Source: Streptomyces sp. NBC_01198
Lineage (GTDB): Bacteria; Actinomycetota; Actinomycetes; Streptomycetales; Streptomycetaceae
Reading direction: 5' to 3'
Length of the DNA: 64,000 nucleotides
Assembly: GCF_036010485.1 (NCBI RefSeq)
Contig: NZ_CP108568.1
Location: forward strand, 2,998,001-3,062,000
Shown here: piece by piece, positions 1-64,000 of the stretch
Position numbering within the stretch: the first letter of the stretch is position 1
How the letters are laid out: each line of letters begins with the position of its first letter
The notes under the pieces: model-generated
What the model was told of the DNA's origin: nothing
The model's database searches: none
What the model saw: only the letters and a program-made list of their open reading frames with translations
Made by a program: the position numbers and the translations under genes

Positions 1-626
1 GGACCGTCCAGGGTGAGCAGCAGCTTGTCGGCCGCCGAGGTGATCGGGCCCTGCCGCAGGCCGATCCTGCCGACCTCGACCTTCGGGTCGCAGTGGACGG
101 CGAAGATACGTTCCACCCCGTCGAGCACGCCGGCCTTCACCGCGTCGAGCGCGCCGCCCGGCATGACCTCCTCGGCCGCCTGGAAGACCAGCCGCACCGG
201 CCGGGGCAGCCGGCCCTGGGCCGCCAGGTCCGCGAGCACCAGGCCCGCGCCCAGCACGACGGAGGTGTGCACGTCGTGCCCGCAGGCGTGCGCGCGTCCC
301 TCGACGGTCGAGCGGTACTCCACGTTCTTGGTGTCCGGCACCGGCAGCGCGTCGATGTCGGCCCGCAGCGCGAGGCGCCCGCGCACCGGGTCGTCCGGCC
401 CGATGTCGCACATCAGACCGGTCCCGCCGGGCAGCACCACCGGGCTCAGCCCGGCCAGCTCCAGCCGGGCCCTGATCTTCTCGGTGGTCCTGAACTCCTG
501 TCGGCTCAACTCCGGGTGCCGGTGCAGGTCGCGGCGGAACGCGATGAGTTCGTTGCGCAGTTCTTCGGACAGCGCACCGGACGGCGCTGTGGGTGAGTGG
601 TTCACCCCAGTCAGGGTAGGCCCCAT
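1..626 (-). CDS. M20-family amidohydrolase, N-terminal part (cut by window edge)
   Basis: About 208 N-terminal residues of an M20 metallopeptidase/amidohydrolase, the group that includes hippurate hydrolase and N-acetyldiaminopimelate deacetylase; the C-terminus lies beyond the left edge. Visible are RADIDALP (residues 88-95), the metal-binding motif HACGHDVHT (113-121) and, further on, an AAEE glutamate pair, all standard for the dinuclear metal site of the family. ATG at 626 has GAGGAG six bases upstream, which fixes the start. The cytoplasmic enzyme should hydrolyse an N-acyl amino acid or similar amide, but the substrate cannot be read from the sequence. It is separated by about 315 bp from the glycopolymer genes and is probably an independent transcription unit. 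Confidence 0.9.
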   Translation of the reverse strand, partial: MGPTLTGVNHSPTAPSGALSEELRNELIAFRRDLHRHPELSRQEFRTTEKIRARLELAGLSPVVLPGGTGLMCDIGPDDPVRGRLALRADIDALPVPDTKNVEYRSTVEGRAHACGHDVHTSVVLGAGLVLADLAAQGRLPRPVRLVFQAAEEVMPGGALDAVKAGVLDGVERIFAVHCDPKVEVGRIGLRQGPITSAADKLLLTLDG

Positions 627-941
627 GACCGGCTCCTCTGGGCTGATCGGACAAAAATAAGTGCGGCACGAGGAGAAGAAGTCGCCTGATCGGCGCATAC
701 CCGGTCATCCTCAGGGGTATGCCCACCCTTTTGGGGCTCGGGCATGCACACACCCATACTCGCTCAACGAGCAGCCACCCGCGAGGCAACGCGACCGGGG
801 TGCGACCGGTGCCTCACGCGACTGCTGATCCAAACCTACGCCTCCGGTGTGACGAGGACGTGAAGCACGCGGAGCCGCGCGATCACGGGGCCTCACGGGG
901 CCGGCGGGATCGGCACGCCGAGGACTGGGCCGGCAGCCGGC
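627..941. other. intergenic region upstream of the amidohydrolase gene
   Basis: This 315-base gap has no credible gene. It holds the leftward promoter region of the amidohydrolase gene and the 3' flank of the glycosyltransferase gene. The only structure I see is an inverted repeat, GCATACCC (695-702) and GGGTATGC (715-722), followed by a partly overlapping GGGTATGCCC/GGGCATGC pair. These could form a terminator for the upstream gene or an operator; neither role is established. Confidence 0.4.
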
Positions 942-2513
942 CTAGGGACCCAGAAGGCGGGTGTAGAGGTCGAGGAGGGGGGCGGACTCGGTCTGCCAGG
1001 ACCATTCGCGCAGGACGTCCACCCGGTCGTACGCCTTGCGGTAGCGGCGCGGATTGGTCAGCACCGCGCCGACCGCGCGCACGAAGTCGGCGGTGTCGCC
1101 GGCGCGGAAGACCTCGCCGTTGCCCAGTTCCAGCGTCGCCGCGGCCATCGCGCGGACATCGCTGACCACAACGGGCAGCCGGGCGTGCGCGTACTCGAAA
1201 TACCGGGTGGCCAGTACCGACTGGTGGTGCGGGAGCTTGTGCACCGGCAGCACGCCGATGTCGGCCGAGGCCAGGAAGGCGGGGATCTCCGCGACCGGGA
1301 CGTACGGCAGCACGTGCAGCCGGGCGTGCACGCCGAGCTCGGCGGCACGCCGGCGCAGCGGGGCCAGGTCGGGGTGGGCCGGATCGGGGACCAGGAAGGC
1401 CGCGTGCAGGTCGTAGAGCTTGGGCAGCGCCTCGATCACGGTGGCAGGACCGCGGTCGGGCGTGACCGGCCCCGCGTGCACCAGCAGTGGCACGTCGGGC
1501 GCCAGCCGGCACCGGTCGCGTACGCCCCGCGGGTGCGGGGTCGCCGCCGTGGCCAGCGGCGGCGCGTTGCGCACCACCGCGGGGGTCGCCGCCAGCCGGT
1601 GCCTGGCCCGCAGCTCGCGGGCCAGGCCCTCGCCGACGGTGACGACGCCGTCCGCCTCGCGGGCGAACGACCGCTCGTGCGCCTCGCCCGCGACGGTGGC
1701 CCTGCGGGTCGGGGCCGGGGTGCGCGGCGGCACGTCCCACACCACCTCGATCCGGTGCCCGCCGCCCTCCGCGCGCAGGGCGGCCCTGATCGCCACGCCC
1801 AGGGCGCGGTGGCCCAGCGCGTGGATCAGGTGCGGGCGCACCTCGTCAAGCACCGGGCCGTAGGCGACCTCCTCGTCGAGCAGGCCCGGGTCGAGCCGGC
1901 GCCAGGCCCGGCGGCCGAGCAGCAGGCGGGTGACGTCGGTCATCAGGTTGTCGAGCCGCGCGTCGGGGCTGCGCCGGCGGCGTACCGCGGCCTGATACTG
2001 CGCCGCCCGCACCCGGGTCCAGCCCGCCCGCAGCCCGTAGCGCAGCCAGGCCAGCGTGTGGCCGCACCTGGCGAGCGCCAGCAGCGGCAACGGGCGGTGC
2101 ACCAGGTGCAGTTCTGCCGCCCGGGTCACCAGCAGCGCGCGGGCGGCGGTGAGCCGGACCGTACGGTGGTCGTGCGCGCCGGCGCTGCGGTAGGCCAGCG
2201 GCCAGCGCAGGCCCGGGCGCGGGCGCCGCACCCGGTGGTTGCCCAGCACGCCCTGGACGACGACCCGGCGCACGTCGACGCCGTCCGCCGCCACGGTCGC
2301 CGGCCCCTGACCCACCAGGGTCACGCGGTAGCCCGCCGCGCGTGCGGCCGCCGCCACCCTCAGGGCACGGGAGTCACCGTCGACGGCGCCACTGGTGACG
2401 ACGGCGACGATCCGCTCCGCGGGTGCGGAGGGGTCCGGGTCCGCACCGGGGGCCCGGTCCTGGGCCCCCGCCCATGGGTGCGCGGCCTCGATGCCGCGTA
2501 AAGATCCCGCCAT
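942..2513 (-). CDS. family-4-type glycosyltransferase of the wall glycopolymer locus
   Basis: About 523 residues with a GT-B fold layout: an N-terminal Rossmann half beginning at RIVAVVTSGAVDGDSRALR, and a C-terminal half containing TPDRGPATVIEALP and the acidic-ligand region RYFEYAHARLPVVVSD, which resembles the EX7E motif of glycosyltransferase family 4. The enzyme should transfer a sugar from a nucleotide donor at the cytoplasmic face during wall polymer synthesis. The start is uncertain: ATG 2513 is preferred because of a TAGGAT -10-like hexamer just upstream, but ATG 2543 is in frame too. Every possible start includes a TTA leucine codon (2499-2501), the fifth codon from ATG 2513. It is the distal gene of the leftward arm, separated from its neighbour by a repeat-filled gap. 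Confidence 0.82.
   Translation of the reverse strand: MAGSLRGIEAAHPWAGAQDRAPGADPDPSAPAERIVAVVTSGAVDGDSRALRVAAAARAAGYRVTLVGQGPATVAADGVDVRRVVVQGVLGNHRVRRPRPGLRWPLAYRSAGAHDHRTVRLTAARALLVTRAAELHLVHRPLPLLALARCGHTLAWLRYGLRAGWTRVRAAQYQAAVRRRRSPDARLDNLMTDVTRLLLGRRAWRRLDPGLLDEEVAYGPVLDEVRPHLIHALGHRALGVAIRAALRAEGGGHRIEVVWDVPPRTPAPTRRATVAGEAHERSFAREADGVVTVGEGLARELRARHRLAATPAVVRNAPPLATAATPHPRGVRDRCRLAPDVPLLVHAGPVTPDRGPATVIEALPKLYDLHAAFLVPDPAHPDLAPLRRRAAELGVHARLHVLPYVPVAEIPAFLASADIGVLPVHKLPHHQSVLATRYFEYAHARLPVVVSDVRAMAAATLELGNGEVFRAGDTADFVRAVGAVLTNPRRYRKAYDRVDVLREWSWQTESAPLLDLYTRLLGP
2499..2501 (-). promoter_or_regulatory. TTA (bldA-type) leucine codon near the 5' end of a glycosyltransferase gene
   Basis: The codon after Met-Ala-Gly-Ser is TTA. 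It is the only in-frame TTA I found among the genes of this window. In Streptomyces TTA is read only by the bldA tRNA, so full translation would depend on developmental expression of that tRNA. Confidence 0.6.
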
Positions 2514-2524
2514 CCCGGCAGTCA

Positions 2525-2530
2525 ATCCTA
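2525..2530 (-). promoter_or_regulatory. candidate -10 hexamer TAGGAT upstream of the glycosyltransferase gene
   Basis: TAGGAT matches the Streptomyces -10 consensus TAGRRT and lies 11 bases before ATG 2513. Sixteen bases further upstream is CGTAAC, which resembles the -35 element described for BldN-type ECF promoters. No convincing Shine-Dalgarno sequence precedes the ATG, so a very short leader is plausible. This is pattern matching only. Confidence 0.3.
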
Positions 2531-2640
2531 GGGAGATGATCATTGGGTTACGCCCGGTTGGACGCCAGGCGAACTGGCCGTCAGCCGGACAACGGCCAAC
2601 CGGCCGCGCTGTGTTCACCTGCGGCCCGGTGGGGGCTGGG

Positions 2641-2719
2641 CGCGCAGTTCCCCGCGCCCCTCACAAACGGGCACCCTCTGTGCAGAGGGCAAGCCGTCAG
2701 GGGCGCGGGGAACTGCGCG
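2641..2719. repeat. inverted pair of dispersed GC-rich repeat with internal hairpin
   Basis: Two perfect inverted arms, CGCGCAGTTCCCCGCGCCCC plus one base at 2641-2661 and its complement at 2699-2719, enclose a small hairpin (ACCCTCT...AGAGGG). The same core recurs near 44.4-44.7, 47.6, 51.8-52.0 and 57.6-57.7 kb. Here it separates the polysialyltransferase-like gene from the downstream glycosyltransferase gene and could terminate or attenuate transcription between them. Confidence 0.8.
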
Positions 2720-2794
2720 ACAAGCCACGACGGCGGGGAAGGCGAAGAGCCACCGCAAGTGGCACCCCCTCAGGTCCGGGGAGGCGCCGCGCGC

Positions 2795-3943
2795 TCAGAC
2801 GGTTCGGGTGGCCGCCGGAGGCAGGTTGTGGAGGTCGCGGGCCGAGTGGGTGATGCCTGCGAGGAAGGTCTGGGCGCGGGGGGCGGCGCCCGCTGTCAGC
2901 CAGGTGGGGTCGATGTCCACGACGGTGAGTTCGACGCCCGTACCGTCGAGCACGAGCGGCAGCGTGTGGACGACCGTCGAGGGGAAGGAGAGCACCCGGC
3001 GGCCGGTGGGCCCGCGGCGGGCGACGAGTTCGAGCGGCAGGTCGGGCCGCACGATCTCCAGCCCGGTCTCGGCCGCCAACCGGTGCAGCTTGTCCGGCGC
3101 TTCCTTCCGGTGCGCGAAATACCGCTTGGCCCCGTAGCGCCTGGCCAGTTCGGTGACCACCGTCAGATAGTGCCCGGGGTCCACGACGCCGGTCTCGACC
3201 AGCGACGTCCCGATCAGGTCGGTGCCCTCGAGCACCTTCGGCGGGCCGAAGCGGCTGCGGGTCCACGCGAAGCGGTTGGTGCGCAGCGCCATCCCGGCCG
3301 GCGGCGTCGCGGGCATGGCGCTGAAGAGCTCGACCTGCCGCCGCCGGCCGGGAGTCAGCCGCCGCCTGGCCGCCGTGGCGAAGACCCCGAAGGCGGTGTC
3401 CACCGGCGAGCGCCGCCGCCCGCTGCGGTGCCACCGCACCAACCGCCCGCCGCTGGACAGGATTTCGGTGAACTCCATGGTGGCGGTGCCGTCGTCCACC
3501 ACCGTCAGCCGCCTGGCCCGGCACAGCGGCAGCAGCACCTGCACCAGGCGGGAGAACGGGTCGCCGATGACCAGGAGTTCGACCCGCATGAGCAGCGGGG
3601 CGAGCGCTACGGCCGTACGCAGCAGCCCGCCGCGGCCGCCGCGGGCCTCGTACCAGCGGACGACCGCGCCCTCGTCGCGGGCGAGTTCGGCCATCCGCCG
3701 CAGCTGGCCGCGGCTGGTCGGGTCGGCGGGCGAGAGCACCACGACGGTCAGCGGCAGCGCGGCGGGCTCCCGTACGGCAGCGGCGGCGCGGGCGCTGCCG
3801 TCACGGGCGGCGGGGATCGCGGGCGGATGTATGTGCGCCCATTCCAGGACGTTGAGCAGCTGAACGGGTGACTCGACCAGCGCTACGGCCCCGGTGCCCG
3901 GTTGGGGCGTCGGGAGGCTGCCGGAGGCGTGGGTGTCGGCCAT
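2795..3943 (-). CDS. polysialyltransferase-like glycosyltransferase
   Basis: A 382-residue cytoplasmic protein starting at ATG 3943, with an AAGGA-like ribosome site upstream. It resembles the bacterial alpha-2,8-polysialyltransferase-like superfamily. Three landmarks of bacterial sialyltransferases can be seen in order: an acidic-acidic-Gly segment (VVDDGTAT, 148-155), a His-containing basic segment (AHRKE, 277-281, where HP is usual) and an S/T segment (SFPSTV, 319-324). It lies 76 bp downstream of the NeuB-type synthase gene in the same direction, so it should use the CMP-nonulosonate made by its neighbours. The atypical second motif leaves open whether it acts on a different donor or is a structural partner. 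Confidence 0.75.
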   Translation of the reverse strand: MADTHASGSLPTPQPGTGAVALVESPVQLLNVLEWAHIHPPAIPAARDGSARAAAAVREPAALPLTVVVLSPADPTSRGQLRRMAELARDEGAVVRWYEARGGRGGLLRTAVALAPLLMRVELLVIGDPFSRLVQVLLPLCRARRLTVVDDGTATMEFTEILSSGGRLVRWHRSGRRRSPVDTAFGVFATAARRRLTPGRRRQVELFSAMPATPPAGMALRTNRFAWTRSRFGPPKVLEGTDLIGTSLVETGVVDPGHYLTVVTELARRYGAKRYFAHRKEAPDKLHRLAAETGLEIVRPDLPLELVARRGPTGRRVLSFPSTVVHTLPLVLDGTGVELTVVDIDPTWLTAGAAPRAQTFLAGITHSARDLHNLPPAATRTV

Positions 3944-4019
3944 CGACTCGTTCCTTGTCCTCGCTCGTGGTGGTCCTGGGGTTCCCGGCGGTCTCCACCG
4001 CCCGTGCCGTGCCGGTGCG

Positions 4020-4973
4020 TCAGACCGAGGCGGTCTGCGAACCGGCCTCGGCGGCCTCCGACTCGGCGACCACACCGGCGACCCGGCGCAGCTTCTTCAT
4101 CGGGCCGAGCTCGCCGTCGTAGACCTTCTTGACGCCGTCGCCGAGCGAGGTCTCGATGATGCGGATGTCGCGGACCAGCCGCTCCAGGCCCTGCGACTCG
4201 ACCGAAGCGGCCTGGTCGGAGCCCCACATGGCGCGGTCCAGGGTGATGTGCCGCTCGACGAAGACCGCGCCGAGCGCGACGGCGGCCAGCGTGGTCTGCA
4301 GGCCGACCTCGTGGCCGGAGTAGCCGACCGGCACGTTCGGGTACTCGTTCTGCAGCGTGTTGATCATCCGCAGGTTGAGCTCGTCGTGCTTGGCCGGGTA
4401 GGTCGACGTGGCGTGGCAGAGCACGATGTTGTCGCTGCCGAGCACCTCCACGGCGTGCCGGATCTGCCGGGGGGTCGACATGCCGGTGGACAGGATCACC
4501 GTGCGGCCGGTGGCACGCAGCGCGCGCAGCAGGTCGTCGTCGGTCAGGCAGGCGGACGCCACCTTGTGCGCGGGCACGTCGAACTTCTCCAGGAAGGCGA
4601 CGGACTCCACGTCCCACGGCGACGCGAACCAGTCGATGCCGCGCTTGCGGCAGTACTCGTCGATGGAGCGGTAGCCGTTCTCGTCGAACTCGACGCGGTG
4701 CCGGTAGTCGATGTAGGTCATCCGGCCCCACGGGGTGTCCCGCTCGATCTCCCACTGGTCGCGCGGGGTGCAGATCTCCGGGGTGCGCTTCTGGAACTTG
4801 ACCGCGTCGCAGCCCGCGGCGACGGCCGCGTCGATCAGGGCGAACGCGTTCTCCAGGTCGCCGTTGTGGTTGATGCCGATCTCGCCGGTGACGTACACGG
4901 GCTGGCCGTTGCCGATGTGGCGGGAGCCGACCGGGCGGAGATTGGAGGGGAGGGAAGCGAGAGGAGAGGTCAC
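4020..4973 (-). CDS. neuB: NeuB-type N-acylneuraminate/Kdn (nonulosonic acid) synthase
   Basis: A 317-residue TIM-barrel synthase that condenses phosphoenolpyruvate with a six-carbon sugar to give a nine-carbon nonulosonic acid. Recognisable segments are EIGINHNG, GCDAVKFQKR, ASPWDVESVAFLEKF, STGMST, CHATSTYP, GYSGHEVG and the metal-ligand region VERHITLDRAMWGSDQ. The usual C-terminal SAF (antifreeze-like) domain of about 60 residues is absent and the protein ends in an Ala/Glu-rich tail. GTG 4973 is preceded by AGGA. It sits between the cytidylyltransferase/phosphatase fusion and a polysialyltransferase-like gene with short spacers, consistent with one operon. Whether the product is Neu5Ac, Kdn or another acid is not decided by sequence. 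Confidence 0.9.
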   Translation of the reverse strand: MTSPLASLPSNLRPVGSRHIGNGQPVYVTGEIGINHNGDLENAFALIDAAVAAGCDAVKFQKRTPEICTPRDQWEIERDTPWGRMTYIDYRHRVEFDENGYRSIDEYCRKRGIDWFASPWDVESVAFLEKFDVPAHKVASACLTDDDLLRALRATGRTVILSTGMSTPRQIRHAVEVLGSDNIVLCHATSTYPAKHDELNLRMINTLQNEYPNVPVGYSGHEVGLQTTLAAVALGAVFVERHITLDRAMWGSDQAASVESQGLERLVRDIRIIETSLGDGVKKVYDGELGPMKKLRRVAGVVAESEAAEAGSQTASV

Positions 4974-5021
4974 GGGGGAGTTCCTAACGGTGTTCGGGAC
5001 TGACGGGGGGAGGTGGCCGGG

Positions 5022-6272
5022 TCAGCGGGCCAGAGTGGGGCCGAGCAGCCATGCGGCGATCTCGCGGATCGCTCCGTGGCCGCCCTCGACCGTGGTGATC
5101 GCGCGGGCCGCGGCCCGTACGACGTCATGGGCCCCCGCGACGGCGACGGGCCAGCCGACCAGGCCGAAGCACGGCAGGTCGTTGACGTCGTTGCCGGCGT
5201 AGAGCACCCGCTCGGGCGCGATGCCGTTCTCCTCGCACCACTGCTTGAGCGCGAGGTCCTTGCGGTCGATGCCGTGCAGTACGGGGACGTCGAGCTTCCT
5301 CGCGCGCGCGGCGACGACCGGGTTGGTCTCGGTGGACAGGATGAGGACGGGAAGTCCCGCACGGCGCAGCGCCGCGATCCCGAGCCCGTCACCGCGGTGC
5401 ACGGTCACGGCCTCATGTCCGTCCGAATCGATCAGCACCCGGTCGTCGGTCTGGGTGCCGTCGAAGTCCAGTACGACCGCGTCGACGTCGTCGCGGGTCG
5501 GGGTGGCCGCCGTCGGGTCGAGCAACGGGGCCAGGGTGCGGGCGCGCTGGAGGTCGGCGGGCTCGTCGATCTCCAGCACCTTCGCGGGGTCGGTGCGGAC
5601 CAGGGCGGTCCGGCCGAAGAAGCGGTGGCCCGCGGCGCGGAATCCGGCGGCGCGCATGGCGTACGCGGCGCCGGTCTCCAGCAGGTCCTGCGGGCGGTCC
5701 TGGCGGCGCGGCCGGGTGGCCTTGTCGTGGTTGACCCCGTAGGCCGAGTCGCCCTCGGCGAAGTCGTCGGCCAGGTCCTCGGCCGCCTCGCGCCAGAGGA
5801 AGCCGTGGAAGGGGGCGACAGTGTGGGCGGTGTCGGCGCCGCCGTCCAGGACCGCGGCCACCACCCCGTCTATCTCCTCGGCGGTGATGAACGGGCTGGT
5901 GCACTGCACCAGCAGCACCACGTCGGTGGCCGCGCCGGCCGTCGTCTCGTGCGCGTCCATCGCGTGCAGCACGGCGGCCTCGCTGGTCGCGGTGTCACCT
6001 GCGATGGCGACCGGGCGCAGCACGACCTCGGCGCCCGCGGTCCTGGCGACCTCGGCGATCGAGGGGTCGTCGGTGGACACGACGACGGCGCTGACCCGCC
6101 GGGACCGCACGCACGCGCGGACCGCCCGCGCGACCAGCGGCACGCCGCCGATCGGGGCGAGGTTCTTGCCGGGTACGCCCTTGGATCCGCCGCGTGCGGG
6201 AATCACCGCCAGGACGGTGGCGCCGGCCTGGTCTGCTGCGGTGGCCGCCGGCGGGCGGGACGTCTGGCTCAT
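5022..6272 (-). CDS. neuA: bifunctional CMP-nonulosonate synthetase / KdsC-like phosphatase
   Basis: A 416-residue two-domain protein. Residues 20-250 are an acylneuraminate cytidylyltransferase with the nucleotide-binding signature IPARGGSKGVPGKN (24-37) and QCTSPF. Residues 263-416 are a HAD-superfamily phosphatase of the KdsC type with DFDGT (269-273), STE (313-315) and the metal site GNDVND (360-365). The fusion would hydrolyse a nonulosonate-9-phosphate and activate the free acid as CMP-sugar, flanking the NeuB step. The same architecture is known from animal CMP-sialate synthetases, and such fusions occur in actinomycetes. ATG 6272 has ACAGGAGT six bases upstream. Gap to neuB is 48 bp. 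Confidence 0.92.
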   Translation of the reverse strand: MSQTSRPPAATAADQAGATVLAVIPARGGSKGVPGKNLAPIGGVPLVARAVRACVRSRRVSAVVVSTDDPSIAEVARTAGAEVVLRPVAIAGDTATSEAAVLHAMDAHETTAGAATDVVLLVQCTSPFITAEEIDGVVAAVLDGGADTAHTVAPFHGFLWREAAEDLADDFAEGDSAYGVNHDKATRPRRQDRPQDLLETGAAYAMRAAGFRAAGHRFFGRTALVRTDPAKVLEIDEPADLQRARTLAPLLDPTAATPTRDDVDAVVLDFDGTQTDDRVLIDSDGHEAVTVHRGDGLGIAALRRAGLPVLILSTETNPVVAARARKLDVPVLHGIDRKDLALKQWCEENGIAPERVLYAGNDVNDLPCFGLVGWPVAVAGAHDVVRAAARAITTVEGGHGAIREIAAWLLGPTLAR

Positions 6273-6396
6273 CGGGTGACTCCTGTCATGACGTGCGGCT
6301 CCCCTGCGACAGGGGGTGTCGGATCGGGGCAGCCCCCGCCGGAGGAGGAAGCGCGGAACCGGGCGGGCCGGGCGCCGGCCGGGGCGCGGAATCGGG

Positions 6397-7695
6397 TCAC
6401 AGCTGCCCCCAGCGGCGGATCGTCGGGGCGACGCGCTGCACGCCCTGCCGATAGGCCGTCCTCGCGGAGTTGCGGACGAACTCGCGGACCGCCTGGCGGA
6501 CCGGGCCGGCCTCGCGCGGGGCGAAGCCGTCGATCGGGTCGGCCTGCGGGGTCAGGCCGTGGCGGGCCAGCACCCCGGGGAGGTAACCGGGGGCGGTGCG
6601 CAGCGTGTAGTAAGGGGACAGCGCCGGCAGCTCCGCCTCGTCGAGCAGCGCCGAGACGCGCCCGCGCAGGGCGGCGAAGGGGGCACTGCCCGCGACGCCG
6701 TGGGCCGCCGTCCACTCCGGGTCGGCCTTGGGCACATGGCAGTCGTCGAGCTCGTCCCACGAGGCGTAGCAGCCCGAGCCCAGGAAGTGGTGGTTGCCCA
6801 GCGACTCGCGGATGCCCAGGTCGGTGAGGACCGCGGTCGGGATGCCGCGGTGCAGCGATTCGAGCGCCGCGGTGGAGCTGACCGTCACCAGCAGGTCGGT
6901 GCGGTCCAGGACCTCGGCCATGTTGCCGTAGACAAGGCGCAGGTTGGCCGGCGGGTCGAGGGTGGCGACCAGCTTCTGGTAGGGCTGCTCCTCGATGTGG
7001 GTGGTGTGCTCACCGGGCTTGCTGCGGAGTTTGACCAGCACCTCGCGCGACGGGTGCAGCCGGGCGTGGCCGACGGCCCGCCGCAGCAGGTGCAGGCGGT
7101 CCGCGCGGCTGTCAGGCACCGAGGGCTGCACGGCGAAGGTGACGGTGAAGGGCCGGCTGTCGTCGGCCCGGTAGGGCTCGCCGCCCAGGAACGGCAGGGC
7201 GGTCTCCACGATGCTGCCGGTGCGGTAGCCGACACCGTCGTAGACGTCCCTGAACCGCCGTGCGTCGTCAGCGCTGTTGGCCAGCACGACGTCCGCACCG
7301 GCGCGCAGCAGCAGCCCGTCGGCGAGCTTCTCGTAGACCACGCCGACGTATCCGGTGACGACGACCGGGCGGCGGGTGCGGCCCTCCCAGGCACGGGACA
7401 GGCCGTGCAGCAGCGCCTGGACGGTGCCGCCGACGCAGGAGATGACCAGCACGTCGCAGGTGCCCGCGTGCGTCTGCGCCAGGATCTCCGCCGCGGTGGC
7501 CTCGACCATGGAGTCGGCGGGGATGCCGAGTTCGGCGAGCTGCCGCGGGGTGGGTGTGGCCCGGCCGCGGAGCAGCCGGGCGTCGAGACGGGCATCGGGG
7601 TCGATTCGGCGCGCGGTCAGCGCACCCCATTTCCACCGGGTGTCCGAGTCGGCGATCACAGTGACCCGCAAGGGGCCGGGCGTACGTTCAGGCAC
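6397..7695 (-). CDS. DUF6716 putative glycosyltransferase
   Basis: A 432-residue protein of the DUF6716 type, found in actinobacterial wall-polymer loci next to neuA/neuB-like genes. The N-terminus (VTVIADSDTRWKWGALTARR) looks like a Rossmann entry; the C-terminal half has YGNMAEVLDRTDLLVTVSST followed by GIPTAVLTDLG, as in GT-B transferases that recognise an S-S/T segment. No biochemical role is known to me. It is the first gene of the leftward arm, 124 bp upstream of the CMP-synthetase fusion and divergent from a GT2 gene. GTG 7695 follows TAGTGT by six bases with no ribosome site, so the mRNA may be leaderless. Confidence 0.8.
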   Translation of the reverse strand: MPERTPGPLRVTVIADSDTRWKWGALTARRIDPDARLDARLLRGRATPTPRQLAELGIPADSMVEATAAEILAQTHAGTCDVLVISCVGGTVQALLHGLSRAWEGRTRRPVVVTGYVGVVYEKLADGLLLRAGADVVLANSADDARRFRDVYDGVGYRTGSIVETALPFLGGEPYRADDSRPFTVTFAVQPSVPDSRADRLHLLRRAVGHARLHPSREVLVKLRSKPGEHTTHIEEQPYQKLVATLDPPANLRLVYGNMAEVLDRTDLLVTVSSTAALESLHRGIPTAVLTDLGIRESLGNHHFLGSGCYASWDELDDCHVPKADPEWTAAHGVAGSAPFAALRGRVSALLDEAELPALSPYYTLRTAPGYLPGVLARHGLTPQADPIDGFAPREAGPVRQAVREFVRNSARTAYRQGVQRVAPTIRRWGQL

Positions 7696-7701
7696 CCCCC
7701 G

Positions 7702-7707
7702 ACACTA
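7702..7707 (-). promoter_or_regulatory. candidate -10 hexamer TAGTGT for a leaderless leftward transcript
   Basis: TAGTGT lies six bases upstream of the GTG start at 7695, the spacing expected when transcription begins at the start codon itself. No Shine-Dalgarno sequence is present between them. The -35 region is not recognisable, so the sigma factor is unknown. Confidence 0.35.
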
Positions 7708-7867
7708 GGAAGCAGGCGGGTGGAATGCGCTAATCGGAGGACAACAACAGGTAAACAGAATGCCGCTACTTCGCGAGTACGCCCGCGTATTGACGACAAC
7801 ACCCGCTGGCCATTTTCCGTTTACCCAAACGTTCCCCGCCCGCCCATCATGCCGCGATGCGAGACCC

Positions 7868-7873
7868 TAGGAT
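7868..7873 (+). promoter_or_regulatory. candidate -10 hexamer TAGGAT upstream of the rightward arm
   Basis: The sequence CCCTAGGATT precedes GTG 7881 and recurs just upstream of the leftward glycosyltransferase gene (2524-2533 on the minus strand). TAGGAT is seven bases before GTG 7881. The overlapping AGGA could alternatively be a ribosome-binding site for that GTG. Confidence 0.35.
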
Positions 7874-7880
7874 TCGGCGG

Positions 7881-8909
7881 GTGGTCAAGCTCTCCGTCAT
7901 CGTGCCCTTTTTCAATGTGCAGCCTTTCGTGCCTGACGCGCTGCACAGCCTCCGGGCCAACGCCCGCCCGGACTACGAGTTCCTGCTGATGGACGACGGG
8001 TCGACCGACCGGACGCCGCAGCTGCTGGAAGAAGGGGTACGTACGCTCCCCGGAGCGCGCATCATCCGCCGGGAGCACACCGGGGTCTCCGCGCTGCGCA
8101 ACGCGGGCATCGACGAGTCCCGCGGCCGCTACGTGAACTTCATGGACGGCGACGACTGGCTCGCGCCCGGCTATCTGCCGCAACTGGTCGCCGCGATGGA
8201 CGAGCTGGACGTGGACTTCGTCCGTACCGACCACCTCAAGTGCACGGGAAGCACCCGCAACATCATGCGCGCCCCGCACGGCCGCAGGAACGCGGTGCTC
8301 GACCCGCGCGACACCGTGCTGCCGGCCGACCGGCCCGCGCTGGTCGACTACGCCTACTGCTGGGCCGGCGCCTTCCACCGCCGCATCGTCGACAAGGGCA
8401 TCGTGCACTTCCCGACCGACCTGCGCACCGCGGAGGACCGGCCGTGGACCTGGCAGCTGCACCTGGGCGCCGAGAGCTGCGCGGTGGTGAACCTGATCGG
8501 GGTGCACTACCGGCGCGGGGTCACCACCTCGCTCACCCAGATCAACGACGAGCGCCAGCTGGACTTCGTCCGGGCCTCGGAGCGGATCTTCTCCATGCTG
8601 GCCGGCGACAAGGACGGCGAGCGCTTCCTGCCCAAGGCCGTACGCCAGTTCTGCGCGCTGATCGTCTTCCACCTCGACCAGATCGACCGGTTCGAGCCGG
8701 CGATGGCCCGCCGGCTGAAGGCGGCCTGCGCCGCCGCGCTCGGCCGACTGCCGTCCGACGTGCTGGCCGGGGTGCTCGACTCGATGGACCTGGAGCGCAG
8801 TTCGAAGATCCGCCGGCTGCGCTGGCGCTTCGCCGGCCGGTCGGAGGGCGCGGAGCCGGAGATCGACACGCGGGACAACGCCGGCACTCCCGGTGCGGTG
8901 GTCGCGTGA
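7881..8909 (+). CDS. family-2 glycosyltransferase of the wall glycopolymer locus
   Basis: About 342 residues. The N-terminal 200 are a GT-A domain: KLSVIVPFFNVQPFVPDALHS, then DDGSTDRTP, then the DxD-like segment MDGDDWL. The C-terminal part is helical and unassigned. It should transfer a sugar or polyol unit from a nucleotide-activated donor in the cytoplasm. GTG 7881 is preferred because the protein then begins exactly at the GT2 core (VVKLSVIVPFFN) and AGGA is eight bases upstream; an in-frame ATG at 7857 is possible. The stop overlaps the start of the next gene (TGATG), indicating translational coupling within the rightward operon. Confidence 0.88.
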   Translation: MVKLSVIVPFFNVQPFVPDALHSLRANARPDYEFLLMDDGSTDRTPQLLEEGVRTLPGARIIRREHTGVSALRNAGIDESRGRYVNFMDGDDWLAPGYLPQLVAAMDELDVDFVRTDHLKCTGSTRNIMRAPHGRRNAVLDPRDTVLPADRPALVDYAYCWAGAFHRRIVDKGIVHFPTDLRTAEDRPWTWQLHLGAESCAVVNLIGVHYRRGVTTSLTQINDERQLDFVRASERIFSMLAGDKDGERFLPKAVRQFCALIVFHLDQIDRFEPAMARRLKAACAAALGRLPSDVLAGVLDSMDLERSSKIRRLRWRFAGRSEGAEPEIDTRDNAGTPGAVVA

Positions 8910-10285
8910 TGGCCGGCGCCCGTACGCACACCCAGCTGCTGCTCGCCTCCACTCTCTACGGCGCCGCCACCCTCGCCGCCGCGATCGACGCGGGCGCGCT
9001 GCCGCCCGCCGACCGCCGCGTCCTGGTGGTCAGCAACAACTCCTCGGTGCCGGAGACCGCGGAACGCCTCGACCAGGCACCGGGCTTCCGCGCGCTGCGC
9101 GGGCGCTTCGACCGGGTGGTGTCCTGGAACGACGCCATCTCCCCGCTGCATCCAAGCGGTTGGTCGCCGGGCACCGACGACATCCCGCTGTGGGAACGCT
9201 ACTTCCGGATGCTCTGGGAGCTCGGGGACGACGACCTCGACCTGGTCGTGGAGTCCCTGCAGGTCGCGCCCGCCCTGTCGTTCGCGCAGATCTTCCTCGG
9301 CGCCCCGATCACGGTCTACGCCGACGGCCTGATGTCGTACGGCCCGACGCGCAACAAGCTCGGCCTGCTGGTCGACACCAGGATCGACAAGCTGCTGCAC
9401 CTGGACCTCGTCCCCGGCCTCGAACCCCTGCTGCTCACCGAGTTCGGGGTGCCCTCGCAGGTGGTGCCGGGCGCCGAGTTCACCAAGGTGCTCTCCGAGG
9501 TCGCCGAGGCGGCCGGCGACGCGGGCGGCGACGACCTGGACGGCGTACCGCAGAACGCCGCCCTGCTGCTCGGGCAGTACCTGTCGGCGCTGGGCATACT
9601 CAGCGCCGACGAGGAGGAGCAGCTGCACCTGTCGATGGTCCGCGGCGCCGTCGCGCTGGGCCACCAGAAGATCGTCTTCAAGCCGCACCCGACCGCGCCC
9701 GCCCACTGGACCGAGCCCCTCAGGGACGAAGCCGAGCGGCTGGGCGCCGAGTTGACGGTGCTGAACACCCCGGTGCTCGCCGAGGTGGTCTACCAGAAGT
9801 CGCGTCCCGCGCTGGTGGCCGGCTGCTTCTCCACCGCGCTGCTCACCGCGTCGGTGCTGTACGGCATCCCGGTGGCGCGTACCGGCACCCGGCTGCTGCT
9901 CGACCGGCTGGCGCCGTACCAGAACAGCAACCGGATACCGGTCACGATCGTGCACGCGACGCTGCCCGACCTGGCCGACGCGGCCGCGGTACGCGCCTGG
10001 TCGCCGCCGTCGCCGGAGAAGGTGGCGGCCGAACTGACGCCGCTGCTGCACACCGTCGGCTACTGCATGCAGTCCCAGGCCCACCCGCGGCTGCGGGACG
10101 AGGCCGTGGCCTGGCTCGGCACGAACCTGACCGCCGAGACCTGGCCGTACTTCAAGCGGCGGCGGCTGACGTCGCTGGGGCTGCCGGGCGCCCTCCCGGC
10201 CCGGCTCGCGTTCGTCCCGCGCAACCGCACCGTCCGCCGGGTCGCCCGTCGCGCCCGCGCCCTGAAGAAAGCTGCACTCGGATGA
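8909..10285 (+). CDS. polysialyltransferase-like glycosyltransferase (alpha-2,8-polyST family)
   Basis: A 458-residue protein related to the bacterial alpha-2,8-polysialyltransferase-like family. All three motifs of that superfamily are recognisable: the D/E-G type segment YADGL (138-140 is ADG), the HP motif in FKPHP (258-261) and the S-T segment GCFSTA (305-310). These residues bind the CMP-sugar donor in characterised bacterial sialyltransferases. With neuA and neuB encoded just to the left, a role in polymerising or capping a nonulosonate chain is the best inference. ATG 8909 overlaps the stop of the GT2 gene and its own stop overlaps the acyltransferase start (ATGA), so the three genes form one tightly coupled unit. 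Confidence 0.82.
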   Translation: MAGARTHTQLLLASTLYGAATLAAAIDAGALPPADRRVLVVSNNSSVPETAERLDQAPGFRALRGRFDRVVSWNDAISPLHPSGWSPGTDDIPLWERYFRMLWELGDDDLDLVVESLQVAPALSFAQIFLGAPITVYADGLMSYGPTRNKLGLLVDTRIDKLLHLDLVPGLEPLLLTEFGVPSQVVPGAEFTKVLSEVAEAAGDAGGDDLDGVPQNAALLLGQYLSALGILSADEEEQLHLSMVRGAVALGHQKIVFKPHPTAPAHWTEPLRDEAERLGAELTVLNTPVLAEVVYQKSRPALVAGCFSTALLTASVLYGIPVARTGTRLLLDRLAPYQNSNRIPVTIVHATLPDLADAAAVRAWSPPSPEKVAAELTPLLHTVGYCMQSQAHPRLRDEAVAWLGTNLTAETWPYFKRRRLTSLGLPGALPARLAFVPRNRTVRRVARRARALKKAALG

Positions 10286-11514
10286 GTCTGCAAGTCCCCG
10301 ACTCGGCCGGCCAGGCCACGGACTCGCTCCCGCGGCCGGGTGAGGAGTCAGGACCGGGCGCGGGCCCGCAGCCCGAGCCGCTGCCGCGGCCGTCGGCCGA
10401 ACCGCCGGCCAAGGTCCGCCCGCGCGGCCGGCTGCGCGCCCTGGACGGGCTGCGCCTGGTGGCCGCGCTGATGGTGGCCTTCTACCACTACGCCGGGCAG
10501 GACGGCATAGTCGCCGGCTCCTGGGGGCGTACGCCCCGCGACATCTGGCCGCAGGCGTCGTCGATGTTCAACTACGGGTGCCTCGGCGTCGAGTTGTTCT
10601 TCGTCATCAGCGGCTTCGTGATCTGCATGAGCGGCTGGGGCCGCACCGTCAAGGACTTCACGATCTCCCGCATCACCCGGCTCTACCCGGCCTACTGGGC
10701 CGCGCTGATCATCTCCACCGTGGTCTACGTCCTGGCCGACTACCAGCGGATCCCCAACACCGACCTGCTGGTGAACTTCTCCATGTTCCAGATGCCGCTG
10801 GGCGCCCACCGGGTGCTCGGGGTGTGCTGGACGCTGTGGGCCGAGATGCGCTTCTACATCCTCTTCGCACTGGTCGTCGTGTGGCCGGGGGCGTCCAGGA
10901 AGCGGGTGCTGCTCTTCTGCGGCCTGTGGATGCTCGCCGCGGTCTACGCGGACTCCTCCAGCGCGTCGTCCTTCATCAAGGTCGCGCTGATGCCGGAGTA
11001 CGCGCCCTACTTCATCGGCGGCATGGGCCTCTACCTGATCTACCGCTTCGGGCACGACGCGGTGTCCTGGGGCGTGGTGATCGCCGCGTTCCTGATCGGC
11101 CAGCGCTACGCGGTCGCCGCCAACACGGTCGGCAGGCACGTGCACGTCTTCCACCACCGCACCCCGATGGGGGTGACCCTGGTGGTCTTCCTGTCCTTCG
11201 TCGCGGTGGCCGCGGTCACGCTGGTGCCGCGGATCGCCGCGGTCAACTGGCGCTGGCTGACCACCGCGGGCATCCTGACGTACCCCTTCTACCTGATCCA
11301 CGAGCACGTCGGCTGGGTCACCATCGACCAGTTCGTGCACCACACCAGCCTGCCGGACAACGTCATCCTGCCGCTGACCATCCTGGTGATGCTCGGTGTG
11401 GCGTGGCTGGTGCACCTGTCGGTGGAGCGCACGCTGGCGCCGCGGCTCAAGCGGGTCCTCAACCGCTCGCTCACCGCGGCCGCGGCGACCGCCGAGAGCG
11501 GCGTCCGGCACTGA
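10282..11514 (+). CDS. acyltransferase-3 family membrane O-acyltransferase
   Basis: A 410-residue integral membrane protein with a Pro/Glu-rich cytoplasmic N-terminal tail of about 50 residues and then roughly ten hydrophobic segments. The family signature is present: LRALDGLRLVAALMVAFYHY, GVELFFVISGFVI and RITRLYPAYW. Members move acetyl or other acyl groups onto exported or membrane-bound sugars; OafA and NodX are examples. As last gene of the rightward operon (ATGA overlap with the preceding transferase gene) it probably O-acylates the wall glycopolymer. A hairpin terminator follows directly. Confidence 0.88.
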   Translation: MSLQVPDSAGQATDSLPRPGEESGPGAGPQPEPLPRPSAEPPAKVRPRGRLRALDGLRLVAALMVAFYHYAGQDGIVAGSWGRTPRDIWPQASSMFNYGCLGVELFFVISGFVICMSGWGRTVKDFTISRITRLYPAYWAALIISTVVYVLADYQRIPNTDLLVNFSMFQMPLGAHRVLGVCWTLWAEMRFYILFALVVVWPGASRKRVLLFCGLWMLAAVYADSSSASSFIKVALMPEYAPYFIGGMGLYLIYRFGHDAVSWGVVIAAFLIGQRYAVAANTVGRHVHVFHHRTPMGVTLVVFLSFVAVAAVTLVPRIAAVNWRWLTTAGILTYPFYLIHEHVGWVTIDQFVHHTSLPDNVILPLTILVMLGVAWLVHLSVERTLAPRLKRVLNRSLTAAAATAESGVRH

Positions 11515-11521
11515 CCCGGGC

Positions 11522-11552
11522 CGGGTCACCGGGGTGACGCCCCGGTGGCCCG
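11522..11552. terminator. hairpin between convergent acyltransferase and mutase genes
   Basis: A 13-bp stem with one G-U pair around loop TGACG (core CACCGGGG/CCCCGGTG at 11527-11534 and 11540-11547) fills the 53-bp gap between convergent genes, so it can serve both. There is no T-run, as is usual for actinomycete terminators. Confidence 0.6.
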
Positions 11553-11567
11553 CCCGCGGGCGCGCCG

Positions 11568-13148
<1,581 letters not shown>

Positions 13149-13360
13149 GCTTCAGGCCTCCGCAGTGCTGGTGGGTGGGGTCGAGGGGGCTCCCCGCCAC
13201 GGACTGTAGCGGCGGGCGTGCACGCGGTGCAGCGCCACGAGCTGGGACCTTCCTCACAGTCGGACACCGTCCCCGGGTCTCTACCAAGGGTGCCGCAACC
13301 GCGCGGGCCGGAAACGTGTCTACCGCTGCACAAGAACCGACTCAGGGGGAAACGAGAGCG

Positions 13361-14278
13361 ATGTCCACAAGCAGGAACAGGAGCAGACGGCGGGTCCCGG
13401 TGGTGGTGGCGGCGGCCGGCGCGGCGCTCGCCATGGCGGTGCTCGCCGCGTGCGGCCCGCAGGACACCGGGGCCGACCACAAGCCGCCGGCGACCACCTC
13501 GGCGGGCCCGACCACACCGGCCACCGGAGACGCGGACCCGACCACCGTGCCGCCGACGACCGCACCGGCCGGCACCCCGTCCGCGACCACGACCACCCCG
13601 TCGGCGGACCCGACGACCAAGGCCCCGGCCAAGCCGCCGGTCGAGCAGGCCGTGATGAAGGTGGGCGCCAGCAGCTCGCAGGTACGCGAGCTGCAGGCCA
13701 GGCTCGGCCAGCTGCACCTGTTCTCGCGCACCCCGACGGGCTACTACGGCACCGTCACCCAGCACGCGGTCAGCGACTTCCAGGAGCGGCACGCGCTGAG
13801 CTCGACCGGCAGCGTCAGCAAGGCCACCTGGTCCAAGCTGCGGTCACTGACCCACCAGCCCACCCACAAGGAGCTCTACCCGCCGGTCCCGGCCAAGCCG
13901 GCCGGCAAGCTGGACGCGCGCTGCATGACCGGCCGCACGCTGTGCATCAGCAAGACAAGCCGCACGCTGTCATGGGTGGTGAACGGCAAGGTGCAGGCCA
14001 CCATGGACGTCCGCTTCGGGTCGCAGTACACCCCGACCCGTGAGGGCCTCTTCCACGTGAACTCCAAGAGCCGCGACCACGTCTCGACGATCTACCACAC
14101 GTCCATGCCCTACGCGATGTTCTTCAGCGGCGGCCAGGCCGTGCACTACTCGTCCGACTTCGCCGCCCGCGGTTACGCCGGGGCGTCGCACGGCTGCGTC
14201 AACGTACGTGACAAGGCCGCGATCACGAAGCTCTTCGACGAGGTGCGGGTCGGCGACAAGGTCGTCGTCTACTGGTGA
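13361..14278 (+). CDS. L,D-transpeptidase lipoprotein with peptidoglycan-binding domain
   Basis: A 305-residue exported protein. The signal peptide ends in a lipobox, LAAC with Cys31, so it should be membrane-anchored by lipid. A Thr/Pro-rich linker is followed by a PG_binding_1 domain (about residues 104-165) and a YkuD catalytic domain with SHGCVNVRD (catalytic Cys279). Such enzymes form 3-3 cross-links or attach proteins in peptidoglycan. The linker suggests it reaches from membrane to wall. ATG 13361 is preceded by AGGGGGAA. The gene is divergent from the mutase gene over 212 bp, which should contain its promoter; a hairpin follows at 14355. Confidence 0.93.
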   Translation: MSTSRNRSRRRVPVVVAAAGAALAMAVLAACGPQDTGADHKPPATTSAGPTTPATGDADPTTVPPTTAPAGTPSATTTTPSADPTTKAPAKPPVEQAVMKVGASSSQVRELQARLGQLHLFSRTPTGYYGTVTQHAVSDFQERHALSSTGSVSKATWSKLRSLTHQPTHKELYPPVPAKPAGKLDARCMTGRTLCISKTSRTLSWVVNGKVQATMDVRFGSQYTPTREGLFHVNSKSRDHVSTIYHTSMPYAMFFSGGQAVHYSSDFAARGYAGASHGCVNVRDKAAITKLFDEVRVGDKVVVYW

Positions 14279-14354
14279 CCGGCCGACCGGCTGACCGGGC
14301 GTCACGGCCGGGGTCACCGGCCCGGGCCGTCGGCCGGGGTCAGCAGCGCCGGGA

Positions 14355-14396
14355 GGAGCGCGACCGGGCAGGGGGAAATGCGCCCGGTCGCGCTCC
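14355..14396. terminator. hairpin between convergent genes downstream of L,D-transpeptidase
   Basis: A perfect 15-bp stem, GGAGCGCGACCGGGC at 14355-14369 and its complement at 14382-14396, with a 12-base purine-rich loop. It lies in the 211-bp gap between convergent genes and is the most likely terminator for the L,D-transpeptidase transcript. Confidence 0.65.
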
Positions 14397-14489
14397 GTGC
14401 TACCCGAACCCGATACGGGGAGAACCGGGGCCAGGGGGGCCGATGACCAGTCGGCCTTACTCCCTACAGCGCACGGACCGTCAGAAGTG

Positions 14490-15431
14490 TCACCTGCCGC
14501 GCGCATGTGACGGAGGCCGCCGCCCGGGGCGGGTGTGGCGCCGGGCGGCGTCGCCCCGCCCCTCGTCCGCCGTCACCGGCTGCGGCCTCCCCGACCGCGC
14601 CGACCTGCCCTGCCTCAGCGGCTTCCCCTGCCCGGACAGGGCGCCGCTGCCACCGTCGCCGCTGCTCCCGGATCGCGTGGGCCGCGGCGCCTCCCTACCC
14701 CGCGGGCCGGGGTGGCGGTGCGGGCAGGTGGCGTGCTGCGCCCGGTGGCAGGAGTGGCGGTGGCCAGGTCCGCGGCCGCTCGCGTGTTTACTTCCGTGGC
14801 GGCCCTGGCCGCCCTCTCCGTGCCGGCGCTCGTCGGCGCCGCTGTGCGCCGGGGGCGCCGCGGGGCCGAGGCCGCGCAGGCCGGGGCCCGCGGTCCAGGG
14901 CCCGGCCGTGCTGCTGTCGGGCGAGACCGCCGCGGGCGGCCTGGTGCCGGCCGGCGCGGTCCCCGCGCCCTCGCCCGGCGTGAACGACCGGGCGACCGCG
15001 GCCATCCCCACCGCCACTCCGCCGAGCGCCAGCGCCGACACGACGGCCGCGGCCATCATCCGGGGCCTGCGTGCCGCGAAGGCGCTGCGCAGGGCGGCCA
15101 GCGGGCCGCCACGGCGGCCGGCGCCGCCGGCCGCGCGGGCGGCGGCCCGGCCGGCGGCGGCCTTGCGGAAGGCGGCCAGGGCCGCGGCCTCGCGGGCCTG
15201 GTCGAGCGGTGCGTGGCCGTCGCGAGCCGCGGCGAGCAGCCGGACCAGCCGGTCGGCGGGCACGGTCGGCGGCGTCCCGGACCAGCCGTCAGCGGAGAGC
15301 AGCAGTTCCGCGGTACGGGCGTCGGGCCAGGTCCCGCCGCGACGCGCCGGGGAGTGCCGGGGCGGGCGGGGGTACCGGGCCGGGTGGGGCGGGTCCGTGG
15401 ATGCGCTGTGGCGTCGCTTGTAGTCGCTCAT
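14490..15431 (-). CDS. single-span membrane protein downstream of an ECF sigma factor
   Basis: A 313-residue protein I cannot assign to a family. The N-terminal 120 residues contain RTAELLLSADGWSGTP and a helical Ala/Arg-rich stretch, then a basic patch and one hydrophobic span (MMAAAVVSALALGGVAVGMA, about 135-155), then a long Pro/Gly/His/Arg-rich extracytoplasmic tail. Its start lies 9 bp after the stop of the ECF sigma gene, so the two are probably co-transcribed, and a cytoplasmic-domain/membrane-span layout is what an anti-sigma factor would need. No ZAS zinc motif is visible, so that role is inference. The low-complexity tail makes its exact C-terminus less certain. Confidence 0.65.
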   Translation of the reverse strand: MSDYKRRHSASTDPPHPARYPRPPRHSPARRGGTWPDARTAELLLSADGWSGTPPTVPADRLVRLLAAARDGHAPLDQAREAAALAAFRKAAAGRAAARAAGGAGRRGGPLAALRSAFAARRPRMMAAAVVSALALGGVAVGMAAVARSFTPGEGAGTAPAGTRPPAAVSPDSSTAGPWTAGPGLRGLGPAAPPAHSGADERRHGEGGQGRHGSKHASGRGPGHRHSCHRAQHATCPHRHPGPRGREAPRPTRSGSSGDGGSGALSGQGKPLRQGRSARSGRPQPVTADEGRGDAARRHTRPGRRPPSHARGR

Positions 15432-15440
15432 CCCACTTCC

Positions 15441-16247
15441 TCACAGCGCCTTGGACGCGGAAAACGTCACATCCGCGTGCGGCCGGTCCGCGGGCCGCTG
15501 CTCGGGTACCGAGCCGGGACCGTCGGCGTACTGCCGCCGGCCGCCGGGCTCGCCCCGGTCCCCGTGCTCCGCCCGGTCTCCCCGGTCGCCGCGGTCGGTG
15601 CCGGCCGCGGGGGCGCCGAGGTCCCCGAGGTCGTCGCCGAAGTCGCGGTGCCCGCCCGGATCCCCGGGGTCCCCGTGGTCGTACTCCAGGATCTCGGCCA
15701 GCCGCCGCAGCCCGCGGTGCGTGGCCATTCTCACTGATCCGGCGCGCTTTCCCAGCACTCGTGCCGCACTGGTCGAATCGAGCCCCATCACCACCCGCAG
15801 CAGCACCGCCTCGGCCTGCTCGCGCGGCAGTGCCGCGATGGCGGCCAGCGCCCGGTCGGTGGCCACCGCGTCCAGCGCCTCCCCCGCGGTGTCGGCCCGG
15901 TCGGGCAGGTGGACCAGGTCGTCCACACCGCCGCCAGGTACCGGCCGCCGGCTGCGCGCCCTGATGTGGTCGAGCGCGCGGTTGCGGGCGATCCTGGCCG
16001 CCCAGCCGCGTATCGACCCGCTGCCGGTGCGGTAGTTGGGCAGGTCGCGGGCTATCTGCAGCCATGCCTCGGACGCCACGTCCTCGGCGTCCACCGGCCC
16101 GACCAGGCTGCGGACGTAGTTCAGCAACTGCGGCTGGACAGCACGGTAAACGGTACGGAACGCGGTGTCATCACCCCGCTGGGCCGCGCTGACCGCGGCC
16201 TCCAGGGATTCGTGCAGTTCCACGTCGGGCCCCACCCCCTCGAACAC
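15441..16247 (-). CDS. ECF-type RNA polymerase sigma factor with Asp/Gly-rich C-terminal extension
   Basis: About 268 residues. Region 2 spans roughly residues 27-95 (AFRTVYRAVQPQLLNYVR, DVASEAWLQIARDL, IARNRALDHIRAR) and region 4 about 130-185 (LPREQAEAVLLRVVMGLDS, ARVLGKRAGSVRMATHRGLRRLAE). A further 85 residues form a low-complexity tail of Gly, Asp, Arg and Pro with no recognisable fold. It should direct RNA polymerase to a small regulon. The downstream membrane protein 9 bp away may control it. GTG 16247 and GTG 16223 are both possible starts; the latter has a G-rich ribosome-site-like run upstream. Confidence 0.88.
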   Translation of the reverse strand: MFEGVGPDVELHESLEAAVSAAQRGDDTAFRTVYRAVQPQLLNYVRSLVGPVDAEDVASEAWLQIARDLPNYRTGSGSIRGWAARIARNRALDHIRARSRRPVPGGGVDDLVHLPDRADTAGEALDAVATDRALAAIAALPREQAEAVLLRVVMGLDSTSAARVLGKRAGSVRMATHRGLRRLAEILEYDHGDPGDPGGHRDFGDDLGDLGAPAAGTDRGDRGDRAEHGDRGEPGGRRQYADGPGSVPEQRPADRPHADVTFSASKAL

Positions 16248-16541
16248 ACGGCCAATCCTGCCTCATGCGCGGCTGTGACACTTTTGGTCTGGGATACGCA
16301 GTACAAGTCGGCGGCCGGGGACGCTCCTGTGGGGGGAGGCGGCCCCCGGCCGTCGTCACTTTCCCGTGTGCCCCGCCGTGGGGCGTTCCGCCGGGTGGGC
16401 GGCCCGCCGTCGCGGCCGCCGCCCGGACGGGCCCGCGGCGCCTGCCGGGACGCCGGGCCTGCCGGCGCTGAGCGCCACCGGGAGCAGCCGGTCAACCCCG
16501 CGCCGGGGACGGCTCCATACGGGTGAAGTTCGCACACCTGC

Positions 16542-17354
16542 ATGCCCTGTTCGAACCGGCTCCCCCTACAGTGGAGTTCTCCCCCGCCGAATCCGCCGTA
16601 CGGGGTCACCGTACGGCCGTCCCCCCACGACCCTGGAGCTCCGCTGCAGTCCAGTGACACCGCGTCGGACGCCCCGCCGTCCCCGCTGACGCGGCTCAAC
16701 CAGGCGCCGCCCGCCGCCGCCGAGGCGGCACTGCTGGCCTGCTGCGGCAGCCACCGGTGGGCGCGGCGGATGGCCGCGCACCGCCCGTATCCGACCGTCG
16801 AGACGCTGCTCGCGGCGGCGGACGAGGCCGCGTACGACCTGACGCCCGGCGATCTCGCCGAGGCGCTGGCCGACGAGGCCACCACGGCGCTGACCGACCG
16901 CGGCGGCCTGACCGTGCACACCGCGCTGCGCGCCGCCCACGCGCACTACGAGGCGAAGTTCGGCCACGCCTTCATCCTCGCCCTCGACACCGCCGCCGAC
17001 CCGGCCGCCGCCCTCGACCAGACGCTGGCCAGCCTGCGGGTACGCCTCGGCCACGACGAGGACGAGGAGCGGGTGGTCACCGCGGAGCAGCTGCGCAGGA
17101 TCTGCCGGACGCGGCTGATCCGGCTGGCCGGCGGTGACGGCCCGGGCGGAGCCGGCGGGACGGAGGGCGGCCCGGGCGGAAGCGGACGTTCCACCGGCCA
17201 CGGCAGGCCCGCGGACCTGCCCGAGCACGTATTCGAGGCCGCAGGTTCACCCGACCGTGCGGGATCGATCACACCTGGCCTACCCCGTGGTACGCAGCCC
17301 GTATCGCGTCGCTACGATGGCCGGGGCCGGTGGACCGTACCCGGCCGGGCGTGA
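16542..17354 (+). CDS. OHCU-decarboxylase-like protein lacking the catalytic HPRIG motif
   Basis: About 270 residues. The middle part (LTRLNQAPPAAAEAALLACCGS, HRPYPTVETLLAAADEAAYDL, HAHYEAKFGHAFILALD, RRICRTRLIRL) matches the fold of 2-oxo-4-hydroxy-4-carboxy-5-ureidoimidazoline decarboxylase, the third enzyme from urate to allantoin. The conserved HPRIG-type segment with its catalytic His, and the Glu/Gln segment after it, are missing, and the protein reads ALADEATTAL there. No uricase or allantoinase gene lies nearby. I infer a divergent paralogue with a different or no enzymatic role. The start is uncertain: ATG 16542 gives a 50-residue Pro-rich leader. It lies directly upstream of sdhC. 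Confidence 0.65.
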   Translation: MPCSNRLPLQWSSPPPNPPYGVTVRPSPHDPGAPLQSSDTASDAPPSPLTRLNQAPPAAAEAALLACCGSHRWARRMAAHRPYPTVETLLAAADEAAYDLTPGDLAEALADEATTALTDRGGLTVHTALRAAHAHYEAKFGHAFILALDTAADPAAALDQTLASLRVRLGHDEDEERVVTAEQLRRICRTRLIRLAGGDGPGGAGGTEGGPGGSGRSTGHGRPADLPEHVFEAAGSPDRAGSITPGLPRGTQPVSRRYDGRGRWTVPGRA

Positions 17355-17404
17355 CCGACACCCCTAGCCGGCACCCCTCGCCCCGCTCCCGGAGGGTATT
17401 TTCC

Positions 17405-17785
17405 GTGCCGGCTGGAACGCTTTACCGCGGCCGGGAAGGCATGTGGTCGTGGGTGGCTCATCGAGTCACCGGTGTCCTCATCTTCTTCTTCCTGTTCGTC
17501 CATGTCCTCGACACCGCCCTGGTGCGCGTCTCCCCCGAGGACTACGACAAGGTCGTCGCCACCTACAAGACCCCGGTCGTCAGCCTGCTGGAGTACGGCC
17601 TGGTCGCCGCGGTCCTCTTCCACGCGCTGAACGGCCTGCGGATCATCGCCGTGGACTACTGGACCCAGGGCCCCCGCTACCAGAAGCAGATGCTCTGGAC
17701 CGTGGTGGGCGTGTGGATCCTGCTGATGCTCGGCGCGATCTACCCGGTTCTCAACCACGCCGCCCGCGTACTGTTCGGGAGCTGA
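17405..17785 (+). CDS. sdhC: succinate dehydrogenase, cytochrome b556 subunit
   Basis: A 126-residue membrane anchor of complex II with three hydrophobic segments. MWSWVAHRVTGVLIFFFLF and the HVLD segment are typical of the family and hold the probable heme-ligand and quinone-site residues. It binds the SdhAB catalytic arm to the inner face of the membrane and passes electrons to menaquinone. GTG 17405 has GGAGGG eight bases upstream, which fixes the start and excludes upstream in-frame codons. It is first gene of sdhCDAB and is followed by sdhD after 7 bp. Confidence 0.95.
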   Translation: MPAGTLYRGREGMWSWVAHRVTGVLIFFFLFVHVLDTALVRVSPEDYDKVVATYKTPVVSLLEYGLVAAVLFHALNGLRIIAVDYWTQGPRYQKQMLWTVVGVWILLMLGAIYPVLNHAARVLFGS

Positions 17786-17792
17786 ACGACAC

Positions 17793-18278
17793 ATGTCCAC
17801 TTCGACCGACACCACCGACGCCGTCGAGCTGACCGGCTCCAGCGTCCCCCTGTACAGTCCGGAGAACCCGGCCCCGGTCATCGAACCGCCGCGGGCGCGC
17901 ACCAAGCGCACCCCGCGCAGCACCCGCACCAACTTCGAGATGTACGGCTGGCTGTTCATGCGGCTGTCCGGTGTGGTGCTCGTCGTGCTGGTGATCGGCC
18001 ACCTGCTGATCCAGCTGGTGCTGGACGGCGGTGTGCAGAAGGTCGGTTTCGCCTTCGTCGCCGGCCGCTGGGCGTCGCCGTTCTGGCAGTACTGGGACCT
18101 GGCCATGCTGTGGCTGGCGATGCTGCACGGTGGCAACGGTCTGCGGACCGTCATCAACGACTACGCCGAGCAGGCCAACACCCGCGTCTGGCTCAAGACG
18201 CTGCTGTTCACCGCAGTGGCGTTCACCATCGTGCTCGGCTCGCTGGTGATCTTCACCTTCGACCCGAACATCCGCTAA
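17793..18278 (+). CDS. sdhD: succinate dehydrogenase, hydrophobic membrane anchor subunit
   Basis: A 161-residue second membrane anchor of complex II. A hydrophilic N-terminal 55 residues precede three transmembrane segments; the segment [19 protein letters not shown] carries the conserved His expected to ligate heme. ATG 17793 lies 7 bp after the sdhC stop. The N-terminal extension ([21 protein letters not shown]) is of the actinobacterial kind. It works with SdhC to anchor SdhAB and reduce menaquinone. Confidence 0.94.
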
Positions 18279-18306
18279 GCCAGGGCTGGACAGGGAAAGC
18301 GACCCC

Positions 18307-20064
18307 ATGCAGATCCACAAGTACGACACCGTCATCGTCGGCGCGGGCGGCGCCGGTATGCGCGCCGCCATCGAGGCCACCAAGCGCAGCCGCACCGCCG
18401 TCCTGACCAAGCTCTACCCGACCCGCTCCCACACCGGCGCCGCCCAGGGCGGCATGGCCGCCGCCCTCGCGAACGTCGAGGAGGACAACTGGGAGTGGCA
18501 CACCTTCGACACGATCAAGGGCGGCGACTACCTGGTCGACCAGGACGCCGCCGAGATCCTGGCGAAGGAGGCCATCGACGCGGTCCTCGACCTGGAGAAG
18601 ATGGGCCTGCCGTTCAACCGGACGCCCGAGGGCCGGATCGACCAGCGCCGTTTCGGCGGCCACACCCGCAACCACGGCGAGGCCGCGGTCCGCCGGGCGT
18701 GTTACGCCGCCGACCGCACCGGTCACATGATCCTCCAGACGCTTTATCAGAACTGCGTCAAGGAGGGTGTGGAGTTCTTCAACGAGTTCTACGTCCTCGA
18801 CCAGCTGCTGACCGAGGTCGACGGGGTGCAGCGGTCCGCCGGCGTGGTGGCGTACGAGCTGGCCACCGGCGAGATCCACGTCTTCCAGGCCAAGTCGGTG
18901 ATCTACGCCTCCGGCGGCACCGGCAAGTTCTTCAAGGTGACCTCCAACGCGCACACCCTCACCGGTGACGGCCAGGCCGCCGTCTACCGGCGCGGGCTGC
19001 CGCTTGAGGACATGGAGTTCTTCCAGTTCCACCCGACGGGCATCTGGCGGATGGGCATCCTGCTGACGGAGGGCGCCCGCGGTGAGGGCGGCATCCTCCG
19101 CAACAAGGACGGCGAGCGCTTCATGGAGAAGTACGCCCCCGTCATGAAGGACCTGGCCTCGCGCGACGTCGTCTCCCGGGCGATCTACACCGAGATCCGC
19201 GAGGGCCGCGGCTGCGGTCCCGAGGGCGACCACGTCTACCTCGACCTGACCCACCTGCCGCCCGAGCAGCTGGACGCCAAGCTGCCGGACATCACCGAGT
19301 TCGCCCGCACCTACCTGGGCATCGAGCCGTACACCGACCCGATCCCGATCCAGCCCACCGCGCACTACGCCATGGGCGGCATCCCCACCAACGTCCAGGG
19401 CGAGGTGCTGCGCGACAACACCACCGTCGTGCCCGGCCTGTACGCGGCCGGCGAGGTCGCCTGCGTGTCCGTGCACGGCGCGAACCGGCTCGGCACCAAC
19501 TCGCTGCTCGACATCAACGTCTTCGGCCGCCGCTCCGGTATCGCCGCCGCCGAGTACGCGCACGCCAACGACTTCGCACCGCTGCCCGAGGACCCGGCGT
19601 CGCTCGTCGTGGCCCAGGTCGAGCGGCTGCGCTCGGCCACCGGCAACGAGCGGGTCTCCGAGATCCGGCGCGAGCTGCAGGAGTGCATGGACGCCAACGT
19701 GATGGTCTTCCGCACCGAGCAGACCATCAAGACGGCCGTCGAGAAGATCGGCGAGCTGCGCGAGCGCTACCTCAGCGTCTCCATCCAGGACAAGGGCAAG
19801 CGGTTCAACACCGATCTGCTGGAGGCCGTCGAGCTGGGCAACCTGCTCGACCTCGCCGAGGTCATGGCCGTCTCCGCGCTGGCCCGCAAGGAGTCCCGCG
19901 GCGGCCACTACCGCGAGGACTACCCCAACCGGGACGACGTCAACTTCATGCGGCACACCATGGCCTACCGCGAGCTGGACGACGCCACCGGCGCCGAGTC
20001 GATCCGCCTGGACTACAAGCCGGTCGTGCAGACCCGCTACCAGCCGATGGAGCGTAAGTACTGA
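18307..20064 (+). CDS. sdhA: succinate dehydrogenase flavoprotein subunit
   Basis: A 585-residue catalytic subunit that oxidises succinate to fumarate. It shows the FAD dinucleotide-binding start [16 protein letters not shown], the SHTGAAQGG segment whose His carries covalent FAD, substrate-site residues in FHPTG and RGEGG, the active-site region [15 protein letters not shown], and the C-terminal [12 protein letters not shown]. The length is normal for the family. Its stop overlaps the sdhB start (TGATG), so translation is coupled. Confidence 0.97.
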
Positions 20065-20846
20065 TGAGCACCCCGAATACTCCGACGCTGGACAAGCACT
20101 CGGCGGCACTGGACGCCGCCGAGGTCGCCGCGGGCCACCTGGTCACGGTCACGCTGCGGGTCCGCCGCTTCAACCCCGAGGTCTCGGCGGACGCCGAGTG
20201 GGTCGACTACCAGCTGCCGATGGACCCCAAGGAGCGCGTCCTGGACGCCCTCCACAAGATCAAGTGGGAGATCGACGGCACCCTGACCTTCCGCCGCTCC
20301 TGCGCCCACGGCGTCTGCGGCTCCGACGCGGTCCGCATCAACGGCCGCAACCGCCTGGCCTGCAAGACCCTGATCAAGGACATCAACCCCGAGAAGCCCA
20401 TCACGGTCGAGCCCATCAAGGGCCTCACCGTGCTCAAGGACCTCGTGGTCGACATGGACCCCTTCTTCCAGGCCTACCGCGACGTGATGCCCTTCCTCAT
20501 CACCAAGGGGAACGAGCCCACCCGCGAACGCCTCCAGTCCGCCGAGGACCGCGAGCGCTTCGACGACACCACCAAGTGCATCCTGTGCGCCGCCTGCACC
20601 TCCTCCTGCCCGGTCTACTGGAACGACGGCCAGTACTTCGGCCCGGCGGCCATCGTCAACGCGCACCGCTTCATCTTCGACTCGCGCGACGAGGGCGGCG
20701 AGCAGCGCCTGGAGATCCTCAACGACAAGGACGGCGTCTGGCGCTGCCGCACCACCTTCAACTGCACGGACGCCTGTCCGCGCGGCATCGAGGTGACGAA
20801 GGCGATCCAGGAGGTGAAGCGGGCGCTCATCACGCGCCGCTTCTGA
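20064..20846 (+). CDS. sdhB: succinate dehydrogenase iron-sulfur subunit
   Basis: A 260-residue subunit carrying three Fe-S clusters. The 2Fe-2S ligands are in CAHGVCGSD...LAC, and the 4Fe-4S and 3Fe-4S ligands in CILCAACTSSCP and CTDACPRG. It relays electrons from SdhA flavin to the membrane anchor. ATG 20064 overlaps the sdhA stop. It is the last gene of the operon; a strong hairpin begins 47 bp downstream. Confidence 0.97.
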   Translation: MSTPNTPTLDKHSAALDAAEVAAGHLVTVTLRVRRFNPEVSADAEWVDYQLPMDPKERVLDALHKIKWEIDGTLTFRRSCAHGVCGSDAVRINGRNRLACKTLIKDINPEKPITVEPIKGLTVLKDLVVDMDPFFQAYRDVMPFLITKGNEPTRERLQSAEDRERFDDTTKCILCAACTSSCPVYWNDGQYFGPAAIVNAHRFIFDSRDEGGEQRLEILNDKDGVWRCRTTFNCTDACPRGIEVTKAIQEVKRALITRRF

Positions 20847-20892
20847 TCCTCCCGCCTGCGCCGGACTCCGCCCGGCGCAGGCCGTTCTGCGC

Positions 20893-20933
20893 CGAAGGCC
20901 CGCTCCCTCACCCACCGAGGGGGCGGGCCTTCG
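20893..20933 (+). terminator. terminator of the sdhCDAB operon
   Basis: A 17-bp stem with one G-U pair, CGAAGGCCCGCTCCCTC at 20893-20909 and its complement at 20917-20933, with loop ACCCACC. It lies between the convergent sdhB and DUF4132 genes and can act in both directions. Confidence 0.8.
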
Positions 20934-20970
20934 CCGTGCGGCGGGGGCGCGGGGCTGGGGCGCCGGGACG

Positions 20971-23421
20971 TCAGAGCTGGCTCAGGATCGTGCGGTCGGT
21001 GATCTCCTTGTCGCGGGACAGCAGCAGCGCCTTGCTCAAGATGAGCCCAAGGGTGCGGTCGCCCTCGAACGGCAGGTAGCCGTCGTAGGGGGCGGCGGGC
21101 GCGGCCTTCGGGACGACGCACAGGTAGCGGTCGTGCGGCGCTATCAGGATGTTCCCCGAGCCGAGATGGATCTTGTACGTGTGCAGGTCGCCGCGCACCT
21201 CAAGGAAGCGGCCCTCGACGCTGCACCGGTCGGCCATCGCCAGCCGGGGAACGAGCCGGCTGAGCAGGTCGCGGCGTCCCTGGGCGGTCAGGGTGAGGTC
21301 GCCGAAGCCGTAGGACTCCCAGTATTCGCGGTAGCGCCCCCCGGGGCCGCCGTCCTGCCAGGTCGGATCGTTCCCGACGCTGGCGACGCCGACGAAGAGG
21401 TCGACGTCGCGCAGGACTTCACTGAGGACCAGCGCGGGGACCTCGCCGAGTGGCAGGCCCTCCGGCGGTGTGCCCCCTGCCGGGTGGCGGTAGCCGCCGC
21501 CGCCCGCGTGGGCGTGGCTGACCGCTTCCTCCAGCGGGTAGAAGCGGACCTGGTCGGTGGCCAGATGGCGATGGCTCCCCGACTCGGTGATCTCGTCGCC
21601 CACGGCCTCCACCCAGAACTCGGCCCGCAGCCCCCACTGCGGCAGCTCCCGCATCGCCGGCGGGTAGCTGTCGTCCACGGCGAGCCGCAGCACGCTGGTC
21701 CAGCCGCGGACCGCCGCCAGCGACTGGAACTGGTGCTGGCGCAGGAAGTGCGCGGCGAAACGGTTGGAGTACGTGCCGGTGGCGCGCTCGGCGTCGGTGA
21801 GCAGGTAGACCTCGCGGTGGGCCTGCTTGAACGGCTGGGTGATCCCGTGCCGTTCCAGCCAGTCGCGCCACGCGACCACCTCGGCGGGCTCCCGGTCCAC
21901 CGGGTGCCACAGCTCGACGGTGGACCCCTCGGTCACGGGCGCGTCGGCGAGCGTGCGCAACTCCCCGTCGGCGTAGCCGCACGCCCGCCCGTCGACCGTC
22001 CAGAGCAGGCGGCGGGCCAGGGTGCCGACCAGCGGGTGGTCGAGGCAGCGCTCGCGCCAGGCCGGGTAGGTCCATCGGCGGCGGGCCAGGAACTGCCGGT
22101 CGAGGCGCTCGGCCTGGGCGGCGAGCATCCGGTCGATGTCCTTCGCGGCGAGCCGGAGCGCGGCCACCTCCTCCAGGTGGTCGCGCTTGACGGCGGCCGG
22201 GACTCCCCTGACCTCCTTGCCCGCCGCGTTGCGCCAGCTCAGCACGGCCTTTCCGGCGCGCACCGCCAGCTCGCCGTGGTCGTGCCGCAGCAGGCCGACC
22301 TCCGTCAGGCCGTAGGCGGGCACCGCCAGCTCCTCGACCTCCTCCCGGCTCAGGCCGAGGGCGGCGGCCCGTGCCTCCAGGGCCGCGTCGAGCTGCTTGC
22401 GGGTGCCGCGGAAGGTCACCCGGGAGGCCAGCCGGGCGATCTCGCCGAGCGCCGCTTCGCCCTCGCAGCGGGCCAGCGCGCCCACTCCGGCGTTGGCGAG
22501 CTTCGGATTGCGCGGGCCGAGGCCCGGGACCTTGCGCAGCGCGGTGTCCACCAGCCCGCCCAGCGCCCGCGCGATGCCGGGATCCGGCGGCAGCAGGGCC
22601 GCCAGCCACGCCAGACCGCGCAGCGCGTTGGCGTTGAAGGGGTCGAACAGCGCGTCAGGATCCGGGCCGTGGTCGCGGCGGGCGAACAGCACGGTCCTCG
22701 GCCGCCCGGCAAGCGCCAGCCAGTGCACCGCCTTGTCCCGTACGGTGGCCGGTCCGAGCCGGTCGATCAGCGCCCGCGCGTCCTTCTCCCAGCGGGCCGA
22801 CGGCCGGGCGGCGGTCGCGGCGACGGCAAGCCGCAGCAGCTGGGGCCAGGGGTCGCCGAGGACGACGGCGGTCGCCAGCGCGTCGTCCGACCATGCCTCA
22901 CCGGGATTCAGCGGCGGGTCGGCGAGCTTCTTCACGACCGTGAGCAGCGCCGGCCGGCGGGAGTGGACCATCGCCATCCTGCGCAGGGTGCCCACGGCGG
23001 CGGGCGGCGGGGTGCGTCCCGCGGCGATCTCCGCCTCGACCAGCTGGTCCAGCCATCCGTCGTACCAGGGCGCGAAGTCCCCGCCGAGCTCGGCGAGCCA
23101 TCCCGAGCGCTCGTCGGCGAGCGGGTCGGTGCCGGGGCCGCGACGGGCGCAGCTCGCCACCACGAGCAGTCCGTACCGGGGGCCGGCGTCGCCGCCCTGC
23201 ACCTGCGTCACGGCCCGGTAGCGCTCGGCCAGCCGGGCCACCAGCCGGGCGCGCTGGTCCGGCGTCAGATCGTCGACGACCGCGATCACCTTCGGACCGT
23301 AGGACCCGTTCACGAGGAGCGGCTGGACGAAGACGTCGGCCAGCCGGTCGGCCAGCGCCTCGATGTCGTCGGCCGCGGCCAGCCGCCGGACCGCCACCAC
23401 GTGCTCCCCCGCGGTGGCCAT
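20971..23421 (-). CDS. DUF4132-domain protein with helical-repeat N-terminus
   Basis: An 816-residue soluble protein. The N-terminal two thirds are Ala/Leu-rich helices that look like HEAT-type repeats (for example KVPGLGPRNPKLANAGVGAL). The C-terminal third carries DUF4132 hallmarks: WRDWLERHGITQPFKQAHREVYLLTDAE, RFAAHFLRQHQF, then VLSEVLRDVDLFVGVASVGNDP and the end segment VRGDLHTYKIHLGSGNILIAP. The function of DUF4132 is not established; some members are annotated by similarity to E. coli molybdate-region proteins. ATG 23421 overlaps the stop of an upstream 130-residue gene (TGATG), so the two are coupled. Confidence 0.85.
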   Translation of the reverse strand: MATAGEHVVAVRRLAAADDIEALADRLADVFVQPLLVNGSYGPKVIAVVDDLTPDQRARLVARLAERYRAVTQVQGGDAGPRYGLLVVASCARRGPGTDPLADERSGWLAELGGDFAPWYDGWLDQLVEAEIAAGRTPPPAAVGTLRRMAMVHSRRPALLTVVKKLADPPLNPGEAWSDDALATAVVLGDPWPQLLRLAVAATAARPSARWEKDARALIDRLGPATVRDKAVHWLALAGRPRTVLFARRDHGPDPDALFDPFNANALRGLAWLAALLPPDPGIARALGGLVDTALRKVPGLGPRNPKLANAGVGALARCEGEAALGEIARLASRVTFRGTRKQLDAALEARAAALGLSREEVEELAVPAYGLTEVGLLRHDHGELAVRAGKAVLSWRNAAGKEVRGVPAAVKRDHLEEVAALRLAAKDIDRMLAAQAERLDRQFLARRRWTYPAWRERCLDHPLVGTLARRLLWTVDGRACGYADGELRTLADAPVTEGSTVELWHPVDREPAEVVAWRDWLERHGITQPFKQAHREVYLLTDAERATGTYSNRFAAHFLRQHQFQSLAAVRGWTSVLRLAVDDSYPPAMRELPQWGLRAEFWVEAVGDEITESGSHRHLATDQVRFYPLEEAVSHAHAGGGGYRHPAGGTPPEGLPLGEVPALVLSEVLRDVDLFVGVASVGNDPTWQDGGPGGRYREYWESYGFGDLTLTAQGRRDLLSRLVPRLAMADRCSVEGRFLEVRGDLHTYKIHLGSGNILIAPHDRYLCVVPKAAPAAPYDGYLPFEGDRTLGLILSKALLLSRDKEITDRTILSQL

Positions 23422-23813
23422 CAGCCACCCACCAGCGGGACGAGCTTGAGGAAGACCACCTCGGTGCCGGCCGGCAGGTCGACCTGGTCGTCCAGCTCCT
23501 CGACCTGGCGGTCGGCGACCAGCAGCAGGAAGCCGTTGCGGCCGAAGGCGTCCAGCGCCAGCTCACACTGCCGCTCGGCGTCGAGACGGCGCGGGGCGCG
23601 CAGGCGGTAGCCGTTGAGGGTGCGCTCGGCGTCGGTCGGCTGGACGAGGCCGTTGAAGACCTCGGGCTGCCGCGCGTTGTACTCCGCGACCTCCTGGCGG
23701 ACCCGGCGCCTTATCAACTCGCGGGCGCTGAGCCGCTCTTCCGTGACGTCCAGCCCCCAGGAGCCGCGCGTCTCCCCTGATGTCGTCTCGTCGACGAAGG
23801 TCACCATTCCCAT
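23421..23813 (-). CDS. small hypothetical partner of the DUF4132 protein
   Basis: A 130-residue acidic soluble protein without recognised domain. It contains TEERLSARELIRRRVRQEVAEYN, then NGYRLRAPRRLDAERQCELALDAFGRNGFLLLVADRQVEELDDQVDL (split by family-like spacing), and ends in VVFLKLVPLVGG, a layout suggesting a small alpha/beta domain. ATG 23813 is chosen; Met at 23807 is an alternative. The TGATG overlap with the DUF4132 gene implies co-translation and possibly complex formation. No function is proposed. Confidence 0.72.
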   Translation of the reverse strand: MGMVTFVDETTSGETRGSWGLDVTEERLSARELIRRRVRQEVAEYNARQPEVFNGLVQPTDAERTLNGYRLRAPRRLDAERQCELALDAFGRNGFLLLVADRQVEELDDQVDLPAGTEVVFLKLVPLVGG

Positions 23814-23922
23814 GACCGCGAGCGTAGGGCGGACCACTGACAGTCGCCCCGGCGACCGTGCCCGGCGGCCGGCCGGTCCGGGTGGGGGCACCGGTGCTCG
23901 ACGGCGGGATCCGATGATCTTA

Positions 23923-23970
23923 CCGATTCGGCAAAGTTATCCACAGGGACAATTTTCCGGTTCGGCAAAG
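23923..23970 (+). promoter_or_regulatory. direct 14-mer repeats flanking a DnaA-box-like sequence upstream of a tetR gene
   Basis: CCGATTCGGCAAAG (23923-23936) and CCGGTTCGGCAAAG (23957-23970) are direct repeats with one mismatch, 34 bp apart. Between them is TTATCCACA (23937-23945), identical to the classical DnaA-box consensus, in an unusually AT-rich stretch. The repeats end 17 bases before the ATG of the TetR gene and are probably an operator for it; TAGCTT at 23975-23980 could be the -10 element of a leaderless transcript. Confidence 0.45.
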
Positions 23971-23987
23971 ATGCTAGCTTGGCAGGC

Positions 23988-24668
23988 ATGGACACCACGG
24001 ACGGCCCGGCGGAGGCGGCAGACGCCACCGATGCCACCGACGCCACGGACGGGCTTCGCGAGCGCAAGAAGCGGCAGACTCGTGCCGCCCTGAGCCACGC
24101 CACGATCGCGCTGAGCATCGAGCGCGGCTGGGAGGGCGTGCGGATAGAAGACATCGCCGCGGCGGTGAACGTCTCGGAGCGCACCTTCCGCAACTACTTC
24201 TCCAGCAAGGCGGAAGCGGTGGCCGCCACCCACCTGGACCGGATGATGCGGGTCGCGCGGGCGCTGGACGCGCGCCCGGCCCGGGAGCCGCTGTGGGAGT
24301 CGATAAGGGCCACCGTGCAGGCCGAGTTCGTCCCGGAGCCGGCGGGACCGGTCGACGCGGCGGCGGGGAAGCGGCACACCGACGCGATCTGGAAGGTGCT
24401 GTCCGAGCCCGCCGTGCAGGGGGAGGTGCTGCGCGCCGACCAGGCCGCGCAGGTGGTGCTGGCCGAGGCGATCGGTGCGCGGACGGGGACGGACCCGCGG
24501 GTCGACCTCTATCCGAAACTGGTCGCCGCCTCGGTCGGGGCCGCGATCGGCACGGCGCTGAGCCACTGGCTGCGCGCCGATCCCCCGGTGCCGCTGGGGC
24601 CGCTGATAAGCGAGGTCCTCGAACAGGTGACGGCGGGCCTTCCCGCGCCCGTGAGCAGTGAGCAGTGA
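23988..24668 (+). CDS. TetR-family transcriptional regulator
   Basis: About 226 residues. After an Asp/Thr/Ala-rich leader the HTH domain reads RAALSHATIALSIERGWEGVRIEDIAAAV, NVSERTFRNYFSSKAEAV; the C-terminal ligand-binding domain is of the common actinobacterial MftR/TetR_C type. It probably represses itself and the FAD monooxygenase gene 34 bp downstream in the same direction. ATG 23988 is favoured over a TTG at 23979. A 7-base tandem repeat (GTGAGCA, three copies) runs through its stop codon, so length variants at the C-terminus are possible between strains. Confidence 0.88.
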   Translation: MDTTDGPAEAADATDATDATDGLRERKKRQTRAALSHATIALSIERGWEGVRIEDIAAAVNVSERTFRNYFSSKAEAVAATHLDRMMRVARALDARPAREPLWESIRATVQAEFVPEPAGPVDAAAGKRHTDAIWKVLSEPAVQGEVLRADQAAQVVLAEAIGARTGTDPRVDLYPKLVAASVGAAIGTALSHWLRADPPVPLGPLISEVLEQVTAGLPAPVSSEQ

Positions 24669-24671
24669 GCA
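24651..24671 (+). repeat. 7-bp tandem repeat across the tetR stop codon
   Basis: Three perfect copies of GTGAGCA cover the last codons and the TGA stop of the TetR gene. Slippage by one unit would shift the reading frame and change the C-terminus and the distance to the next gene. Confidence 0.7.
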
Positions 24672-24702
24672 GTGACACGAGAGTCGAGAGGAGTATGTCC
24701 TG

Positions 24703-26262
24703 ATGGCCGACGAGGTGGATGTCGACGTCGTGGTCGTCGGCGGGGGTCCCACCGGACTCATGCTGGCTGCCGAACTGGGCCTGCTTGGCGTGCGCCCGGC
24801 CGTGCTGGAACGCCTTGCGGAGTCGAGCCGCGAGCCCCGGGCGAACGGGCTGGTCGGCCAGGTCGTCCAGGCGCTCGACCGGCGCGGGCTGTACGAGAGC
24901 CTCAGCGGGAGCCCCGGGCCGCCGCGGCCCAACAACGCCTTCTTCACCTTCGCCGGACTGCCCGTCGACCTGAGCGGGCTGCCGGAGAGCCCGGTCTACA
25001 CGGTGGCGGTGCCGCAGCACCGCATCGTGGAGGTGCTGACGGCCCGGGCGCTGGAATCGGGCGCCGACATCCGTATCGGGCACGAGGTCACCGGGCTGAC
25101 GCAGCGGGACGACCGCGTCGAGCTGGAGATCGCCGGGCCCGCGGGACCGTACCGGCTGACGGCCCGCTATGCGGTCGGCGCCGACGGGGCGCACAGCGTC
25201 ACGCGCAAGCTCTGCGGCATCGGCTTCCCGGGGATCACCTACGACCGGTCGGTCTCCCGGCACGCGCATGTGAGCGTCCCCGCGGAGTACGTGGGCCCGG
25301 AGGGCCTGCGGGTGCCGGGGGTCGGCGTGGTAGCGCCGTTCCTGCCGCGGCGCACCGATCGGGGCTCGTTCAACTGGGCTCCGCTGCCCGGCCGGCCGCC
25401 GCTGGTGGCCACCGTCGAGTGGGAGCCGGTCCAGGGTGACGAGCCGATGAGCCTGACCGAGATGGCGGCGAGCATCGGGCGGGTGCTCGGCGCCGAGGTG
25501 CCGGTGGCGGCGCCCGAGGGCGCCGGACCCTTCGTGCTGCGCCGGCTCACCGGGGGCAACACCCGGGTGGCCGAGCGGTTCCGCGACGGGCGGGTCTTCC
25601 TGATCGGCGACGCCGCCCACGTCTACGCCTCGGGGGGCGGGCCCGGGCTCAACTCCGGGCTGCAGGACGCGATCAACCTCGGCTGGAAGCTGGCGGCGCA
25701 GCTCGCGGGCACCGCGCCCGAGGGGCTGCTCGACAGTTACGCCGCCGAGCGGACCGCGGCCGCCCGCCGCACCCTGGTCTACGCCCAGGCCCAGTCCGCG
25801 CTGCTGGAGCCGGGCGGCGATGTGGACGCGCTGCGGGCGGTGTTCGGCGAGCTGCTGCAGGACCAGGGGGCGGTCCAGCGGGTCGCGGACCTGATAGCGG
25901 GTTCCGACCTGCGTTACGACATAGCCGGCGCAGCGGGTCATCCGCTGGTCGGCACCCACGCCAGGGACCTGGCGCTGTCCACCCCGGCCGGCCCGCTGCG
26001 GCTCGGCGAACTGACCCGCGGCGGCCGCCCGTTGCTGCTCGACCTCACCAGGACGGCGACGGCGGCGAAGTCGGCGGCCGGCTGGTCCGCCCGGGTGGAC
26101 GTGGTGACCGGCAGCGCCCAGCCGCCGGCCGACCCCGGCTTCACGGCAGCGCTGATCCGGCCCGACTCCTACGTCGCCTGGGCCACCTCCGCCCCGGCCC
26201 CGGCCCGGACCGACATCGCGGAGCTGCGGGCAGCAGGCGGGCGGTGGTTCGGGGTGGGGTGA
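24703..26262 (+). CDS. FAD-dependent aromatic monooxygenase (PHBH-type)
   Basis: A 519-residue class A flavoprotein monooxygenase. Motifs: dinucleotide fold VVVVGGGPTGLMLAAELG, the DG-type region ARYAVGADGAHSVTRKLCGI, and the GD motif FLIGDAAHVYASGGGPGLNSGLQDAINLGWKLA (given in pieces by family convention). A thioredoxin-like C-terminal domain is present from about residue 400. Such enzymes hydroxylate aromatic polyketides, rifamycins or xenobiotics with NADPH and oxygen. The upstream TetR gene suggests substrate-inducible expression, for instance drug inactivation. ATG 24703 has GAGGAG upstream. The gene converges on the sensor kinase gene after 18 bp. Confidence 0.9.
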   Translation: MADEVDVDVVVVGGGPTGLMLAAELGLLGVRPAVLERLAESSREPRANGLVGQVVQALDRRGLYESLSGSPGPPRPNNAFFTFAGLPVDLSGLPESPVYTVAVPQHRIVEVLTARALESGADIRIGHEVTGLTQRDDRVELEIAGPAGPYRLTARYAVGADGAHSVTRKLCGIGFPGITYDRSVSRHAHVSVPAEYVGPEGLRVPGVGVVAPFLPRRTDRGSFNWAPLPGRPPLVATVEWEPVQGDEPMSLTEMAASIGRVLGAEVPVAAPEGAGPFVLRRLTGGNTRVAERFRDGRVFLIGDAAHVYASGGGPGLNSGLQDAINLGWKLAAQLAGTAPEGLLDSYAAERTAAARRTLVYAQAQSALLEPGGDVDALRAVFGELLQDQGAVQRVADLIAGSDLRYDIAGAAGHPLVGTHARDLALSTPAGPLRLGELTRGGRPLLLDLTRTATAAKSAAGWSARVDVVTGSAQPPADPGFTAALIRPDSYVAWATSAPAPARTDIAELRAAGGRWFGVG

Positions 26263-26280
26263 GGCGAGGCGAGGCGTAGC

Positions 26281-27855
26281 TCACTCCACCGCGAGCCCCT
26301 TGGCCGGGGTGGCCGCCGGCTCCCGTACCGCGGCGCCCGCGGGGGTGCCCGGCTGCCGGGGGAAGTGCCCCGGAGAGGACGCGGGCGGGCCGGCCGCGGG
26401 CAGGGTGATGTGGACGGTGAGGCCCTGCCCGGGTGCGGTGTCCAGGCTGACGGTGCCGTGGTGGGCCTGGACGACGGCCTGGACTATGGCCATGCCCAGG
26501 CCCGCCCCGCCGGTGTCGGGGGCGCGTTCGGGGTCGGCGCGGAAGAAGCGGTCGAAGGCGCGGGCGGCGTCCCGCGGGGCGAGCCCGGGGCCCGCGTCGG
26601 TGATCCGCAGCCGTACGGCGGAGGCGTCGCCGGTGACCTCGATGACCAGCGGTGCGTCCTGGGGTGTGTGGATGCGGACGTTGCTGAGCAGGTTGCCGAC
26701 CACCTGCCGCAGCCCCGCCTCGTCGCCGAGGGCGTGGACGGCGCGGTCGCCGGCCGGCAGCAGCAATGTCTGCGGGCGGCCGGGCTGCTGGGCGGCGAGG
26801 TCCGCGGCGGCGTCCCGCACCAGGGCGCGGACGTCGACCGGCTGGAAGTCCAGCACCGGGCGCTCCTCCAGCCGGGCGAGCGCGAGCAGCTCGTCGACGA
26901 GCCGGCTCATCCGGGTGGCCTCGGCGGAGACCCGGTGCAGGGCGCGCTCCTTGTCGTCGGCGTCGAGCATGCCCTTCTCGTAGAGCTGGAGGTAGCCCTG
27001 GACGGAGGCCAGTGGGGTGCGCAGTTCGTGGGAGGCGTCGGCGAGGAAGTGCCGCAGCTGTGCGGTGGCGCGTTCGCTCTCGGTCAGCGCGGTCTCGATC
27101 TGCTGGAGCATCGCGTTGAGGGCGGTGCTCAGCTGCCGCACCTCGCTGGAGCCGTGGCGGGCGGTGGCGATCCGCCGTGACAGGTCGCCCTCGGCGATGG
27201 CGGAGGCGGTCTCGACCATGGTCTCCAGCGGGCTGAGCCGGCGTCTGGCAGCGGTCAGCGAGCCGACCGCGAGCAGCCCGAGCAGCGCGAGCCCGGCGGC
27301 GGACTCCCAGATGAGCAGCTTGTGGATGGCGTGTTCCAGCCCGCTGTAGCGCATGCCCTGGACGACCATGGTGCCGTCGCTGAGCCGGGTGACGACCACC
27401 CGGTAGTCGGTGCCGGCGGCGCGGACGTTGACGGCCTTGCCGCTGCGAGCCAGCGCGCCAGGGTGCGGCAGGGCAGCGGTCAGGTCCTGGCGGATACGGC
27501 TGTTGGCGCCGCCGCTGTTCTCGCACACCGACGAGTTGCTCCCGTCGGAGTCCAGGACCACGAACAGGTCCTGTTTGAAGGCCTTGGCGAAGGACAGCCC
27601 GCCGTCCTTGCCGTGCTGCAGGATGCCGGCCAGCGCGCACAGCTGCCGCAGCCCGCTGGAGGTGACCGGTGCGCTGCTCACCGATCGCTGCGACTCGCGC
27701 AGGGTGTTGTCGATCTCGCTGCCCAGCACCATGTAGGTGGCCATCACGCTGAAGGCGGCGGTCGCCAGCAGCCCGAGGGCGACGAAGGCGACGTTGGCCA
27801 GGGTGAGGCGGGCGCGCAGGGTCCTGGGGCGCGGCAGCAGCCGCCGCCGGCTCAT
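26281..27855 (-). CDS. two-component sensor histidine kinase
   Basis: A 524-residue membrane kinase. TM1 is about residues 17-44, an extracytoplasmic sensor of about 135 residues follows with two Cys (73 and 111), TM2 is about 181-203, then HAMP, the HisKA box FLADASHELRTPLASVQ with phospho-acceptor His276, and a HATPase_c domain with N box (VGNLLSNVRIH), DAGPGL and GGAGLGMAI. It should autophosphorylate in response to an envelope signal and pass phosphate to the response regulator encoded 4 bp upstream. The divergently encoded MMPL exporter is the obvious candidate target of the pair. Confidence 0.93.
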   Translation of the reverse strand: MSRRRLLPRPRTLRARLTLANVAFVALGLLATAAFSVMATYMVLGSEIDNTLRESQRSVSSAPVTSSGLRQLCALAGILQHGKDGGLSFAKAFKQDLFVVLDSDGSNSSVCENSGGANSRIRQDLTAALPHPGALARSGKAVNVRAAGTDYRVVVTRLSDGTMVVQGMRYSGLEHAIHKLLIWESAAGLALLGLLAVGSLTAARRRLSPLETMVETASAIAEGDLSRRIATARHGSSEVRQLSTALNAMLQQIETALTESERATAQLRHFLADASHELRTPLASVQGYLQLYEKGMLDADDKERALHRVSAEATRMSRLVDELLALARLEERPVLDFQPVDVRALVRDAAADLAAQQPGRPQTLLLPAGDRAVHALGDEAGLRQVVGNLLSNVRIHTPQDAPLVIEVTGDASAVRLRITDAGPGLAPRDAARAFDRFFRADPERAPDTGGAGLGMAIVQAVVQAHHGTVSLDTAPGQGLTVHITLPAAGPPASSPGHFPRQPGTPAGAAVREPAATPAKGLAVE

Positions 27856-27859
27856 GGCG

Positions 27860-28600
27860 TCACGCCTGTTCCACCGCCCGCAGCCCGTAGCCGACGCCCC
27901 GCCTGGTCTCGATCATCGGCGGTCCGAAGCGGTCGAGCTTGCGCCGCAGGTAGGAGATGTAGGTCTCGACCACCGTCGAGGGCACGACCGTCTCGTACTG
28001 CCACACGTGCTGCAGCAGCTGCTCCTTGGAGATGATCCGCCCGGCGTGCCGCAGCAGGTGCCGCAGCAGGTTGTACTCGGTGGGGGTCAGCTCGACCGGC
28101 TGGCCGGCCCGGCGCACCGAGTAGGTGGCCTCGTCCATCTCCAGGTCGCCGTGCCGCAGCACCCGCTCGGCGACGCCGGTGTCGCGCCGGGTGCGGCGCA
28201 GGACCGCGTGCACCCGCGCGACGACCTCGTCCACGCCGAAGGGCTTGGTGATGTAGTCGTCGCCGCCGAGCGCCAGCCCGGCCACCACGTCGCGCGGGGC
28301 GTCGCGGGCGGTGACGAAGATGATCGCGAGGTCGTCCGTGCCGGGGTCGGCGGCCCGCTCCGCGGCGTGCTCGGCGCGCAGCGCGCGGCAGACCTCCCAG
28401 CCGTTGCCGTCGGGCAGCATGACGTCGAGCAGCACGAGGTCGGGCCGGTGCTCACGGACGGCGGCGAGCGCCTCCCGTCTGGTCGCGGCGCAGTGCACCG
28501 TGAAGCCGTTGTAGCTGAGCGTGATCCGCAGGATGTCCGCGATTCCGGGCTCGTCCTCGACCACGAGCACCCTGGGAGCCGTGCCGAGAGCTGTCTCCAT
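27860..28600 (-). CDS. OmpR-family response regulator
   Basis: A 246-residue regulator: receiver domain with acidic pocket Glu15-Asp16, phospho-acceptor Asp59 (LLDVMLPDG), conserved Lys in YITKPF, then a winged-helix domain (LTPTEYNLLRHLLRHAGRIISKEQLLQHVW, VETYISYLRRKL). It lies 4 bp upstream of its kinase and divergent from the MMPL gene. ATG 28600 is chosen over an in-frame TTG at 28618. In the divergent spacer GAACT-TTGG-AGTTC (28642-28655) is a small palindrome that could belong to its operator. Confidence 0.93.
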   Translation of the reverse strand: METALGTAPRVLVVEDEPGIADILRITLSYNGFTVHCAATRREALAAVREHRPDLVLLDVMLPDGNGWEVCRALRAEHAAERAADPGTDDLAIIFVTARDAPRDVVAGLALGGDDYITKPFGVDEVVARVHAVLRRTRRDTGVAERVLRHGDLEMDEATYSVRRAGQPVELTPTEYNLLRHLLRHAGRIISKEQLLQHVWQYETVVPSTVVETYISYLRRKLDRFGPPMIETRRGVGYGLRAVEQA

Positions 28601-28770
28601 GAGGTCAAGTATCCGCAACCCGCGTCACCACTGGCGCACGCGAACTTTGGAGTTCCTTGAGAGAAGTCGTTTCGGCTTGGTCAGGGCGGGGCGACCGCTG
28701 AGTCTGGAGGGGGGCGAGTGGATCAGCAGACAAGATCGTGTGTGAAGACAAAGGGATGGGGGAAAAGATC

Positions 28771-30981
28771 GTGGCCGTTCTGGCGCGATGGTGCTTCCGG
28801 CACAAATGGCTGGTGATCCTGCTGTGGGTGGCCGTGCTGCTCGGGGCCGGCACCGCGGGCAGGATCGCGGGCGACACCTACTCGAACGTGTTCTCGCTCC
28901 CCAACACCGAGTCCAGCAAGGTCATCGACCTGCTCGACAAGGCGGTGCACGACCAGTCCGGCGAGTCCGACACCGTGGTGTGGCACGTCGACTCCGGCTC
29001 GGTCAAGGACGCTTCGGTGCGGCAGCGGATCGCCCCGATGCTGGAGAAGGTCCGGCACCAGAAGGACGTCGGCCAGGTCGTCAGCCCGTATGACGCCGCC
29101 GGTGCCACGCAGATCAGCAAGGACGGCAGGACGGCGTACGCGACGGTGACGTACGACGTGCTGGGCGCCGAGCTGGACAAGGCGCAGGTGCAGGACCTGG
29201 TCGACACCGCGCACGGTGCCCGCGCCGACGGGCTCCAGGTGGAGCTGGGCGGCAACGTGATCGCCACGGTCGAGCAGCCGCCGGCCGGGCTGAGCGAATT
29301 CGTCGGCATCGGCGCGGCCGCGCTGGTGCTCTTCCTGGCCTTCGGCTCGCTGTTCGGCATGCTGACGCCGATCGTGACGGCGCTGTTCGCCATCGGCATC
29401 TCCTCCTCGCTGATCACCCTGCTCACCCACACGATGAACGTGCCGGACTTCGCCGGGCAGCTGGCGATGCTGGTCGGCCTCGGCGTCGGCATCGACTACG
29501 CGCTGTTCATCGTGACCAGGCACCGCAAGGGCATCCTCAGCGGCAAGTCGCCCGAGGAGTCGGCGGTCACCGCGGTGAACACCTCGGGCCGTGCGGTGCT
29601 GTTCGCCGGCGGCACGGTCTGCATCGCGCTGCTCGGCATGTTCACGGTCGGCCTGAGCCTGCTGTACGGGGTGGCGATCTCGGCCGCGATGACCGTGGTC
29701 GTCTCGGTGCTGGCCGCGATCACGCTGCTGCCCGCGCTGCTCGGGGTGTTCGGGCAGCGGGTGCTCAGCCGCCGCCAGCGGCGGAAGTTCGCCGCGAGCG
29801 GGGCGCACACCGGGGACGCGGTGGGTGCCGCGATGCGCTGGTCGTCGTTCGTGCAGCGGCACCCGAAGGCACTGGCCGCCGTCGCGGTGGTGGTGATGGC
29901 GGTCCTGGCTATCCCGACGCTGTCGCTGCGCCTCGGCTCCTCCGACCAGGGCAACGACCAGAAGTCCAGCACCACCCGCAAGGCGTACGACATGCTCGCG
30001 GACGGCTTCGGGCCCGGCTTCAACGGGCCGCTGACCATCCTGGCCGAGGTGCCGGGCGGCGCACGGGACAGGGCGGCGCTCGACGGCCTGGTCACCACGC
30101 TGGACCACACCAAGGGCATCGCCTACGCCGCCGCGATGCCGATGCGGCCGGACAGCACGGTCGCGCTGGTGCGCGCGGTGCCGACGACGTCGCCGCAGGA
30201 CAAGGCCACGACGACGCTGATCGACCACCTGCGGGGCGAGGTGGTGCCGGCCGCCGAGCGGGGCACCACGATGAAGGCCTACGTCGGGGGTCCGACGGCG
30301 ACCTTCAAGGACTTCGCCTCGGTGCTCGGCAGCAAGATGCCGATCTTCATCGGGGTGATCATCGCGCTGGGCTTCGTGCTGCTGCTGCTCGCCTTCCGCA
30401 GCATCGTGGTCCCGCTGACCGCGGCGGTGATGAACATGGTCGCGGCGGGCGCGTCGTTCGGCGTGCTGGTGGCGACCTTCCAGTGGGCGTGGGGCGGCAG
30501 CCTGCTGGGGGCGACCAGGCAGGGGCCGATCGACGCCTTCCTGCCGGTGATCATGCTGGCGCTGCTGTTCGGCCTGTCGATGGACTACCAGGTCTTCCTG
30601 GTGAGCCGGATGCACGAGGAGTGGGTTCACACCAGGGACAGCGCCCGTGCGGTGCGGATCGGGCTGGCCGAGACCAGCCGGGTGATCAACTCGGCCGCGG
30701 TGATCATGATCTGCGTCTTCGGCGCCTTCGCGCTCAGCGGCGTCAGGGTGCTGGGCATGTTCGGCATCGGGCTGGCCGGGGCCGTCGCGCTGGACGCCTT
30801 CATCCTGCGGACGGTGCTGGTGCCCTCGCTGATGCATATGTTCGGTACGGCGAACTGGTGGCTGCCGGCCTGGCTGGACAAGCGGTTGCCGCACATGGCG
30901 GTGGAGCCGGCCGAGGATCCGGCGGCGCCCGAGGAGGGCGGGCGGACGCCGGACCTGGCACTGGCGTCGTCCACCGACTGA
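28771..30981 (+). CDS. MMPL/RND-family membrane transporter
   Basis: About 736 residues with two repeats, each made of one TM helix, a large extracytoplasmic domain and a five-helix bundle. The first bundle has GLGVGIDYALFIVTRHR, the second LLFGLSMDYQVFLVSRMHEE, both carrying the Asp-Tyr pairs of proton-relay MMPL proteins. It should export a lipid or lipophilic compound by proton motive force. GTG 28771 is chosen because GGGGGAA lies seven bases upstream and the protein then starts MAVLARWCFRHKW; ATG 28756 and GTG 28738 are in frame. Divergent from the two-component genes, followed by a terminator and a TetR gene. Confidence 0.9.
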   Translation: MAVLARWCFRHKWLVILLWVAVLLGAGTAGRIAGDTYSNVFSLPNTESSKVIDLLDKAVHDQSGESDTVVWHVDSGSVKDASVRQRIAPMLEKVRHQKDVGQVVSPYDAAGATQISKDGRTAYATVTYDVLGAELDKAQVQDLVDTAHGARADGLQVELGGNVIATVEQPPAGLSEFVGIGAAALVLFLAFGSLFGMLTPIVTALFAIGISSSLITLLTHTMNVPDFAGQLAMLVGLGVGIDYALFIVTRHRKGILSGKSPEESAVTAVNTSGRAVLFAGGTVCIALLGMFTVGLSLLYGVAISAAMTVVVSVLAAITLLPALLGVFGQRVLSRRQRRKFAASGAHTGDAVGAAMRWSSFVQRHPKALAAVAVVVMAVLAIPTLSLRLGSSDQGNDQKSSTTRKAYDMLADGFGPGFNGPLTILAEVPGGARDRAALDGLVTTLDHTKGIAYAAAMPMRPDSTVALVRAVPTTSPQDKATTTLIDHLRGEVVPAAERGTTMKAYVGGPTATFKDFASVLGSKMPIFIGVIIALGFVLLLLAFRSIVVPLTAAVMNMVAAGASFGVLVATFQWAWGGSLLGATRQGPIDAFLPVIMLALLFGLSMDYQVFLVSRMHEEWVHTRDSARAVRIGLAETSRVINSAAVIMICVFGAFALSGVRVLGMFGIGLAGAVALDAFILRTVLVPSLMHMFGTANWWLPAWLDKRLPHMAVEPAEDPAAPEEGGRTPDLALASSTD

Positions 30982-30997
30982 CCCGCTGGTGAGCGTC

Positions 30998-31039
30998 CCA
31001 CCCGGCCCGGCTCCGCCCGTACGGAGCCGGGCCGGGTGG
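30998..31039 (+). terminator. terminator downstream of the MMPL gene
   Basis: A perfect 18-bp stem, CCACCCGGCCCGGCTCCG at 30998-31015 and its complement at 31022-31039, with a 6-base loop. It starts 17 bp after the MMPL stop codon and separates that gene from the co-directional TetR gene. Confidence 0.8.
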
Positions 31040-31114
31040 CGAGCCCGGCCGCGGCCGGGCCGTGACCGGTCCTGGGAGGCCGCCGACCGCGCCGACGGGT
31101 GCGCGCCGCCCGGA

Positions 31115-31120
31115 TAGGCT
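31115..31120 (+). promoter_or_regulatory. candidate -10 hexamer TAGGCT for a leaderless tetR transcript
   Basis: TAGGCT lies seven bases upstream of ATG 31128, with an overlapping GTG three bases before the ATG and no ribosome-binding site. This spacing is typical for leaderless Streptomyces mRNAs. Confidence 0.4.
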
Positions 31121-31127
31121 CACCGTG

Positions 31128-31937
31128 ATGGAGGACAACAGCAGCGGTACGACGACCGGACCCGCCGCCGGGCCCGGCGATGAGCTGCCCGGCGGGCGGG
31201 CCCGGCCCAAGACCGGCAAGAGCGAGCAGACCCGGGCGCTGATCCTGGAGACCGCGATGCGGCTCTTCGGCGAGCGCGGCTACGAGAAGACCACCATGCG
31301 GGCCATCGCCCAGGAGGCGGGCGTCTCGGTGGGGAACGCGTACTACTACTTCGAGTCGAAGGAGTTCCTGATCCAGGGCTTCTACGACCGGATGACGTAC
31401 GCGCACGCGCTGGACGCCACGGCCCGGATGGCGGGCGAGCGGGACTTCGACGTCCGGCTGCGGATCGCCCTGGAGTCCTGGCTGGACTGCGCGGCCGGCT
31501 ACCACGAGTTCGCCGCGCAGTTCTTCCGTACGGCCGCCGACCCGGACAGCTCGCTCAGCCCGTTCTCGAACGAGTCGCACCCGGCGCGGGCCACCGCGGT
31601 CGACCTCTTCCGCGACGTGCTGTCCGGCTCGGACCTGGCGCCCAAGGTCGACGCCGAGCTGGCCGAGCTGCTGCCCGACCTGCTGTGGCTGCACCTGATG
31701 GCGGTCGTCCTCTACTGGGTCTTCGACCGCACCCCTGGCACCGCCCGCACCCGCGAGTTCGTCCGCCGCTCCACCCCGCTGGTGGCCAGGCTGATCGCGA
31801 TGTCCCGCTACCGGGTCTTCCGCCCGATGGTCCGCGATGCCAAGGGCCTGATCCAGGACTTCATCCTGCCGACCATCGGCCGCACCGCGGTCACCCGCGG
31901 CCCGGCCGCGGCGGCTACTCCCCCGCGGCACGCCTGA
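31128..31937 (+). CDS. TetR-family transcriptional regulator
   Basis: A 269-residue regulator. A 25-residue Gly/Pro-rich leader precedes the HTH domain (ALILETAMRLFGERGYEKTT, MRAIAQEAGVSVGNAYYYFESKE). The C-terminal effector domain begins ERDFDVRLRIALESWLD and resembles the TetR_C group found next to lipid-metabolism or MMPL genes. It follows the MMPL gene but is separated by a strong terminator and has its own promoter-like hexamer, so it may regulate that exporter in trans or something else. It converges on an SCO4848-like gene after 45 bp. Confidence 0.88.
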   Translation: MEDNSSGTTTGPAAGPGDELPGGRARPKTGKSEQTRALILETAMRLFGERGYEKTTMRAIAQEAGVSVGNAYYYFESKEFLIQGFYDRMTYAHALDATARMAGERDFDVRLRIALESWLDCAAGYHEFAAQFFRTAADPDSSLSPFSNESHPARATAVDLFRDVLSGSDLAPKVDAELAELLPDLLWLHLMAVVLYWVFDRTPGTARTREFVRRSTPLVARLIAMSRYRVFRPMVRDAKGLIQDFILPTIGRTAVTRGPAAAATPPRHA

Positions 31938-31982
31938 GGCACGGCCGGGGCCCGCGGGGCGCCGCCGCCGGTACGCGCCGGC

Positions 31983-32282
31983 TCACCGTCCGGCAGGCGT
32001 CCGCTCCTGCTGCTGCGTCCCGGCCGGCGTCGGCCGCGGCTCGCGGCGCAGCGCGCGCAGGCCGCGCAGGCCGATGGCGCCGATCACGCTGCCGAAGACG
32101 GTGGAGACCACGGCCAGGGTGAGGTGGATCCAGAAGTACGCGGTCGGCGAGGAGTGGTCACCGTGGCGGAAGGCCAGACCGCTGGTGTCCTTCCACAGGT
32201 TCTTCACAAAGGTGACCCAGACGATCCACGACCACACCCCGAAGGCGGCGAGGAACCAGGACACCGGGCGACTGAGCTTCAT
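31983..32282 (-). CDS. SCO4848-like small membrane protein
   Basis: A 99-residue protein of a Streptomyces-conserved family named after SCO4848. Two hydrophobic segments (VSWFLAAFGVWSWIVWVTFV and FWIHLTLAVVSTVFGSVIGAIGL) flank a short loop with KDTSGLAFRHGDHSSPTAY; the C-terminus is basic and Gln/Pro-rich. Both termini should be cytoplasmic. It is divergent from a D,D-carboxypeptidase gene over 130 bp, so a cell-envelope role is possible, but no function is known to me. Confidence 0.85.
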   Translation of the reverse strand: MKLSRPVSWFLAAFGVWSWIVWVTFVKNLWKDTSGLAFRHGDHSSPTAYFWIHLTLAVVSTVFGSVIGAIGLRGLRALRREPRPTPAGTQQQERTPAGR

Positions 32283-32412
32283 ACGTCCCAGTATGGGCGC
32301 CGCCGCCGCGCCCCGGGCGGCCGGGGCAGGGGCACCGGAAGGGCGATCTTCACCCGGGTGCCCGCCGACCCTGGCCGGGAGGCTGACAGCTGAGGCCTGT
32401 ACGTTCTTCCGA

Positions 32413-33747
32413 GTGTCTACGCATCACACCGCGCCGCCCGCCCGTCGCGCGCTGCGCCACCGCATCCTGACCGTCACCGCGACGGCCGCGACCGCCGTGC
32501 TGCTGAGCGGCACCGCGCTGACCGGGACGGCCGCGGCCGCGCCGGCCCGCGGGCCGAAGGTGCCGCAACCGCCGGCCCAGATGTCGAAGGTCGGCGGCGA
32601 CCGGCTCGGGACACCCGGGACCCAGGTGGACCTGTCGGGCGGCGCTCCGGCACTGCCCGCCAAGCTGACCGCCCGCTCCTGGATCGTGGCGGACGCCGAG
32701 ACCGGCGACATCCTCGCCGAGCACAACGCGCACTGGCAGCTCGCTCCGGCCAGCACGCTGAAGATGCTCTTCGCCGACGTGGTGCTGCCGAAATTCCCCT
32801 CGACCGAGCAGCATGTCGTCGCGGCGAGCGACCTCAAGGGCATGGGCGAGGGCAGCAGCCTGGTCGGGATACAGGAGAACCAGGGCTACTCGGTGAAGGA
32901 CCTGTGGCTGGGGGTGTTCCTGCGCTCGGGCAATGACGCGGTCCACGTGCTGGCCGCGATGAACGGCGGCGTGACCAAGACCGTCGCCGACATGAACGCC
33001 CTGGCCAAGGAACTGCAGGCCGACGACACCAACGTCGTCACGCCGGACGGCTACGACGAGCCCGGCCAGCACAGCAGCGCGTACGACCTCACGCTCTTCG
33101 CCCGGCGCGGCCTGCAGAACGCCGACTTCCGCGCCTACTGCTCCACGGTCGTCGCGCAGTTCCCCGGCGACTTCAAGAAGGACAAGAAGGGCAAGCCGAC
33201 CAAGGTCCGCGAGTCCTTCCAGATCCAGAACACCGACCGCCTGCTCAGCGGTGACTACGACCTGAAGCGCTACCCGGGCATCGCCGGCGTGAAGAACGGC
33301 AACACGACCAACGCCGGCGCCACGTACACCGGGGTCGCGGAGCGCAACGGCCGCAAGCTGCTGGTCACCGTGATGAATCCGCAGCCGGGGCACAACGAGG
33401 TCTACCGGGAGGCCGGCGCCCTGCTGGACTGGGGCTTCAAGGCCGGCGCCAAGGCCAGGCCGGTCGGCACGCTGGTGCCGCCGCTCAGCGCGGTGAAGGC
33501 GGCCGCCTCGGCCACCCCCAAGCCCGGCGGCGACCGCGGCAAGCGGGTCAACGCCTCGGCGAGCACCTCGTCGTCGTCCTCGTCTGCCGGGCTGTGGACG
33601 GCCGTGGGCGTGACCGTGGGGACGGCGCTGCTGCTGGCGGTCGTCATCACCGTCATCCGCCGCCGGCGCCCGTTGCCGGCCGACGGCACCGGCCGCCGGT
33701 CGGAGCGGGGATCGGGGCGCGGATCCCGTCGCCGCAAGCGGGGCTGA
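32413..33747 (+). CDS. D-alanyl-D-alanine carboxypeptidase (class C-type low-mass PBP)
   Basis: A 444-residue exported, membrane-anchored serine peptidase of family S11. A signal peptide ends near residue 43 (TAAAAPA). The three penicillin-binding motifs are present: STLK (Ser114, Lys117), SGN (172-174) and KNG (294-296, in place of the common KTG). A Ser-rich linker and a C-terminal TM segment (about 410-432) with a basic tail follow. It trims the terminal D-Ala of peptidoglycan pentapeptides and so controls the balance of 4-3 and 3-3 cross-links; compare the L,D-transpeptidase at 13.4 kb. GTG 32413 gives a normal signal peptide. Confidence 0.93.
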   Translation: MSTHHTAPPARRALRHRILTVTATAATAVLLSGTALTGTAAAAPARGPKVPQPPAQMSKVGGDRLGTPGTQVDLSGGAPALPAKLTARSWIVADAETGDILAEHNAHWQLAPASTLKMLFADVVLPKFPSTEQHVVAASDLKGMGEGSSLVGIQENQGYSVKDLWLGVFLRSGNDAVHVLAAMNGGVTKTVADMNALAKELQADDTNVVTPDGYDEPGQHSSAYDLTLFARRGLQNADFRAYCSTVVAQFPGDFKKDKKGKPTKVRESFQIQNTDRLLSGDYDLKRYPGIAGVKNGNTTNAGATYTGVAERNGRKLLVTVMNPQPGHNEVYREAGALLDWGFKAGAKARPVGTLVPPLSAVKAAASATPKPGGDRGKRVNASASTSSSSSSAGLWTAVGVTVGTALLLAVVITVIRRRRPLPADGTGRRSERGSGRGSRRRKRG

Positions 33748-33816
33748 CCGGCGACCGCCGCCGCGGGATCGTCAACGGGGCGCCGCACAACTGTTGTTGA
33801 CCCCCGGGAGTCTGCT

Positions 33817-33837
33817 TGTTCACCGAAGTGGTGAACA
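33817..33837 (+). promoter_or_regulatory. perfect inverted repeat in the leader of the LAATG surface-protein gene
   Basis: TGTTCACC (33817-33824) and GGTGAACA (33830-33837) with loop GAAGT lie immediately before the ribosome-binding site AGGGGG of the surface-protein gene. A TTGACC -35-like sequence is at 33797-33802. The element could be an operator or an mRNA hairpin that controls access of ribosomes. Confidence 0.5.
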
Positions 33838-33848
33838 GGGGGTCGCTC

Positions 33849-35531
33849 ATGGTGACGAAGGAGCAGAGACGCCGCAGCCCGCGCGTGATCACGCGCGGGC
33901 TGGCCGTGGCCGTGGCGGTCGGGCTGGTGTGGGCGGCGGGCACCGCCCCGGCATCCGCCGCCGACGGGCTGCGGCTGTACAGCCAGGCGGACCTGACGCT
34001 GCCGCTGGGGCCCGCGGGTGGCGAGAACCCGGTGAAGTCGCTCTCGGTCCAGCTCGCCCACCAGATCCTCGACAGGACCGCACCCGGCACTCTGACGTTC
34101 GACGCCACGACGCTCGCCGGTGTCGCCGAGGTGACCTGGCCGGACGCCTGCACGCCGAGCGCGGACCGGAAGCACGCCGAGTGCGACGCGGCGGGGGTGA
34201 AGGGGACCGAGCACGACACGGTCGTCCTGCGGATCAAGGCGGCGCCCGGCGCCGCCGGCGGCGCGAAGGGGACGGTGCGCTACACCGGCAGTTCGCCCGG
34301 CCTGCCGGACGTGAGCGGCCAGACGACGGTGACCGTGGGCGCCGTCGCGGACGTCTTCATGCACGGGTTGCCGGAAAAGGTGGCGGCGAAGCCGGGTGAC
34401 CTGGTCCCGCTGTCCTTCGCGCTGACCAACCGCGGCGGGCAGCCGGGCGCCGGGAGCATCCTCACGGCCCACGCCTCCGGCGGCCTCGACTCCCTGTCGC
34501 ACTACGGCAACTGCGCGTACGGATACGTCGACAGCCCGGACCGCCGGTGGGTGGGCATGCTCAGCTGCGTGCTCCCCCCGGTGGCCCCGGGCACGACGGT
34601 GTCCTACACCGACGGGGTGCCCTTCCGCGTGCACGCCTCCGGGCTGATCGAGGACGTGGAGATCAGCCTGGTGGATTACACGCCGGAGGCGCTGGCCGAC
34701 TCGCGCAGGGGGTCCACCCTGGTCCAGGGCGACGGCCCGGACATGGTCCCGCACACCGGTGGCACCACCGCGCAGGACTGGCAGACCGGCTACAGCTGGG
34801 CGGACCCGAAGATCAACGTCGACAACACCGCGGACTTCGCGCTGTCCGTGGCGCCGGTCAAGGGCCCCAAGGGCGCGACCGTCACCGCCGCCGTGGAGCT
34901 GGCGGACCGCGGCCCGGCACGCTACGTGGACTCCTGGAACGAGCGGCCGGCCGCCCAGGTCGAGTTCGATCCGCCGCCCGGCACCACGGTCGTCGGGGCC
35001 AACGAGGACTGCCTCGGCTACGACAAGCACGGGAAGCTGCTGGACTACAACGTCCCCGGTGTCCATTACGTCTGCACGCAGGGCTGGTTCTTCCTGCCCG
35101 GGCAGTCCGTGACGGACTTCTTCAAGTTGCGGATCGACAAGGTGATCCCCAACGCGACGGGCAGGGCCTTCCTCACCCCCGGCTACGCGACGCCGTACGA
35201 CAGGAATCCCGCGAACGACACGGCGAAGGTCGTGGTCAACGCCAAGGCGGCCGGCGGGACCTCGAACGGCGGCACCGGCGGCGGCACCGGCACCTCGGGG
35301 GCCGCCGGCGGTGCCGGCACGGCGGCCGGCGGCGCCGGCGGCTCCCCCACGGCGGGCCCTGCCACCGGCGGCACCGGGTCGGCCGGCGGCGCCGGCGCGT
35401 CCCCCGACGGCAGGCTGGCCGCCACCGGCAGCGACCACGTGGCCCTGGTCGGCGGGATCGCGATGGGCTGCGGCCTGCTCGGCGGGGCGGTGCTGCTCCT
35501 GCTGCGGTCGCGGCGGCGTACGGCCGCCTGA
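33849..35531 (+). CDS. sortase-anchored (LAATG) cell-surface protein
   Basis: A 560-residue secreted protein. The signal peptide ends near residue 38 (APASA-ADG). The body contains two or three beta-rich domains of DUF11/CARDB-like appearance (KPGDLVPLSFALTNRGGQPG and KGPKGATVTAAVELADRGPARY), then a long Gly/Thr/Ala/Ser linker. The C-terminus is a sorting signal: LAATG (523-527), hydrophobic helix and RSRRRTAA. LAXTG is the motif used by class E sortases of Streptomyces, as for the chaplins, so the protein should be covalently attached to peptidoglycan. ATG 33849 has AGGGGG upstream. Function is unknown; adhesion or aerial-surface structure are possibilities. Confidence 0.88.
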   Translation: MVTKEQRRRSPRVITRGLAVAVAVGLVWAAGTAPASAADGLRLYSQADLTLPLGPAGGENPVKSLSVQLAHQILDRTAPGTLTFDATTLAGVAEVTWPDACTPSADRKHAECDAAGVKGTEHDTVVLRIKAAPGAAGGAKGTVRYTGSSPGLPDVSGQTTVTVGAVADVFMHGLPEKVAAKPGDLVPLSFALTNRGGQPGAGSILTAHASGGLDSLSHYGNCAYGYVDSPDRRWVGMLSCVLPPVAPGTTVSYTDGVPFRVHASGLIEDVEISLVDYTPEALADSRRGSTLVQGDGPDMVPHTGGTTAQDWQTGYSWADPKINVDNTADFALSVAPVKGPKGATVTAAVELADRGPARYVDSWNERPAAQVEFDPPPGTTVVGANEDCLGYDKHGKLLDYNVPGVHYVCTQGWFFLPGQSVTDFFKLRIDKVIPNATGRAFLTPGYATPYDRNPANDTAKVVVNAKAAGGTSNGGTGGGTGTSGAAGGAGTAAGGAGGSPTAGPATGGTGSAGGAGASPDGRLAATGSDHVALVGGIAMGCGLLGGAVLLLLRSRRRTAA

Positions 35532-35581
35532 CGGCGGGCTCGCGCCGGGCTCCGTGGACCGTCGGAGGGCTAGGCCGTGGT

Positions 35582-36547
35582 CTAGGGGGTCCAGCGGCTC
35601 GCGCCGCCCTCGGCCTGCTCACCGGCCGGCTGCTTGGCGGGCTCGGGCGCCGGCCGGTCGGGGGCGTGGCGCGGGGTGGCGGTCCAGGCGGCGCAGTAGA
35701 GCAGCAGCTTGGCCATGAAGTTGATCCACAGCAGCAGGGCGACGGGCGTGCCGAAGGCACCGTAGATGTTGCGCCCCGCGACCCGCTGGAGGTAGCTGGC
35801 CAGCGCGACCTTCAGGAACTCCAGACCCACCGAGCCGATCAGCGCGGCCACGAGCACCGGCTGGCGCGGCGGGTCGACGCCCGGCATCAGGGTGAGCAGG
35901 TAGAGCAGGATCGCGAAGTCGGCGACGACCGCGAGCACGTAGCCGACGACGGCCAGCACGACCCGCCCGCCGCTCTGCTCCGACAGGCCGATGCGGTCGG
36001 CGATCCAGTTGACCGCGATGGTGGCGAAGCCGGACGCGCTGAGCGAGACGAGTACGGAGACCCCGAGGCCGAACAGGACGCCGGCGTCGACGAGCTTGCC
36101 GACCACCGGGTTCTGGCCTGACTGGTCCTTGCGCCACACCGCGCGCAGGCAGTCCCGCAGCGAGCTGACCCAGCCGATACCGGTGATGAGCAGCACGCCG
36201 GAGGCGATGAGGCCGACGGTGCCGGCGTTGGAGACCAGGCCGGTGATGTCGATCTGGTCGGCGATGCCGGGGATCTGCTCGGTGAGCTTGTGCTCCAGCC
36301 TGTCGAGCTGATGCTGCGACAGCAGGGCCGCGCCCAGCGCGGCGGCCACCGTGATCAGCGGGAAGAGCGCCAGGAAGCTGGTGAAGGTCATCGCGGCGGC
36401 CAGCCGCGTCCAGTGCACCTCCTCCAGGTGCGCGAAGGCCCGCCAGGCGTGCGTCCGGCCCACGCGGGTCACCAGCGGCTTGACGCGCCGGTCGTACCAC
36501 GGCCCGAGCCGTGGACCGATCCACGGAACCCGGGTCAGCCAGTCCAT
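35582..36547 (-). CDS. YihY/BrkB-family membrane protein
   Basis: A 321-residue integral membrane protein with six hydrophobic segments. Family features are AAAMTFTSFLALFPLITVAAALGA, GIGWVSSLRDCLRAVW and YGAFGTPVALLLWINFMAKLLL (each shortened here). Earlier annotation of this family as ribonuclease BN is wrong; its true function, possibly envelope or lipid related, is unsettled. Its start overlaps the end of the GtrA gene by 13 bp, so it is translationally linked to the decaprenyl-phospho-arabinose genes upstream. The C-terminal tail is Pro/Glu-rich and cytoplasmic. Confidence 0.88.
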   Translation of the reverse strand: MDWLTRVPWIGPRLGPWYDRRVKPLVTRVGRTHAWRAFAHLEEVHWTRLAAAMTFTSFLALFPLITVAAALGAALLSQHQLDRLEHKLTEQIPGIADQIDITGLVSNAGTVGLIASGVLLITGIGWVSSLRDCLRAVWRKDQSGQNPVVGKLVDAGVLFGLGVSVLVSLSASGFATIAVNWIADRIGLSEQSGGRVVLAVVGYVLAVVADFAILLYLLTLMPGVDPPRQPVLVAALIGSVGLEFLKVALASYLQRVAGRNIYGAFGTPVALLLWINFMAKLLLYCAAWTATPRHAPDRPAPEPAKQPAGEQAEGGASRWTP

Positions 36548-37113
36548 GTGGGACGGCTACCCTCCTCCGGCCCCCGCACGCCGCTGCTGCCCCTGGTGGC
36601 GGTACGGAAGACCAGGGTGCGGGTGCCCCAGAAGCGCAGGGCGGTGGCCAGCACCATGCCGACGCCCGCGCCGGAGACGATGTCCGCGCGCGGGCTGGTC
36701 AGGCCCAGCACATAGTGCGACCCGGCCAGGCACAGCAACTGGACGCCGGCGCCCGCGGCGTTGACGGCGAAGAAGACGCCGTAGCGGCGGGCCCGGCCGG
36801 TGGCGGGGGTGCGGCGGCGGTAGGTGCCCAGCGCGTTGCCGAGGTAGGCGACGGTGCAGCCGGCCAGGAAGGACACCGACTTGGCGGTGAGCGGCCCGAG
36901 CCCGGTGTGCCCGCGCAGCCAGATGAAAAGACCGAGGTCGGCGGCGTAGGCGGCGCCGCCGGCGACGGCGAAGCCGGCGATCTCGGGCAGCATCGCGCGC
37001 AGCCCGGCGGCGCGGCGGCGGGCGCCCGGCGACGGACGCCCGGGCGCCCGCCGCGGTCGGGGACGCGGCGGGCGTCGCGGGGTGCGCCGGGAGGAGTCGG
37101 TGCGCCCGCTCAT
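36535..37113 (-). CDS. GtrA-family small membrane protein
   Basis: A 192-residue protein with a 45-residue Arg/Pro-rich cytoplasmic N-terminus and four transmembrane helices (EIAGFAVAGGAAYAADLGLF, LTAKSVSFLAGCTVAYLGNALGTYR, FFAVNAAGAGVQLL, GAGVGMVLATALRFWGTRTLVF). In mycobacteria the GtrA protein Rv3789 is encoded beside dprE1 and dprE2 and has been linked to handling decaprenyl-phospho-arabinose or recruiting an arabinosyltransferase. Here it overlaps the phosphoribosyltransferase gene (ATGA, start 37113), which supports a role in the same pathway. Confidence 0.88.
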   Translation of the reverse strand: MSGRTDSSRRTPRRPPRPRPRRAPGRPSPGARRRAAGLRAMLPEIAGFAVAGGAAYAADLGLFIWLRGHTGLGPLTAKSVSFLAGCTVAYLGNALGTYRRRTPATGRARRYGVFFAVNAAGAGVQLLCLAGSHYVLGLTSPRADIVSGAGVGMVLATALRFWGTRTLVFRTATRGSSGVRGPEEGSRPTWTG

Positions 37114-38081
37114 CTGTTGACCGCGGCGAGCACATACAGCGCTCCCCAGGCCAGGCCGATCACCACGAGGGCGCGGTCGCGCAGCAGGACGTCCTCCGGT
37201 GCCCCGGCCGAGCCGGCGTCGGCGAAGACGGCGTAGCGCAGCAACGACAGGATGAACGGGATCATCGACAGCTGGCGCCACGGCAGCAGCCCGGAGGCCG
37301 TACCGCCGGTCTCCATGGCCCACAGGCAGTACGCGAGCATCCCGACGCCGGCCGCGAGCTGCCACACGAAGCGCAGATAGCCCGCGGTGTACTCGCCGAG
37401 CAGCGCGCGGGTGGCGCCGACCTCGCTCTCCTTGCCGGACATCAGCACCAGCTCGGAGTAGCGCTTGGCGGCGACCATGAACAGGGCGCAGAAGCCTGAG
37501 GTGATCAGGAACCAGCGGGACAGGCCGATACCGAGGGCGACCCCGCCGGCCATGGCGCGCATCAGGAAGCCGGTGGTGACGATCACCAGGTCGACCACCA
37601 GCATGTGCTTGAGCCAGACGCAGTAGGCCAGCTGCATCACCACGTAGCCGGCCAGCAGCCCCGCGGTGTCGGCGTTGCAGGTCAGCGCGGCGGTCACCGG
37701 CGCCGCCACCGCGAGCACCCCGCCCGCGGCGTAGGCGGCGCCGACCGGGACCTGCCCGCGGGCCACCGGCCGCTCCCGCTTGACCGGGTGGGCCCGGTCG
37801 GCCTCGGCGTCCCGCGCGTCGTTGATCAGGTAGACCGCCGACGCGCACGCGGTGAACAGCACCAGGACGACGCCGAGCTGGACCGAGTCCCGCACCGACA
37901 GCAGCCGCCCGGCGGCGAAGGGCGCCGCGAGCACCAGGCCGTTCTTGACCCACTGGCGCGGCCGGGCGGTGCGCACCAGTCCAGCGGGCAGTCCCCCGTC
38001 GGCCGGCCGGCCGACCTCGATCCCCGCGACGTCACCGGTGTCCTTGACCGTCACGACCCCGGGTTCACCCACCGGACCCAC
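37110..38081 (-). CDS. UbiA-type decaprenyl-phosphate phosphoribosyltransferase
   Basis: A UbiA-superfamily membrane prenyl-acceptor enzyme of about 314-323 residues with eight or nine TM helices. The Asp-rich motif reads NDARDAEADRAHPVKRERPVA (given as NDARDAEADR then HPVKRERP), exactly the pattern of Mycobacterium Rv3806c, which moves 5-phosphoribose from PRPP to decaprenyl phosphate. A second motif region includes AKRYSELVLMSGKE. It catalyses the first committed step to decaprenyl-phospho-arabinose. Start codons GTG 38081, 38072 and 38054 are all possible. Coupled to the GtrA gene downstream and close to the PAP2 gene upstream. Confidence 0.92.
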   Translation of the reverse strand: MGPVGEPGVVTVKDTGDVAGIEVGRPADGGLPAGLVRTARPRQWVKNGLVLAAPFAAGRLLSVRDSVQLGVVLVLFTACASAVYLINDARDAEADRAHPVKRERPVARGQVPVGAAYAAGGVLAVAAPVTAALTCNADTAGLLAGYVVMQLAYCVWLKHMLVVDLVIVTTGFLMRAMAGGVALGIGLSRWFLITSGFCALFMVAAKRYSELVLMSGKESEVGATRALLGEYTAGYLRFVWQLAAGVGMLAYCLWAMETGGTASGLLPWRQLSMIPFILSLLRYAVFADAGSAGAPEDVLLRDRALVVIGLAWGALYVLAAVNR

Positions 38082-38676
38082 CGCCCAGCGTCCAGCTGCG
38101 CCCCAGCCGGGCCGCGGCGGCGCCCAGCAGCGCGCCGCAGGCGACGTCGCTCGGGTAGTGGACCCCGGCGACCAGCCGGGAGACGCATATCGCGGCGGCG
38201 AGTACGGGGACGGCGGCCGCGCCCGGCAGCAGCGCGCCGAAGGCGATCACGGCGGCGGCCGAGGAGGTGGCGTGCGAGGAGGGGAAGCTGTGCCGTCCCG
38301 CGGTGCGTACCAGCGGAGCCGCGCCGGGGATTCGCGGCCGGGGGCGGCGTACGACCCGTTTGGCGCCCATGCTCGCCGCGTGCGCGGCGCCGACGACGGC
38401 GGTGGCCCGCAGCCAGGCACGTCGCCGTTCGGGATCCGCCAGCGCGCCGGCCGCCCCTGCGGCCACCCATACCGCCCCGTGCTCGCCGGTCTGCCCGAGG
38501 ACGCGGACCACGTTCGCGACCCGTACGTCGCCGCCGCACTCCCGCAGCAGCGCGAGCAGCCGCCGCTCAGCGCGGGCGACGCCGCCGGCGGGGCGCCGGC
38601 CGGGGGGTCCTGAGGGGGCCGGGGCGAGCCGGGATATCGAGGTGCCGCGCTGTGCGGCGGGGTCGGATCGGCGCAT
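38065..38676 (-). CDS. PAP2-family phosphatase of the decaprenyl-phospho-arabinose set
   Basis: A 203-residue membrane phosphatase with the three PAP2 segments: KRVVRRPRP, PSSHAT and SRLVAGVHYPSD, whose two His and Arg residues form the active site. The mycobacterial equivalent Rv3807c is encoded next to the phosphoribosyltransferase and is proposed to remove the 5-phosphate from decaprenyl-phosphoryl-5-phosphoribose. The same assignment fits here because the downstream gene is that transferase. ATG 38676 is the first Met that leaves a hydrophilic leader; the Arg/Pro-rich sequence before it is unlikely to be coding. Confidence 0.88.
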   Translation of the reverse strand: MRRSDPAAQRGTSISRLAPAPSGPPGRRPAGGVARAERRLLALLRECGGDVRVANVVRVLGQTGEHGAVWVAAGAAGALADPERRRAWLRATAVVGAAHAASMGAKRVVRRPRPRIPGAAPLVRTAGRHSFPSSHATSSAAAVIAFGALLPGAAAVPVLAAAICVSRLVAGVHYPSDVACGALLGAAAARLGRSWTLGGGSGG

Positions 38677-38952
38677 CGGCGGTTTTCTCCCTCCGCGTGG
38701 TGGTCCCGCGGGGTGGCCGCGAGGCCGGGTCCCGCGGGGTGTCCGCGGGTCGTCCGCGGAGCTCTCCCGCGGTGCGCACACGGGACGTGCGCGAACCGTC
38801 CGCACCTCCGGTGCGAGATGTCGCACCGCGATGCGTCCAGCCCCGAGTGATTACCGTGCGGGCCGCCCGCTCACGCAGCGGGACTCACCCTTTACGGTGA
38901 GAAACACGGCATAACCCCCTTTTGGTATCTTCCGGACGATACGGTCAGCGAT
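38677..38952. promoter_or_regulatory. divergent promoter region of the decaprenyl-phospho-arabinose genes
   Basis: This 276-base spacer lies between the leftward PAP2 and rightward dprE1 genes. It contains the small hairpin CTCACC-CTTTAC-GGTGAG close to 38883-38900, a relatively AT-rich stretch, and TACGGT seven bases before ATG 38953 with no ribosome site, which suggests a leaderless dprE1 mRNA. Confidence 0.4.
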
Positions 38953-40332
38953 ATGCCCGTACCCTTCGCCGCCGACCCCGCCGCCGAGGCCACCTCCGTC
39001 ACCGGTTGGGGCCGTACCGCACCCAGCTCCGCGCAGGTGCTGCGCCCCGGCACGTACGAGGAGGTGGTGCGCGCGGTCCGCGAGTGCGGCGGGCGCGGGA
39101 CGATCGCCCGCGGGCTCGGGCGGGCGTACGGGGACGCGGCGCAGAATGCCGGCGGCGCGGTGCTGGACATGACGGGTCTGGACCGCATCCACGAGATCGA
39201 CGCGGTCAACGGCCTGGTGGTGTGCGACGCGGGGGTCTCGCTGCACCGGCTGATGCAGGTGCTGCTGCCGCTGGGCTGGTTCGTCCCGGTCTCCCCCGGC
39301 ACCCGCTACGTCACCGTCGGCGGGGCGATCGGCGCCGACATCCACGGCAAGAACCACCATGTGTCCGGCTCCTTCTGCCGCCACGTCCGGGCGCTGGAAC
39401 TGCTCACCGGTGACGGGGAGACCCGGCTGGTCACCCCGGAGGACGAGCCCGACCTGTTCTGGGCGACGGCCGGCGGCATGGGCCTGACCGGCGTGGTGCT
39501 GGCCGCCACCATCGCGCTGCTGCCGGTCGAGACGTCACTGATGACGGTGGACACCGAGCGGGCCACCGACCTGGACGACCTGATGGCCAGACTGGCCGCC
39601 GACGACCACCGCTACCGCTACTCCGTGGCGTGGATCGACCTGCTCGCCCGCGGCGCGAAGACCGGCCGCGCGGTGCTGACCCGCGGCGACCACGCGCCGC
39701 TCGACGCGCTGCCCGCCCGGCTGCGCGAGGAGCCACTGGCCTTCCGTCCCGGCCGGCTGCCCGCCGCCCCGCGCTTCCTGCCCGACGGGCTGCTCGGCCG
39801 CCACAGCGTCGGTCTGTTCAACGAGATCTGGTACCGCAAGGCCCCGCGCCGGCAGCGCGGCCGGCTGCAGAAGCTCAGCAGCTTCTTCCACCCGCTGGAC
39901 GGCCTGCCGGAGTGGAACCGGATCTACGGGCGCGGCGGCTTCGTGCAGTATCAGTTCGTCGTCGGCCTCGGCGAGGAGGACGCGCTGCGCCGCATCGTGC
40001 GCCGCATCGGGTCCCGCCGCTGCCCGTCCTTCCTCGCGGTGCTCAAGCGCTTCGGCGACGCCGACCCCGGCTGGCTGTCCTTCCCGGTGCCCGGCTGGAC
40101 GCTGGCCCTGGACATCCCGGCCGACCTGCCCGGTCTGGCCGCCTTCCTCGACGAGCTGGACGACGAGGTCGCGGCGGCCGGCGGCCGGGTCTACCTGGCC
40201 AAGGACGCCCGGCTGCGCCCCGACGTGCTGGCCCGGATGTATCCGCGGCTCGACGAGTTCCGCGAGCTGCGCAGCCGCTACGACCCGCGCGGCGCCATCA
40301 CCTCCGACCTCGCCCGCCGGCTCGGCGTATGA
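38953..40332 (+). CDS. dprE1: decaprenylphospho-beta-D-ribose 2-oxidase (DprE1 homologue)
   Basis: A 459-residue VAO-type flavoenzyme. FAD-binding segments include GLGRAYGDAAQNAGG, SPGTRYVTVGGAIGADIHGKNHH and SGSFCRHV; the C-terminal substrate domain ends SDLARRLGV, as in Mycobacterium DprE1 (461 residues). With DprE2 it epimerises decaprenyl-phospho-ribose to the arabinose form by oxidising the 2-hydroxyl. At the position of mycobacterial Cys387 (GWNICVDF) the sequence reads PGWTLALDI with Ala385, so the residue covalently hit by benzothiazinones is missing. ATG 38953 has no Shine-Dalgarno sequence. dprE2 follows after 34 bp. Confidence 0.93.
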   Translation: MPVPFAADPAAEATSVTGWGRTAPSSAQVLRPGTYEEVVRAVRECGGRGTIARGLGRAYGDAAQNAGGAVLDMTGLDRIHEIDAVNGLVVCDAGVSLHRLMQVLLPLGWFVPVSPGTRYVTVGGAIGADIHGKNHHVSGSFCRHVRALELLTGDGETRLVTPEDEPDLFWATAGGMGLTGVVLAATIALLPVETSLMTVDTERATDLDDLMARLAADDHRYRYSVAWIDLLARGAKTGRAVLTRGDHAPLDALPARLREEPLAFRPGRLPAAPRFLPDGLLGRHSVGLFNEIWYRKAPRRQRGRLQKLSSFFHPLDGLPEWNRIYGRGGFVQYQFVVGLGEEDALRRIVRRIGSRRCPSFLAVLKRFGDADPGWLSFPVPGWTLALDIPADLPGLAAFLDELDDEVAAAGGRVYLAKDARLRPDVLARMYPRLDEFRELRSRYDPRGAITSDLARRLGV

Positions 40333-40366
40333 GGCCGGCCGCCGCCCCGACTTCCGTGGAGAGCCC

Positions 40367-41122
40367 ATGAAGGACGCCTTCGGTGCCCCGCAGTCCCTGC
40401 TGATCCTCGGCGGCACCTCGGAGATCGGCCTGGCGACCGCCCGCCGGCTGATCACCCGCCGCACCCGCACGGTCTTCCTGGCCGGCCGCCCGTCGCAGGG
40501 CCTGGAGGCGGCGGCGGCCTCGCTGCGGGCGATCGGCGCCGAGGTGCACACCGTGGCCTTCGACGCGCTCGACACGGGCTCGCACGAGATCACCCTCGGC
40601 AAGGTCTTCGCCGAGGGCGACATCGACATGGTGCTGCTGGCCTTCGGGGTGCTCGGCGACCAGGCGCGCGACGAGCAGGAACCGCTGGCCGCGGTGCAGG
40701 TCGCGCAGGTCAACTACACGGGGGCGGTCTCCGCGTCGCTGGTGTGCGCGGCGGCCCTGCAGGCGCAGGGACACGGCTCGCTTGTGGTGCTGTCGTCGGT
40801 GGCCGGCGAGCGCGCCCGCCGGGTCAACTTCATCTACGGCAGCAGCAAGGCGGGCCTGGACGCCTTCTGCCAGGGCCTGGCCGACGCCATGCACGGCTCG
40901 GGGGTGCATGTGATGACGGTCAGGCCCGGTTTCGTCCGCACCCGGATGACGGCGGGAATGCCGGAGGCCCCGCTGGCCACCACGCCGGACGCGGTGGCCA
41001 CCGCGATCGAGCTGGGGCTGCGGCGCCGGAGCGGCACGATCTGGGTGCCGGGGGCGCTGCGGGTGGTGATGGCGGGCATCCGCCATCTGCCGCGCCCGCT
41101 CTTCCGCCGGCTGCCGGTCTGA
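40367..41122 (+). CDS. dprE2: decaprenylphospho-keto-pentose reductase (DprE2 homologue, SDR)
   Basis: A 251-residue short-chain dehydrogenase. It has the nucleotide motif GGTSEIG (residues 15-21), a catalytic Ser in VLSSVAGE, and YGSSKAG with the Tyr-x-x-x-Lys pair. It should reduce the 2-keto intermediate made by DprE1 using NADH or NADPH to give decaprenyl-phospho-arabinose. The sequence GTIWVPGALRVVMAGIRHLPRPLFRRLP near the end (quoted in part) is typical for DprE2. It is transcribed with dprE1, and a near-perfect palindrome begins 2 bp after the stop codon. Confidence 0.92.
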   Translation: MKDAFGAPQSLLILGGTSEIGLATARRLITRRTRTVFLAGRPSQGLEAAAASLRAIGAEVHTVAFDALDTGSHEITLGKVFAEGDIDMVLLAFGVLGDQARDEQEPLAAVQVAQVNYTGAVSASLVCAAALQAQGHGSLVVLSSVAGERARRVNFIYGSSKAGLDAFCQGLADAMHGSGVHVMTVRPGFVRTRMTAGMPEAPLATTPDAVATAIELGLRRRSGTIWVPGALRVVMAGIRHLPRPLFRRLPV

Positions 41123-41124
41123 CC

Positions 41125-41153
41125 GTGAACCTCGACCTCAGGTCGAGGTTCAC
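41125..41153. terminator. 29-bp palindrome directly after dprE2
   Basis: Arms GTGAACCTCGACCT (41125-41138) and the exact complement (41140-41153) share a single central base. It lies between the convergent dprE2 and 2'-5' RNA ligase-like genes and most simply is a bidirectional terminator. Its CCTCGACCT..AGGTCGAGG core also resembles operators of MerR/SoxR-type regulators. Confidence 0.55.
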
Positions 41154-41176
41154 CCGCGGCCGGCGGCCCGGCGGCG

Positions 41177-41758
41177 TCAGAGCCGGGTCGTCTCCCGCGC
41201 CGCCGGGACGGTCTGCTGGTGCGGGACGGTCGGGGACTCAGCGCCGAAAGGGTAGTCACGCATCTTGCGCCACACGCCGTCACCACCCTGCTCGTAGAGG
41301 GCGAAGCCGCCCGCGGTCCACTCGGCGGTGAATTCGGCCAGCTCCCGCTGGGCGCGGTCCATGGCGGCCTCCGCGATGCCGTGCGCGACGGTGACATGCG
41401 GGTGGTACGGGAACTGCAGCTCGCGCTCGACCGGCCCGGACCTGACCCTCTCCTGGAGCTCGGCGCAGCCCCCGCCGCCCTCGGCGAGCGCCACGTAGAC
41501 CACCGGCGACAGCGGCCGGAAGGTGTCGGTGCCGCGCAGCCGCATCGGGAAGGCACGCCCCTCAGCGGCCACCCGGGCCAGGTGGCGCCGGAAGGCGGGC
41601 AGCTCGGCGCAGCCCACATCGGTGGGCGGCAGCAGCGTCACATGGGTGGGAATGGCGTACGCCGCCGGGTCGCCGAAGCCCGCGCGCCGGTCCTGGAGCA
41701 GCCGTCCGTACGGCTCCGGGACCGCGATGGACACGCCGATCGTCGTGGTGGTCTCCAT
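41177..41758 (-). CDS. 2'-5' RNA ligase / phosphoesterase superfamily protein
   Basis: A 193-residue cytoplasmic 2H phosphoesterase-type protein. The paired histidine motifs are PTHVTLLPP and YHPHVTVAHG, which together form the 2H active site acting on 2'-5' or cyclic phosphodiester bonds of RNA or nucleotides. The physiological substrate is unknown. The last 30 residues are a low-complexity tail. ATG 41758 follows AAGGGG by eight bases. The gene is downstream of trpS (132-bp gap), but co-transcription is not certain. Confidence 0.85.
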   Translation of the reverse strand: METTTTIGVSIAVPEPYGRLLQDRRAGFGDPAAYAIPTHVTLLPPTDVGCAELPAFRRHLARVAAEGRAFPMRLRGTDTFRPLSPVVYVALAEGGGGCAELQERVRSGPVERELQFPYHPHVTVAHGIAEAAMDRAQRELAEFTAEWTAGGFALYEQGGDGVWRKMRDYPFGAESPTVPHQQTVPAARETTRL

Positions 41759-41890
41759 GGCGTACACCCCTTTCCCCCAGGTCGGCGCCGCCGGCAGATG
41801 ACCGCCGTCGGCACGCGTCGTGCCTCGTCCTGTCCCCGTTCCCCGTTGCCATACGTCCCCGTGCCCGATCCCGCCGTCCGCCCCTGCCGC

Positions 41891-42916
<1,026 letters not shown>

Positions 42917-43108
42917 TCAGGTCGGCGCGCGCTCCCACACCCCTGAGCAGCACCGGCGGATCGGCGACGCGTCGCCGATTCCGCCGTAAGGTTTCACGCC
43001 ATCGCCGGTGAGCGACGATAGAAATGGGGCGTACGGCCCCGGGGGCACACCCCGCCCCGTTCCCAGGCAAGGGCCTGGCTCCTGACGCACGACGAACGGA
43101 GTACGCAC

Positions 43109-44377
43109 GTGAGCACCAGCACCTCAGGCACCACGTCCGGCACGACCGCCTCGACCTCCCCGACCTCGCCCGGCTCGTCCACCGAGCGGCAGATCGCGGC
43201 CGCCGAGGCGCACAGCGCGCACAACTACCACCCGCTGCCGGTGGTGATCGCCGAGGCGGAGGGCGCCTGGGTGACCGACGTCGAGGGGCACCGCTACGTC
43301 GACATGCTGGCCGGCTACTCGGCGCTGAATTTCGGCCACGCCCACCCGCGGCTGATCGCCGCGGCCAAGGCGCAGCTCGACCGGGTCACCCTCACGTCGC
43401 GGGCCTTCCACCACGACCGCTTCGCGCAGTTCTGCACGGAGCTGGCCGAGCTGTGCGGCATGGAGATGGTGCTGCCGATGAACACCGGCGCCGAGGCGGT
43501 GGAGACCGCCGTCAAGACCGCCCGCAAATGGGGCTACCAGGTCAAGGGCGTCCCCGAGGGACGAGCGAAGATCGTCGTGGCCGACGGCAATTTCCACGGG
43601 CGCACCACCACGATCATCAGCTTCTCGACCGACCCGGAGGCCCGCGCCGACTTCGGCCCGTACACCCCCGGCTTCGAGGTCGTCCCCTACGGCGACCTCG
43701 ACGCACTCGACGCGGCGGTCGACGCGGACACGGTGGCGGTGCTGCTGGAGCCGATCCAGGGCGAGGCGGGTGTCCTGGTGCCGCCGCCTGGCTACCTCGC
43801 CGGGGTGCGGCGGATCACCGCGGAGCGCGGGGTGCTCTTCGTCGCCGACGAGATCCAGTCCGGCCTGGGCCGCACCGGCCGCACGTTCGCATGCGAGCAC
43901 GAGGACGTCGTGCCCGACATGTACGTCCTCGGCAAGGCGCTGGGCGGCGGGGTCGTGCCGGTCTCGGCGGTCGTCTCCTCGCGGGAGGTGCTCGGCGTCT
44001 TCCGGCCCGGCGAGCACGGGTCCACCTTCGGTGGGAATCCGCTGGCCTGCGCGGTGGGCCTCGAAGTCCTCGCGATGCTGCGCACCGGCGAATACCAGCG
44101 GCGGGCCGCGGACCTGGGCGCCCACCTGCACCGGGAGCTCGGCGCGCTGCTCGCCGCCGGCTCCCTCACCGCGGTGCGCGGCCGCGGCCTGTGGGCAGGC
44201 CTGGACATCGCCCCGTCCCGCGGCACCGGCCGCGAGATCTCCGAGGCGCTCCTCACCCGCGGCGTCCTGGCCAAGGACACCCACACCTCCACGATTCGGC
44301 TGGCGCCGCCTTTGACGATCTCCAAGGACGACCTCGACTGGTCCCTCACCCACCTCCGCGACGCGCTTGCCGCTTGA
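43109..44377 (+). CDS. rocD: ornithine--oxo-acid aminotransferase
   Basis: A 422-residue class III PLP aminotransferase that converts ornithine and 2-oxoglutarate to glutamate semialdehyde and glutamate. Recognisable: NYHPLPVVI and DVEGHRYVDMLAGYSALNFGH near the N-terminus, NTGAEAVETA, NFHGRT, ADEIQSGLGRTG and the PLP-lysine segment VLGKALGGG. The first 25 residues are a Ser/Thr/Gly-rich leader. GTG 43109 has ACGGAG seven bases upstream. No arginase or dimethylargininase gene is adjacent in the window. Confidence 0.94.
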   Translation: MSTSTSGTTSGTTASTSPTSPGSSTERQIAAAEAHSAHNYHPLPVVIAEAEGAWVTDVEGHRYVDMLAGYSALNFGHAHPRLIAAAKAQLDRVTLTSRAFHHDRFAQFCTELAELCGMEMVLPMNTGAEAVETAVKTARKWGYQVKGVPEGRAKIVVADGNFHGRTTTIISFSTDPEARADFGPYTPGFEVVPYGDLDALDAAVDADTVAVLLEPIQGEAGVLVPPPGYLAGVRRITAERGVLFVADEIQSGLGRTGRTFACEHEDVVPDMYVLGKALGGGVVPVSAVVSSREVLGVFRPGEHGSTFGGNPLACAVGLEVLAMLRTGEYQRRAADLGAHLHRELGALLAAGSLTAVRGRGLWAGLDIAPSRGTGREISEALLTRGVLAKDTHTSTIRLAPPLTISKDDLDWSLTHLRDALAA

Positions 44378-44778
44378 GCTCGGCCCCCGACGGGGCGGTG
44401 CGTCGCGTCCGTGCGGGTGCGTCGTGGCTTGTCGCGCAGTTCCCCGCGCCCCTGGGGGGGTGCCGCTTGCGGTGCCGACGCTGCCTGCCGGCACGCTGTG
44501 GCTGAGCGCGCAGTTCCCCGCGCCCCTGGGGGGTTGCCGCTTGCGGTGGCCTGGCAGCTTGCAGGCGCGTCTCGGCTGAGCGCGCAGTTCCTCGCGCCCC
44601 TTGGGTGCTTGCCCTCTGCGAGGAGGGTGAGCGTTTTTCGGGGGCGCGGGGAACTGCGCGACAAGCCACGATTCGCCCGCAGGCGACCGTCCCTCGCAAA
44701 GGGGCAGTCACCCGGGGGCGCGGGGGGCGCGGCGTGGGGGGTGGGGGTGGCGCCCGGGGGCGGCCGTAAGGTGCGGGG
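44378..44778. repeat. intergenic cluster of four dispersed GC-rich repeats
   Basis: A 401-base gap without gene. Copies of the CGCGCAGTTCCCCGCGCCCC element are at 44433-44453, 44507-44527 and 44581-44601 (one C-to-T change), and an inverted copy is at 44641-44660. The third and fourth enclose the small hairpin CCCTC...GAGGG, as in the 2.6-kb copy. The array lies after rocD and may act as its terminator. Confidence 0.8.
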
Positions 44779-45621
44779 GTGAGGATCGGGATGGTGGCCG
44801 CGCTCGGCGCAGCCGTTTGTTTTGGGGTGGCCTCCGTACTGCAAGCGATGGGCGCCCGCGCCGCCGAGCCCGGCAGCGGGTCGGGCGTGGACACCCGCCT
44901 GCTGGCCCGTGCGCTGGCTCAGCGCACGTACGTCGCCGGGCTCGCCCTCGACGGGCTGGGCTTCGCCATGGAGCTGGCGGCACTGCGGGCGCTGCCCATC
45001 TACGCGGTCGGCGCCGCCCTCGCCGCGAGCCTGGCGGTGACCGCGCTCGCCGCGACCCGCCTGCTGCACGTCACGCTCGACCGCGTCGAACGCTCCGCCG
45101 TGGGCCTGGTCTGCGGTGGCCTCGCGCTGCTCGGGCTGGCCTCGGGCAGCGAGGGGGACGGGCACGGCAGTACGGCGCTGCGGTGGGGCACCCTGGCGGC
45201 GGCCGGCGCGGTGCTGCTGGTGGGCGCCGCGGCGGGGCGGCTGCCGGGCCGCTCCCGGGCCGCGGTGCTCGGTCTGGGCGCCGGCCTCGGCTTCGGCGTG
45301 GTCGAGGTCGCGGTGCGGCTGGTGGACGGCGTGACGGGCCCGCCGCTGTATGCCCTGCTGCTCGGCGGCGGCGCCGCCTTCCTGCTGCTGACCTCGGCGC
45401 TGAGCCAGGGCTCGGTCACCACGGCGACCGCGGGAATGGTCGTCGGGGAGACGATCGGCCCCGCCCTGGTCGGCGTCCTGGCCCTGGACGACCGGACCCG
45501 CCCGGGCTGGGCCCCGGTCGCCGTCATCGGTTTCGCCCTGGCCGTGGTGGGCGCCCTGGTGCTGGCCCGCTTCGGCGAAGGCGGCGCTACGGCCGCGTCG
45601 CCGGCGACATCCGGCATGTGA
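44779..45621 (+). CDS. DMT/EamA-like integral membrane protein
   Basis: A 280-residue very hydrophobic protein with about nine or ten TM helices, arranged like the drug/metabolite transporter superfamily or MagT/NIPA-like permeases (AAVCFGVASVLQAMGARA, then AALRALPIYAVGAALAASLAVTALAA). It starts at GTG 44779 (VRIGMVAALG). The substrate is unknown. The end overlaps the convergent CMD-family gene by 35 bp, so neither transcript has room for a terminator between the coding regions. Confidence 0.82.
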   Translation: MRIGMVAALGAAVCFGVASVLQAMGARAAEPGSGSGVDTRLLARALAQRTYVAGLALDGLGFAMELAALRALPIYAVGAALAASLAVTALAATRLLHVTLDRVERSAVGLVCGGLALLGLASGSEGDGHGSTALRWGTLAAAGAVLLVGAAAGRLPGRSRAAVLGLGAGLGFGVVEVAVRLVDGVTGPPLYALLLGGGAAFLLLTSALSQGSVTTATAGMVVGETIGPALVGVLALDDRTRPGWAPVAVIGFALAVVGALVLARFGEGGATAASPATSGM

Positions 45622-46069
45622 CGCCGATGCGGTTCCAGGCGTTCATCGCCACGCCCATGGCGATGAGCCGCGGCAGTTCGTCCTCGTCGAACAGCTTGGC
45701 GGCCTCGTCGTAGACGTCGTCCGGCACCCCGTGGGCGCCCAGTCGCGTCATCGCCTCGGCGAGCGCCAGCGCGGCGCGTTCGCGGGCGGTGAAGAAGGGG
45801 GTCTCGCGCCAGACCGTCAGGCCGTACAGCTTCTGCTCGGTGACGCCGGCCGAGCGGGCGTCGGCGCTGTGCTTGTCGACGCAGTAGGCGCAGCCGTTGA
45901 GCTGCGAGGTGCGGATCCTGACGAGTTCGCGGACCTCCGGGTCCAGGCCGCAGGCCGCGGCCTTGTCGAGGGCGGACATCGCCTGGTAGAAGTCCGGCGC
46001 CCTGTCGTTCAGGTCGATCCGGCGTACCGGTGCGGGAACGGCTGCGTCAGCCGGGGGAATCGTGGTCAT
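45587..46069 (-). CDS. carboxymuconolactone decarboxylase / AhpD-like protein
   Basis: A 160-residue protein of the CMD family with the redox-active motif CAYCVDKHS (CxxC followed by His), as in alkylhydroperoxidase AhpD. Conserved LDPEVRELVRIRTSQLNGC precedes it. It probably reduces peroxides or acts in an oxidative-stress response. ATG 46069 is divergent, over 49 bp, from a MocR-type regulator gene, a frequent arrangement in actinomycetes in which the regulator controls the CMD gene. Confidence 0.9.
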   Translation of the reverse strand: MTTIPPADAAVPAPVRRIDLNDRAPDFYQAMSALDKAAACGLDPEVRELVRIRTSQLNGCAYCVDKHSADARSAGVTEQKLYGLTVWRETPFFTARERAALALAEAMTRLGAHGVPDDVYDEAAKLFDEDELPRLIAMGVAMNAWNRIGVTCRMSPATRP

Positions 46070-46087
46070 GCAGCCACCGTACGCACG

Positions 46088-46113
46088 AAGTGGCACCGCG
46101 CCATGGTCCACTT
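46088..46113. promoter_or_regulatory. candidate MocR operator in the divergent spacer
   Basis: AAGTGG (46088-46093) and CCACTT (46108-46113) form an inverted repeat around CACCGCGCCATGGT in the 49-bp spacer shared by the CMD and MocR genes. Location and symmetry suggest the binding site through which the MocR protein controls both promoters. Confidence 0.5.
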
Positions 46114-46118
46114 GAGGC

Positions 46119-47564
46119 ATGAACACCTGGGCCACTCCGCAGCGCGGCAGCGGCGGTTACGACCTGCTGCTCGACCTGGCCGGGCAGCGTACCCGGGCCG
46201 GCATCGAGGAGGCGCTGCGCGCGGCCGTCCGCGACGGGCGGCTGGCGCCCGGCACCCGGCTGCCGTCCAGCCGGGTCCTCGCGCACGACCTGGGCCTGGC
46301 CCGCAACACCGTCGCCGACGCCTACGGCCAGCTGGTCGCCGAGGGCTGGCTCACCGCCCGGCAGGGCTCGGGCACGACCGTCGCCGCGCGGCCCGCCGTC
46401 CCGCTCCGCCGCCCCGTCCCGCCCCCGCAGGACCGGCCGCGTATCGCACCGTCGGACGTCGTACCGCACCCCAGCGGGCTGCCCTACGTGCTGTGGCCCG
46501 GGTCGCCCGACCTGTCGTCCTTCCCGCGCACCGCCTGGCTGCGGGCCGCCCGGCGCGCCCTCACCGCCGCACCCAACGAGGCGTTCGGCTACGGCGACCC
46601 GCGCGGCCGCCCCGAACTGCGGGCCGCGCTGGCCGGCTACCTCGCCCGGGTCCGCGGCGTCCGCACCGACCCTGACCACCTGGTCATCTGCTCCGGTTAC
46701 ACCCAGGCCGTCGGCCTGCTCGCCCGCGCCCTGTACGCCCGCGGGGCGCGGAGTGCCGCCGTCGAGGCGGTCGGCCTGCCCGACACCCCGACGGTGCTGC
46801 GGGCGAACGGGCTCGACCCCGTACCGCTCCCGGTCGACGCGGACGGCGCGCGCGTGGCGGACCTCGGCCCCGGCGTCCCCGCGGTGGTGCTCACGCCCGC
46901 GCACCAGTTCCCCCTGGGGGTGCGGCTGTCCCCGGAGCGCCGCACGGCCGTCGTCGCCTGGGCCAGGTCCACCGGCGGGATCGTCGTCGAGGACGACTAC
47001 GACGGGGAGTTCCGCTACGACCGGCAGCCCGTCGCCGCCTTGCAGGCGCTCGCCCCCGACCACGTCGTCTACGCCGGCACCGCCAGCAAGAGCCTGGCGC
47101 CCGCTTTGCGGCTGGCCTGGCTCGCGGTGCCGCCGCACCTGCTGGACGCGGTGGTGCGGGAGAAGCGGCTGGCCGATCACCTCTCGGCGGTGATCGACCA
47201 GTTGACGCTCGCTGAGTTCATCAGCTCCGGGGCGTACGACCGGCATGTGCGGCGTATGCGGGTGCGCTACCGCGCGCGGCGGGACCGGGTCGTGGAGATG
47301 CTGGCGCTGCGCGCGCCCGGCGTGCGGGTGTCCGGCATCGCGGCCGGCCTGCACGCGGTGCTCGACCTGCCGGCGCAGGGTCCGCCGCTCCGCACTGTGC
47401 TCGGCCGGGCGCAACGCCTGGGCCTCGCCGTCCCCGGCCTCTCCGCCTTCGGCGCGGCGCCCGACCACCCGCCCGCCCTCGTCGTCGGCTACGCCACACC
47501 CCCGGACCACGCCTTCTCGACGGCGCTCAGCCTGCTCTGCGACGCGCTGGCCGCGGGGGCTTGA
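46119..47564 (+). CDS. MocR-type GntR regulator with aminotransferase domain
   Basis: A 481-residue fusion. The N-terminal winged helix of GntR type (about residues 20-90) has LAPGTRLPSSRVLAHDLGLARNTVADAYGQL (shortened). The rest is a fold-type-I aminotransferase domain with the PLP-binding segment YAGTASKSLAPALRLAW. Members such as PdxR and GabR sense PLP or PLP-amino-acid adducts and bind direct or inverted repeats. The divergent CMD-family gene is the likely target. ATG 46119 is used; the start is close to the candidate operator, so autoregulation is likely. Confidence 0.92.
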   Translation: MNTWATPQRGSGGYDLLLDLAGQRTRAGIEEALRAAVRDGRLAPGTRLPSSRVLAHDLGLARNTVADAYGQLVAEGWLTARQGSGTTVAARPAVPLRRPVPPPQDRPRIAPSDVVPHPSGLPYVLWPGSPDLSSFPRTAWLRAARRALTAAPNEAFGYGDPRGRPELRAALAGYLARVRGVRTDPDHLVICSGYTQAVGLLARALYARGARSAAVEAVGLPDTPTVLRANGLDPVPLPVDADGARVADLGPGVPAVVLTPAHQFPLGVRLSPERRTAVVAWARSTGGIVVEDDYDGEFRYDRQPVAALQALAPDHVVYAGTASKSLAPALRLAWLAVPPHLLDAVVREKRLADHLSAVIDQLTLAEFISSGAYDRHVRRMRVRYRARRDRVVEMLALRAPGVRVSGIAAGLHAVLDLPAQGPPLRTVLGRAQRLGLAVPGLSAFGAAPDHPPALVVGYATPPDHAFSTALSLLCDALAAGA

Positions 47565-47615
47565 GGGGGGTGCCACTTGCGGTGGCGTCGCCTCCTTCCC
47601 GCCGTCGTGGCGTGT

Positions 47616-47636
47616 CGCGCGGTTCCCCGCGCCCCT
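47616..47636 (+). repeat. single copy of the dispersed GC-rich repeat
   Basis: CGCGCGGTTCCCCGCGCCCC, one change from the common core, lies between the convergent MocR and LCP genes and is followed by the usual AAACGGACACCCTC flank. Confidence 0.75.
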
Positions 47637-47664
47637 GGGAAACGGACACCCTCGGCACGGAAGG

Positions 47665-49383
47665 CTAAGGGGCCGAGTCCTTGACGTTGGGGGAGATGGC
47701 GTAGGCGTGGGTCGGGGAGGTGGAGTGCGGGGGGTTGGACTTGGTGGTGACGTGGCCGGACGCGTCGACGCCTATCACGTCGTCGAACTTGCTCACCGGC
47801 GCGCACTCGCCCTTGTCGCTGCCCAGCTGCGAATTCGCCCCGTTCAGCGCTGACTTCTGGTCTGCGGCGGACGCGGCCACCTTCCCGCCGGGGAAGGTCG
47901 TGCCGGTCGGCCAGTCCGCGCCGAGCAGCAGGACGATGCCCGTGGCGGAGGCGGACTGCTTGACGGCCGCCGACGGCAGGCCCAGCGCCTTGGCGACGCT
48001 CTGCGCCTGCGCCTGCTGCCCCGCCGGGTAGGTCAGGGAGGTCTTCGTGGACGACGGGCCGTCACCCGAGGTGGTCTGCTTGCTGAAGCCGCGGTCGACC
48101 AGCTCCGCGGCTATCGCCGCGGCCCGGCCGGTGACCGTCGTACCGTTGTGGACCTGCACCGCGATGGACGACGGCGGGACCGTGGGGGTGGCGGAGGGCG
48201 CCGTCTTGCCGCCGTGGGCCGTGGTCAGGGACTGGTCCTGCGCGATGGTCTTGAACAGCGTGGTCGCGCCCGGGTTGACCAGGTGGGTCTCGTAGGCGCC
48301 GTTCACCTTGGCGTCGGCGGTCTGCAGGGTGGCGAAGGTGATCCGGTTGGTCGGCACCTTGTTGAGGTCGGTGCCGAGACCGATCAGCTTCGTGGCGGAG
48401 TCCAGCGAGTTGTCGACGGTCAGCGCCCTGGTCGCCGCGTTGGCGATCTTCCACATCTTGCCCGGGCTGGTCAGCGTGCCCTGGTCCTTGAGCTTGTTGA
48501 GCAGCGCGGTGAGGAAGATGTGCTGGCCGAACGTCCGGCCGCGGCTGTCGCTGGAGTCGCCGAAGCCGTGCCGGGTGCGCAGGAACTGCAGGGCCGCCTG
48601 GCCCTGGAGGACGTGCGCGCCCTTCTTGAGCTTGAGGTGGCTGTAGGGGTCGTACACGTTTGCGGAGACGCAGACGTTGACGCCGCCGACCGCGTTGGAC
48701 ATGTCCACCACGCCGGAGAAGTCGACCATCATGAAGTGGTCGATGGGTATGCCGGTGAGTTCGTGGACGGCCACGACACTGCATCCCGGGCCGCCGGCGA
48801 GGGCCGCGTTGATCATCACGTCGTGCTGCGGTCCCATGCTCGCGTGGCCCTTGTCGTGGCAGCCGCTCCAGTCCGCCCTTAGGTCGCGGGGCACGCTCAT
48901 CACCGTGGCGTTGGTGCGGTCGGCGGATATGTGCACCACCATCTCCACGTCGGCGCGCTGGCCGTTCGCGGTGGTGCAGGCGCCGCCGAGCTTGCAGTCC
49001 GCGGCGTCCGTACGGCCGTCCGAGCCGATCACCAGGATGTTGATCGGGGTGCGCCCGAAGGCGTCCGCCTTCTCGTGGCCCGCGCCGTCCTTGCCGTTCG
49101 CCGACAGGTCGTCGGACTTGATGTTGCTGTTGAGCTTCCAGTACACGTACCCGGCGGCGCCGCCCGCCAGCAGGATGACGAAGCCCATGACCAGGCCGAC
49201 GATCTTCACGGCACGCCGGCCGCCGCGCTTCTTGCGCCCCTTGCGGACCGCGGCCCGGCCACCCGGCGGACGGTCCTGCCCCGCAGCGGAGGCGGGGGCG
49301 GTACTGACCGCGCCGGCGCTGTGTGCACCGGAGCGCCGCCGGCCGCTGTCGCGCCTGCGTGATCCGTGGGAGGACTCGGTCAT
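47665..49383 (-). CDS. LytR-CpsA-Psr (LCP) family wall-polymer ligase
   Basis: A 572-residue membrane-anchored protein. An Arg/Lys/Gly-rich cytoplasmic N-terminus is followed by one TM helix (about 62-85). The LCP domain includes INILVIGSDGR, the segment VMSVPRDLRADW with catalytic Arg/Asp residues, and RTRHGFGDSSDSRGR. A LytR_C domain (AVQVHNGTTVTGRAAAIAAELVDRGFS, shortened) and a Ser/Gly-rich tail follow. LCP enzymes transfer polyprenyl-linked polymers such as teichoic or arabinogalactan chains onto peptidoglycan, so it could attach the nonulosonate polymer encoded at 1-11 kb. ATG 49383 is the first Met with a normal topology. Confidence 0.92.
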   Translation of the reverse strand: MTESSHGSRRRDSGRRRSGAHSAGAVSTAPASAAGQDRPPGGRAAVRKGRKKRGGRRAVKIVGLVMGFVILLAGGAAGYVYWKLNSNIKSDDLSANGKDGAGHEKADAFGRTPINILVIGSDGRTDAADCKLGGACTTANGQRADVEMVVHISADRTNATVMSVPRDLRADWSGCHDKGHASMGPQHDVMINAALAGGPGCSVVAVHELTGIPIDHFMMVDFSGVVDMSNAVGGVNVCVSANVYDPYSHLKLKKGAHVLQGQAALQFLRTRHGFGDSSDSRGRTFGQHIFLTALLNKLKDQGTLTSPGKMWKIANAATRALTVDNSLDSATKLIGLGTDLNKVPTNRITFATLQTADAKVNGAYETHLVNPGATTLFKTIAQDQSLTTAHGGKTAPSATPTVPPSSIAVQVHNGTTVTGRAAAIAAELVDRGFSKQTTSGDGPSSTKTSLTYPAGQQAQAQSVAKALGLPSAAVKQSASATGIVLLLGADWPTGTTFPGGKVAASAADQKSALNGANSQLGSDKGECAPVSKFDDVIGVDASGHVTTKSNPPHSTSPTHAYAISPNVKDSAP

Positions 49384-49511
49384 GGGTCGGTTCCTTGCGA
49401 CGTCGGGCCCAGGTCGGACTGGGGCGGCCGACATCTACGACCTGCGAAACGTCACTCAGGTTGCAGTGCGCTTACGATTTTCACATCTTCCTTCCCGGTC
49501 CGGCCCACGCG

Positions 49512-49546
49512 ACGGCCCCGTCGCTGACCGGCAGCGACGGGGCCGT
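49512..49546 (-). terminator. terminator downstream of mdh
   Basis: A perfect 15-bp stem (ACGGCCCCGTCGCTG at 49512-49526, complement at 49532-49546) with loop ACCGG lies 60 bp after the mdh stop codon and before the co-directional LCP gene. Confidence 0.78.
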
Positions 49547-49556
49547 GACGCAGATG

Positions 49557-49600
49557 TGCGCGGGTGCGCGGGTGCGCGGGCGCGCGGGCGCGCGGGCGCG
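49557..49600. repeat. 8-bp tandem GC repeat next to the mdh stop
   Basis: Five and a half units of YGCGCGGG in tandem, three beginning with T and the rest with C, lie between the mdh stop codon and its terminator hairpin. Alternating GC makes this a candidate for length variation and for Z-DNA or strand slippage. Confidence 0.8.
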
Positions 49601-49606
49601 TACCGG

Positions 49607-50758
<1,152 letters not shown>

Positions 50759-50779
50759 TCACCGCGCTGCCGCCCGGAT

Positions 50780-51598
50780 TCAGCCTATGCAGATACCCAG
50801 CACGATCAGTCCCAGGCAGAGGCTGGTGTGCGCCGGGCTCGGCGTGGCGGTGGCCGTGGGCGTGGCGGTCGCGGTGGGCGGCGTGGTCGGGGCGCCGGGC
50901 ACCGACGGGGGTGGCGGCCCGGCCGCCGGGGTCGTCGTGCCCGCGGTCGGCGCGCCGGCGGAGGCGGTCGGGGCCACGGTGGACGGCGGCGCGGACGCGG
51001 TGCCGCCCGGGGCGCCGCTGCCCGCGGCCGTACCGCCGCCCTTCCCCGGAGCGCCGGTGCCCGACGCCGGGGCACCGCCCCTGGGCGGCGCGGACGGCAC
51101 CGGGGCGCCGGTGGCGGTGGTGCTGTCGCCGGTGGGGTCGGCGCCGCGGTCGGGCGTGCGGCCGCTGCCCGTACCCATCAGCACGACGGTGAGCAGCGCG
51201 GCCACCGCGACCACGGCGGCGGCGGCGAGCAGGGCGAAGCGCCTGCGGCGGGCGGGCAGGCCGTCCTCCGCGCCGAGCGGGTCGAGCGGGTCCGGCTGCG
51301 GCACGGGCTTGCCCCGGCCACGGTCACCCGTACCGGCCGACGCCTTCTCGGCGAGCTTCCACAGGGCGCCGACGCGGTCGTAGTCCGCGCCACTGGCCTG
51401 CGCCAGCACCTCGACGGCGGCGAGCGGCGGCACTTTGCGCGCCGTGAGGTAGGCGGACCACGCGCCGGCGGACTCCGCGGTGCGCGCGGCGAGCGCGGGG
51501 ACGGTCAGGCCGCTGCGGTCCTTCATCCGCCGCAGTTGCGTCGCGAGGCGCCGCATGTCCAGGGGGATTCGGTCCGCCAGCGGCTCCCACTGCCCCAT
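50780..51598 (-). CDS. XRE-type HTH protein with single TM segment and Pro/Thr-rich exterior
   Basis: A 272-residue protein. The cytoplasmic N-terminus (about residues 10-85) is a helix-turn-helix-like domain (LATQLRRMKDRSGLTVPALAARTA, ARKVPPLAAVEVLAQASG). A basic patch and one TM helix (FALLAAAAVVAVAALLTVVLMG) follow, then about 110 residues rich in Pro, Thr, Ala and Gly, ending in a hydrophobic LCLGLIVLGICIG with two Cys. The layout recalls RodZ-like or helix-turn-helix membrane regulators. ATG 51598 is used. A 28-bp perfect palindrome 42 bp upstream may be its own operator. No known function. Confidence 0.78.
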   Translation of the reverse strand: MGQWEPLADRIPLDMRRLATQLRRMKDRSGLTVPALAARTAESAGAWSAYLTARKVPPLAAVEVLAQASGADYDRVGALWKLAEKASAGTGDRGRGKPVPQPDPLDPLGAEDGLPARRRRFALLAAAAVVAVAALLTVVLMGTGSGRTPDRGADPTGDSTTATGAPVPSAPPRGGAPASGTGAPGKGGGTAAGSGAPGGTASAPPSTVAPTASAGAPTAGTTTPAAGPPPPSVPGAPTTPPTATATPTATATPSPAHTSLCLGLIVLGICIG

Positions 51599-51639
51599 AC
51601 CGAACCCTTCGTGTCCCGCCGAATACCCAGGGCCACGGT

Positions 51640-51667
51640 AGAACATCCGTGCCCGCACGGATGTTCT
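51640..51667. promoter_or_regulatory. 28-bp perfect palindrome upstream of the XRE-type gene
   Basis: AGAACATCCGTGC (51640-51652) and GCACGGATGTTCT (51655-51667) are exact complements separated by CC. The element is 42 bp before the start codon of the leftward HTH-membrane gene, a typical operator position. It is too far from the nearest upstream gene end to be an obvious terminator. Confidence 0.6.
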
Positions 51668-51785
51668 TCACGTCAACTCACTCCGACCCGCGTTCCCTTG
51701 TGGTACAACCATGCCCCGCCCACACCCGGCCGCGCAGGTGATTGCCCCTTGCCGTGGCGCCGCCTCTTTCCCGCCACCTCGGCTG

Positions 51786-52010
51786 GCCGCAGTTCCCCGC
51801 GCCCCTGAAAACGCCCACCCTCTGCGCAAGAGGGCACCCCTCAGGGGCGCGAGGAACGGCGCGGGCAACCACGACGGCGGGGAAGAACGCGACGCCACCG
51901 CAAGTGGCACCCCCCGAGGGGCGCGAGGAACGGCGCGACCAGCCACGACGCACCGCCGGCCAGCGGCCCACCGCAGGTGGCACCCCCGCAGGGGCGCGAG
52001 GAACTGCGCG
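51786..52010. repeat. cluster of four dispersed GC-rich repeats
   Basis: The 504-base gap 51599-52102 holds no gene. Besides the palindrome at 51640 it contains a variant direct copy (51786-51806) and three inverted copies (51843-51863, 51917-51937, 51990-52010) of the CGCGCAGTTCCCCGCGCCCC element, several as GAGGAACGGCGCG variants, joined by recurring CCACCGCAAGTGGCA and CCACGACGGCGGGG segments. It lies downstream of the DUF3017 gene. Confidence 0.8.
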
Positions 52011-52102
52011 CGCGCCCACGACGGCGGGGAAGAACGCGACGCCACCGCAAGTGGCAACCCCCCCACCCCCCGGAGGGACGCCGCGGGGAGCTATCCCGCG
52101 GC

Positions 52103-52501
52103 TCACCGCACCGAGAAGTGGATGATGTCCTCAAGGAACGGGATCCGGATCAGCGGGTCCGGCTGGGCCATCAGCGCCAGCAGGATGATGGCGACGCCGA
52201 GGATCCCGTACGTGATCACGTCAGTGAACCGGCTGCGCACCGCCAGCATCCCCACCGAGCGCATCCCCCACCGCAGCGCCCCGCCGAGGAGGAGCGCGAC
52301 GCCGACCACGATCGTGCCGGCGCGGAACGCCCCGATGGCCGTGGTGATGAGGCCGATCACCGCGCCGGCGATCACCACGATGATGGGCCACTGGCGCGCG
52401 GGCGCGGGCGCGCCGCCCGAGGCGGCGCGGCCGCCGCCTTCCGGGCGGGCGGTGGAGGTGGTCACGGCGGGGCGGCCGCCGGGGCCGAGGTCACCGGACA
52501 T
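52103..52501 (-). CDS. DUF3017 membrane protein
   Basis: A 132-residue protein of the actinobacterial DUF3017 family. A 36-residue hydrophilic Gly/Ala-rich N-terminus precedes three hydrophobic segments ([58 protein letters not shown]). Function is unknown. The start overlaps the folD stop by 11 bp, an arrangement conserved in many actinomycetes, so it is probably made from the folD transcript. Confidence 0.88.
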
Positions 52502-53354
52502 GGGCCGCGACCCGTTCCGCAGTCTCCACGACGTTCTGCAGCAGCAGCGCCCGGGTCATGGGGCCGACGCCGCCGGGGTTCGGGGAGAGCCAGGCGGCGA
52601 CCTCGGCGACTCCGGGGTGGACGTCGCCGACGATCTTGCCGTGCTCGTCGCGGCTCACGCCGACGTCGAGGACGGCGGCGCCCGGCTTGACGTCCTCGGG
52701 CTTGACGATGTGCGGCACGCCCGCCGCCGCCACGATGATGTCGGCCTGCCGCAGCTGCGCGGACAGGTCGCGCGTGCCGGTGTGGCACAGCGTGACCGTG
52801 GCGTTCTCCGACTTGCGGGTGAGCAGCAGGCCGATGGAGCGGCCTACCGTGATGCCGCGGCCGACGACCACGACGTGGGCGCCGTTGATGGCGACGCCGT
52901 GGCGCCGCAGGAGTTCGACGATGCCGTTGGGGGTGCAGGGCAGCGGCGCCGGCACGCCGAGGACGAGGCGGCCGAGGTTCGTCGGATGCAGCCCGTCCGC
53001 GTCCTTGGCCGGGTCCATGAGTTCGAGCACCCGGTTGGTGTCGATGCCCTTGGGGAGCGGGAGCTGCACGATGTAGCCGGTACAGGCGGGGTCGTCGTTG
53101 AGTTCCCGGACGACCGCCTCGATCTCGTCCTGCGTCGCGGTGTCCGGCAGTTCGCGCTGGATGGAGCCGATGCCGACCTGCGCGCAGTCGCGGTGCTTGC
53201 CCGCGACGTACCACTTGCTGCCCGGGTCGTCGCCGACCAGCAGGGTGCCGAGGCCGGGTGCGACACCGCGGGCCTGGAGCGCCTGGACGCGCTCGGTCAG
53301 TTCGGACTTGATCGCGGCGGCGGTGGCCTTGCCATCGAGAATCTGGGCGGTCAT
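52491..53354 (-). CDS. folD: methylenetetrahydrofolate dehydrogenase / cyclohydrolase
   Basis: A 287-residue bifunctional one-carbon enzyme that interconverts 5,10-methylene- and 10-formyl-tetrahydrofolate with NADP. The catalytic Lys is in YVAGKHRDC, and family motifs [18 protein letters not shown] and [11 protein letters not shown] are intact. ATG 53354 (MTAQILDGK) is the conventional start, with Met at 53363 in frame. It supplies formyl groups for the purine enzymes encoded by purN and purH nearby. Confidence 0.96.
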
Positions 53355-53496
53355 GGCACCCATACTCCCGGATCGATGCCGTGCGGGACCAATCCGTCCG
53401 CTTCCTGTGCACCGTTGACCCTTGCGCCCCCACTGCGCTGGGCCCGACGATGTGGCGGGTCCGTCCCGTCCCTCCCGCTCGCTAAGGAATCCGCAC

Positions 53497-54159
53497 GTGA
53501 GTCAGCCACCCGACCCGAGTCCCTACGGCGAGCCGCCGCAGCAGCCCTACGGCCAGCCGCAGCCGCCCGGCATCCCGCAGCAGCCCTACTACGGCCAGCA
53601 GCCGGGTTACGGCCACCCGCAGCAGCCGCCGTACGGTGCCTATCCGCCGCCCGGCGGGCTGCCGCCCGGGATGCCGCCGCTGGCGAGCTGGGGGGCCAGG
53701 CTGGGGGCGTATCTGCTCGACCTCCTGATGTTCAACCTGGTGCCGACCGGGCTGGTCCTGGCCGGGAACATTCCGTACAACAAGAAGGTGCAGGACGCCA
53801 AGACCGCCTGCACCGACCAGGGCATCTCCTCGCAGAACTGCGACCTGCCCCACATGACCGGCTCCCAGCTGACGCTGGTCCTGATCGGTTCCGCCCTCGG
53901 CCTCGCCGTGCTCGTCTTCCTCAGCATCCGCGAGGGCAGGACGGGACAGACACCCGGCAAGAAGATCGTCGGCATCCGGCTGCTGCGCGAGGCCGACGGT
54001 GCCGCGCTGGGCTTCGGCCGCGCGTTCGGCCGCCGCTGGCTGCACGTCCTGGACGCCATACCGTGCCTGCTCGGCTTCCTGTGGCCGCTGTGGGACGGCA
54101 AGAACCAGACCTGGGCCGACAAGATGGTCCACACTGTGGTGATCAAGGACCAGTTCTGA
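53497..54159 (+). CDS. RDD-family membrane protein with Pro/Gln/Tyr-rich N-terminus
   Basis: A 220-residue protein. The first 60 residues are low complexity (repeats of PYG, QQP, PPG), probably a disordered cytoplasmic tail. The RDD domain begins [18 protein letters not shown] and has three or four TM helices, with the conserved [16 protein letters not shown] and GRAFGRRWL segments. RDD proteins are of mostly unknown function, some linked to ion or osmolyte transport. GTG 53497 follows AAGGAA. It is divergent from folD and converges on purH behind a strong terminator. Confidence 0.9.
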
Positions 54160-54189
54160 GCGTTCCGGGGTGAGCGGGCCGCTGACACG

Positions 54190-54226
54190 CACCGAGGCCG
54201 TACCCCGTGCGGGTACGGCCTCGGTG
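54190..54226. terminator. bidirectional terminator between RDD gene and purH
   Basis: A perfect 16-bp stem (CACCGAGGCCGTACCC at 54190-54205, complement at 54211-54226) with loop CGTGC lies in the 89-bp gap between convergent genes. Confidence 0.8.
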
Positions 54227-54248
54227 TGTACGGCTCCGCGGCGGCGGG

Positions 54249-55840
<1,592 letters not shown>

Positions 55841-55844
<4 letters not shown>

Positions 55845-56479
55845 GCCGGAATCCGTACCTTTCGTCCTTCGATGCGGTAGCCGTCGCGCGACAGCCGCCC
55901 TACGACGTCGACCAGCAGCCGCCGCTCGACGTCCTTGATGCGCTCGTGGAGCGCGTCCTCCGTGTCGTCCGCCCTGACCTCGACCACGCCCTGGGCGATG
56001 ACCGGGCCGGTGTCGACGCCGTCGTCGACGAAGTGGACGGTGCATCCGGTGACCTTCGCGCCGTACGCGAGCGCGTCGCGTACGCCGTGCGCCCCGGGGA
56101 AACTCGGCAGCAGTGCGGGGTGGGTGTTGAGGAACCGGCCGCCGAAGGCCGCCAGGAAGTCCTTGCCGACGACCTTCATGAAGCCGGCCGACACGACGAG
56201 GTCGGGCTCGTACGCGGCCGTGGCCCGGGTCAGCGCCGCGTCCCAGGCGGCCCGGTCGGCGTGGTCGCCGACCTTCACCACGAAGGTCGGCAGCCCGGCG
56301 CGCGCGGCCCGCTCCAGGCCCGCGATGCCCTCGCGGTCGGCGCCGACCGCGACGATCCTGGCACCGTAGGAGGGGTCGGCGTCGATGGCGTCGAGCAGCG
56401 CCTGCAGATTCGTGCCGGAGCCGGAGACGAGGACGACCAGACGGGTCGGGGTGCTGCGGGCGGGAGTGCGGGCGACCAC
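55841..56479 (-). CDS. purN: phosphoribosylglycinamide formyltransferase
   Basis: A 212-residue GAR transformylase, third step of purine synthesis. The phosphate-binding loop is [14 protein letters not shown]; the catalytic Asn-His pair lies in [13 protein letters not shown] and the catalytic Asp in [17 protein letters not shown] 56479 is chosen because it starts just before the conserved Rossmann strand ([10 protein letters not shown]) with a purine-rich GAGAGAAGAG upstream. It is the first gene of the purNH pair. Confidence 0.95.
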
Positions 56480-56763
56480 TGGCGGGGCTCTTCTCTCGCT
56501 GACGTCGTTCGGATGATCGTACGAGTCGGGGATTGGCCGGATTCCGGGGAACCCTACGAGACCGCCGACCGTCAGCAACGATACCGGCACTCCGCACGGC
56601 CCCCACGGGACGGGGGAGCGCGCGCGAGGTAGCGTCTGGCGGGAGCACGGGACTTCGCGCGCGCTGCGCGCGGATGAACGTGATGTATCCGACACCTGCG
56701 TCACGTATGACTTGTGGTGCAGGACGGCGTTGAGCCCGGTACTGAGGAGTCGAGCCCAAGGGG

Positions 56764-57558
56764 ATGGCGCATCACATCATGAGCAGCGGCCGTAATCGTC
56801 TTGCGCTGCGCGCGCCCGAGGGCGACCAGGAGCAGGACAATCCGTTTGCGCCGCCCCCCGAGGGGGCGCCGGACCGGCCCTGGACGCCCAGGCGGCCCGA
56901 GGGATCGCCCGGCACGGATCCGGGCTCGTCCGGCCCGGGCTCCCCGGACGGCGGTACGCCGCCGCCCCCGCCACCCGGACGGCGGCCCGGAGCACCCCAG
57001 GCCTGGGGCAGCCAGTGGGGCAACCGCCCGCAGGACGGCCGCGACCCCTACGGCCGCCGCCCCGACCAGGGCCCCAACGGCCCGCAGGGCACCGGCCCGC
57101 GCTTCGACCCCACCGACCCCGCGCAGCGGCGCTCCCGCTACGCGCTGGTCTGCGGCGGCTGGGGACTGATCTTCGCCGTCCTCGGCTGGGTCCAGGTCGG
57201 CCTGCTGCTCGGGGCGCTCGCCCTCTACTGGGGGATCAGCGCGCTGCGGATGTCCCCGGAGGACCGTGCCGAGGCCCGCGCCACCGCGGCGTCCGCTCTC
57301 GCCGACGCCACGCAGACCCCCCGCCCGACCCCGCCGGCCCCGGGCCCGGACGCGCAGCGGTCCTTCAAGACCGCGGCGTGGACCGGGATCATCACCAGCG
57401 CGGTGACCATCGCGATCGTCGCGTCGTCCTTCGCGCTGCATCTCGCCTACCGCGATTACTACACGTGCAAGCAGGACGCGCTGACGACGCCGGCGTCGCA
57501 GTCCTGCCAGAAGCTCCTCCCGGAGCCGTTGCGAAGCGTCCCGGCCCTCCGCCAATAG
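56764..57558 (+). CDS. hypothetical membrane protein with Pro-rich N-terminus
   Basis: A 264-residue protein of unknown function, common in Streptomyces next to purN. The first 120 residues are Pro/Gly/Arg-rich and probably disordered. Three hydrophobic segments follow ([36 protein letters not shown] and [21 protein letters not shown]), with a short extracytoplasmic C-terminus holding two Cys (YTCKQD, SCQKLL). The first two helices resemble DUF4190. ATG 56764 abuts AAGGGG; ATG 56779 ([11 protein letters not shown]) is an equally good start. Confidence 0.8.
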
Positions 57559-57823
57559 CCTGCGGCCGGCTCGTCACACCCCACGGTGGGTGCCCCTTGC
57601 GCTGGCGCGCCTGCCCTGCTGCCCGGTGGGGGCCGGTCGCGCAGTTCCCCGCGCCCCTCGGTAGGTGCCACTCGCCGTGGCGTGCCTACCCGCGGCCCCG
57701 CTCGGGCTGGGCGCGCAGTTCCCCGCGCCCCTGACGGGCGCGTCCACCTCCGCGACGGTGGGCACCTGCGGGGGTAGGCCTGCCGCGGAGGGCAACCCCA
57801 GGGGTGCGGCGGCGAGACGTTGG
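57559..57823. repeat. gap with two dispersed GC-rich repeats
   Basis: The 265-base gap between convergent genes contains two direct copies of CGCGCAGTTCCCCGCGCCCC (57638-57658 and 57712-57732), each preceded by a CTTGCG/CGTGGCGTGCC-type flank shared with the other clusters. No coding sequence is visible. Confidence 0.78.
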
Positions 57824-59086
57824 TCAGGGGGAGGACGGGATCCCCGGGGGATGCGCCGGCATCGGCGGATACGGCGGAGGCGGGGGGATGGCCGGCGCCC
57901 GAGGCGACCTCGTGCGGGTCCAGGAGATGAGCGTCGCGGTCGGTACCGCCAGGACCATGGGCCAGGCAGCGGCGGCCGCCGCCGTGAGCCACCAGGTGGG
58001 CCCGAAGGAGGCCATCGCGCCCACCCCCATGGGCCCGCCCGCCCCGACCGCGAGGATCGCGAAGGCGAGGCCGCACACGGCGGAGGCACCCGCTGTGACG
58101 ACCGCCGTCCGCTTGACCGCCAGCGCCGCGCGTGCGCAGCAGAAGGCCACCGCTCCCCCGGCGACAGCCGGCACCGCCAGGGCCGCCCAGCCCACCCCGT
58201 GGCCGCCCGCCGCGGGCAGCGCGGCCAGCAGCGGGAAGCGGGGCAGCAGCGGATGCGCGGACACGCCGCCGGGCGCGACCACGTGCCCGGCGCCCACGGC
58301 GAACCCCGGCCCGAGGGCGTACGCGGCGGACCACACCGCGACGTTCGGCACCAGCAGGACGCAGAGCAGCAGGACGGCGACACGCCCGACGAGCGACGCA
58401 CTGAGCTGCGCGTACGTGTGACCGGCGGCGCCGTTGTGCCAGGCGATCGCGGCGCCGCCGATGAGCGCGCCGCCCCCGACGAGGACGGCGGTGGCCATGG
58501 CGCCGGCCCGTAGCGCGACGGCCGCGTCCGCGCCCCATGGCGCGTACCGTTCGAGCCGCGGCCGCCCGCTGCCCGACCACGCCCCCGCTGCGGTCGCCGC
58601 CGCCGCGAAGAGCGGTACGCACACCGCCGCCGAGACCACGTCGACCCGCAGCGGGCCGCTCGCGGTGTAGACGGTGACCGGCGCGGCGATACCGAGGTAT
58701 CCGCCGAGCACCCACCCCGCGGAGCGGTACGTGCCGCTCGCGACCGCAGACGCGGTCCCCCGGTGCAGCAGCCATGCGGGCAGCGCGCTGAGCAGCAGCG
58801 GCGTGACGCCGATGGGGGCCGGCACCCCGGAGAGCGTGCCGTCGCGCACCAGGTCGGCGCCGTGCGCGAGCAGCCAGAGGCCGCCGGCGAGGTGCAGGGC
58901 GCCGTCGAGCCCGTTGTCGGGGAAGGGCGAGACGACCCAGAGCAGCAGCACGACCGCGGCGAGCCCGGCGAGTGCGAGCCCGGCCGCGGACGCCCCGGCC
59001 GCGACGGCCGACGCGCGGGCGGTGTTGCCCAGCCGACCGCTCCTGGTCCCGGCGCCGGAGCCGTACGCCTGTGGCTGTTCCGTCAT
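57824..59086 (-). CDS. DUF6350 polytopic membrane protein
   Basis: A 420-residue actinobacterial membrane protein of the DUF6350 family with about ten or eleven TM helices (for example ALAGLAAVVLLLWVVSPFPDN, VVSAAVCVPLFAAAATAAG) and a conserved central WHNGAAGHTYAQL. The C-terminal 35 residues are Pro-rich and cytoplasmic (IPPPPPYPPMPAHPPG). Function is unknown. ATG 59086 is used, with GTG 59095 in frame. It is divergent from the sigma-like gene over 127 bp. Confidence 0.85.
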   Translation of the reverse strand: MTEQPQAYGSGAGTRSGRLGNTARASAVAAGASAAGLALAGLAAVVLLLWVVSPFPDNGLDGALHLAGGLWLLAHGADLVRDGTLSGVPAPIGVTPLLLSALPAWLLHRGTASAVASGTYRSAGWVLGGYLGIAAPVTVYTASGPLRVDVVSAAVCVPLFAAAATAAGAWSGSGRPRLERYAPWGADAAVALRAGAMATAVLVGGGALIGGAAIAWHNGAAGHTYAQLSASLVGRVAVLLLCVLLVPNVAVWSAAYALGPGFAVGAGHVVAPGGVSAHPLLPRFPLLAALPAAGGHGVGWAALAVPAVAGGAVAFCCARAALAVKRTAVVTAGASAVCGLAFAILAVGAGGPMGVGAMASFGPTWWLTAAAAAAWPMVLAVPTATLISWTRTRSPRAPAIPPPPPYPPMPAHPPGIPSSP

Positions 59087-59213
59087 TTGGGTCACGACAC
59101 CCCATGGTGTCAAGAACACCCGTTTCGCCCGCGCAGCGGGCGTTTGATCGTCGTGTCGCCCATGATGTGCTGTATACGTGCTTTTGTCGGACCGTCGGAT
59201 GAAAGGCTCACCG

Positions 59214-60236
59214 GTGAGCGGGCGCAAACGGCCACACAAGTCCCGGTCCAAGGCGGCCACCCAGGCCCCCGCGCCAGGTGCGGCCACGGCGCCGCTGCCG
59301 ACCGCGGCCGGCTCGCCCATGACGGCGGGTCAGCCGACCACCACTCCGCCCGATTCCCCGTCCGGCCCCAAGACCGCCCGGCCGGGCAAACCGGGTCCCG
59401 CGCCTGCCCGCCCGAGCACACCCCAGCCCGGCCCCTTCCGCGTGCGGATCGTCTACCACCCGGTCGCCGCCACCGTCCTCCGGACCGAACCGGCCGAACC
59501 GGCCGAGCCCCTGGCGGTCGCCGCCGACGCCGAGGGGGCCTTCGACGCCCTCTACCTGCACGGCGCCGCCGCCCTGCGGCGGCAGGTCGCCGTGCTGACG
59601 GGGGACCGCGCCCTGGCGGCGCGAGCCGTACGGCGGGGGTTCGACCGGGCCTGGCAGGAGTGGCCGGAAGTGGCGCGGGACAGCGACCCGGTGGGCTGGG
59701 TGCGCGCGGCCGCGCACGCGTACGCGCTGGCGCCGTGGCGGCGCTCCCAGAAATGGCGGCGCCCCCGGCGGCGCCGCCGCAAGGCCCCGGCACCGGTCAC
59801 GCTGCCGCAGGCGCTGGTGCGGCTGCACCCGGAGCGGCGGCGGGCGCTGCTGCTGCACGACGGGCTGGGGCTGAGCCTGGCGGTGGCGGCCGCGGAGGTC
59901 GAGGCGAGCACGACGGCCGTCGCGTCGCGGATCATCGGCGCCCGGCGGGAACTGGCCGCCGCCGCACCTGACGACTACGACGGCGGCGACGCGGCCACGC
60001 AACTGGCCGCCCTGCTGGCCGCGGAGCCGGACCCGCCCGGCGGGGAGCCGGCGCCGTCGGGCGTACGCAAGGCGAGCGAGCGCCGGTCGCTCCGGCGTAC
60101 TGCCGCGGGCTTCGCCGTGGCCGGGGGCGTCGCGCTGGCCATCACCGCCGGGATGATCGCCGGACCGCACCACGGCGCACCGCCCCTGCGCGGCCCCGCG
60201 GCCCGGCACCAGACCGAGCCCTCCACCGGCGGCTGA
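59214..60236 (+). CDS. sigma-70-like protein with C-terminal transmembrane anchor
   Basis: About 340 residues. A Pro/Ala/Lys-rich leader of 75 residues precedes a region-2-like helical domain (AFDALYLHGAAALRRQVAVLTG, RAWQEWPEVARDSDPVGWVRAAAH) and a region-4-like domain (LVRLHPERRRALLLHDGLGLSLAVAAAEVEASTTAVASR, shortened). The core-binding acidic motif of true sigma region 2 is not obvious. A hydrophobic segment (AAGFAVAGGVALAITAGMIAG) near the end would tether it to the membrane. It may be a membrane-held sigma factor or a sigma-derived regulator. GTG 59214 has GAAAGG upstream; ATG 59199 is in frame. Confidence 0.75.
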   Translation: MSGRKRPHKSRSKAATQAPAPGAATAPLPTAAGSPMTAGQPTTTPPDSPSGPKTARPGKPGPAPARPSTPQPGPFRVRIVYHPVAATVLRTEPAEPAEPLAVAADAEGAFDALYLHGAAALRRQVAVLTGDRALAARAVRRGFDRAWQEWPEVARDSDPVGWVRAAAHAYALAPWRRSQKWRRPRRRRRKAPAPVTLPQALVRLHPERRRALLLHDGLGLSLAVAAAEVEASTTAVASRIIGARRELAAAAPDDYDGGDAATQLAALLAAEPDPPGGEPAPSGVRKASERRSLRRTAAGFAVAGGVALAITAGMIAGPHHGAPPLRGPAARHQTEPSTGG

Positions 60237-60249
60237 CCGCAGGACGGCG

Positions 60250-60294
60250 AACGGCGTGGGCCCGCCCCCTTCCCGGGGGCGGGCCCACGCCGTT
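60250..60294. terminator. bidirectional terminator between sigma-like gene and sucD
   Basis: A perfect 20-bp stem (60250-60269 and 60275-60294) with loop TTCCC lies between convergent genes. It is the longest hairpin in the window and should end the sucCD transcript. Confidence 0.85.
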
Positions 60295-60313
60295 GCCGTC
60301 GGGTGACCGGGGG

Positions 60314-61201
60314 TCAGCCGACGAGGAGCTCGCGGGCCAGCCGGGCGGTCTCGGACGGGGTCTTGCCGACCTTGACGCCCGCGGCCTCCAGGGCCTCCTT
60401 CTTGGCCTGCGCCGTGCCGGAGGAGCCGGAGACGATGGCGCCTGCGTGGCCCATGGTCTTGCCCTCGGGCGCGGTGAAACCGGCGACGTAGCCGACGACC
60501 GGCTTCGTCACGTTCTTCTCGATGAAGGCCGCGGCCCGCTCCTCGGCGTCGCCGCCGATCTCGCCGATCATCACGATCAGGTCGGTGTCGGGGTCGGCCT
60601 CGAACGCGGCGAGCGCGTCGATGTGCGTGGTCCCGATGATCGGGTCGCCGCCGATGCCGACCGCCGACGAGAAACCGATGTCGCGCAGCTCGTACATCAT
60701 CTGATACGTCAGCGTGCCGGACTTCGACACCAGGCCGATGCGGCCGGGCTTGGTGATGTCGCCCGGGATGATGCCGGCGTTGGACTGGCCCGGCGTGATC
60801 AGGCCGGGGCAGTTCGGACCGATGATGCGGGTCTTGTTGCCCTTCTGCTGGGCCAGCGCCCAGAACGCGGCGGAGTCGTGCACCGCGACGCCCTCGGTGA
60901 TCACGACGGCCAGCGGGATCTCGGCCTCGATGGCCTCGACCACGGCGTCCTTGGTGAACTTCTCCGGGACGAAGATGACCGTCACGTCCGCGCCGGTGGC
61001 CTCGATGGCCTCCTTGACGCTGCCGAAGACCGGGACCTCGCGGCCCTGGTCGAAGGTGACGGTGGTGCCGGCCTTGCGCGGGTTGACACCGCCGACGATG
61101 TTGGTGCCGTCACCCAGCATCAGCGTGGTGTGCTTCATGCCGGTGGCGCCGGTCATGCCCTGGACGATGACCTTGCTGTCCTTGGTGAGGAAGATAGCCA
61201 T
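60314..61201 (-). CDS. sucD: succinate--CoA ligase, alpha subunit
   Basis: A 295-residue subunit with the CoA-binding N-terminal domain ([19 protein letters not shown]) and the ligase domain whose phospho-histidine lies in [24 protein letters not shown] and SKSGTLTYQ are typical. With SucC it converts succinyl-CoA to succinate with substrate-level phosphorylation, feeding succinate dehydrogenase encoded at 17-21 kb. ATG 61201 lies 21 bp after the sucC stop. Confidence 0.97.
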
Positions 61202-61222
61202 GGTTGTCTGAGTCCTCGTCCC

Positions 61223-62395
61223 TTACTTCGCGGCCAGCTCGGCGGCCTTGTCGGCCGCGCCGTCCATGGTGTCCACCCGCTGCACCAGGGGGTGGTTCGC
61301 GTCGGACAGGATCTTCCGACCCAGCTCCGCGTTGTTGCCGTCCAGGCGCACCACCAGCGGCTTGGTGACGTCCTCGCCCTTGGACTTGAGCAGCGCCAGG
61401 GCCTGCACGATGCCGTTGGCGACCTCGTCGCAGGCGGTGATGCCGCCGAAGACGTTGACGAAGACCGAGCGCACGTCGGGGTCGCCGAGGATGATCTCCA
61501 GGCCGTTGGCCATGACCTCGGCCGACGCGCCGCCGCCGATGTCCAGGAAGTTGGCGGGCTTCACGCCGCCGTGCGCCTCGCCGGCGTAGGCGACCACGTC
61601 GAGGGTGGACATGACCAGGCCGGCGCCGTTGCCGATGATGCCGACCTCGCCGTCGAGCTTGACGTAGTTGAGGCCCTTGGCCTTGGCCTTGGCCTCCAGC
61701 GGGTTGGCGGCGGCCTTGTCCTCCAGCGCCTCGTGCGCCGGCTGCCGGAAGGCGGCGTTCTCGTCCAGCGACACCTTGCCGTCGAGCGCGACGATCTTGC
61801 CCTCGCCGGTCTTGACCAGCGGGTTGACCTCCACCAGCAGGGCGTCTTCCTTGATGAAGACGGTCCACAGCTGCTGCAGCACATCGGCGACCTGGTCGGC
61901 GATGTCGGCCGGGAAGTTGGCGGCGGCCACGATCTCGGCGGCCTTCTCCGGCGTCACGCCCTCCAGCGCGTCCACCGCGACCTTGGCGAGCGCGTCGGGG
62001 TTCTCCTCGGCGACGACCTCGATCTCGACGCCGCCCTCGACCGACGCCATGGCCAGGAAGGTGCGGTTGGTGCGGTCCAGCAGGAAGGAGACGTAGTACT
62101 CCTCCTTGATGTCCGCGGTCTCGGCGAGCATCACCTTGTGGACGGTGTGGCCCTTGATGTCCATCCCCAGGATGGCCTCGGCCTTGGCGACCGCGTCGGC
62201 CGGGTCGGCGGCCAGCTTCACACCGCCGGCCTTGCCGCGGCCACCCACCTTGACCTGCGCCTTGACGACGGCACGGCCGCCCAGTCGCTCCGCCGCCGCG
62301 CGTGCCGCCTCAGGCGTGTCGATGACTTCACCGGCCAGCACCGGTACACCGTGCTTGGCGAAGAGATCCCTCGCCTGGTACTCGAACAGGTCCAC
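61223..62395 (-). CDS. sucC: succinate--CoA ligase, beta subunit
   Basis: A 390-residue subunit with an ATP-grasp N-terminal domain ([40 protein letters not shown], both shortened) and a C-terminal domain with [18 protein letters not shown] and [13 protein letters not shown]. It binds the nucleotide; ATP versus GTP preference is not decided here. GTG 62395 is chosen because it gives the conserved MDLFEYQ start and has AAGGGAGA eight bases upstream. First gene of sucCD. Confidence 0.97.
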
Positions 62396-62680
62396 GCGCG
62401 TCCGTCTCCCTTTTCCCTGGAATCCGCTGGAAGTAAGCCTGGATGTCACTCCGGCGTCGGCAGGAGGCTGCCGCCGTGAGTACAGCGCCACCTGCCGGCT
62501 GGGCGTGCCGCTACGGGCAGGGCGACGGCACGTCACCAGCTGTCACCAGGGAAGCGCACGCGGTGTCCGAGTACGCGGCATGTCCGTCTTGCAGGTTATC
62601 GCCGCGCGCCGGTGCGGCCTAAATCGCGGATCGGTTGTGCGCGGTGAGAACGGTCACAGACCGCCGTCCGCTTCCGGGTC
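62396..62680. other. 5' region of sucCD
   Basis: This 285-base gap should contain the leftward sucCD promoter and untranslated leader, plus the 3' flank of the VWA gene. Apart from the sucC ribosome site I see no clear consensus promoter, riboswitch or strong hairpin. Confidence 0.4.
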
Positions 62681-63859
62681 TCACGCCTCGGGTATCGGAA
62701 TGCGGCGCTTCTCGATCGCCGCGGCCATCACCTCGGGGAAGAGGTCGGGAGTGCAGGCGAAGGCGGGTGCGCCGAGCGCGGCCAGCGCCGCCGCGTGCTC
62801 CCGGTCGTAGGCGGGTGCGCCCTCGTCGGACAGCGCCAGCAGCGCCACGAACTGCACCCCCGACGCCTTCATCGCCGCCACCCTCTTCAGCATCTCGTCC
62901 CGGATGCCGCCCTCGTAGAGATCGCTGATCAGGACGACCACCGTCTCGGACGGGCGGGTGATCAGCGACTGGCAGTACGCCAGCGCCCGGTTGATGTCGG
63001 TGCCGCCGCCGAGCTGGGTGCCGAACAGCACGTCGACCGGGTCCTCCAGCTGGTCCGTCAGGTCCACCACGGCGGTGTCGAAGACCACCAGCCGGGTGTC
63101 GACGGACCGCATCGAGGCGAGCACCGCGCCGAAGACCGAGGCGTAGACGACGGACGCGGCCATCGATCCCGACTGGTCGACGCAGAGCACCACGTCCTTC
63201 TTCACCGAGCGGTCCGCGCGGCCGTGACCGACCAGCCGCTGCGGCACGACCGTGCCGTACTCGGGCAGGTAGTGCCGCAGGTTGGCCCGGATGGTGCGGT
63301 CCCAGTCGATGTCCTGGTGCCGGGGCCTGCTGACCTTCGCCGACCGGTCGAGCGCGCCGGTGAGCGTGGCACGCGTCCGCGTCGCGAGCCTGGCCTCGAT
63401 GTCCTCGACCACCTTCCTGACCACGGCCCGCGCGGTCTCCTTGGTCGTCTCGGGCATCGCGCTGTTCAGCGACAGCAGCGTGCCGACCAGGTGGACGTCG
63501 GCCTCCACCGCCTCCAGCATCTCCGGCTCAAGCAGCAGCGCGGACAGGCCGAGCCGGTCGATGGCGTCGCGCTGCATCACCTGGACGACGGAACTGGGGA
63601 AGTACGTGCGGATGTCGCCGAGCCAGCGGGCGACCTGCGGCGCGGAACCACCGAGCCCCGCGCCCCGTTCCGCGCCGTGGTCCGGCCGCCCGCTGCCGGC
63701 CCCCGCCGAACCGTAGAGGGCGGCGAGCGTACGGTCCATCGCCGCGTCGCGCCCGGCCGGCTCGTAGCCGGTGCCGTCCGCCGCCGGGCCGCCGCCCAGC
63801 ACCAGCCGCCAGCGCCGCAGCCGCTCCTCGGCGGACCCGGTGGTCCCGTGGTCAGTCAT
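62681..63859 (-). CDS. VWA-domain protein of a MoxR/DUF5682-type gene set
   Basis: A 392-residue soluble protein. The N-terminal 190 residues are helical (WLGDIRTYFPSSVVQVMQRDAIDRLGL, shortened). The von Willebrand A domain starts KKDVVLCVDQSGSMAAS with an intact MIDAS motif (DQSGS), followed by TQLGGGTDINRAL and LISDLYEGG. Such proteins bind a divalent metal and act with AAA+ ATPases of the MoxR group in chaperone-like or metal-insertion roles. Its ATG 63859 overlaps the stop of the upstream gene, so it is the distal gene of an operon entering from the right. Confidence 0.9.
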   Translation of the reverse strand: MTDHGTTGSAEERLRRWRLVLGGGPAADGTGYEPAGRDAAMDRTLAALYGSAGAGSGRPDHGAERGAGLGGSAPQVARWLGDIRTYFPSSVVQVMQRDAIDRLGLSALLLEPEMLEAVEADVHLVGTLLSLNSAMPETTKETARAVVRKVVEDIEARLATRTRATLTGALDRSAKVSRPRHQDIDWDRTIRANLRHYLPEYGTVVPQRLVGHGRADRSVKKDVVLCVDQSGSMAASVVYASVFGAVLASMRSVDTRLVVFDTAVVDLTDQLEDPVDVLFGTQLGGGTDINRALAYCQSLITRPSETVVVLISDLYEGGIRDEMLKRVAAMKASGVQFVALLALSDEGAPAYDREHAAALAALGAPAFACTPDLFPEVMAAAIEKRRIPIPEA

Positions 63860-64000
63860 CCTGCGCCCCCAAGTCCCCGTACGAGCCGTCCCCGTGTGAG
63901 CCGTTCGCGTGTGAGCCGTCCCCGAGCGTGCCCAGGTCGGTCGTCGTGGTGGTGCCGAGCAGCAGCCGTACGGTGTGCGCCGCCGCCTCCGCCCTGGCCG
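63852..64000 (-). CDS. C-terminal end of the gene upstream of the VWA gene (cut by window edge)
   Basis: Only about 49 codons are visible. The frame ending at TGA 63852-63854 reads AEAAAHTVRLLLGTTTTTDL followed by an acidic tail with repeated GDGS/ANGS units and ends GAQDD. The end overlaps the VWA start by 8 bp. In Streptomyces the gene preceding this VWA type often encodes a DUF5682 protein, but the visible part is too short to prove that. Confidence 0.6.
   Translation of the reverse strand, partial: ARAEAAAHTVRLLLGTTTTTDLGTLGDGSHANGSHGDGSYGDLGAQDD

Follow-up and report, generated by a model that had tools for sequence, protein, structure and literature searches.

We consider it very probable that the DprE1 encoded in the window (the whole stretch of 64,000 nucleotides analysed here) is an ordinary member of its family within a complete gene set for polyprenylphosphoryl arabinose (DPA), that the alanine it carries in place of the drug-reactive cysteine of M. 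tuberculosis DprE1 is typical of its lineage, and that it should resist covalent inhibitors. The source genome, a 7.9-Mb single contig, falls in the genus group of Actinacidiphila, Streptomycetaceae, and carries one dprE1. The placement comes from two genomes with its genus code (G446 and G449), which have exact stretches of DNA in common with named records of Actinacidiphila paucisporea and A. cocklensis. Nine further matches in the genome were considered as a second dprE1; they were only partial (E 2e-17 or weaker, 27-43% identity) and thus represent distant FAD enzymes. The features of the locus are as follows.

38953..40332 (stop included), + strand: dprE1, decaprenylphosphoryl-beta-D-ribose oxidase, 459 aa (NF053785, PDB chains, fold match)
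40099..40110, + strand: codons of T383-L384-A385-L386, aligned with M. tuberculosis N385-I386-C387-V388 (alignment)
40105..40107, + strand: codon GCC of Ala385, counterpart of M. tuberculosis Cys387 (codon check, alignment)
40367..41122, + strand: dprE2, the reductase completing 2'-epimerisation (NF053786 371 bits, cut-off 250)
38065..38826, - strand: PAP2-family phosphatase, candidate for 5'-phosphate removal (Pfam PAP2 57 bits; putative role, from position)
37110..38081, - strand: ubiA-family decaprenyl-phosphate phosphoribosyltransferase (DPPR synthase; NF008978 394 bits, cut-off 207; Pfam UbiA)
about 36535..37110, - strand: GtrA-family small membrane protein, candidate lipid-sugar translocation partner (Pfam GtrA 73 bits; putative role)

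The product of dprE1 scored 687.3 bits against the NCBIfam DprE1 equivalog NF053785 (cut-off 500) and contains the Pfam FAD_binding_4 domain. It matched the solved M. tuberculosis DprE1 chains over nearly its full length (phmmer, E about 1e-135), with 219 identities in 444 aligned columns (49%). The AlphaFold2 model (mean pLDDT 88) places Ala385 within a strand (381-389), and its top PDB matches were M. tuberculosis DprE1 structures (TM 0.84-0.89, query length). At such similarity, a chance resemblance to DprE1 would be of no concern. The paired reductase gene dprE2 lies downstream, and judging from the profile matches the locus would hold a full DPA gene set, with the PAP2 and GtrA proteins in putative roles.

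Elsewhere in the window, a 572-aa ORF with coding-like composition and without a Pfam match (33816-35531) lies between a peptidase S11 gene (32074-33747) and a BrkB-family gene. A further group of genes (4020-8909), which encodes a NeuB-family synthase, a cytidylyltransferase with a HAD-type region, a DUF6716 putative glycosyltransferase and a GT2 transferase (all by Pfam), looks like a pathway for a nonulosonic (sialic-acid-like) sugar.

The initial annotation had read the codon at 40105-40107, inside the segment PGWTLALDI, as an alanine opposite Cys387 of mycobacterial DprE1. The codon check and the alignments bear this out: GCC encodes Ala385, and in the alignment with the DprE1 structures it stands opposite Cys387, with 40 ungapped columns before that residue and five after it, which rules out a shifted alignment that would place another cysteine in the pocket. 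The annotation had also named a cysteine elsewhere in the pocket as grounds for giving up its reading. The window enzyme has four cysteines (45, 91, 142 and 357), which align with V42, I92, G143 and H359 of M. tuberculosis DprE1, none of them a contact site among those compared. The enzyme therefore has Ala385 instead of the cysteine that marks DprE1 proteins sensitive to covalent benzothiazinones. Among the pocket sites compared, V365, Y314, W230, K418 and Y60 were taken as contacts from PMC6153800 (excerpt), and the others are regarded as contacts as well. By M. tuberculosis numbering, the window enzyme keeps Y60, H132, K134, W230, V365, K367, Y415 and K418. Beyond 387 its pocket departs from that of M. 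tuberculosis at 228, 314, 320, 385, 386 and 388, so the replacement of Cys by Ala is not the sole difference between the two.

How unusual is an alanine at this position? We surveyed site 387 in 291 DprE1 sequences from five genome draws in one alignment, which excluded the window, the reference and 80 named loci. In the window's own family (f1, n=104; one further fragment, from G458, ends short of the site) we found Ala in 92 sequences, Thr in nine, Glu in two and Ser in one. Two other families, f3 and f113, were tabulated separately; their gene content suggests that f3 is the mycobacterial family and f113 Pseudonocardiaceae. In f3, sampled by 69 sequences where one draw alone found 149 matching genomes, the counts were Cys 56, Ala 10, Ser 2 and Thr 1. 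The f113 sample (n=35; 34 genes from 30 loci plus one gene from another draw) contained Thr 14, Cys 12 and Ser 9. All remaining families together (n=83; 40 of about 61 class-draw matches were fetched, plus L237) gave Ala 70, Thr 12 and Cys 1. Thus Cys387 occurred in 68 of the 104 f3 and f113 sequences versus one of 187 elsewhere, and in none of the 104 from the window's family. The named set was drawn with an alignment that had L034 at its head and consists of the best 80 among 587 matches; some of its organisms recur in the unnamed draws. It contained 74 Ala, three Thr and three Ser sequences but none with Cys; because of the query that picked it, this set says little on mycobacteria. Longimycelium (L286), by name one of the Pseudonocardiaceae, belongs to this set and has Ala. 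The treatment of Ala385 as a special feature therefore did not survive, as Ala is the commonest residue both in f1 and in the families outside f3 and f113. On these sequences Ala385 appears ordinary for its lineage, and the drug-reactive cysteine the exception.

Several individual loci deserve mention. Outside f3 and f113, a single DprE1 of the Cys type was found (L034 1501-2832, - strand, genome G374, family f74); it has Thr at 385, comes from a genome without Emb and would allow benzothiazinone trapping to be tested on a naturally occurring enzyme. Four f113 loci (L361, L362, L364 and L365) each contain two adjoining dprE1 copies; those of L364 and L365 differ at 387, where a Cys-type copy is paired with a Thr-type one, so that one of the two would be expected to evade covalent drugs. 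At L145-L149, and at a handful of further f1 loci, the DprE1 relatives have Ser, Thr or Glu at 387, and K418, K367 or Y60 is replaced in a few f1 sequences (counts per site, irrespective of the state of 387). Actinobacterial dprE1 genes also turned up in two metagenome bins recorded as Bifidobacterium breve and in a record named Bacillus sp. AZ43 (L282, L291 and L310), names that are probably wrong.

The pocket around residue 387 varies together with it. Outside f3 and f113, Ala387 mostly comes with Thr385, Phe314, Val228 and Leu386, and the window enzyme shows the same pattern; this company of residues suggests a lineage-typical pocket rather than a resistance change. In f3, Cys387 is accompanied by Asn385, Tyr314 and Ser228. 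Ten Ala387 sequences of f3 retain Asn385, so the alanine there looks like a change inside a Cys-type pocket. These ten, together with the Cys of L034 in a genome without Emb, mean that residue 387 is no strict mark of lineage. Across the 291 sequences, site 387 holds mainly Ala, Cys, Thr or Ser, and Q334, Q336, Y60, H132, K134, K367 and K418 are near invariant, the last five all being present in the window enzyme.

Two trees were built without the trait columns. The first (112 rows, with three short rows dropped and f1 and f3 each represented by a selection) contained four changes between Cys and non-Cys, and the second (fasttree, 285 rows), from which the 80 named loci and eight rows of unusual length, long or short, had been removed, contained seven. 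In the larger tree, all Cys rows except L034 fell in one clade, together with all f3 rows, all f113 rows and one f1 row. Both trees are unrooted and the direction of change at 387 is read from its spread: since Ala is spread across nearly all other families, Ala appears to be the older state and Cys the derived one.

We then asked whether the genome has the enzymes that use DPA for arabinan. In the source genome, neither Emb (PF04602; the Corynebacterium glutamicum control was positive) nor AftA (PF12250) gave a match genome-wide. Emb was found in all eight f3 genomes scanned, in none of 25 f1 genomes, of which 15 have dprE1 and 10 lack it, and in none of 40 genomes from other families that bear dprE1; a second scan found it in 16 of 22 f113 genomes and in none of 27 others (two overlap the first scan). 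AftA was likewise present in 8/8 f3 and 0/25 f1 genomes. A rule that Emb means Cys was broken by several Emb-positive f113 genomes with Thr or Ser. Within f1, all 15 genomes bearing dprE1 also have DprE2, and a dprE1 match was found in 99 of 200 genomes of the family. Given that neither Emb nor AftA turned up, and that roughly one in two of the family's sampled genomes carries dprE1, DprE1 is probably dispensable in the source genome, and growth inhibition would be a poor readout of residue 387.

What the enzyme does, and how it would respond to drugs, we infer from its sequence, alignment, predicted fold and distribution. By family membership, DprE1 with its FAD would oxidise the 2'-OH of polyprenylphosphoryl ribose, and DprE2 would then reduce the ketone to give the arabinose form. 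Residue 387 lines the pocket without being conserved: Ala, with T385, F314 and V228, is the lineage-typical state here, and Cys387 appears to belong to a derived pocket type (N, M or L at 385, mostly Y314) seen in two families in which most genomes have Emb. The window enzyme would reduce a nitrobenzothiazinone and, having no thiol at 387, would resist covalent trapping; reversible inhibition would be weak at best.

Changes at Cys387 had been said to give resistance, and excerpts of the published work agree. Natural benzothiazinone resistance is attributed to Ala at 387 in M. avium and to Ser in M. aurum (PMC3206020, excerpt). M. abscessus also has Ala, a likely cause of resistance there, and BTZ-043 and PBTZ-169 are inactive against it while OPC-167832 is active (PMC9765218, excerpt). 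A table in PMC8152995 (excerpt) lists C387A/G/S/T/N as resistance changes. That the window enzyme would be insensitive to covalent inhibitors follows well from the published cases. The annotation had gone on to call the enzyme naturally insensitive: its reasoning on the covalent nitroso-benzothiazinone adduct appears sound, but the term holds only in a relative sense, since macozinone still inhibits the Cys387Ser enzyme (IC50 3.6 uM, against 0.3 uM for the wild type; PMC6153800, excerpt). In the literature searched, we found no enzyme or drug test on any streptomycete DprE1.

Could Ala385 instead be a resistance acquired under selection by nitroaromatic soil products of this or neighbouring actinomycetes? 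Streptomycete products do include nitro compounds (PMC12598795, excerpt), and changes at 387 can confer resistance, as listed above. However, Cys is absent from the window's family, the Ala of 70 of the 83 other-family sequences mostly comes with T385 as in the window, and neither tree shows a Cys-type ancestor of the window's clade. Acquisition from a Cys-type ancestor is thus largely refuted, and we regard this explanation as highly improbable. An unlikely but somewhat more credible alternative is that the protein is a DprE1 paralogue, inactive or with another substrate, in which case residue 387 would be uninformative on benzothiazinones. The missing Emb and AftA would fit a paralogue, as would family members without pocket residues such as K418; the equivalog-level score, the retention of all eight pocket residues from Y60 to K418 named above, and the adjoining dprE2 and ubiA, both above their cut-offs, argue against it.

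That the window enzyme is still clearly inhibited by benzothiazinones through non-covalent binding is possible, though we would not expect it. The macozinone value for M. tuberculosis C387S and the retention of the majority of contact residues speak for such binding, whereas M. abscessus, which also has Ala, is reported to be unaffected by BTZ-043 and PBTZ-169, and the window pocket differs at the six further sites given above.

What might DPA serve in genomes without Emb? Of 113 loci, 27 have a relative of NAGPA (PF09992) at a distance of 0.5-3.1 kb from dprE1, with an N-terminal membrane anchor as judged by eye (L043, L049, L054-L058, L061, L065, L069, L140, L150-L153, L155-L158, L186, L187 and L189-L194). 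The count is rough, as the neighbouring ORFs came from a crude gene caller; the family was assigned through a Pfam match to a single member, L157. Seventeen of these loci belong to f1, mostly next to dprE1 genes of a divergent group, seven to f53, two to f15 and one to f25, and the gene order NAGPA-ubiA-dprE1-dprE2 is frequent among them. The source genome has a PF09992 match that spans a similar part of the profile (G000:C1:7034484-7034900) and is unlinked to dprE1; matches occur in 33 of 43 genomes, so presence alone means little. Sugar-phosphate diesters are the substrate class of the NAGPA family (phosphodiester glycosidases), and prenylphosphoryl arabinose is one of them. The NAGPA relative is a candidate enzyme acting on prenylphosphoryl arabinose. 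A literature search on this lead gave nothing on point among the matches listed. More speculatively, and with more doubt than conviction, most DprE1 proteins of the phylum might serve a DPA pathway unrelated to arabinogalactan, which would feed an undescribed extracytoplasmic glycoconjugate handled by NAGPA relatives in several lineages, and the Cys-type pocket might have arisen when the pathway was taken over for arabinan.

The survey also bears on published statements. The cysteine has been called highly conserved in orthologues from various Actinobacteria (PMC3206020, and similarly PMC6015584, both in excerpt), and one study, likewise in excerpt, describes Streptomyces as lacking a DprE1 orthologue. 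As general statements, both fail. The claims of high conservation reflect a narrow sample, and the published S. somaliensis result itself is not contradicted by our survey. We found no phylum-wide picture of residue 387 in the literature searched, which covered few subscription journals. Taken singly, Ala385 is ordinary. The wider distribution of residue 387 is of some importance, with the mild surprise that the well-known cysteine to which the drugs attach turns out to be the exceptional form. Covalent DprE1 drugs rely on a residue that is largely confined to two families and already varies there to Ala, Ser or Thr, and the many DprE1 proteins in genomes without Emb raise a testable question, namely how polyprenylphosphoryl arabinose is used outside arabinan-makers.

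Among known systems, the window enzyme shares its family, its fold, a dprE2 neighbour and most pocket residues with M. tuberculosis DprE1 (Rv3790; PDB 4ncr, 6hez, 4p8l and others), from which it differs in having Ala385, Thr383, Phe312 and Val225 instead of Cys387, Asn385, Tyr314 and Ser228. At the benzothiazinone position it resembles the DprE1 of M. avium and M. abscessus, two species with Ala and reported natural resistance (PMC3206020 and PMC9765218, excerpts). The second DprE1 copy of Nocardia brasiliensis, a resistant genotype according to its authors (PMC4608729, excerpt), is also of the non-Cys type, but it has Ser and exists alongside a Cys copy, whereas the window genome has a single dprE1.
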